Source: Pomacea canaliculata
Lineage: Eukaryota; Mollusca; Gastropoda; Architaenioglossa; Ampullariidae
Assembly: GCF_003073045.1 (NCBI RefSeq)
Contig: NC_037593.1
Location: 21,326,720-21,390,719 of the forward strand
Reading direction: 5' to 3'
Length of the DNA stretch: 64,000 bases
Both the position numbers and the translations under genes were made by a program. Below are positions 1 through 64,000 of the stretch, piece by piece (within the stretch, counting starts at the first letter, position 1; the number at the start of each line of letters is the position of its first letter). The notes under the pieces are model-generated. The model was not told where the DNA came from. It saw nothing but the letters and a program-made list of their open reading frames with translations, and did no database searches.

Positions 1-442
1 TGACTGGCTTCTGTCTCCATCTTGATGGAAAACAAAAAATCTAACGCCTCGCTTTGCTGTAGTTGTTTATCCCCTTAGACTATCTTTTCCATCATCTCAT
101 GTGCAGGAGGACAAATAACACTCAGATGTGAATACAGCCAGCAAAAAGAGCTCTATACCACCTGAGTACGAGGTAGGAACAAAAACAATTAAAACTGAAT
201 AGTACGTAGGGTTTACATTATAACTACTGGTGTTCCAAATTATTTCTGATCAACTACGGGGTCACTAAACGATTGTTTACTTTAATTGCGTCTTGAACAT
301 ACTTTAGAGACGATTTATATTTTCTTTTCCAAATGAATGCAGAACATGATAATTTTACATTATATATTATATTACATATTATATTACATTATATTTATCA
401 CATTTTTCAAGGACAATCTCAAGTATGACAAAAACATCATTT

Positions 443-499
<57 letters not shown>

Positions 500-1300
500 G
501 ATGTTTCTGCGAAAAAGAGATCTCGCGAATAGTACTGATTTGATACTAGCGAGGTACTGAAACAGGAATTGAAACGTCTTTCGTAAGGATTCCAGAAAAA
601 TGAGGTTGAAACAAGTGCAACTTCGGAGAAGTTTGAAATTAATAATAGTTTGAGGCATTCAAAGATTTGTCAAAGTCTGTACAGACTGACGGTATCTTCT
701 TTGTGGTGAAGATTTTGAGTGTGGAATAGAAACACTTTATTCTGTCATTATATTCAACTAACGTACAGCCAATTTATCTTATCTCCAGTGTTCTTTCATT
801 GAATTTAGAATAACAATGGTAATGTGGATTATGTAGTGGAGATGGGATTGGGGCAACAAGTAGAGACTATTTCTACCTCTAGCTTCATGGAAAGCGAAAC
901 TCTAATGATACTCTTTGCTGTAGATGTCTTTTCGACACTTAGATGTAAACAGAGTCTGTAAAAAAGGCTTTTTGCCACCTTAGTACTTAGTAGGAAAAAA
1001 TAAGCCAAATAGTATATCGGGATTTAATTATGATGTTGATATTTTGTCTCATGAAACTAGGAATGGATAATCAATTATTTACCTACAATACTGTGTTGAT
1101 CCGGCTTAAGGACGCTTTTATATTATCGTTATTTTGTTTCCTAAAAGATTAAATAAGTTACTTTAATTTGTAACGTTTGTGAAATACAATGTCATGTATG
1201 GCAAATACATTCACACATTGGTAAAAGACATCTGTCTCATCCATGATCTGTCTACCTTAATTATCCATAAAAGTCTGTAGACATGCCAGTTCGCCATCCT
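1..1300. repeat. Segmental duplicate of intron sequence at 60.1-60.6 kb, repeated internally
   Basis: Bases 1-180 and 840-1000 resemble each other and 60360-60550 (shared stretches such as AACACTTAGATGTAAATACA-like sequence). Bases 660-770 resemble 60125-60270. The order is collinear with the complete protease gene, supporting a tandem gene duplication. Confidence 0.5.
448..499. repeat. (AAC)n microsatellite
   Basis: Uninterrupted ACA trinucleotides. Confidence 0.95.
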
Positions 1301-1479
1301 CATCAACAACTAAACAACCCCCCTTACATACACCAGCGAAACATCAGTGGCACCCACTTAATCACATTCACGTGAAGATCATGTTCAGAGGAAGACAACG
1401 TGAGGATGACAAGAACTGAACCTAGCACCGTTACTTTCATGGCGCATTGAGATAACAACAGTAACAGTACAATACTTAC

Positions 1480-1878
1480 TGGAGTAGTAAACAGAGATAA
1501 CGATGACCACAACCAACAGAGCGACGATCATACATGCAGCGAACAGGTAATACCACTTGAATCTTTTGATGAAGGTCTTGATTAATGTCTTTTGAGTAGC
1601 AGGTCCTGTATCGGAATTGTTGACACAAGCAACAACAGTTTCAAACAGAGGCAGGTAAAAACTTTAGTCGTAAACTCAAATAATACAAATATTAACTGCT
1701 ACCTGATTAGTCACAGACAAATGAAACACTATGGCTTAAGACTAGTTCTTGTCTTTTAGGGCGATAATATACAGATTCCTAATTCCTACCTCCTGGACGA
1801 TTTCCCTGTTCAGGACTAGCACTGACGGCGGATGTCAAAGGTCCATGGAATTGTGGGCCGTCAAGTTGTTCATAATGT
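1480..1878 (-). pseudogene. Paralogue of the transmembrane serine protease: cytoplasmic and transmembrane exons, first one frameshifted
   Basis: Two minus-strand exons match those at 61541-61452 and 61205-61080 of the complete gene. The transmembrane exon (1605-1480) is 126 nt, identical in length, open, with the same flanking splice sites (A|GTAAGTATT) and reads ATQKTLIKTFIKR then a hydrophobic helix (FAACMIVALLVVVIVISVYY). The upstream exon (1878-1790) is 89 nt against 90 and has lost one base, which puts TGA in frame after NSMDL. Downstream exons of this copy would lie left of base 1. It is either a pseudogene or starts translation elsewhere. Confidence 0.7.
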
Positions 1879-2829
1879 CTGGAAAAAATACCATGTTGTT
1901 TATACTGTCACTTTCCACACCACAATTTTACATGTTATCCTCATTTCACGCATGTTCTATGTTTAGTTCTGTATAATTTCATTTAACGGGTATAAACAAA
2001 TACTACTTCATATTACTTATACTATCGCAGTGTGCAAGTCGTTCTCAGAGCGATGATGTATTGGTAGATAAAGGAAAAAGTAACAAAGAATCTTTAGCAA
2101 AGAATTAGAAAACTTGGTAACAAAATATAGAGACGTGCTGACTGTCACAGTTAAAGGTGGAGTACGTGTGGATGTTAGGCGGCGACACGCGCCTTACAAC
2201 TCTTGTCTTAGCTAGCTTTTTATTTGTTTTTTAAGTATGTAGCATTTTAGTAAACATATAGAGGTGCCTAATAGACAATACTATATTACATAGTTGTATA
2301 TTGTCTATATATTACACATGCTGCAGCATATCTTTATGTAACGCATTAGAAATGTGCAAACTCATAGTGATGATGTCACCCTCCGGTAAAGGGTGGATGG
2401 CCTTCTCAATAAAATATTCTTGTCGAGTGTTGTCTATTGCTGCTACTCCAACTGTCATGGATTATATACACTGACATTTTCAAATAAATAACTAGATCCA
2501 TGTATTTCAACATTTTCGATTACATTTAATATCCTTTAATTAAGAAATTCATTTCCTGAACATTGAAACAACATTTTTTTTTACGACTGCTTCTCCCATG
2601 ATTCTAAACTCCTTTTCTTTTACTTACTCCATGTCTTTCCTTACAGACTTGAATCAGGAAGCTCGGGATGTGGACTGAAAGATCTTTGTCGCCTGTGGAT
2701 GACACAATTCACAAGATCTTGTACAGGACAATGAGAGCAAACACGCTGCCGTGTTTCACTATTCTTATTTCAGTGGATATCTAGATATACACGAATATGT
2801 TGAAAATAATACTGAATAGTGGGAAAAAA

Positions 2830-2969
2830 GTGGATTGTGGGAAACGACACAGACTCACACTCACTGACCCAATATCGAAACTATTTTTCTGTCATCTTAC
2901 ACCTCACTGGATGTTTTTTTATGGCTCATGACTTTGGCCAGAATAACACAACATACTCAAAATTAGCAC

Positions 2970-2975
<6 letters not shown>
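2830..2975 (-). pseudogene. Remnant of a protease SEA-like exon interrupted by a trinucleotide repeat
   Basis: Minus-strand sequence reading SANFEYVVLFWPK resembles [15 protein letters not shown] of the exon at 59501-59358, and the flanking GGGTCAGTGAGT donor region is also kept. The frame ends in TGA after WPKS, and a (TAC/GTA)n array has replaced the upstream part. Adjacent noncoding sequence (2640-2735) also matches 58780-58875, so this is part of the same tandem duplication. It lies upstream of the paralogue exons at 1480-1878, so it belongs to a further, mostly lost copy. Confidence 0.55.

Positions 2976-3049
<74 letters not shown>
2972..3049. repeat. (GTA)n microsatellite
   Basis: GTA/GTG trinucleotides. 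It interrupts the protease SEA-like exon remnant. Confidence 0.95.
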
Positions 3050-3299
3050 ATTGCATTGGAATAGCGTCTTTCTCCAGCAACAGCAGGACTCACAGCACTT
3101 TGCAGTAATGAGTTCACTTGTATACCGTTGTTTGCTATTAAAAAGGCGAGCTCAGTGTACTGCACAGGAAGAGTAAATAACTGTCTAATGTGTGTAAACA
3201 GAAAATGTAACACAACAATACACAATGTGGCGATAACCAGTTCCTCGTCGCAAGACTTCAGGAAGACCAAGCCAGGTACACATCAGCGGGAAGACGACG

Positions 3300-5225
3300 G
3301 TGTAGGAAACAAGTCATCTTCCGTTAGTTAGCAAAAGGGAGATAACCCCAATCAACGACGTCACACGATAGATAAATTTAATCGTTTGTTGTTCAAATAT
3401 TTCATTAAGCCATCAAAGTAAAGAAATCGAAGCAGAACAAAGCCACTACATCGTGTAAACAAGTGTTTACAAAGCACTGTCCAGATACACGACAGTTATA
3501 CAAGTGGATGGTACAAATCACAGACCGCCAAGGACGTTACACGACACGGAGACCGTTAGTCAGCAACAGCTTTGATGTCATTTGTTCACTCCATAAGGAA
3601 AATGGAAAAAAGTCAGTCAATCTATTACAGAGCAACTGCAGGAAGATGTAGATCAACAAGTTCATGGCGATAAAGCCAGAAGAGGTTGTATACAAGAAAG
3701 AAAAACACAGAGAGATGGAGAGAGAGAGAGAGAGAGTTACCCTGTTCAGCCTGTCAGACGAGGGGACATCACTCTAATAAAACACTGTACTGTACATACC
3801 ATGAACGTGTATTGGGATATAAGTTCGTGGTACATACATTAACACGATACAAGCTGTATCTATTTTTTCTACCTCAACATTTTATTTAAAGAAGCAATGA
3901 TCTTCAAGTCTCAAGAACTTTCAATACTAAAAGAAATACAAATATCTCTAAATATAAATAAATCATGATCTTTGATTCGCGTAAAATTAGAAATGCTTTA
4001 TCTTGTATTTGGGGGTTCGATATGTTTCACGTCTTTATGGGTAGAATATAAAGAGAATAGTGTCAAACAGTGTCTGAAAAATTAAAGTACTTTATGAAGT
4101 GACTTGTCATAACGCCGATTAGTGTCAACAGACCATAAAGACTGTCAACTGTAGTGAAAATTAAAGGACTGCATGACCTATCTTGGGCTGCCTGTGTAAA
4201 GATGTTCTAGAGATCAACTTAGCCGTTGTTAGAAGAGAAAGTAATATCTGAGTTTGCCAGTGTCAGGAGTTGCTCAACGCATTTTATTAGACAAGAGGAA
4301 GCAGACATCCAAGACGACTTACACAGTTATTCCACAAACATTCACTTTTGGTGTCACGAATGGGTTAATTGCATCTAGGTTTTAAGTGAAACAAAGCTAG
4401 TGTTGTAGCTATGGTCTGGTTATCATATTTCATGTGACTTGTCACGTGGCATGGCCACGCTCTAGTTTCATAAGGTCGGCTCGCGGTCTCTCCGCGTTCT
4501 AGTCTCATGTGTGTCTTTCTTGTTTGAATATTTAATGTTCTCGTTATGTTCTTTCTCCCCCTCTATCACATATTTATTGGATCTGAAGTTTATTGGAACA
4601 GGATCCTTTACAATCAAAAAAGTTGTCTTAAGGAATAACTTGATAAATAATACACTTGTAAAAATCAGTTGAAGTCAACTAGTGGACGTAAGAGAAAGTG
4701 TGTACCTTGGCAGCCAGGTGATGGTGACTAGCACTATGTTGTAGTAAAATCCATTTGATACGTTTCCGTGATTTTCAGGTTTTTATTCAAATAGTATTTG
4801 AGAAGGCATCAAAATCCGTTTCGATGGCAGTGACAAGCAAGCGTCTTAAACTGCCAGGAAACCTCTCTCGCCATGCCTCAGCGAGTCCCGCCAAAAACTA
4901 ACAACAACGCCGGCCCTCTACATTGATAACAACTACAATTTCAACTGTAGAATTGAATTTCATTTTAATCATTTCTTATTTAATGAACGTCACCTTTATT
5001 TCCCTTTATATTAGATTAGCAAATATTATTCAACAGCAAAGTTTGAACGTACGTTTTTTAAGAAAAAGAAGCAAGTTTATTTTGAACAAAAACTTGTAAA
5101 ATGAAAGAAGCATTCCAGGTAAAATTGGCGATAGTGGCGACCACATGGTCTTCTAAAATAGTCACCTGGTTTTCAAACTACCCAATCAGGATATCAGAAT
5201 GTAAAGCTTATGGTTTTATATAAGC
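3300..5225. other. No gene seen
   Basis: AT-rich sequence with a short GA-rich tract near 3716-3740. No coherent exon or named repeat was recognised. Confidence 0.5.
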
Positions 5226-5233
5226 CTATCAGA

Positions 5234-5504
5234 CAGGCCCGTTCTTAGCCCCCGCGGGGCCCGAGGCAAAGGGCATGTGCGGGGCCCTCACGCCACGATC
5301 ACACGGTTTTAGTTGGGATCTAAAGTCCCTTTTTTCCTCAGGGATATCTTGTCTTTTATCATTGACAGCACGCTGCATACACATTACAACATAAGCCTAC
5401 GATTAATTTATTTGTAACACTTTCATATGCCTAGTTACCATATCAATCAAAAGCGCGGGGCCCTAGGCAGATGCCTCGTCCGCCTGCCCCTAAGCACGGC
5501 CCTG
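5234..5504. mobile_element. Non-autonomous hAT element with 8-bp target duplication
   Basis: Ends are CAGGCCCGTTCTTAG and the inverted CTAAGCACGGCCCTG. The 8-bp direct repeat CTATCAGA flanks it at 5226-5233 and 5505-5512. At 271 bp it has no transposase. Confidence 0.85.
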
Positions 5505-5766
5505 CTATCAGAGCATTTGGAACAGGGATAATACTATTATATAAACCTACTTTCCCTTTTAATTTCAGTTGTAGTTTGAAATCATGTGACTAGTTTAAAA
5601 GACGCTACAGCAATTTTATTATCTGCCAGCAAGGAAAAAGGTCAACTCAGTCTCAAAAGTCTTTAAACATTGCTGTTAACCGAGATAAATCAGATCTCGA
5701 TCTTTTTCAAATCATGGTTTTATATGTTGAAGGGAAAATTGTTCTTTTGGTAATTCTTCTTTAGAA

Positions 5767-6450
5767 GTGATGAATGTATGCCAATATTTGGGTATAGTTG
5801 TCTCCACAAGGTGTATTTTTACATGTGCATTAGAAGATATAACTGAAAAGGCTAGGAGGGCAGTTATAAGTATTGTTAAACTGTTATGGTATATTAGTCA
5901 TACTTCACCAAACCTGTTTTTCAAACTTGTTGATGCCCAGATCCACCCAATACTTTTATATGGCTCGAACATGTGGGGATCTGTGTACCAGTAAAAGGGT
6001 ATTGAGAAGATTCACACCTTCGGAAGGAACAGATTTTTAAGAGTCACAACAAGGACACCTAGCTTGATGATATATGAGGCTGTGAAAGATTCCCTTTGTC
6101 TGTTAATGCATCAGTGCCATGTGTTGGATATTGGCTCCGTCTGCTAAGAGTACCACAAGCTATTTAATGTTATCCCTACTTCACGACAACAGCAAGCAAA
6201 GATAACTAAACTTTATTAATATATTTTAGTATAAATGTGGTTATGGTATGGTGTGGAAAAGTCAAGGAACTGGAGATCATAACCTTTTTACAAATTCTGA
6301 AACAGACTGGTAGACTGTTACCATTAGCAGTGGCATGATGCTATTGAAAACAGTTCAAGATATTTCCAATATAATACATTCAAAATTCATATTACTTTGA
6401 AGGAACTACATTGTCAGGTTGAATCACAGAGGCATAAGAGATTGATAACA
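5767..6450 (+). mobile_element. LINE reverse transcriptase C-terminal fragment
   Basis: Plus-strand frame reads YLGIVVSTRCIFTCALED and LVDAQIHPILLYGSNMWG, the familiar post-catalytic part of non-LTR reverse transcriptases (thumb region through LLYGSE-type motif). It is followed, after stops, by KIHTFGRNRFLRV-like sequence. Strongly degenerate and 5' truncated. Confidence 0.65.
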
Positions 6451-6459
6451 TTTAGGATA

Positions 6460-7950
6460 GGTATAACTGTTGCAAACAGCAGCTACCTCTGCCACTGCAC
6501 CAAGAGGGGGTTCCACGCCATCAGTGGGGGTAGTCAAGATGTGAGCCTCGAAAACTTTCTTCTGGGATTTTCTTCAAAACATTGCCCTGCGTGCACAGAG
6601 AGGTTCACGTGTCGAATTTGCGCAACACACTCACACCTTATGTTGTGGTGACGTCATGGTCACGTGGCTCACAACAGTATCACGCAGACACTACTTCCTT
6701 ATTCGCTGAACAGTTCTAACATCATGTCTTACTCACTACGTACGAAGACTTACAGATACTAACATTTCTGTTCAAAATATGCTAATTGTTTTCCTGATAA
6801 AATATTCCGATAACATAATAGTTGTTGGAAAACCAACAATTTCCTAAATACCTACACGTCTCCTTACAGTATGGTGTATGATGATGATGATGAGAATGAT
6901 GATGATGAGGATGGGGGTAGTGGCTAAGATAATGACGACCTTTGCCATAGTTTCTTTTCCTTTTACAAACAAGAGGCATCTCTTATGACACTTTAACCTA
7001 CTGGGTACTTCATATTTATAGTAGAAATTGATAAGTAGACAGTAAGGGAAGGAACTTGTTCCAAGTGTGCAGTGCAAGGAAACAAGCAAAACAGAAAGCA
7101 AATAAATAAAAACCGAAAATAAACAAACTAAAAATCTGTATGCAAAAACGAGAACACCTTTAACAGCGTGATGGTTACACTAGTTCTCCACCACATTCTG
7201 TGCTCAGTAACATAAATAAATGCATTCCATACAAAGCAGTGGCCTTGACATATCAGGGACTGCGCTCCTAATGACTTTTTTCTCACTGTAACATGTAAAT
7301 GTGACCAGTTAAACGACCAATCCGACTGTGTAACTTCTACACTTCTTTGTTCCGATAAAACAGTTTCAGTCCAACCCTCTGCAATCCTAATTCACTCCAC
7401 TAATTGCATTTTAATTTCAGTAAACGAATATTGGCATTTCCGTAACCAGGGACCTCGTTTTTGTTTTTTTTTGTCCTCCCAATTAACCAGGCCTTTATAA
7501 ACCTTCCTACTCCTGTGGTTTCCTTATCTTCATACACCTGTCTGAATGTCCAAAGACCGTCAGCGCAAAGAAACGAAACTTCCTTCTAAAAGGACTAAAG
7601 AGATTATTCGGCAGCTGTAACAATAATTATCCAATAATAGGGGGGGGGGATATGTACAAATGAACAATAATACACCTGTGCAATGGAAACCTAAGTATGT
7701 ATTGCATGTTATACAACTAAATTCCTTCCTGTACTCACTTTATACAAGTAAGGAATCACACCATGAAATGATGGAAAAACAAAGCTAGTCAAAGAGGGAA
7801 GGTAATAAATATATTTGATTAAAGATGTATATAAAAAAAATACGAGTCTTTTCAGCATAAGGTGGAGTGACGAGGAGTTCACAAGGGAGAACGTTAGACA
7901 TCTTCACTATACATTCAACTACACGTAACAGACTGATTTCTGAACACAAG
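6460..7950. other. No gene seen; simple repeats
   Basis: Contains a GAT-rich tract at about 6878-6915. No kinase or transmembrane exon expected for an ErbB gene was visible here. Confidence 0.5.
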
Positions 7951-7952
7951 CC

Positions 7953-10922
7953 CTAACTCATTTTATAAATGAAACGTACAGACACACGCACACACTCTCT
8001 CAGACATGCGCTGGCATGGTAACGCCACCCTACAACGTAAGCGAACGTTCGCTGTGAACGCTTGTGTGCAAAACCACACTGACTTTGTGAACGCTCGCGA
8101 TCACGAGGAAGGAAAAAAAAAAAATCGCTTCTTCGCGGGCAAGGACCCTGGCAGGGTTCGCAGTTCCTCCCGTCTTTAGCGTGTTTCCCCGCTGGGCATG
8201 CTCTCACACACGACCCGGAGTCTTGCAGCAGAAAACCTGAAAGCATAGCAACAGCTTCTGTTATCCACCCGAGATATCCTGTCATATCACATCTAACCTA
8301 CCATCCACCCAGAGATATCCTCGCAGATGTAGGTTCAAGTTATGCCTCTCTGTTGGACAGTGCTCAGCAGAGACCTTATCCTTAAAAATAAAAACAAATA
8401 TTGAACAAATAAAAATATTGCCGGGCACTAAAATGTATGATGACAATATCTTCATGAGGAAATATTTAGTACCAACTTAATGAAAGACGACTGCTTAGGC
8501 TTATTGTTAAATTTGTATTGTCAACTACGCTAGTTTTATTCTTGGAACTGTTTATACAACTTTCCCAATCTGATGTTATGGGGGAAATGTTTGCTGAACA
8601 AAACCAAACAAAAAGGTCAGAGTAAAAAAGAAACCCACTATAAGTCATGTAAAGTAGAAAATAACTTGCAGTGTTTGCAGGGCCAAGATTTGTTAGGTTT
8701 TGCACTGTGTCAACCCTATGTTGGAGAAAAACCTTCTCTACGGCCAAATAAATATTCCTTACCCTTTTACCTGTATAGGAGTTTGTTTTTTAAATTATTA
8801 TTTACCTGGACATTCTGTAACGCAGATGCCACCATATGCAAACTTGACATCGGGATTTATTATGTTGATCATCTGTCGAAAGTCGTAGATAATGGTTGGC
8901 GGGCAGTACAACACACACTTCCCATCGTCGATAAAACTGCGACAAGCCTGTGGACACAAAGAGGGTTAAATTGCAGGTACAGGTCAGCACGAAAAATGAC
9001 GGGGAATAACAGCTATGTATATTCGTTTTTATATTTATTATTTATATATGTTAGGCGAACGAAGCATGCTAAACCTGCAACACAATAAAATACCTCGTAC
9101 CAGTACTGTTAATAAACAGCAAAATCTTAATATATGTTCGAACAGAAATCGAAGAAGGATTACTAAAGATATATCAACACCAAATCATTGTCAGTATCGT
9201 TAGCATCACTGACTGCGCCAAACATAATAACACTGGACAAATAACAAGCTCTATAGAAAAAAAAAACTTAAAAAAGACTTTACAAAATAAAACCTAAGAG
9301 CAAATGACAGCATGCATGTACATGTACTGAGCAGCGTCAAAGACAAAATCGACCGAATCACAAAGAAAAGCAAGAATGAACACTGACTACACAGTGAAAC
9401 TTGCACTTGAGGCGGAATAATTAGAAAACATGGGAGTGTTAGCAAAGCGAAAACATGGGGGGAGGGAGTGAGGGTGTTATAAACTAGAAAACGAACCAGT
9501 GGAAAACAAAGAAAAAAGGCACATTGAATGCTAATAATTACAACCAGATCACACAGAAAAATCTTGCGCTCTTACAAAACAGTCCGTCTTCTCTGGTCCG
9601 TTACAACCACCCGCACACTCCTGATAGCAGCACCGGTTGGGGAGCTTGCTGAAGCAGCGGCGTTCGCAGGAAGGGTGACTTGCATCCCCCTGGCTCACTG
9701 TAACATCGACACAAGCGGCGTCAGCAAGAAACTTTTCAATTTTATTTCTTTAGTAGCTGCCCGACAACTATATAAGGGACACCACCCTTGCTGGAAGCTA
9801 GGACGTCAAATCCTGCGATTATGTCCCTTGCATTACTCGCCTCTGTGGCAGTCTCTTGATGTGAACAATTGTAGTTACGAGGGTAAGATAGGTCTGTGCG
9901 TTTATCTAGACAAATAGACAATCATACATTTGTGAGAAACACTGGCTGTATCGTGTATGAGAAATCCATTGCTATGCGCAAGCGATGAGCCATGAGTGGT
10001 TTCTCCCATCTCGCAGCCAGTTCGCATCAGCTTTTTGGGTTTCTTTGTGTTGTATAATTTTTTTTTACACTTAAGCGTTATTGTACTGTATTAATACCAT
10101 GATTAATATATTACTTTATGCTAACATGATATTGTTTTACATGTATATATTATTATTGCATGTATGTCCCTAATTCGCGCAAATTCGTTTATCGAGGCTG
10201 GTCTTGGAATCTAACCCCGCGATAAACGAGGGAACACTTTATAGGGTACATGCTACATCCATATCAGTTGCACTCCCTGAACTGCTTTAGACGCCATCTA
10301 TCTAAACACTTTCAGAACATATAGATGAGGCCTCTAGAGATTCCTCCCAACTCCAGGTAAACTTGTAAATATATGCATATATCTTCTTAACCATCACCTT
10401 GTACATATTCATCCTTCTTTATGTTCACTACAACTTTTTATATAATGCTTAATTACTTCATTTATGGAGTTAATTTCGTTCACTGTAAAGTGCGAGGGCT
10501 AAATGGAAAAAAGCGCTCTGTTGCTTATTTTACCCCTCGTAAATAAAGAATTGTCATTGTAATTGTAATTGTAATTGTGCTCACCACCAAACAAACATGG
10601 AATTGCTGATGGTGTTTGTTCTTGCATGTGTACATTACATATTCCACTATGTTGACTGCAGGGAAACTGAGGACTTTCACCGCTCAAGAAATTATCCAGT
10701 AGACAGGACACAAAAGCAGACCGGGACTTACATCCTGATTTTTTTTAGCTCAAGTTCAAGCTTATCATGAAATATTTTTCTTGCTTCTTCATCATCAAAA
10801 AACAAGCGTGTATCTTTTGTTACAGCATTATACTCGTAGGTTTTAACAGAGTCGTCCGCCAAAGTTTTCTTGCCACGTTTCTTCAGTGGCTGTGGGTTTT
10901 TCTCTATTGTAGACTGGTCACA
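7953..10922 (-). CDS. ErbB-type furin-like cysteine-rich receptor fragment, no kinase seen
   Basis: Minus-strand exons in compatible phase: 10922-10732, 10655-10585, 9697-9576, 8947-8806 and 8236 to about 8140 (open to a stop at 7953). Exons 3-5 clearly match the ErbB/EGFR furin-like domain: ECAGGCNGPEKTDCF, then ACRSFIDDGKCVLYCPPTII, then KFAYGGICVTECP, then DSGSCVRACPAGK and CEPCQGPCP. Cysteine spacing and splice sites (GTAAGA, GTAAAT donors) are intact. The first two exons give a lysine- and acid-rich segment (KKRGKKTLADDSVK; FFDDEEARKIFHDKLELELK) that does not look like the receptor L domain, so their membership rests on phase alone. Exon 5 runs into a poly-T tract (encoding Phe residues) with no convincing donor before the stop. 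No transmembrane or kinase exons were found further left. It may be a secreted or decoy form, a truncated duplicate, or a gene whose 3' half was lost. The start codon was not identified. Confidence 0.6.
10170..10245. mobile_element. pogo/Tigger-type fragment
   Basis: Short inverted motifs TTCGTTTATCG and CGCGATAAACGAGGGAACAC are typical of pogo-like elements. The outer ends were not located. Confidence 0.4.
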
Positions 10923-11605
10923 CTGGGAGAATCAGCCTCTTGTTTGCACAACACTCTCTCCTCTCTACTCAACCAGACGGCAAGTGCCAGCAGGTAGTAA
11001 TACGTTCTAAACGGAACGGGCTTACATGTCTCAGACCTGCTGCCTGCGACTGAAAATCACTGAGAGCGATGTCTCTGCTGGAACACGAGGGGAAAAGCCC
11101 CGACTAAACATCTACCATAAAGTAAATACAGCGGCGACTACTGACCACCGCGCTATACCACTAAGCACCTCCATCTTACCTCCCAACCCTGGGCCTCGAT
11201 CGCCTCCATCAATCTAGGCGATCTGTAAAAACGGACAGAAAAGTTTCCAGTTACTGACCACTGCCCACGTATTATTATCTATCCCGCTTCGGCCCAGGCT
11301 GGTTCATGACAACAAGTAACGGCCAAGTCTGTGGGTGATTAACTTTTTCGACAGGGAGTTACTTCCACCCCTTCGCAACTTTCCACCATTATGCAATAAA
11401 AGGAGTTTGAAGTCACCTCTGTCCCACCAAACCATCCAACCAGCCAGATCGTCAATGGCGGCCAATATAATAGAGGAGACAGGTGTCTATACCACATGTA
11501 AGTCGCCGTCTTTTCACCAGTGCCACGTGAATATCTGACTTTTCCAGGCTCACATTCTGTCTTCGTCGTGCTAGTTTCAGTACAATTTTTTAAATTTCAT
11601 TCACA

Positions 11606-14600
11606 ATGAGTTTCTCTGTGACATTGCGGGATTTACACGAAGAAAAGGAGAGGGCAATTCGTCAGCTGTTTGAAAGAAATGGCTGGTCCTATAATACTGA
11701 ACGACTCCCACACCAAACTTCTAGAAAACGTAAGTAATTCCAAATCTGTATTCCACTGTATTATATATATATATATTCTACTGTATAGATAATGGATAGA
11801 TATATATATATCTTTGCATGAGAGATAAAGCGTGCGGTGAGTGCGCGCATAAATGAAATTTTATGGATTTTACAATTATACACATGATTTTGCACACTTT
11901 TCTGTAGGAGGAAGATAGCCAGTGAATACGGATACGGAGGATAGCGATGTACTGGCCTTAGAGGGTGCAGAAACTTTGCCCCCCGGACCAGGCGCGGCAC
12001 CTGAATGTCCACACTGCTTCCAGGCACCTCCATAACAGCAGGAGGTCACGACTCGAGTTCATCTGGAAGTGACAGGCGGCTCGTCCTCAAAATCGAGCTA
12101 TTCGGAATAGCATATATACAAGGTACTGGAAAATGCTAGACTTTATTGGACTTTGGAGGGACAGGAGATACCTGGATAGAAAAACCGCTTAGGCAGAAGG
12201 TGAATGGCTGCTGTGCCACAGGCGTGAAGTGATGCCCACTTGCGTCGTGCAAAACGTACGAACACTGTACCCAAACCCAGATCAGTGATGTATGTCGGTC
12301 ACCAATTGGAATGAAAAAAAAAAAAAAAATAAACGAGACGAATACAAACTAAGTTTAAAAATTCCATTGCCTTTTTGTTTGTGTTATTTGGCTTGTTTGC
12401 CTTTCTCTCCTTTCCTGTCCTCTCTCTTCTCACAAGGGAGAACACAGAAAGAAAACCACGGGTGCTAAACTGGTCCTAACCCTTTTGATTGTACAAGTCT
12501 TCTCCGCGTCCAGTTCTCGGTTTTTTGCCGACTCAGGAAGACGCAAGCACCGATTACCTCCACCCGGCATAATGGTCGGGTTAGATAAGCGAAGTGTGTC
12601 TGTAAATATCTGTACATATTATTCAGTAATCAATACACTTGAAAAGTTGTACATTAGTACAGTATTTGAGTTTATACTGAGTGTTAATATTCGGTTATGA
12701 TATACTTCGACAATCTTGACCAGGGGAATTACAATCGCCCCCATCGTCTTCGTGAAATTTATTAATGTCTGAAAATTGTATTGTTTTAGAAGATTTCACG
12801 GCAGTTTGTTTTGCTCACCACTGTGAGCTGCTTTAATGCAATGCTTATTTGAAATTTCAGGGACATTTTCGTTACTGTAACCAATAATTTGCTGAATGGA
12901 CTTACTGAAGTACTTAATGGCCAGACCCATGTATAATTCTGAAAACAAGTCAATTATCCTAGAGTTCTACACGCTGCCCCAGGCCTAACTAATTAAAAGA
13001 GCGACCTTTTCTGGGACCCTAATGGTATTCTAACCAGGCATCAATGTAAGTGAAGCTAGAGGTCCTAAAAAAGAAAGGGAAAGATTATTGACACAGAAAT
13101 TGTAGTATATAATTTAGAATCCCTTTAAGTCGGAAAAAGTGCCATTGACAAGAACTCGTTGCTGCCTGTCAACTGCCCGCAGTTCGCCTGTAACGTGAAA
13201 CGCGGAAGAATTCGCGGTGTAGAATGTAGAAGCAGTGTCCCGGAGGCTGATTTTTTTTCTAAACGTCTCAGTGAAGGGAAAAACTTCGGAAGCTTTCGGA
13301 AGCGTGACGTCAGCGACCTTGGCCGACTGCGCTCAGAGAAACCCTTCCCTTCAATCTTTGGATGCTATGAAAAAGCTATGAAACTTGCTCTGGGGCTAAT
13401 TCAACTACTGTTAAACAGTATGAAGGGCTGCATTAAATTAATTGCGACAGTCAAAATAACTCAAAGCCTAAAACTGGAAAAATCCCAAAGCAAAACAAAA
13501 AAAAACAAACAAATAAACCCCACTTCAAGATTTGAACACGACACCTATCAATTTTGAAAACGACGCTTCTAACCACTAGGCCACAGAGAACAGCTTACAA
13601 TGCTCTCTAATCTAAGCTACTTGTAGTTAAACATTGTCTGTGTTGCGTTGTTCGGCTGTCATTTATTTCACTTTATCTCTCATCAGTTTTAGGCTTTGAG
13701 TTATTTTGACTGTCACAATTAATTTAATCCAGCCCTTCATAGTGTTTAACAGTAGTCGAATAAGCCCCAGAGCAAGTTTCATAGCTTTTTCATAGCATCC
13801 AACGATTGAAGCGAAGGGTTTCTCTGAGCGCAGTCGGCCAAGGTCGCTGACGTCACGCTTCCGAAGGCTTCCGAAGTTTTTCCCTTCACTGGGACCTTTA
13901 GGGAAAAAAAATCAGCGGAGAGGTGTACTATTTTCTTGCCCACGTTGAGATTATTACACTTCGCAGTGTGGTGAGGATGGACGAGCGCGGCCGAGTCTAC
14001 ACCTCGACAAACTGTTCCGCAGGTGAGTTGTTGTCTTTCAGGATAAGCCTCGCAATCCTTTGCTAGCGTCCCCCACAGCCAAGCAAGCTGGCATTTTAAA
14101 CAAAAATCATAGGTGACAAGAATGTGTCGTTGGTGTGCACACCCACACACAACGGATGTGGCGAGGCAGAGACTGGCCGCACGGTTTTTCAAATCTTTGA
14201 GGATGACAGCAAAGGTTCAAAAATGTTTAGAGTATTTGAGAAGGAAACTTGCAAACTATTTCTTGAAACTACTTGTTATTGATGCGCAAATGTTAGTCCC
14301 CATTGGCAAAGGACCTGTTAATTAATAGCTTGAATTAACTTCCGTTTGCCGAGACACCAGTAGATTTTAGATTTAGGTGGAAGGGTTTCGTCATTTTTTT
14401 GGTTAAATCTCACATCTGGAAAATTTAGCTGCGCAGAGCAACTGTACAATAGCCTTTATTTATACAGCGTGGGTTTTGCACATTCTGAGAAAGTAGTTTT
14501 ATCAAAAGTAAACTTTTCTTGATGTCGCTAGCTCATGCTTACTGGAATCGTCGCCGTTAAATCTGCAGTGATCGCCCTTTGTTTACGTAATGCATGGCGT

Positions 14601-15248
14601 CGTCGTCGTATTGTTCTTCGTTCTACATCTTTGTGACTATTAATTTTCATTGATTCTCTTTTGCGCAATGGAGCTTGCCTTTTGGCTGAGATATTGCACT
14701 ATACACATTAACTTATCATTACTATTACACACACACACAGTAGGCAAGTGTTTAGTTACACGTGGTATCCGCTGTAGCTATTGTATATTAGGACCAACCG
14801 ATTGTAATCGTCAAAAAGAATGTATATGTTGTTAATGAAAGGGGTTAAGAATACAAGAGTATGTTAATTTGGTAAGATCGTTGCCTTCTTACTTAAGGGA
14901 GGATAGCATCAATAGCAAAAGCTTGTAAATCTTTTGCATTGGTATTATTTAAAAAGGGTGAAATTGTTTAGAAATGTACGGTGGTTCTAATAAGACACAT
15001 GTTGATTGTGTTCGGGAACTTTGTCGACTGCACAGATCAGACTCAATTTACATTAGAACCTCCAAATATGAAAAAAAAATTGTTGAAAATGGGATGGATC
15101 TGATGATGAAGATGGCCTCAAAGGTCCGCTTTCACATGGAGCTTTGAATGACCACGGCAGTGTCAATGAAACAGTGCTTTCTGCAGTGCCAGTGCAGACC
15201 CCAGAGCTCAGTTTAGCCTACCTGCCTCCTTCACTTGCCTCCAGTTAA
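11606..15248 (+). CDS. Possible two-exon gene, unknown family, with apparent frameshift in last exon
   Basis: Exon 1 (11606-11729) starts at ATG in a CACAATGA context and reads MSFSVTLRDLHEEKERAIRQ onward for 41 codons to a strong donor (C|GTAAGT). A later exon beginning at 14972 after GTTTAG joins in phase (C+AA) and reads QMYGGSNKTHVDCVRELCRL onward, through HRSDSIYIRTSKYEKKIVEN, to a stop at 15147. From about 15085 a different frame looks more protein-like (DGSDDEDGLKGPLSHG and on) and stops at 15246-15248. One missing base in the GGG run near 15090 would explain the switch. I do not recognise the family. A competing acceptor at about 12437 (long pyrimidine tract, CACAAG) would end the protein within ten codons. 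Composition and phase support a real coding gene, but the model is tentative. Confidence 0.4.
13247..13915. repeat. Long inverted repeat (foldback element), about 230-bp arms
   Basis: The left arm (13247-13477) and right arm (13686-13915) are near-perfect reverse complements, including GCGTGACGTCAGCGACCTTG and its complement at about 13840-13860. The roughly 208-bp loop holds a tRNA-like sequence. It lies in the intron of the putative 11.6-15.2 kb gene. Confidence 0.85.
13515..13600 (-). other. tRNA-like sequence (SINE head) in the foldback loop
   Basis: On the minus strand GTGGCCTAGTGGTTAGAAGC resembles a pol III A box and GTGTTCAAATC a B box, about 30 bases apart. The anticodon-arm region does not give a convincing functional tRNA, so a tRNA-derived SINE head is more likely. 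Confidence 0.5.
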
Positions 15249-15916
15249 TCTGGTGAACTATTCTGTGAACTCTTCCCTTAGGCTTTGTATGGCGGCGATC
15301 GTTGTTTCTCGCTAACACCCTGAAAAGGCCTCACAATTTGAAATTTTGCATTGAATTTGTTTGAATCGGCGACTAGGTTTATTTCTGCTGCTGCCTCACC
15401 CTTCCCAAACATGCTCGGTTCTCCTTTTGTATATGTGTGCTTGAAGTGTACATTCATATGATCCGCGTTATGAGCAGCAGACAAGCAGCCCCTCCCCTCT
15501 CCCCCCATGCGATGTTGAGCTGCTTAGAGACGGTGTAAGGCCACATGACACCGTTGTTTCCTGCTTAGGGCCGATAGTTGTCCACCCTACCATCCTCCCA
15601 GAAAATCAGGAAGGCAGGGGATTTGTCAGGGAAAAAATTATATCTCACATTTCTGCTGTTCATGTGCTGACAGATGACTTGCCTAATTCTTGGAGTTTGG
15701 CATTTATATTTTGTGTCAGTTTATAACCTTTGTGTCTTGAATAGTAGAGGCATGCATGTGTTTATGTATGCTACACCAGTGCATATTTTGTGACATTGTT
15801 ATTAGTTGTTGCTGCTATACTATTTTCCCAGATTCCTTTGGATTATGTTGTGATTCACGATGCTGATACAGTGGATTACCAGCGGGAGTGAGAAGATTAG
15901 GATTACAGTGCAGAAA

Positions 15917-30934
<15,018 letters not shown>

Positions 30935-33684
30935 GTCTAACCGCGCTCTTCTAATATCACAGCGTGAAGGACCAAACGCTGGACGGACGCACAAAGCACC
31001 ACACACACACACACAAACACACATACACAAGGTTGCGTGAATAGACACAAGGAAGGGTTGAGTCTCGTGATTCTGTCTTTGCGTCAGAAACCGCCGACAG
31101 ACAGCGACTGTTCGCCAGTCAGAGACAAAGCCGGGCCAGTTTCTCGTTTGTGTCGTTGACTTGGGACCTGCGTTAGGGCATATAGTGAGTACACGTGGAC
31201 AAGTGTTTCGTCGTCGGTGCAACGTACTGCAGTCGCCACACGGGAATCTCCAGGCGCGCATGCGCCAAGGTGCGAATCGAGGGCACTCTGGAGGCGACCA
31301 GCGTACGGAATAGCAGAAGCGTCACGTGACTAAGAAACCAGCAGATTTCGGGAGTTGCCACTAGCACCATTACTAAAAAAAATTTTTTCGAACAATGGCA
31401 TCTGCTGTGTGGTTTGGGTGACGCAGAAATGACTGCTCAGATGCCTAGAAAAGAAAAAGAACTCCAAACCATTTGCTAAAGCTCAGGAACTTGTTTTTAA
31501 CCTTTCAACTTTGTTACTGCCACATTTATACCCCTTCCCCACAACTTTAAACCACGTCGTATGTGGGTTAACTGTTCGTATTGCTGAATTATTCAAAATT
31601 TTACATGTGGAAAAACCAGTTTTTATTCGAGTTAAGACATTTATCTCTTGCACACACTGAGCAAATTTAGACCTTAGAGAAAAGTGGAGTTATCCTTTGA
31701 AATGTACCACTTAAGCCACTTAAATTACAGATCTTGAAAGTTGGGGCGCTGGTTTTATTTATTTATAAGTTGCCGGTTTTATTTGTGAAAAGCATATCAG
31801 AGGGATCAATATTACTGTGTCAGTGCGGGCGTGGAAATGCGTGAGTTAGCTTGCGATTGATGAGAAATTACTGTAAACGTGTCAGAGGTGTGTGGCATGA
31901 AAACAGCCCAAATGATGTTACATATTTTTATCTCGCAATATGTTTATCTCCGTGACGAGTGGTACCCCAACTCCCTTACAGCTGTTAAAATTAAAAAAAA
32001 ATAGCACAAAAGGTATTTTACATTGCGTCTTACCCCAGAAAACAAAACGTCACAGTGAACTACCTTGGCTTAGCAGAGACAGAGACGAATGTTGTTAGGC
32101 TTTGTAGGAACGGCGAACGCAAAGCCAGAGCAGGGTGGGCAGCTGACTACCCAGTACTGCAGCTGTACGTGCCAGCATGTTTGGTGTATGCTATTACTGT
32201 ACATATTGTATATTAATGGTCTGCTCAAGGATATTGTATGCCATCGTCAGCTCCATAGCAACCAGGTCTTTAGCTTAACGTGCGCTGTAGCTACAGCTCG
32301 CGATGTCCAGAAGAGACAGTGGGAGTCGTCATGGCGCGGTGGACGCTGTGCACGTGTTGACGTCACGTGGCGTTGGCGCCAAGGCACCCGTGAGATCGGT
32401 GCGTAGTTGGAGCTGTGTCAATCCAAATGCTTCCAGTTTGGTGTCAAACCGTCCGTTCTTACCCTCCTAGCCTTCCGTTACAGGTATTAGGACTTCTGGG
32501 TGGTTATTATTTTCCGCTGACATTATGCCTTTGTTTTACGTGTACAGAAAGAAACGCGGCAGGCCCAGTGTGCCCGATCATTATCTTTACTTCTTTCCAT
32601 TCATTTGTCACCTGCTTATACGCATAGTTTACCTTTACACATCAGTCGGCACCCTATAAACTGAGTACGATGCCATCCGACCCCAAATAGGTCAGTCTCG
32701 GGTTGTCTAGAAACTAGTAGTCTTAGCTACACAAACAATTCGGGAGTGGTAGTTTGGTCAGAAGTTGTCCGGGTATTTTGACTTACCCTCGAGCCTTTAA
32801 AAAAAAATCAGCTAGACATGCAGATTTGTAATGCGGTCTGTATCAAGAGCTGAAGCAGCAGACCGGAAATAAAGCTGCCTTAAAAAGCACCCATTACAAA
32901 ATATTTTCTAAAATGTGTTCACAAATGTTTTACGAGAAATTCGCATTTTTGTTGTCTTTAACCCAGATAAGGGTCAAACTTGTTGAAAGCGCGGGAGCGC
33001 TGAGATGTGTTCATTTGCGTCTTTTGTTTACTGCATTTGTTGAATGTTCGGTTTGCAGAGCGCGCAATACCGGACTTGCTGCCCCAGTAGAAACTATGCT
33101 TTATTTACACGCCTGTTTTGAGTTTAGTGAGTGGAATCTCTCCCCTTTTTAACAGAAAAAGAAAATGCATTTATTTTTTATTCTTTATATTTTCTACTCG
33201 ATCAGAATGTTTTTTTTCATATGATTGAAGAGGAATTGCGAAATGAATGATTTGTTAGGCAACAAGCAAAAATAGATTCTGAACAAAGAACAAAAATGTT
33301 TGGTAGAGCTTTGATGACTAAAATTTGTTCTCTGTTTTTTCTTCCTTCTTTCTTTACGGATTCATCACCCACATACCGTTTTCACAAAAACCACATTCCA
33401 TCGTTTTGCAGTCCCAAGGAAGAAAAACGGAACATAATCTTTATAGGTGGTAATTTATTGTCCTTGTTGCCAAAGTGTTCATTGACTAATATTTCTTATT
33501 GCATCGTGTATCTTTTTAGCTGTAAAATGAATGCTTTCACTCGAGTGTTTTGAAGCGTTCCTTCCAGAGCTTCGTGCACCACCAGGCTTGCTTTTGTGTT
33601 ACCAAGCCTTTTTCGAGAGCACTGCCAATAATTCAGATCGATCTCAGAAGACTGCCAAACCGGAAATGTCGGTGAATTGGAGAA

Positions 33685-33717
33685 GAAAGAAAGAAAGAAA
33701 GAAAGAAAAAAAAAAAG

Positions 33718-33748
<31 letters not shown>

Positions 33749-33770
33749 AAGAGAAAGAAAGAAAAAACAA
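33685..33770. repeat. (GAAA)n purine tract
   Basis: GAAAGAAAGAAA passes into A-rich GAAAAAA repeats. Confidence 0.9.
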
Positions 33771-34979
33771 ATTATGCCACAGAAGTCTCCGAACTTTCAC
33801 AGAGCTTCGAGCAGTGCAACAGTCACCAACGAAATCAGAGCTAGGGGTGGAAAGAAACCAAAAAGTTTATCTTTTAAATTATTATTGCGCATGAGATGTG
33901 AATAATTCCTCGTGCCTGCTTCTTGTTCCAGCACACAGTTGTCAGTTCTAGCCTGTAACCCTTGGTAAGGCAAACATTTACCGAAAAGTAAGCGTGTCTT
34001 CAGAAGCTGCCTAAATTGTGTTTGTTTGGTTTTTGTTGTTGTTGTTTTTTTTTTAGGGGGGGGGGAATTATTTATTTAATTTTTTGGTTGAAAGTTTGCC
34101 GGTAGGAGTCCTCCGCTCGCCCCCAGCAGACATTGACATGGTGACGTAGCCTATAAAGTAAGCGTTAATACCCGATTTTCAATAACTTTGCTAATGAACC
34201 GGCGTGACTAGAAGTCGCGAAAGCAGCTTCTGTTCCATTTTTTAATTTAATCCTAAAATACCCTTGTTAAGTGCTTGGTCCACGTTGAATTATTTGTGCG
34301 TAGCTAGACACAAACACAGAACAAAGTATTGATCACTTTAATTGAGTGTTGATTACCTAAATTTTATTTAGTTTTAGTTGTTTTTTTGTCCACACCAAGG
34401 ATGCATTTTAAAGTATTCGGGTGCTCTGCTATGTGTTTCTAAGACAGATTTGATTACATTTTGATCGTTTTATGTTTATTTTTAACGCGCATGCGGCAAA
34501 TGAGCAATGATGTTTTGTTGTGAGCAATGTTTTTTTTTCGAAATCAATTTTGAGGGCACAAGTGATAAAGATAATTTCCTTTTTTCCCGATTTTTTCCTT
34601 TGTGGCCTGCTTTTGTCAGTGTTTCTGGCGCATTTTTTGTTTGATAACAACTAAGTTGGAAATGAGGTAGATTTTGTCGGTCCTCCTTGCAGTGTCCTCT
34701 TTGTTGGTCGCATTACTTTACTGTTTTAGTTCTGTTCGTTAGACGTTTGGACATCGAAAATAAAACAATCATTAGAAATAGTTTGTTTTATTGTATGTAA
34801 TGGTTGGTTGGTGTGCATAGATGTGTGTGTAAGGGGTTAAAAGGAACCGGGACCAGCAGTGGACGTTCCTTTCAGCCAATGTTCTGCTACCAACAGTGGG
34901 TAAATCATGCAAATTAATCCTGTCCCACCCTCCAACAACTCGCTGCTCCAGTCAATACAATAAACGTTCAACAATGTAT

Positions 34980-35031
34980 TGTTGCAGCCCTATGCTCCTC
35001 AGAGGAGCAAGAAGGAATAAACTAAACTAAA
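34980..35031 (+). mobile_element. Severely 5'-truncated LINE tail with target duplication
   Basis: A roughly 52-bp insert holds a hairpin TGCTCCTCAGAGGAGCA and a TAAACTAAACTAA tail typical of some I-clade LINEs. ACAATGTAT is repeated at 34971-34979 and 35032-35040. Confidence 0.6.
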
Positions 35032-37754
35032 ACAATGTATCTAACTTTTTCCCTGTAAGAAAAAAGCCCCATAAATTTCAATGAGGATCGGCTGTCCTGG
35101 GTTCAGATCTTGTCTCGGGCACGCTCTTCTTTTTCTGCGTGTAGCATCTGTTCACATATTTGCTGTGATATAGCATTACTTGCTGGCTCGGCGTAAAATA
35201 TCAATTCTCCCTCTTCCACAAGAAATTTTCAGATTTGACTTCAAGCGTACCTTCGACATGTCGCCAAGTTAGCACTGGGATGCATATCCGTCTCTCAGAA
35301 TCAAAGGTACTTCAGTCTCACCCAACCTTTGACATCTTCTTCCCCAGATCGTGAAAACTGCACATCTTGGTTTAAACTGATGGCAGTGTGTCTTCTGACC
35401 TGTTCTCCACTGCCGCCTGAAGCATTAGTCGACTGCCACTGTCTACCACACAACCTACTGGACTTGCACCAAATTTGTTTTCACCAATCTCAGCTAGCCC
35501 ACTCTTCCTACCAGTCTGTTTATCTCTTTAGATATAATTATTTATGTATATAATCGGTTGTCGTCTCCACTATCATAGTCGAGGAGTCGTTCGTTGAATC
35601 TTCACGTGAATTCTGCGCACAACTTCAAACATCACTTGTTAGCATACTCAGTAGACAGACAGAACTAGGATTTATCTCTGTCTCCAGAAACACATCCAGT
35701 TCTCGTGTGTGCATCTCCACCCATTCCATCAGGTACAAGTGTGCAATGTCACATCTAAGTATACTGATTACCCGTGAATAAGCTGTCGCTAAGGAACTGG
35801 AAAATACCTCAGCATGCTCTGTCACTAGGCAATAAGAACAAAAGGTCCCGTCGCACATTGAGAACAACATTAAAAGTTCAAATAAATACAAAACAATTAC
35901 AAACACGTCCTGACAAATGTCCTTTGACAAAGCTCACCAGAGGGAACCACCTGCACAGTGGCAACATGGGATGTGATCCAAAGAGGTTCGCGATGATGTG
36001 CGTAACTACTGCAGAAGTTGAATGTAGCTGCACGGTTTATGACCACGGTCGAGGAAGGCACGGCTGCTTTTGTACCTTTCAAGTTTCCAAGAGGAATAAA
36101 TCTGAGCATTTATCTCCCCCTTCCCTAACCTTTCTCTTCTCTGTCTCAGCGCACGTTCTTATAAAAGGCTAAATCAGATCGTGCAGGGTGGAGCGCGGGA
36201 AGGCATATAGTAGTGACGACTGGCCCAAAGAGTATGGTGACCATACTTGACAGAGGTTTCTCCAGTAACTGCCCGTCAGGAGTCGCCAGTCTGCCGTGAG
36301 GTGTCCTGACCCTCTGGTAATGTTTCCTGTGCTTGTCGGAAACTGTGTCTGGAGTCGACACTTGCAGGCGCTGCTCCGCTCAACTAGTGTCATTCAGCTT
36401 CTATCAAGCAGTCAAGCGAGACAGCTCGTCACTGACTGGAGAACAAATGTGTAGTGTGATGTCTGAACTCTGTCACAACTTCTCACCACCACTCCGTCTT
36501 CTTGTAACCCGTTGGCTCTATTGGCAATATATATATACTGTGGGGGGATGTTAACGACTGTCGTTCAAACGATGACTATCATTTTGGTGTCTGCTACAGG
36601 GCCTTCACATATAGTTGTGAGTTGCTCCCGCCCTTTTAGTCTTAATTTCACTTTTCTTTTTTTTTTTTCTTATAATCAAGAAATTTTACAGCTAAATGAT
36701 AGTATTGCAGTCTGAAGAGCAGCAAGTTTATATCTTATTTCACGAGGATTATAAAATTCCTCTTTATTCGGTGGACACGCCACAGTTCCCTTCTCATTCC
36801 GTCTCAAATATGCAAATGAATGTTGATGGTGAGCAAATTTTTTTCCCCAATGATGTGGAAAACCAGGGAAAACTTTTGTCAGACAAAATCCAGACGAGGC
36901 AATTTTTGACAGGCTGAGTTGCCTCCCATAGCTTCGAATCAGACGAGCGGCATCAACATCATGGCAACTATCACTGTCTGCGGATTTCGGCTCCGTTCTC
37001 TTAGTTGTTGCAACATGGGTATTGCTAAACTGGATGGCTATGCAAGTAATGAAAGCCAGAAAGAAGTTCAATGTTACTTACCCCAGTTTATACAGTCCAG
37101 TAAGCAATGATTTCAACTGTATTCAGCGTGTCCATCAGAACACGATTGAAAATATTCCAGCTTTTCTGGCGTTCCTCATTCTATGTGGTCTGCAGTTCCC
37201 GCGACTGAATGGCTTACCCTTGCATCTGCTTTAACCACCGACCAATGCATACGCTGCATCCACAGAATAATTGACGAAGTGCCATCATTCGCCAATGATC
37301 ATATTTCCTAACTAATCTTTCACAAAATGGAATGAATCTATGTTATATCTGCATACCATACTTTTCCCAGTTTTATCATCAGATCACAATTTTCACAACA
37401 GCTGTCATCCCAGTGCTAGGCTAGTTTTGTGTACTTAGTCCGTAGTGATTCCATTTACACCATGTATTTAATGTTTTTTGTTGTGTTGTTTAATCAAAAC
37501 CCGATGTAGCGTGTCTGCCCCTGCAGGGACCAAAGGGCATGTTTAAAGCCTGGCATCTGCATAATCCTGAGTACTCTGGTGGGAAGCATTGTAAACTTCA
37601 TGGTTTATAAAGAGGCATTTTGAAAAACAATCCATACAAACTATTTTTTACTCGGCTTTAAGCATGCATCTTAAATTGACCATATTATTATTCAGCTCAC
37701 CCTGTTCATTGAAATAATCACAGGTCCTCTTGCTTCCTCAATGTTGAGCCAAAG

Positions 37755-38000
37755 CAAGGTGTACACCAGTGTACACCAGAGTAAATCAGAGTACAACAGT
37801 GTACGCGAGTACAACATAGCACACCAGAGTACAGAAGTGTACACCAGACGACACAGAGTACAGTGTACACCAGAGACCAGCAGTACACCAGTGTACACCA
37901 GAGTAAATCAGAGTACAACAGAGCACACCAGAGTACAGAAGTGTACACCAGACTACACCAGTGAACACATACAGCGCTGTACACCAGACTACACCTGTTA
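37755..38000. repeat. Irregular TACACCAG-rich minisatellite
   Basis: Degenerate units built on GTGTACACCAGAGTA and AGTACAACAG repeat for about 245 bp. It lies 160 bp before the 27-bp array. Confidence 0.85.
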
Positions 38001-38159
38001 CACAAGGGGGTGGTGATGGGGTATGGAGGCAGATAACACGACTAACATCCCAGTATCAGTTGAGACCCAGTGGCTACAGCCCCTGTGACGTGTCCGCAGT
38101 CTTCAATAAGACTTTCACAAGAAATATTTTGTAAGAGTCGATGAGTGAGAACCTTTAAA

Positions 38160-38456
38160 CGTCACCAGACTGGTGTGAGGCCTGTACGTCACCACACTGG
38201 TGTCAGGCCTGTACGTCACCACACTGGTGTCAGGCCTGTACGTCACCAGACTGGTGTCAGGCCTGTACGTCACCAGACTGGTGTCAGGCCTGTACGTCAC
38301 CACACTGGTGTCAGGCCTGTACGTCACCACACTGGTGTCAGGCCTGTACGTCACCAGACTGGTGTCAGGCCTGTACGTCACCACACTGGTGTCAAGCCTG
38401 TACGTCACCAGACTGGTGTCAGGCCTGTACGTCAGCAGACTGGTGTCAGGCCTGTA
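38160..38456. repeat. 27-bp minisatellite, 11 tandem copies
   Basis: The unit CGTCACCACACTGGTGTCAG followed by GCCTGTA repeats exactly 11 times over 297 bp. Each unit has a 13-bp interrupted palindrome CACCA-NNN-TGGTG. Variation is almost confined to CAC versus GAC in the spacer. Because 27 is a multiple of three, several frames on both strands stay open by chance. Confidence 0.95.
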
Positions 38457-38949
38457 GCTGCTGTGGTTATACATCTGACGTGGACAGGGTGGCTGCCAAG
38501 TACTTCCAGCTACTGACCTCTTGTAACCCCACTCCGGTCATGTCGACATCTGCTGTGCAGTCGCCATTGGCCGTGACTTTTGTAGGTAATGGTCTCCATC
38601 CCATGCGACTTTCAACTGTCAGTCTGTTGGCAAGGTCTTGCAGGTCTTGTTGGTCCCTGCTCTCGGAGTCAGTGTCGTCTGCAAAGTGAAGTTACAAATC
38701 AGTCTTCAACCGATGGACATGGAAGTGTGATGGTTGTGAAAGGTGTCACACAGGATGTTCTCCGAGATGTTTAACAGCACTGGATATGGGGCACCCTTGA
38801 CATACCCCGGCTGTCCTGTGAAAGTAAGCTTCTATGTCTCCAGCAATCCTGTGCTCGTTAACTGTTTGTTTATTTTTGTTTTGGAAGAGTGCATTCACTC
38901 TTTGCGCCATTCTTTGTGCTCCTAGACTGTTGTTTCCTTCCCACCTTTC

Positions 38950-39450
38950 TTGACCAGCTCAGCTCGGACACTGTCAACGGCTTTCCTTCACTCAGACTAC
39001 TTACAACTGTTTCTACCTGCCTGTAGGACTACGAATTCAGTATGCATTGACTTTTGCAAAATGAGAGGTATGTTTCCAAACCCATCTATTTCTGTCAACG
39101 GCACGGTACTCAGAGTGGTAGAGGAAGTAAAACTCCTTGGGGCCATCTTTGACCAAAACTGTTCTTTCTATCTCATATTCAATCTCTACGCCTTTCATGC
39201 AAAAAGCCTTGGACATTCTTAGAGTAGATGGCCATGTCAACTGGGGAGTGGATCGCACGGTCCTGCTGCGTCTGTATCGTGCCCTGGTCCGCTCCAAGCT
39301 AGACTATGGATCCATCATCTATGGCTCTGCTCGAGAGTCCTACCTCAAAATTGTCGATCCTATTCATCACCAAGGGCTCCGCATCTGTTTGGGTGCCTTC
39401 CGCACCACTGCTGTACAAAATTTGTATGCAGAAGCTGGTGAGGTATAAAG
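38950..39450 (+). mobile_element. Jockey-like LINE reverse transcriptase C-terminal fragment
   Basis: Two plus-strand frames join: CRTTNSVCIDFCKMRG with EEVKLLGAIFDQ, then DRTVLLRLYRALVRSKLDYG and SARESYLKIVDPIHHQGLR. Order and motifs are those of Jockey-type reverse transcriptases after the catalytic YADD region. A frameshift near 39180 and stops after 39445 show it is dead. Confidence 0.8.
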
Positions 39451-41500
39451 TGCACTTATTGTCCCAGTATAAAGAGTGAATTAAACTCTGTGGTTATCTA
39501 CAACAAGACCTACCTGATGATGTGAAACTAGAGTACCTTTCTGAAGAAGCTACTTGTTTGATTAAAACTGAGGACATTCCTAGTCAACATCTCCATGACA
39601 TAAAACCTGAGCATGGTGCACACATTTGGATGCCACACTGGATTCAGGAGAAGGGTGTGAAACTGGAGTACCATTCTCAAGATGCTACTTGTTCTTATGA
39701 GCAACCCTCGGCAGACGGGTAGACAATCAGCTTTGCTGTCACTAGCGGCACCCAGAGGAACAATACAAATACAAATCCAGTATCTAGCGCCATACTTTCT
39801 GTAAGTTTGATATTTGCCCAGATGTTCAGCACTTACCAGGCTTGTTTTCTTTAAGTGCAAGTATGACTTCATTTTTGAAGGAGGTGAAGGTCCCCTTGTA
39901 GATAACTAAGTGAGGGATGTTATTCAATTCTATTCATGGATCATGTGAACATCCAGATGTACGACATGAATTGGGACAGTGTCACGGACAACACGGACAT
40001 CTCACGCGCCACTGACCGTGACCTAGCTTTCTTCAGGGTGGTAATACATACCTTACTCACAGTATAATCACAAGGAATGCATGGAATCCGATAATAAAAG
40101 GTTTACAATACACCCAAGGCACTTTTAAAACGTTTTATTGCAAAAATACTGTTTTACTTTCTGGTTGTCTGTTTTCGTTTATTGAAAGTATTGTTTGTTG
40201 TTCTGATTGTGAAAGGGGAAAGTCTCCAGGTTGTTGTGTAAACCTTGTTGGACAAGTTTTAAATGTGCAGCTTAGTTATCACCAGAGTTAGCATCTTATG
40301 TTAAATAAAATACTTTTGTGTGCATGTGCGAGGAAAGACGGACAGCTAGTTGATGAAGGACAATTTAAAAAAGAAAAACAATTCTCGCTTTTATGGAGAA
40401 TGCAAATTAGACATGCTGTTCTTAGAGCATCACTTGACCAGAAGATGTTATTATATACATTTCTTTTTTCACTTCTCCTGTCTGTGAAAGACATTTAGTT
40501 GAATAAAGTAACATCAAGAACAAGATGCACTCATTATGATCCACAAAGTTTCAAAGAGTTGATAGACGGAGCCGTTAGAAAATCAGTGTACCTATATAGT
40601 ATATACAAGTACGTAGAAACGCAACTGTCGACATGCCTTTAGAGAGTAGTGAAAAGAGATAAGTAACATGCATTACTTTCCCTCGTCACAACACACATAT
40701 CAGCGAGAAACAATGAAAGAAGACATTTTTATGAAAAACTATATTAAATGCTCATAAAAAACGTGGTCTTTGAAATGTAAACACAATTTTAAAAATTTGA
40801 TACAAACGTGAAACAACAAAACAAACAATTAAGTGACTTGATAAGCTGGAACGAAATAGCAACTAATGAAAAAAATAAACACTTGTCCAAAAAATACGAT
40901 TTGGCACAAACATTTCAATTACTTGATTTGTTACTGACATTTAGAAACCGGCTGAGTTCCTTTTTTTCTAAAACCCAACCAACCATGTCATAAAACCTGA
41001 ATTAGCGGTTTCCTAAGGCGTTGATTAATTTTTTTTCTTAAACCTTGATTTATTCCTAAGGGAACCGTGCTCAGCTTCCTGTTGTTTTTGATTAGAACAA
41101 TTCATGTTGCTAATTAGTCATCAGCAATGGCGTCTCCACAATGTAAGTGTATCCAATATTTATGTAGCCAGGTCTTTTCACGTAATTTGTTTAATTAATT
41201 CCCCTGAATTTGTGCATTAAATTTGAAAACAGTTTTTAGTGGATTTCCAGCTGTCGGCTGCGCACAGTTCGACAAGAGAATGAAGCAGAAAGTCAAAGTA
41301 GAAGCATCTGCAATGATCCAACGTTGGCTGAAGTTTTCTAGAATGTAGCATGCAGTTAAAGTGTAGTTAGGGTGAGGGTGTGAAATCTCTGTCCACAGCC
41401 AAGAACTGATAATGAATTTCAACGGTAATTTATATGGTCGTCGTTTCGTTGGCAGGAATTGAATTAATATGCGGATATTGTCTGACTAGTTCTTGCACAA
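39451..41500. other. No gene seen
   Basis: 39451-39780 may be the decayed tail of the LINE fragment. The rest is AT-rich. Confidence 0.4.
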
Positions 41501-41997
41501 AAGCCTGCACAGGAAGATCAACATCATAAATAAGGCATAAACGATTCCTTAATTGACATCTTGATCGGACTATATAGCAAACTATAAAACATGATCAAAC
41601 CCTTGCCCAAGGGAGGGAGAAATCTGTTAATTTCGAAACTACATTTAAAAAATGAATGGATTTGCCAGAGATATGCAAATACCTGCAAAAAATTGTTCCC
41701 AGGTAAGAAATGATGGGAGAAATGCTAGCAAAAAATTAGGAGGAGAAAAAAGAGAAAAGTAAAAGCCTGCACAGGAAGATCAACATCTTAAATAAGGCAC
41801 AAAGAACTCCTTAATTGAAATCTTGATTGGACTATATATCAAACCATAAAACATGATCAAACCCTTGCCCAAGGGAGGGAGAAATCTGTTAACTTTGAAA
41901 CTACATTAAAAAAGTGAATGGCTTTGCCAGAGATATGCAAATACCTGCAAAAAATTGTTCCCAGGTAAGAAATGATGGGTGAAATGCTAGCAAAAAC
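41501..41997. repeat. Tandem duplication, period 262 bp
   Basis: 41501-41735 and 41763-41997 are about 90 percent alike by eye; both begin AAGCCTGCACAGGAAGATCA and end AAATGCTAGCAAAA. There is no coding content. Confidence 0.9.
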
Positions 41998-42256
41998 ATA
42001 AGGTGGAGGTGTATTGTTCAATGTTTAAACTTTCACGAAAGTATCTTATTTTATGCCTTTTTCTCATCATGCCCCCTGCTCAAGTGATTGATTCATTCAG
42101 AGTAAGGAGGTTGGCAGACCAGTAACAGAGGTTGCTCTGACAGCAATGTCGTTGTTGACGGAATGCATGAGAGATGATGCAACAGACCTGTAGCATATGT
42201 CACTTATCCCTGATGTCTCTTCATCTGCAGCAGCTTTGCTCAGCAGTACATACTGT

Positions 42257-44960
42257 TCATTCTGCACTGTCTTTCACTTGAGTCTGAATCTGGGGCTGGC
42301 CCTGCAATGTTGGATAATGCTGGAAACTATCGGCACTTTGAGTGTTATTCCTGCTGTCTCTGACCACTTCCAGAGGGACTGGGCTCAGAAATGGCATGTC
42401 CAAACAGATTTGCGAAGATACTGACTTCACAGAGTTTGGGACCTGTTAAGAAGCAAGTCAGTCATTAAGGTTCACATTCTGATATACACCTGATGATTAA
42501 CTGCTGGTAATGTATGTTTGCCAGAGTCAGCATAGCTTGCAAGTTAAAGCTATCATATGGAGTGCAGGTATTTTGACATTATTTTATTTGAGATTTGTTT
42601 TAACAACGAAATTTCTTACTCTGTGAAAATCATTTATAACAGTACTGTATCTTATTCTACCAGCTCTGAAAACATAGTAATACCTGAAACCCTGGAATTT
42701 GACATGAGCCTCCTTCAAAGTCAGCATCCCCATCGTTGATGCTACTACTGCTAGCATAGCCATGCTGGATGTTGCTGTTGAGCATACTACTGCTCCCTGT
42801 TCTGGCAATGGAAGAAAATGTATATGTTGAGGCAGATGGCATCATCTCTGAATTTGCCCATTTTGGCCCATCTTGCTGATGTACTCCATGAGAGAGATTC
42901 ACAGGGGCCTGCATTGTGAAAGATGGTGGGTGTGGAGCTGAGGCCATAGATCCAATCTAGAAGAAAACAAATTCACAGCAAAAGATGACTGAGTGTGCTT
43001 CAATCTGTATTCAGAAAATATTTGTAAAGTGCGTCAAGTCTTCTAGCTGTACAGTGGGGGAAATGTTCTGTAAAAATCTGCACTATTGTTATTATTGGAA
43101 AATAAGAGGTTTTGTGTGATTGCCTTCTTTCAACTAGAAGGAAGACAGTATCCACTCTGCTTAAAGCTGCAAATAGTATAATTGTAACTTCATTTTTTAA
43201 AACCTGCATTCTTAGATTCATCAATGTTTATTGATGATTTTATGGGAAAATACAAACTGCAATTCTGCGAGTCCATCATGTCTGACATTATTTCAGTGTT
43301 AACATCTAATATATCAGATTCTAGTGTTAGGGTCTGCAAGTAAAATATTTCTTACAGAATTTATATATGGTCATCCAGAAGGATAATGTATTCCACTAGC
43401 AGTTCCTGTAGCAAATGTCACCACTGGTTAATGATAAGCACAGCAAGAACTCTAAATCCTTACTTGTCTTAAGCTGGTGGTTGCGTTGATCTTGTCAGAA
43501 TTGTTTGACACCAACTCCCTCAGCTCACGCCTACAGCGCCTGCGGTCACTGTTTAAACTGCAGTTTGCACATCCACACCAAGCATATGGGCAAACATTGC
43601 GATGGCTTTTGATGCGTACTCTGATGCTGTCATGTACCCAGCACTTGAAACACATTGGGAAACGCTTTAGTGGATCTACAATGAAACACATAGGCATACG
43701 CTTTAGTGAATCTGAATGTTAAAAGATAATCCACATACTGAAACCACACACTAAATGTAGCAGTACCTCTAAATGATCACATTATGACTGCATACTACAA
43801 GCCTTTTAAAGGCGAATGGTGATAGCAGATTTGGCATGCAGATAAATGTACTGGCTATGTCCCAGTTTGATTTAACATGAACTGATTTTTGAGATAGTTG
43901 CAGTACATGGCATTTGGTAGGCTTTTGTTCTGAGCAATATATACACCATTGTCTTCAACAGCCACTTGTGTATGTTCAGTGCTGACAAGTGCAGAACAAA
44001 AGAATCCTCAATTTTAGGCACATTTCTGAAGCATACATGTCTTCTCTTACGGTGCAGAACCTAGTTCTTAAGCAAGCTTTTGCACATTAAAGAAATTCAG
44101 GACACGTAATGTTCAGAAACCTGCATCCTGCGATGGTGGCTCAATTGTGCCTGTTGCTATTGCCACCAGCTCAGCGTCCATGTCTTTTTGGCGTCTTAGC
44201 CTGGCCTGAAGTTTGGAAATTTCTTGCCTACGCCGTATAAAGTTGCATCCTTTGCACAAGCATCCCTCACGGTAAATACAGTATGACTTGTGTCCTGTAA
44301 CACCATTTGCCACTGCTTACATGCTCTCTGTTTCATCACTTGTCTTCTCTCTATGACTAATAGATGCATATACTATACAGACTTTACTAGCAACTGAAAT
44401 CTTTCATGTATATTAATGCACACACATAGTGCAAGGTCTTTCAACAGCTATTTTTTAAACAGCTCAAGTATAGTTATGTTTTTATTTTAGATATATATAT
44501 ATACACACACACATAAAGTTTGTGCCAAAACATATCACTTTAAGATGATATCCTTATTACACATTTTTGCTGTTCACCTATGTTCTGTTTTTTTCTTATG
44601 CGGTAAATTCATTTATTATCTGAAACCATTGTGCTTTCACGGTATGATCTAAAGTTATATAATGTGTAGGACTGAACATTTGGCAAACTGTTCAGTTTCC
44701 CATGCAGAACTGGTTTGTTGCTGTAGTATTATTTATGTATTAACTACTACAAGACTTATGTCTCTTCCTTTCTACAAAAATAGTGTAAGGACTATTAATA
44801 CCTGTGATACCGATGTCAACTCCATGAATTTTGCAGAAAGCACACTGATGATACTTTTTATGGGAGTTGTTTCTTGCTGGGTTAAAAACCTGAGTGTCAA
44901 GGCCAGACTGAGACAAAGAACTGGACAGAAGCTGTTGTGATGAAGTCATCTGGATGATTT
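42257..44960 (-). CDS. DM-domain (Doublesex/Mab-3) protein with two tandem DM domains
   Basis: Five coding exons on the minus strand join in consistent phase: 44960-44802, 44294-44121, 43675-43464, 42956-42684 and 42442-42257, stop at 42259-42257. From the ATG at 44949 this gives about 330 codons. DM domain 1 spans exons 1 and 2: CAFCKIHG, then TGHKSYC, then CLCKGC, followed by a basic recognition-helix-like stretch (RRRQEISKLQARLRRQ). DM domain 2 lies in exon 3: MCFKC, KSHRNVC, CGCANC, then RRRCRREL. DM domains are intertwined CCHC/HCCC zinc modules that bind DNA in the minor groove; the family controls sexual and neural differentiation. Domain 1 has five rather than four residues between two late cysteines (C-IYREG-C). 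Exon 4 is Ser/Asn/Gln rich without a recognised domain; exon 5 ends the protein. Exon 1 is preceded by an acceptor-like tract, so upstream exons or a 5' UTR intron may exist. The two-domain layout resembles nematode MAB-3/DMD-3; orthology is not claimed. Confidence 0.85.
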
Positions 44961-45984
44961 CTGGTAAACAGGAATAAATACTACAGTCCAATATTGAGAT
45001 AATCACTTCAGTAGCTTAAAATGAGAAAGAAGTATGAATAGATGCTGTAGATATTTTAAAATGCAATAGTACTTAATGTTCTATAACAAGCTGATTAACA
45101 GTAACAGGAGTGGCACATAGTGCAATCATAATTTCAAAGGTATATGTAGACTACATATGAATGCTTTCTTATGAGACAATTTTTATCAATTAAAATGTTG
45201 ACCTGCAATAGTGGGAATTTTATTGAAACAGTCCACTGCTATCTGTATAGCTGTCAGCAGTTGACTGAAAGGAGATGTACAACTGCTAGGTTAGGCCTCC
45301 AGTGACCATTAGCTTCTTACACTGTCATTAACAGGATTCACAAAAAGATAATAAATTTTGTAAATAATAGCATTTTATAAGTGTCAAAACTCTTGTCTCT
45401 AAAAATATTGCACAGTTAGTTCCCTTCAGCAGGATTCCATAAAACACCAATACTGAACGATTTCCTGCAAAGCTGTTTTGTGTACCTTCAAGCCTTAGCC
45501 TTTTCATTATTATCATCAGCACAACCTCCACTACCACATACCACTACAACAAAGTCAATCATACCACATTCCACTTATCAAAACAATGTGTAATTACAAC
45601 ACACACACACACACACAGAAAAACAGCCTGTAATCTAAGGAAATGAGACATCAAGCCTTTAACAGCTCAAAGAAAACTAGGAATAGCAACATAGGATAGC
45701 CAGGGAATTGCTGCTTACATTGCTGCTAAAGTTTTGGAGCCTTGCTTACCATTTGTCCTCAAAGGTGTGATATGTTTTTTGTATGAATAGACCTTTAATG
45801 ATTCTGTCAGTACATAATATGGTAATATATATACACACACATGCATGATTTACAGTCACAATGTTTAGGTCTAGGATGGACTGCATATTAAACAGTGGTG
45901 TCATATGATTATAATGGAGCTAAACAATGCCACTTACCTAGTTAGCAGTAATGTCTAACACACTAAACTTGGCAATAATTTTGA
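44961..45984. other. Presumed 5' flank of the DM-domain gene
   Basis: Upstream of the first recognised exon of the minus-strand gene. No promoter motif is clear. A CA repeat lies at about 45600-45618. Confidence 0.4.
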
Positions 45985-46280
45985 GGATGGATAGCAAAGT
46001 GGTTAAAGTGTCCGAACTGACAGTCTGGTTCAATACCCATCTAGTGCAGCAAATTTCCCTTAGTTGAAAGGTTGTGTTTGTGGTAATCCTGGTATAAGCA
46101 AACTTACTGCACTGCTAGTTGTACAAAAAGGTAGTGTAATAGTTAAAACACCCGCTTGTCACTATTGCAGACAGAAGTGGTGAGCTCAGATATACCTTGG
46201 TACACTCGCTGTATGTGACACCAGCTATTGAAGTTTGCTCTGACTCACCCCCCCCCCTCAACTCCAATTTCCCGCCAAAA
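45985..46280 (+). mobile_element. tRNA-derived SINE, possibly dimeric
   Basis: ATAGCAAAGTGGTTAAAGTG (A box) and CTGGTTCAATACCC (B box) start at about 45990. A second, weaker tRNA-like unit (GTAGTGTAATAGTTAAAACA, then GGTGAGCTCAGAT) follows at about 46130-46190. Confidence 0.5.
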
Positions 46281-46338
46281 CAAGCAATTAACTAACCAGC
46301 CAGTTGTATAAAAGTATAGCAAATACAATTACATAGTA

Positions 46339-46790
46339 CAGTGATGCCCAACCTTTTTCGGCCTGCGGGCCATACACATTTCCGACACGCGTGTTACGGG
46401 CCGCTTCACCGCAAAAATGCAAACTCGAAAAAAAAAAAATAGAGCAGATACCGATTTTTTTTATTAGAAACAAGTTGTACTTACCATTAATTATTTAGTA
46501 ATTAGTGAGATATTTGAAGTTGTTTTCCCGAAACCAACTTCTGAATGTCCGGCCTCATCGTAGAGACACCAAGTCGGAGCACTGAATCGAAATGTTCGTC
46601 CATCGAAAAAAAGATTGGGAAACGCCACTACGTAGGGATAAATACTTCTTCTTCCCATTTTTCGTTTTTCTAGGTCTTTTTTTATTACTAACATGCCAAT
46701 TTCTTGCACTGTGGGCAGCTGTTTCGCGGGCCGGATGGCACCGTGTCACGGGCCGAATATGGCCCGCGGGCCGTAGGTTGGGCATCCCTG
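46339..46790. mobile_element. Non-autonomous hAT element, 452 bp
   Basis: Terminal inverted repeats CAGTGATGCCCAACCT and AGGTTGGGCATCCCTG. The 8-bp duplication ACATAGTA flanks it at 46331-46338 and 46791-46798. GGCCCGCGGGCC-type subterminal motifs are typical of this family. Confidence 0.9.
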
Positions 46791-47077
46791 ACATAGTACA
46801 TAATGATTATAACAAACAACTATGATGTTTAAACAATGACTAAGTCACCTAATAGTGCCTTTCTCAGAACTGTCTCAATTTTGTTTGGTATATTTATATA
46901 TACGCGCGCACACACACATATATATATACACAGTAACGTACGTGTTCCCATGGGAAAAATCCCCAAGTTTTAGAAGTAAATTTTTTAAAATAAAAATATC
47001 CGAATTGACAACAGCTATAGAAGTAGGCCGCATTCACTTATATGCTGACTCAATTGTTCTTACAATATGACTTTAAA

Positions 47078-47280
47078 TAAGGTGACCAGACGTTTCGGAG
47101 GCGAAATCGGGACACGTGCCGATGATGGTCTCGTCAAAGAACGCCGAAAAAAGCGGGACATTTGATGGACTTGCCAGAAAGCCAGACAGCGGGACAATGG
47201 GCGTCCAGCCCGACGAGCAGGCGAGACACGAGGTCAAAAGCGAGACTGTCCCGCCTAAAGCGGAATGTCTGGTCACCTTA
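47078..47280. mobile_element. Short hAT-like element, 203 bp
   Basis: Inverted ends TAAGGTGACCAGAC and GTCTGGTCACCTTA. CTTTAAA (7 bp, possibly ACTTTAAA) is repeated at 47071-47077 and 47281-47287. Superfamily is assigned from the duplication length and end sequence. Confidence 0.75.
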
Positions 47281-47942
47281 CTTTAAACAGATTCCAAATT
47301 TGACTCCATACGCAGATGCAGTTGGAAAACATTGGGGAAAAAAAAACAATGAAAAAGTAAAGTAAAAACAAAATGTAAACTAGATGAAAGGTTTGTGGAA
47401 GGAACAGGTTTCATAAAATTTTGATAATAAAAATGATAGTGGCAATCTCTTAATCACTTACTTTCAATTATTGCAAAGAAACATATCCATTACTTCACAC
47501 CAAGTAAAAGACATTTCGAAATGATTTTCGATAAGTACTTAAAAAAAAAGCCTACCCGATCAGAGTTTCTTCCGTAGCAGAATATTCTTGAATACAATCT
47601 GAATAATGTTTTTTTCGGGTTCAAGCTTCCACGACTGGAAATTACTTCAGCAGTGCAAGGACTAATTGTGTGATCAGGTGGGACCGCCCTATTGAGTAGG
47701 GATGTCAGGTTGCTATCATGCCTTTTCAACTTATTTTTACTTGAAGTTAATTATCTCTGGGAAGGCCTGTGACGAACGATGAAAATCACTAAAGCATGAA
47801 ATAATTAAATTTAGGTGTTTTCAGAGTTAACAATGACAAATTCTACGAAATAAAGTTAGGCAACGTTACTGGCCTTTGACGAGAGTGAACTCGCCCAAGT
47901 CTCCAAGTCGTAACAAAAAATGGCTAAAGTGTTAAACAATTT

Positions 47943-48130
47943 TAACCACTAGGAAAGGCGAGGATCAAGGGCTGACAGGCGAGGAGCGGAAGGGGGTCGA
48001 CAGGATGCAGATGCGCCAATGTGGTTGGGAGGGGTGGAGGATGAAGAGGGGGGGAATGAGCGGAGACAGCTAGCGTGAGCCGACGATTCTTGGACTCACG
48101 GGAAACTTGAGCAAAAAAAGCCGTTTTTAC
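47943..48130 (-). mobile_element. Partial second copy of the internal part of the 29.75-30.5 kb element
   Basis: This stretch is a diverged reverse complement of about 30030-30190, for example CCGACGATTCTTGG against CAAGAATCGTCGG, and AGCCGTTTTTACAAACC matches the sequence at 29830. No intact termini were found. Confidence 0.55.
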
Positions 48131-50275
48131 AAACCCCTCCCCCAATACCGACAACCCCCCCGATCCCATGTGTGTGTTGTCTGGCACTCGATGTCTCCAC
48201 ACAACACATGTTTCACACATGTTGTACACGCACACCATCGTCAGTACAACAGGTAGCACAAACACACCCTCGGTCCTTCACGTCCGTACACAGACAGTCA
48301 CGTAGTTCATTAGTGGCAGTGGCAAGATGCACTGGCAGGTTCCGATGGCAGTGTGGCAGTGACACTAACCTGTGTCTGTGTACCTGGCATTGATGTACAG
48401 ATGCTAAACATTCTTATCGCACGTTACGAAGTGTGGAGATGAGTACAAACCTTTCTTTTTCCATCTTGCTACAGGGATAACTGTGCTCAGTACATGCGAT
48501 GTTTCAGTGTCCTGACTGATGACGAACACAATACAAGACACTCCGAGGCAAGCTGTCATGTTTTATTAGATAACTCAGACACACAACACAGGAGAGGGGA
48601 AACAAGGGACATAACTAAGATATAGGCGAGGTTAATCCACCAAGTGTCAGCATCGCGCCGCATCCATGCAGCGTGGATGGATACTACCTGCTCTACTCTT
48701 TAATCTCAAGTCAAATCAGACTTTACTGTCTGTCCAGGAGACCCAGGACAGAAATTTTTCTTCGCTCAGAAGAGAAGGCACACAGACATTTAACACACAG
48801 TTAGGAGTAAAGATACAAGTAGTTTGGATCCCCGTCAAATGGTAATGAAATTCAAATACTGTAAATTTTTGTGTATACATTAAATAAATGAGCTGGCATT
48901 GCACATTGCAACGAAATGCAACTCGGGAGATTTCCATGTCGTGACTCAGGCACGTCTTCTTCCTTCAATATCTCCGGCCTGAGTACTTTTCCAGCCTCGT
49001 TCCCTCCGAAAATTCTACAGCTGAACAATATTCAACAAATATTCTGTCATGGTTAACCCTTTTCTCGCTGACATTCTCAGTCATTCTCTCTTACATGCTT
49101 TCTACGCTTGCAGTTCATAAGTAGCGAAGGGGTTAAAATAACCTAAAAACATGGAGGCACGGACTGGTCGATCTTGACAGCTACTAAAAGTCATTGTCAT
49201 TATTTGAAACATGCATTTAGCAATGAGCAAAATATTTCTTACTTTGGTTTCAAAATGTAATTTCTTTATTTTGTTCATTTGACTAAATCCTTTTTAAATG
49301 TTGTTAGTGTTGACACAGTGTTTAAACTGTCAACTAGCACAGAGCTTTCTGTCAAGTTGTAAATTTGTAAATAATGGTAGAACCCTGACTTCCCTAAGTG
49401 CGACAGCAATGCCCTTCCCTTGTGTCAAATGCTTTTAAATGCAATGTATAATCTAAATGTACAAACTGGTCAGGAATGAAGTTATTCCAGGCAATCTCCT
49501 CTCACTGTAAGAATTATGGAAATATTTAGACACAATGCATTACACGTCCTTTGTAGATAATACAATATCAGATTACACGGTATTGATATTAGAGAGGGCC
49601 AGCTTTTTGGAGTCCTCAGCATGTTTACCACCACTTATAGTTATTGCTCTGAGTGTTGTTGACACCTTGAGCTTAAATGTTTGGCATCGCCATGTTTGCA
49701 CCCAACAACATGGTCTGTTTGGGTGTACACAATTTTCGGTGTTTTTCTTGTATGTGCCGTTGTAGCTAGTGAAACTTAAAGATCAACGGAATTCGATTTT
49801 TCCATCGACTAGTAATGGTCTCCACCTTTAGACTGCCACTAATTCATTTTAACCCTTACCTAGAGCCCCGGTTTTCAAACGTTTCCAGACAAAACCACTT
49901 TCGAAAATTTGAATTGACAGAGTACCACCTCCCAACCCTACCCCCAATGAATACATATATATATATACTAGTCTTGGACTTTGTCATGGTGTTCACGTAC
50001 CACTTACAGTTTGAAAACTGGGAACACAGGAGATCGGAAGTGTTACGGTCACGTGACATGATAAGACACGGTCAGACCTCACGTGCAAGACGAAAGAATG
50101 TCAAAGAGCGCGTCAAGTTTTGTTGTTGTTTATTTTGAAAACTAGAATGTCCGAGAAGGGTGTAGCTAGGAACTTTAAAGCCCCACCGGTCATAAAATTG
50201 TCAAACTTTTTACATTTTGGCCATTTTGAGATTACTTCATACTGTCAAAGTTCAAATTCTGTTCTATTCACTCAC
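48131..50275. other. No gene assigned
   Basis: A CA/GT-rich tract and AT-rich sequence. A minus-strand frame near 49020-48900 and a splice-like segment near 48380-48310 look weakly coding but match nothing I recognise. Confidence 0.3.
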
Positions 50276-50359
50276 CAAGACCGTCGTAGCAGCTAAAAAA
50301 TGTAACTCAGTGAACTGAATTCTGCTGTCGAAATCACCATCAGTCATGTGGTAAGCGAG
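50276..50359 (-). CDS. Isolated exon encoding an EF-hand calcium-binding loop
   Basis: Minus-strand exon of 28 codons between a good acceptor (TTATTTTCAG) and donor (TTG|GTGAGT). It reads LAYHMTDGDFDSRIQFTELH and on. DGDFDSRIQFTE fits the 12-residue EF-hand loop: Asp at 1, 3 and 5, Ile at 8, Glu at 12. No partner exons were found with confidence, so the gene or protein family is unknown. It may be part of a gene with long introns on the minus strand or a stranded exon. Confidence 0.55.
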
Positions 50360-51389
50360 CTGAAAATAAAGTGAAGTTTTAATTTCTGCTGTAAATCTCG
50401 GTAGTAATCAGAACTAGATGTGAACATTTACACATTTGAGTCAACGTGCAATGCTAGTTATTTATGTACTTTGTCAGGAATGTAGGGAAACAGAGCTTTA
50501 CATCTTTTGCACAGATAACAAAGGTTGGGTGAGGGTTGGATGGTCTTACTCCAACCAAATGTAACAAACAGAATGTGAAGACAATTATGTGTAACATTCC
50601 TAACAAACAATGAAAACTGCTATCTAGTCAAGTTTGTAGCCATTCAGTGTCTAGAGAGCACATCATTTTAAGCCCCTAAAAGGCCAGACAGCTGGTGCTT
50701 TTCCAAGAAATCTTTGACAGAAAATAAGATACCCCCTAGCCACAAAAATCAACCATCTTTAATCCATGTGACTACAGAGGTAATTCATAAAATAATCCTA
50801 GCATACAGAGGAACAGAACATGAGCAGCTGCCCAAATTCTGGTGCACTCAATGATATATCTGTATATTTCATGAATAGGTTATTCTTATTCCTATTTGCC
50901 CCCAGTTGAGCATAGGGCCGCAAGAATTCGTTATACTCCCCTATCAGCTTTTAAAATAATTCTTTAATTGATGTTCATCCCATCACCCTGCAACTGAAGG
51001 CTAAGAAAGATGAGAGTGTTTCCTACTAATGCTGCTACTTCAGTAGATGCTCACAAAAATTGGAAGCAATATATGTGACATCATCACTAAATGTTAGATA
51101 GCAAAAGACCAAAGATGGCAAAAACCATGAAGTTAGTGGACACTGAACTTCTATATAACTAACTAAACCTATAACTGTGTTGCTCAATGTTTGCAAACAC
51201 CATTGTTTTTATTACTGTGTACTTCTCTGAAGCCTAGTCAGCAGTTGGGTACACAACACAACCATGTTGACTTTTCTAAAAGTGAATAAAATAATTAATT
51301 TTATTAGTAATGTTAAAGTTATATGTTGTAACACATTGAAAGATGGTTATATTTTTCATTCAACAGGTAAATTACATGAAAGGCTTAGA

Positions 51390-51975
51390 TAAAACAAAGT
51401 TACTAAGCTTGAACTTTCTGTTCTCACTTTTTCCGTTCATTGTTTTTGTTACAGTTTGTTTACTTAAAATCCCTATAACTTTATATTGACATGTGATACA
51501 GGCCTAAAATTTGAATAAAGTTTTCTTTATACATATTTAAACCTTTCATGGGAGAGCTTTTTTTAAAAAAGTTAGTGGTTTAGTAGTTACTAAGCTTTCA
51601 CTTTGCTTTACCTCGCCTTTTCAGTTTCTTGTTTTAGCAAGCTTGTTTACTTCAAAAGTTTATAACTTTATATTGACATGTGATACAGACCTAAAATTGA
51701 GTTGGAGTTTTCTGCATCTACATTTAAACATTTCTGTGAAAGCTTTTTAAAAAATATTGAGTAGTTTAGTAGTTACTAAGCTTTCTGTTTTTCTTCCCAT
51801 GTTTTCTTAGTTTCTTGTCTTGGTTAGAGACTGTTTACTTCAAAAGCTTATAACTTTTTATTGACAAGAGATATAGTCCTGCAATTTGGTTGAGCTTTTC
51901 TCCATACAAATTTAAACATTTGTGGGAGAGCTTTTCAAGAAATATTTAGTAGTTTGGTAGTTATACCGTTTTAAA
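51390..51975. repeat. Diverged tandem repeat, period about 186 bp, about three copies
   Basis: The marker AGTTACTAAGCTT recurs at 51398, 51585 and 51771, with TATTGACATGTGATACA-like blocks at matching offsets. Copies are diverged, so it may be a satellite fragment. Confidence 0.85.
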
Positions 51976-52009
51976 TCAAAATTTCTCAAAATTTAACATG
52001 TTCACTGGA

Positions 52010-52790
52010 CAGATTCTTCCTTTTCCTAGTCGCCCCCCCAGTGCAGCAAAAGGCCGCAACCACACCCCGCCATGGGACCCGGTTCTGGGCATCCCTTTCC
52101 AGTTGCGACCAAGTCATGCCAGCTGCCTCCGCCTCGCCGTGGACTGATCTCATTGGACATCTTCTCAGGGCATCTGATGGATAGGGTTGTGATGTCCGCA
52201 TCCTGGTTTTTGCCTTGGCCGTGACAAGATGGGTCAGCGAGCTGACACCGAGGGCTTTCGCCAACACGGGTCATAGGTCATTCCAAAGAGGGATCCTCCC
52301 GTCCAGTCCCTCGTTGTGCTTGTGATGTATTTGCGGTTTCTGTAGCAGAGGTCTTTTACAGGGTGAAGTTGCTAGCCCCACCGCCAACCCTCCTTCTTCA
52401 TCCGGGCTTGGGACCAGCTGGTTACTCGCGGGATTTCCAGGGGAGTTCTGAATCACCAATACCAGTGTAAACATTCCAGACAGTATGTGCTTAGAACTTG
52501 GTATCATCACGGAGCCAGTAAGACATATTCGTCGGAAAAAGACAATGCCCGGAGAAGAAAGTGCTGAAGCTGCTCTGTCGTTCAAGAACAAACTTTGAAG
52601 AGAAAATCTATTTGTCGACGGAGAGAGTCGTTCAGGAAATAACGAGTGGATTTGAACAGCTCCTCCGTTTCCTCAACATTTAGCTCCAGAAAGCTGCCGT
52701 CAAACCCCTCCTCCAGTCCCCCACGCAGGCCAGGTACTGTGACAGGGACTGCTCGTCTGTGAGAAAGCCCACAAGGGCCATGTCAGAAAC
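52010..52790 (-). mobile_element. LINE debris: two reverse transcriptase fragments
   Basis: At about 52130-52040 the minus strand reads MTWSQLERDAQNRVPWR, a C-terminal signature of RTE/CR1-type ORF2 proteins. At 52780-52610 it reads MALVGFLTDEQSLSQYL and, after a one-base shift, FLELNVEETEELFKS, the part of the palm just after the catalytic aspartates. The middle has no recognisable frame, and the two pieces may come from different elements. Confidence 0.6.
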
Positions 52791-53598
52791 ACAAGCGCGG
52801 AGGGAGGAGAGTAAACAAATATGTAAATAGAAAAGTCGTCATAAGAGAAAAGACAACGACTGCATAGAACATCTTATTGCTTTCATCAACTTGTAGCACG
52901 ATCATTCAAAACATCTGTAACTCTGTCATGCATAGAGATTTGAAAAATATACTTTATTTTTTAGAGGTGTGGACGATAAAAGACAGACTTTAAAACTTGT
53001 ACACTACTGGGTAAAAGGAAAGCATAACAAAAGAATATAGAGAATAAGAATACATAAATGAAAGTACACTTGCAGTGTTGCACTCACCAAAGCCACTTTG
53101 CAACTGGAATACAACCTGTCTTTTTGCCTTTTACTCGCTACTAACGATTAGTTGAGTGCGTACAAATATCATCCATCATCCGTCATCGTCCGTCGTCGTC
53201 GTAGTCGTCATATCGGTGGATTTACACTGCTTCCCTGGCTCATTGGATATCTGTATGTGCTTTGACTCTGTATTACAATGTCGTTTGTTGTCATTTGTGT
53301 AAGGCACATTGAATTTTCTCTCTAGTGGAGAAATGCGATGCATACATCATTATATACTGCTGCTACTACTACCACCAACAGCAATACCACACTACTATCA
53401 TGATTACTATTATAATACACTACAAACATTCACTCAAGCATGATTATTGTTATAATCTCTGACCGTGTCAGTGTTTAGTTTACTGTTTTTTTCTGTGTCC
53501 GTGAAGGACTGCAGTCTCCATGTCTGTCGATTTCTTTCTCTTCTGTGCATGCACGCACGCAGGATGGAGTGTTTGTATATACAACAAAAACTATTGTC
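52791..53598. other. 3' flank of the protease gene
   Basis: Lies downstream of the minus-strand stop codon. CTTTATTTT near 52950 could supply an AATAAA on the minus strand. GTC-rich simple sequence is at about 53183-53215. Confidence 0.4.
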
Positions 53599-56500
53599 TC
53601 AAATAGCCTTTATAGTGTCTTCAATCCACTTAAGGTAGAACTGAACCGAAGCATAAACTCCCGGAAGTCCGAGGTTTGCACACCCGATGCCATTGCTGAC
53701 GACGCCGATGATGGTGTGTCTCTCATGTGCAGCTGTTCCCAGGTTCCAGAAAAGTGGACCCCCAGAGTCGCCCTGGTAAATGTACAACAGGCCAGGTATA
53801 CTGCTCCTTGTGTGCAGCTAGCAAGTTTGTACCACATGGCTTACACACCTACAGAAATCTATGCAATCACTTCGAAACTAGTCGATTTAAATTACTCACC
53901 ATCAGAATGATTAGCATTATATTTTTATACATTCTTAATAACCTATTCTTCTCACGATGCTGTATCATATAAGTTCAATCTAAAACACATTTGCTTAGCA
54001 AGCTAAACAGACAATGTTTGTTTAAACCTCAGGGCTTTACTTACCTGACAAGAATCTTTGTCTTTTAGTTGATTACCTATGGCACACATTGTTCCAATGG
54101 GTAGGTTGTCAGGACGGTTTAGACTAAAACTGAGAACCTTTGCACAAGTGTTGTGGTCAAGCAGAGTCAACTGTACATCCAGCTGTAAGTCCGAATAGGA
54201 CTGGGAATTCTCTAAAACATTTTGTGACAAATAAAGAGGGGCATTCAATGTGGTCAGGAATGATGAATATGACAATCCATATTTCTTCTTTTAATTCTTG
54301 ACAGTTTTTGACACAAAAATTGGGACAGACCGTTTTTTAAATTACTAATAATGGGGCCAACGTTCAACAATGTTCTCTGGTTACAGGTCTTTAGGCTTTA
54401 AATTTTCTTCTGCAAAATCTTCCCTACCATCCGAAATGTCTTTGTATCGCTGGCTTCTAGGAAATCTCTTAGAAACAGATAAAAACATGTAAGAAATGCT
54501 TTGTATTTATGACATATGGGAAATTCAAACTGTCTGAGAAGTGTTCAAGCAATAGAGAGAATATTCAGGTCTGAGAGTAGAGAAATACGGTGTTGTACCC
54601 GCTCGTGAACCTCAGCGTTCACATTCCATCCGAGTTTCATCTCACAGGTCAAACCTGGGTGTTAGCTTGCATCAGTAACCCTAACCCTAACCCTCTCTTA
54701 TTAAAGACACATGCACCCCAAGCTGATCACCTTATGTGAACCACTTCAACACCTCAATCACCTGTTTCTTAACATCTCCTGTACATTACTGAGAGAGTTT
54801 AACACAAAATCAGTCTCAGCAATTATTTATCAAAAGACTCTACAAGCCACTTTTGAAAGTCATCGCCATCCACACATAAACTTGTAATCTTTGTTTCCAA
54901 GTTCTCGTAGGTAACTGTTTGTGAACAATTATCATTTTCTTGGAACATCGTCCTTGCACGACATTTGCCCTTGCAATTAACTCAACCAATTCCTCGCCAC
55001 ATGAAAGGTGTTGACAAATGCCTACTGTTCCCATCCTATTCTCTCCTTTCAGTTTTTATTAACAACAGGTACAATTATTTGGGCGCACAATGTATAGAAA
55101 GTTTAAAATAATGAAGACTTAGGTTGTAACATGTTGTTAACAATGATATCATAATAATCGAAAACGTTGAAGCCTCTAGTTCTGGTCAATGTGTAGCTCA
55201 TTATTATGTAATTTGTCTCGATTTAAAAATATGATGACTTACGCTTTGTCTTCCCCCAGCCTGCGACTATACCCTGCTCTGGAAGGGTGGCATCAGCAGT
55301 TGGATGACATACTTTCATCACTAGCTGGGTGGGCTCTAGAGACTGGCTCAGTTTCAGAATGGCGATGTCGTTTACTGCTCCTGTAATTAAATCCAATGAC
55401 ATTTTCTTTAAACAGTTAATGATGCGTTGTTTCCCACTTTTACCTCAAATGTACTTGTGATGGAGTAGGGGAAGGAAAAAGGGATGTAAGGACAGTAAAC
55501 GGTAACTAGAATACAGCCAGGGTCATCAAATTACAGACATACTGAGGCACTTTATTTTATACAACTAGAGACTACGGCTGGTGTAACATTTCTGGAACCA
55601 ACTAATGCAAAATCCTTTTGGATTACACCATCTTGTATGTCATGAACAGTCTTTTAATAAACTTTTAAAAAGTGAATGTCAAGGGAGAGGTGATGCTACC
55701 TTCCTTGCTATAGTTGACGTGGATGCGCCCGGCAGCAACCCTCACACGCTGTTCACCAAGGTACCCTCCCACATCAAACTCCCTCTTGCCGGCAATGACC
55801 TCCAGCTCTGAGGTGTTCAACTCCCCGGTGGATCTGTTCGTCAAAAACCTGCAGGAAGTGTTCACAACCGAATGTTCACGTGGTTACACTATAATTAGCT
55901 CTCATTTCTATCGTACCATACTATTGTAGTATATATTATGATATAAGAAGTCCATCATAATATAAACACTTCCTTTATAATGAAGTAACATTTGTACATA
56001 GAGAAGATGGGTAGATAGATGAATGAATGACTGGGTAAATGATAAAGCTTCTGACTTACTAAGTGTCCGACCAAGCAGAAATCTTGTTGCCTTGTAAAAA
56101 GAACACTTACTGACATTAATACATAATAATTGCATAATAATAAACATTGCAATGATGTGTACACTTAGACCAAGTGTCGCCCACCAGTCCTCTCAAACAG
56201 GTTATTGCGGACACATCAAGTTATTTAGAAATTACGAATGTGCACAGCATTTATTTTTTTATTTTATAAATGAAATACATCATTTGAAAAAAGTAGTCAT
56301 TTCCGCTGTTTGTACTTTCAAAGCATTCTCAATGTTAGTATTTTTATTTTTGTGACATAGCGACCGTAATTATGATGAGATTATTTTTCTTACGACACAA
56401 TGAAGATGGTTATTGAGATAGGTAAACTTTAGTTTTACAACTGGGATCAGCGACTGTAGCAGAAAGCCAGAAACTAGTGTATTTGGATGTGTACGATAAG

Positions 56501-57288
56501 TTCAACCTCCCTACCTGATGATACTGACTCTAGTCAGTGCATTACATATCACCACTACGTTGTGATTCAATGTAAAATATGTTTATAATTAATAGTTTTG
56601 TTCAGATACTCAAATGAAGTGGATAACTACCCATCAACGCAGTGAGCTGCAGTTAGAATGTGATCGTAATCCCAGATGGTGCCTCCGCAATAGAAGTATC
56701 CATCTCTCAACAACATGACGACCCACGGGTACTGTCCACGATGTACCTGCTGACCGCCTACTATTCTAGGAGCAGGGTACAGCTGTGACTGACCACAGAT
56801 GGTCCCTACACAATTCAAAATAAAACAAGAAAAAATGTGTTGGAACTTTATTAACTAACAAGTAAATGCTAGTACACGTCTGTCGTGTCGTTGTCGTTGT
56901 CGTAGTCGTTGTATCTGTCGTTGTCGCTGTCGTTACTGAGTCAACCAATATTTCCTCTCAACAACTCAAAAGTTTTCAACTCACTGGATATCGGTGAGGG
57001 TCCTGCGATTCTCCTGACGGAAGTCTTTGGGTTGATGTTGCTGACACAGCTTTTGTCCTGTGTTGTCAGCAGGCGTGAGTAGCCTTCTTCGTAGGCGTTT
57101 TGTATGTCGCCCTCGGTCATCGACTGGCAGGTGACATTCAGGTTCACTAGTAGTATTATGTTTCCGCCCAATCTTCTACAAACGGAAAACGCATGTGTAA
57201 ATGATATCAGATTTTTCTTAAAACTTTTTTTCAAGTTGTGTACTGCATCTGAACAAAACAAAATGATGATGATGATGATGATGATGAC

Positions 57289-57330
<42 letters not shown>

Positions 57331-60300
57331 AAAAATAATAAAGAGAATTTAAATAGCACTTTACCCCACAATAAAAGTATCTTCTAGGTTGTAGAAGAAG
57401 TGAACACTAACAGCACAGATGTGGAGTGCAGCCTTGCCATTGCATGAAATCTTTGATAAGTTAATAGCAATGTTCGGTGTCAGGACTGATGATAGAATTT
57501 GTTGAAAACTAGAGAAGTATTTGTGTCATAATAGGCATTATTCTTAATAACCCATTCAAACTATTCTCTTACTAGAGCAGAACAAGGAATACATTCTAAC
57601 TGTATAGAAATAGATGCACTCTTAGACAAGAAAAGTAAATCAGACAAATAAATGAAATAATTTGAAAAAAGAATGTAAGCGTAATACACCTAGTTAACGG
57701 AGGATAATAATGAAATAAGGAAGTGAAATAGTCACGACCATGAGTCACAAAACTAGAGGTCGTCACATCTCCATCCCTCGTATTGTCACCGATGTACACA
57801 ACCCTAACGAGAGAGCAGGCTCTTGACACTGAATTAAATAAATTGGTATTAAATTTGACAAGAAAAATAAAACTATTATTTAACTCCAGCGGACCTTACC
57901 TTGATATTTTTTGTTCAAGACCTTAATTCTGAGAATACGCTCGTGACATTAGCTAAGTTCCTTTGGGTTCAAAGTTTAACAAATATTGAGCATAAAGCAG
58001 CTGTCAAAACCAAAACAAAACATGAGCTCAGTGTTGTTGTCCCTAAACTCTATGCATAAGGGGCTTATTATACGGGTGGCTGGCATGTGGTCCCACCGAC
58101 CCCTGGCATCAACCCCGACCACCCCCTTCCCATCCACCGACGGCGCCTCTCCCCCGCCCCTCCTCCACCCCCTCTAACTCTCTTCCTCTAGTTCCTGCTC
58201 ATGACCTGGTCACTTCACATGGGCCTCGGATATTGGGGCTTTAATGTGAAACATATCTGACAATATAGCGGTGAAGTCAACTTCCAAACAGAGGAAAGGT
58301 GTCCTGCAAATGTCATTGTATCAAACAGATATTTGTTTTACTAAAGTCATTCATCACTTTGCCACCAGCTTCTTCCTCATCACTAAAGCCGCATCTAGCA
58401 TCTACTGTCACACACGTGCTCTCTGGCATCGAATATTCCAGGTAGCAAAGCTTACACACCTTCTAGAATGGTCTAGGGACCGAGATAAACCCTTTTGGTT
58501 ACACCGTGAGGTCAAACACCGATCACAGCGCCGCCAGCTACCGGGTGGCACCCGCTCAAAGTCTCCACCATTTGACTCCAGACGCTGACACCCTTGTCTG
58601 ATACTGTCCAGATTCATCTACGTGAACATTTTGTATCACATTTAATATCCTCTAATTACAAAATTAACTACCAAAACCGGATGTGATTACATAGTGTGAA
58701 CTTTGAACTCTCTTTGAACTTTTGTACTAGTGCTTATCCTGTGATTATAAACTATTTTTTTCACTTACACAATGTGTTGCGCTACAGACTTGATGCAAGA
58801 AGACTGCGAGCTGGCCTGAAAGATCTTTTTCACCTGTGGATCACAAAATTCAAAACAAATTCAACAGGACAATGAGAAGATGCGAGTTATACTTTGCCAC
58901 AATATCGTCCTTCAACAAAAGTTTGTCTATATATGTCTATGTTTTTATGTTGAATGAATAAGTGAATAAAACACAAGTCATCAGTTCACTACTAATTTCA
59001 TTTTTATAAAGATGTCAAGTAGATGAAATGCAAGGAATAGATTATGAGTGCACCCATTCCCTCACCCAAACAGAATCAGTTTTTACAACCGTCATTTCAG
59101 ACATTAGTAGATATGCACTAAGATGGTCGGAGCCAACAAGAGATAGAAAGAGAGGCAGAGGCCTAATGTGAAGGTCGATGAGTGAAGTCCTGTAGTTAGT
59201 CGCTGGACAGTGGACGAGACATCACATGCTTACATCCCCGACCTCAACATCAGTCTTCGTGGGGAAAGAAGTAAAAGAAAGAAAGAGAGGAATGAGTTCG
59301 ACTGAAAGCAAGACTTGAGCACATGTGGAGTGTGAGAAATGACAGACACAAACTCACTGACCCAGTGATCAGCCTTCATGATACTCTCTTTGTACACCTG
59401 ACTGTCGGAGTTGTTCATGTCTGATGACCATGGCCAGTGCAACACAACATACGCCCCAAAGTTGGCATCTGAGGTAACATCATTCAAACAGTCTACATAC
59501 ACTTCCACAGTACAAGCAATATCCTAATTGTGTTATAACGATTTGCAAAAGAAACAAAATGATTCTGCTAGTTTCAAATACTCTAAAAACTAACAGGAAT
59601 ATAATACCAGCAAATGTAAATAAATGTCACCGCCATGATGTTATATTCATTTGTTAATTTACTTCCCTGGGAAGGGTGTGGTTCACCTGCTAAATGTATG
59701 TGCTACATTGTAAAAGTGAAAACATTTCATGCTGCATGTGTTGCTAGGAGACAAAGATTTGTCACAGTGTACCACTCTACTCATTTTGGGTCACCACACA
59801 CCTTTGCTGTAGTCCAGCGCCCCTGCAGGCGGAGACGCGAGGCAACTCACAGTTCCTTCCTTATGACTTTCTCTTACATTACTTTCTTCTCCATTCCTTT
59901 CTTCTCCATTCCTTTTCACTGTAAAAGAAAGTCAGTAGACGCTTTATTTCTCAGCTGCATCATCTCATGAGAACAATTGACACTAACCCTGGTTGTACAT
60001 ACGTGTTGTGGTTGTCCACCATATTGTGTGGTGTCTGATAAGTGGAGACGTTTGTCGCACGGTTTCCAAGAAAATGTGATTAAAGACAAGTGCAGAACAG
60101 TTTGTAATCAAGTCACAGTTGCAAACATTCACAGATTGTCGCAGTCTGTATAGACTGGCGGTGTCTTGGTGGTGGTGCTTTTTATAATGAGGATTCGGTG
60201 TAAACTCTAAACCTTGTAGTGGAATACAAACACTTTGTTCTCTCATTAAATTAAAATAAAGTACAACTAACAAATTTCACGAGGCAAGTCTCTCCAAAGT

Positions 60301-62596
60301 TCCTTCATTCAACGTGCAAATGGTCGTGATGCTCATGTCAAGGATGTGGGTTTGAAGTTACTAGTAGTGACTAGTTTCTATCTGCACCTCGGTGGGAAGC
60401 GGACATCTATGGTTACTTCTTTTTGTTGTTGTTGTTGTTGTTTATCACATAAGACCTTATCTTTGCCATCATTACATACAGTGCAGGCGGTCACAATAAC
60501 ACTTAGATGTAAATACAGTACAAACAGTGCTCTGTGCACCTGTACGTGGTAAGACAAAAGCAAGCCTACAGCGAGTTTTATAGTAAATACAGACTTGTCA
60601 ATGAATTCTCATCACATAGAGGGTGGATGATTGTTTTTCTTACAATAGCTTCTAAAACACAGTTTACAGCTGGTTTATGAATGCCTGTATGTCTTCGTTT
60701 TCTAAGGAGTGCACCGACTGACTCTAGTGATGTTTGTGAAGGACAATCTCAGTCATGGCCAGTACACTCACATTCATCTGCACGTTCGTTCGTTCAAAAT
60801 TGAAGGACACAGGGAAAGTCTACACCTGGTTCCTGCAGGCCCTCTATACTTTCATTGTATGTTAATGTCTCAAAAAGTGCAGCTTTCCGCCCTAATGGAC
60901 AATCACAGAATATAGCTCCCTGACATGCACCCGCCAAATAACAGCCACACCCGCTTAATTAATCGTGTACACGCGAAGTCATGTTCAGAGGAAGAAAACG
61001 TGAGGAAGACAAGAACTGAGCCCTACACCCTTACTTTCATGGTGCATTCCGATAGAAACAGTAACAGCACAATACTCACTGCCAAAGTAAACAGAGACAG
61101 CGATGACCCCAGCGATGAGAGCGATGACTAAACATGCAGCGAGCAGGCGACGACACCCCAGTCTGCTGATGAATGTCCTGACTGATGTCTTTTGAGCGAC
61201 AGCACCTGTACCACATTTTTATACAAAATACAACAACCGTGTCTGACAGGGGCCAATAACAACTCATGGTCGTAAATTCAAATGATACAAATACTAACTG
61301 ATGTCTGAATGGTCAGAGTAGAAATGCTTTGTGTCAAAGCAAGACTTGTAAACAATAAAATTAGTTTTGACTTTCACGAAGAAATATTACAAAATTTGAC
61401 TGTTAAAGTCTAGTTATTGTCTTTGTGGGCAATAACATCAAGAATTCTTACCTCCTGAAGGATTTCCCTGTTCAGGACTAGTACTGTCAGAGCAGACTTC
61501 AAGCTCCGTGCGATTGTCGAACGCCAAGTTGTGCATGGTGTCTGGAAAATTGGAAAAGTGAGTAACTGGAAATAGCGGGCAAGGACAGGCCGGTGACCTG
61601 TCAAATCCACACCTTGTGACAAGCACTTAGCCACTTAGCCAACAGGTCCCTTCACGTGTTCCTCAAGGAACAAAGCTGTCTCAGAATTCTGTTCAGCTAT
61701 GATTATTTAGAAGAGCTCTGGAGCAAGGGTATGAGACTGTCAACAGACTGCAGGCAACACCCGGCACAGAAAAGGTCTGACACCCTCACTTCTCTAGCAT
61801 TGTGCCTGAGTCTTTGTTTGTGAGAGTGTGGGGACTGATAATAGTACAGATGGACAGCGGGAATAACAGATAAAGAGGTACAAACACGCACACACACAGG
61901 TAACACGTGTCCTAGTTACAGCAGCTCACAGTGAAAAGTGAGGAGCGGTAAGAAATGTTAGAGTTCATGATAAAAGTTGTTTTTCTGAACAGATCAGATC
62001 TTGTCAAAGATGTTTCCATGGTTGTCAAATGTTGGTGTATGACCATTTGCCAAACAGAGACATTAGACACCGTGTATAACTATAAATGCCTGTTACTAGC
62101 CACAGTGTTATCAGCACTTTAATGTGACAGAACATGTAACAGACGGAGGTCTTCGATACCCTCCATGCCTCCGTCTAAACTTCCCTCAGTAGTGCATTCC
62201 CCACTCCCCACCATATCCCCACTGAGAACCGCCGAGGCAGCTGTCAAAGACCTAATATAAGGCTACCTCAGAGGCACCAAGCGTTACATGGTCATACTCT
62301 ACTGATACTTCTTTCTTTATCTTTGACACAAGGGTCCACAATAAATTATCTTATAGACTAAACCTTATTTTTTAACAGATGTCTACAGATTAAAAAAAAT
62401 CAGTCGAAACTAAAGAGGCCAGGGTAAGGACCAGTTATAAGTTCATAACCTAATGTCACTCATTACTTTCTCCTCTAAAAACACTGTAAAATACACTCAG
62501 GTCACTTACCGAATGTTTCTGAGCTCTTGTGTGTAAAGGACACAAACTTCAGTCCCTCGTCAAGGTTTGCAGACAAGATCACAGCTGGCACGTGAG
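53599..62596 (-). CDS. Type II transmembrane trypsin-like serine protease with SEA-like region (5' incomplete)
   Basis: Proposed exons, all phase-compatible: 62596-62510, 61541-61452, 61205-61080, 59501-59358, 57828-57749, 57450-57365, 57175-56985, 56805-56631, 55848-55700, 55380-55243, 54211-54045, 53772-53599. Exon 3 encodes a signal-anchor helix ([20 protein letters not shown]), so the N-terminus is cytoplasmic. The next four exons form a SEA-like extracellular stem ([25 protein letters not shown]). Then come ICGQ, the activation site RIVGGQ, the catalytic His (LTAAHC), Asp (NDIAILKL) and Ser (GDSGGP). KDSCQGDSGGP places an Asp six residues before the Ser, predicting cleavage after Arg/Lys. 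Family examples are matriptase, enteropeptidase and the TMPRSS proteins. The 62596-62510 exon is assigned by phase only, and the ATG at 61536 could instead be the start, though it follows a strong acceptor (TTTTCCAG). Starts of the 59501 and end of the 57749 exons are the least certain boundaries. A degenerate paralogue lies at 1480-3000. Confidence 0.8.
54675..54695. repeat. Short interstitial telomere-like repeat
   Basis: AACCCTAACCCTAACCCT, three copies of the TTAGGG complement, in an intron of the protease gene. Confidence 0.7.
57262..57330. repeat. (GAT)n microsatellite in the protease gene
   Basis: GAT trinucleotides with one GAC interruption, between the exons at 57175 and 57365. Confidence 0.95.
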
Positions 62597-62889
62597 CTGT
62601 GAAGACAGTTTTCCACTCTAAGATTGTTTTTCAATCAATTCTTCGATTCGAACGAAAACTTAATCACTTTAGTCATGGAAGTATAAAGCGCTGAATACAA
62701 CTTCAAAAAAATATTGTATCGATGTTTCTCGTTCTATGCGAAAGACTAAAATGAAAGAGAATAACGAAGGCGACCTGTTGCATGGCAGCTTGAGGTCAGG
62801 TGGCTGTCACACGTGCGGTGCCACGCCCTCTGTGGGCAGGTAACTGCCGCTAGTCCTGCGCGTGCGGCCCTTGGACGATCGTGTATGTG

Positions 62890-62995
62890 CAACACACACA
62901 GGCGCATACACAGGCGCACACACACAGACGCACACACACAGAGGCACGCACACAGGCGCACACACACAGAGGCACGCACACACACACACACACAG

Positions 62996-63030
<35 letters not shown>

Positions 63031-63078
63031 CGCACACACATACACAGACGCACACACACACACACACAGGCATATTCA
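62890..63078. repeat. (CA)n-rich minisatellite
   Basis: CACACACAGGCGCACACACA-type units alternate with pure CA runs. Confidence 0.95.
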
Positions 63079-64000
63079 AACACAGGCAAGTAGACTAGAA
63101 CAGTTCAACAAAGTTGCGAGAAGTCTGAATTTCTTTCTGCTTCCCACATTAGAGATCCATCCCCAGCATGCTGCTGACCACATGAACAAGTCTAAATTCA
63201 TTCTTCAACAGAATCGACCTCAAAAGTTTGTTGAGATTTCTTCAGAAAAAGCAGCCAAAATAAAACAATGTGCTATTGAACTTTTGAATTTTATTTACCA
63301 GCACAAATTAATTTGCAAACATTACCATCATCATTAAATTTCCCTAACTAATAGAGTCAGCGTTGTTATCTTCAAAAGAAGAAGCTTTCTCAAGTCGAAG
63401 CTAATCAAACTATCTGCGATCCACAATTTGTATTTCACGATCAACAAATATTGACATTTGGTCATCCAGCTCGACCTTGTCAATAAGATTGACTTTGATA
63501 AAGTGATCAAGAGCTTTTGTAGTCACAAGGCTCGTAACTTGTGTCTGTAGTCTACAGGTGACAACGATCATAATTCTGAATTAAGAGTAACATCACTGAG
63601 AGCTTCACATTATTAAAGGGAAGATGAAATGATCCCCAGGGGCAGTTCACGACAGTGCTCGTACTAGCAATAATATATACATACACATGATATGAAAGAG
63701 GTAATATACATGTACATGTTGAGATAGTGTCTCTATCACACATTCTTTCTCCCCCCCCCCCAATACACAGCTAACAGCAGATACAGTGGCTGACCCCAGG
63801 TCACCTCAGGCTAGTCCAAGATGACGGCCAGCAGAGCTTATCACGTGATGGCACGTGCAATGAATGAGTTGTGATGATTGGTTCTGTATACAGACATCGG
63901 TACCTACCGCCAGACTACAATAGTGAAAACTCACATGCCATTGCATGAGCAGGGACAGAGAGGACAAGGGATCTCTTCCTGAGGATTTGCTGAAGACAAA

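Follow-up and report, generated by a model that had tools for sequence, protein, structure and literature searches.

A shortened two-DM gene of the apple snail Pomacea canaliculata, segmentally duplicated from a longer partner

The apple snail Pomacea canaliculata has two genes that each encode two DM domains. The one analysed here is a later, ~8-kb segmental copy of a longer two-DM gene, probably a Dmrt-1L, on contig C1, with a domain doubling that is itself old. From its sequence, the copy would be either a decaying duplicate or a cut-down, altered regulator. A sequence-only reading of this DNA had drawn attention to the two tandem DM domains; the present analysis adds that the layout is common to four caenogastropod families, and that P. 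canaliculata carries, beside the longer two-DM gene, a cut-down and fast-changing copy of it.

Gene model and DM domains

The window (the whole stretch of 64,000 nucleotides that was analysed) is C4:21326720-21390719 of the P. canaliculata assembly (440 Mb, 24 contigs). Its gene lies on the minus strand (44949-42257), and 993 nt in 5 exons provide 330 codons and a stop. All 4/4 junctions are GT-AG, with phases 1, 1, 0, 0, in agreement with the five exons in consistent phase that had been proposed. The spliced protein is identical over all 330 residues to P. canaliculata LOC112561663 (P0001), and the host, called a probable mollusc from the letters, is thereby identified as one. Exon 1 may start at 44960 (Table 1), since the acceptor AG (44961-44962) of the third coding exon of the C1 gene is preserved.

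Table 1. Features of the two-DM gene and of the duplicated segment (window positions)
Feature	Position	Strand	Remarks
duplicated segment	39704..47933	-	matches C1:39807366-39815859, inverted order, ten pieces
counterpart of C1 first coding exon	47462..47484	-	six codons, then a stop, owing to a 1-nt deletion; GTAAGT donor intact
N-terminal loss point	45503..45507	-	~0.22 kb missing, with most of C1 exon 2
exon 1	44802..44960	-	coding from ATG at 44949 (coding part 44949-44802)
DM1	44212..44850	-	aa 34-77, interrupted by intron 1; Pfam 36.8 bits
exon 2	44121..44294	-	DM1 second half and DM1 helix
exon 3	43464..43675	-	complete DM2; 3' end is C1 exons 5 and 6 fused
DM2	43530..43664	-	aa 112-156; Pfam 33.0 bits
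internal loss point	43486..43488	-	~0.26 kb missing: C1 exon 5 end, intron, most of exon 6
exon 4	42684..42956	-	coding
exon 5	42257..42442	-	stop TGA at 42257-42259
counterpart of C1 last 55 residues	42097..42267	-	56 residues readable, other frame, after 2-nt difference

The DM domain, a type known from sex-regulating genes, binds DNA via two intertwined zinc sites and the helix that follows them, usually as a dimer, and a two-DM protein might contact two half sites alone. A Pfam search of the whole window protein gave two PF00751 stretches, 57.4 bits combined; exons 1-2 alone reach 36.8 bits and exon 3 alone 33.0 bits, each above the cut-off of 27 bits. The claim of one gene with two full DM domains is thus upheld, as is the expectation that this search would give two matches. 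The first domain had been described as divided between exons 1 and 2 and the second as whole in exon 3, and so they are: intron 1 interrupts DM1 after residue 49, just 5' of GHKSYC, and the exon-3 module is the sole contiguous DM module found by a six-frame motif scan of the window. The CCHHCCCC ligand positions, assigned after the Doublesex DM structure, are kept in both domains (16/16), and the zinc ligands are thus all present, as claimed.

No family besides PF00751 was found in the whole protein at E up to 10, hence no DMA domain. Comparison with solved structures matched DM1 twice, to human DMRT1 (4yj0, E 2.4e-10) and to fly Doublesex (1lpv, E 6.7e-6), and a third match, to a defensin-like peptide (E 0.69), was taken as chance. 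A tRNA scan of the window found none.

With DM1 and DM2 in different exons, the gene model might have wrongly joined two adjacent single-DM genes; but the junction phases are consistent and the identical joined layout recurs in four further proteins (P0002, P0003, P0004 and P0005, see below), and we reject this explanation as next to impossible.

Relatives, age of the doubling and the Dmrt-1L label

Three protein searches returned 2/1627, 4/227 and 5/4479 candidates, caenogastropods only; bivalve sequences, including the published two-DM mytilid genes, were absent from the matches returned. The relatives comprise LOC112574729 of P. canaliculata (P0002, on contig C1; isoform X2 by its label, 507 aa) and a single protein from each of three other snails, Batillaria attramentaria (P0003), Littorina saxatilis (P0004) and Nucella lapillus (P0005). 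Each of these four proteins contains two DM stretches, and at E up to 1 DM is the sole family in them, hence no DMA domain. Their hosts represent four caenogastropod families (Ampullariidae, Batillariidae, Littorinidae and Muricidae). In a tree of 15 DM domains that includes the five two-DM proteins of the four species, DM1 sequences group at 92/100 and DM2 sequences at 99/100. Because each domain forms its own group across the five proteins, DM1 and DM2 were distinct before the four lineages split, and a doubling within Pomacea is ruled out; the layout common to Batillaria, Littorina and Nucella likewise makes the doubling old. The sequence-only reading had judged the two domains clearly different and their doubling not recent, and was right on both counts. 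The tree is weakly resolved, with 2 of 12 inner branches reaching the strict mark, and its deeper branching order is for that reason left unread.

N-terminal of the DM domains, at residues about 28-46, a CSCxxC motif is conserved in P0002-P0005 (4/4). With E values up to 1 allowed, Pfam has no family that covers this region in these proteins, and the motif is possibly a further metal site.

A genome-wide search with PF00751 gave 29 matches at E up to 10, of which six, spread over five loci, exceed the cut-off. Contig C10 has three single-DM loci (83-89 bits), which fall outside the two-DM groups in the weakly resolved tree; C1 and C4 have one two-DM locus each. The DM1 piece of the C1 gene, cut by an intron, stays below the cut-off at 23.4 bits. 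When the genome was searched with the DNA of the window gene, the 15 matches were the gene itself, the C1 copy (two pieces) and 12 to a ~90-nt stretch of intron (42999-43095), with 73-83% identity at those 12 other places. A large expansion of two-DM genes is ruled out, the genome having two copies.

Molluscs are described as having Dmrt-2, Dmrt-3, Dmrt-4/5 and a mollusc-specific Dmrt-1L, and an extra DM domain is reported in the Dmrt-1L of Mytilida and, in one sentence, of P. canaliculata (PMC12530298). By elimination of Dmrt-2, -3 and -4/5, which together would account for the three single-DM loci, the C1 and C4 genes would be the doubled Dmrt-1L; the label combines this elimination with that sentence, bivalve Dmrt-1L being known here by description only. 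As expected of Dmrt-1L, the window gene has DM domains without a DMA domain and is distinct from the three single-DM loci of the snail. It is like other mollusc Dmrt-1L genes in lacking DMA and, as in Mytilida and P. canaliculata, in carrying an extra DM domain (PMC12530298, PMC10541798), but differs in being shorter than its C1 partner. In PMC12530298, Dmrt-1L is not recovered as a single group when reference species are included in the tree; DMRT1L expression in bivalves is described as male-biased (PMC10541798).

The nematode MAB-3/DMD-3 genes had been cited as the known two-domain type, a claim that the literature overturns. Two-DM genes are published for Malacostraca (PMC10252143; PMC12154352), for a spider and ants (PMC6604209) and for molluscs, where the golden mussel DMRT1L has two DM domains (PMC10541798) and bivalve genes are said to carry "one to two DM domains" (PMC10428544). 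The existence of such genes in other phyla than nematodes is therefore already in print, for P. canaliculata in the one sentence of PMC12530298. A 2026 C. elegans paper calls the two-DM feature not common to other invertebrates (PMC13089330). MAB-3/DMD-3, known here by description only, resemble the window gene in their two adjacent DM domains and differ in being described as a nematode-specific group (PMC13089330). The literature searched, main texts mostly from outside subscription journals, yielded no description of the shortened second copy in P. canaliculata, none of the layout that Batillaria, Littorina and Nucella have in common with it, and no mention of the locus numbers LOC112561663 and LOC112574729.

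Molluscs and nematodes, and crustaceans perhaps too, might owe their two-DM layout to a single ancient protostome inheritance, as would fit a doubling older than four caenogastropod families, the two-DM Dmrt-1L of mytilids (PMC12530298, PMC10541798), and the position of C. elegans genes among bivalve genes in the tree of PMC12530298. Yet mab-3, dsx and dmrt1 are separated in PMC6737965, iDmrt1 is confined to Malacostraca (PMC10252143), and PMC10541798 reports scallop and oyster clades of DMRT1L as well as members with a single DM domain; with the nematode and crustacean genes known here by description only, we consider such common descent unlikely.

The C1 partner and the structure of the copy

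The ten matching pieces of the duplicated segment are 84-96% identical between the window and C1, introns and flanks included, and the copy was accordingly made at the level of a DNA segment; a processed copy is ruled out, since introns are retained. Joined together, the eight coding exons of the C1 gene exactly encode LOC112574729, and 267 of the 369 aligned columns are identical between its product and the window protein. The two genes share the same two DM domains, the splice borders of their common exons, and introns that are 90-93% identical. LOC112574729 differs in its length of 507 aa, its N-terminal CSCxxC region, 37 extra internal residues and a C-terminal tail, and its DM domains retain the residues of other snails, unlike those of the window copy.

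The N-terminal CSCxxC region, present in P0002-P0005, is deleted in the window copy, and because it is common to the C1 gene and the other three snails, the loss is placed on the window copy. The internal loss fuses C1 exons 5 and 6 in frame, leaving 37 residues fewer; as it removes an intron and parts of both adjoining exons, it too is best read as a deletion in the window copy. At the C-terminus, the window protein ends before its partner through a 2-nt difference near the end, beyond which a C1-like tail is readable in another frame. This tail is absent from the Batillaria, Littorina and Nucella proteins, and the 2-nt change may therefore be on either copy. Between the two tails there are 5 silent base differences, 4 others and one codon gained or lost in frame, a pattern suggestive of a tail that was already coding when the copies split. 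With the acceptor before 44960 and the first-exon donor both kept, the leader could be spliced to exon 1 and the transcript translated from the ATG at 44949.

Divergence, possible roles and neighbouring repeats

Introns of the two copies differ at 173/2157 aligned sites (and by 22 indels, 17 of which have a length not divisible by three) and exons, tail included, at 94/1126, so that exon divergence of the window copy equals intron divergence. Pairwise dN/dS is 0.75 over 327 codons (leaving out the three codons beyond the 2-nt difference); it is 1.11 for DM1, 1.14 for DM2, about 1.0 for DM1-linker-DM2, and 0.52 for the C-terminal part, a value that also includes the branch of the constrained partner. 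Within DM1 and DM2, 24 residues differ, and 16 of these can be polarised by the other snails: all (16/16) changed on the window copy. Among the remainder, 2 occur in both states in the other snails and 6 have no clear direction; the linker changes divide 2 to 1, with another 4 unpolarised. On this evidence selection constrains the C1 domains, and the window ones are less constrained or are driven to change; they change faster than their partner's. Altered residues occur in both domains of the window copy and also in the DM1 helix, and changes past the last ligand of DM1 include L68F, C71R, N72R, N78L and V80A (window numbering).

One account of such divergence would be that the window copy is a decaying duplicate that makes no useful protein, its open frame a remnant and its database model a computed one. 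Three structural losses or breaks in the copy, the equal divergence of exons and introns, and the dN/dS of both DM domains are all consistent with decay, as is the change of 11/64 positions that are invariant in the other four proteins (against 13/38 variable ones; Fisher P 0.058). On the other hand, the four junctions and 330 codons are intact, and the internal loss preserved the frame. Exons 1-4 show zero frame breaks and zero stops where about 3.1 and 1.3 would be expected under neutrality (P about 0.012, a figure for the window branch and exons 1-4 only, with lesions elsewhere excluded), and the 24 changes leave every zinc ligand untouched (P about 0.009, post hoc). The C-terminal dN/dS also speaks against decay, albeit with the partner's branch included. 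We regard decay as a serious contender that falls somewhat short of an even chance, and the question of whether the window copy makes a working protein as about evenly balanced.

An excess of amino acid change in the DM domains depends on how neutral divergence is apportioned. With half of the intron divergence (K 0.085) placed on the window branch, and DM1 and DM2 chosen after seeing the data, 10.2 non-synonymous changes are expected in these domains and 27 are counted, both branches together; the P value is 0.056 for the 16 safe window-branch residues and 9e-6 for all 27. Replacing introns by coding dS gives 0.35 (16) and 0.002 (27), and if the window branch takes the whole of the neutral divergence, the values are 0.86 (16) and 0.09 (27). 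Silent and non-silent changes in the DM domains compared with the C-terminal part give a Fisher P of 0.19. Positive selection on the window DM1 and DM2 is thus not established, with P ranging from 9e-6 to 0.86 by assumption.

If the segmental copy is expressed as protein, the C1 product would be the standing regulator, and the window product, by analogy with its family, would bind DNA via both of its DM domains. Having lost regions of possible activity or partner contacts, it might bind without full effect, or at altered sites. We infer that it would most likely compete with or redirect the longer C1 protein, not replace it.

In this respect the window copy is somewhat like iDMY of a lobster, a Y-chromosomal two-DM paralogue that has been cut short at its C-terminus (PMC12154352). 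The crustacean iDmrt1/iDMY pair likewise combines two DM domains with a long gene and a shortened paralogue located elsewhere, and positive selection is reported for the group (PMC12154352, PMC10252143). The likeness has limits: the truncation of Y-linked iDMY is C-terminal, whereas the window copy has its firm losses at the N-terminus and inside the protein, and iDmrt1 is known from Malacostraca only (PMC10252143), whereas the host of the window gene is a gastropod. Sex in the apple snail is reported to be under the control of a limited set of nuclear genes, with none named there (PMC13023353), and a changed DM-gene duplicate is for that reason a cheap, concrete candidate for a sex locus. That the window copy was recruited as one of these few sex-determining loci, opposing its longer partner on another chromosome, is a long shot, and any such role would be predicted from analogy; if true, it would be an independent repeat of the iDMY-versus-iDmrt1 "trick", with a two-DM gene.

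Several repeats lie in and around the duplicated segment. A short element at 46342-46790, hAT-like by eye and with inverted ends CAGTGATGCCCAACCT / AGGTTGGGCATCCCTG, sits within ~0.8 kb (46216-47029) missing from the C1 copy, and a MITE-like stretch (by eye) at 47068-47284, with ends AAGGTGACCAGACG / TGGTCACCTT, is likewise missing from C1. The 3' flank of the gene holds about two copies of a 262-nt unit (41499-42008), both matched by a single C1 stretch. Outside the segment, a reverse-transcriptase-like frame (by eye) at 39131-39448 lies just beyond its left border, and a tandem array at 38159-38456 consists of 11 copies of a 27-nt unit, with 96% matches, and is open in more than one frame.
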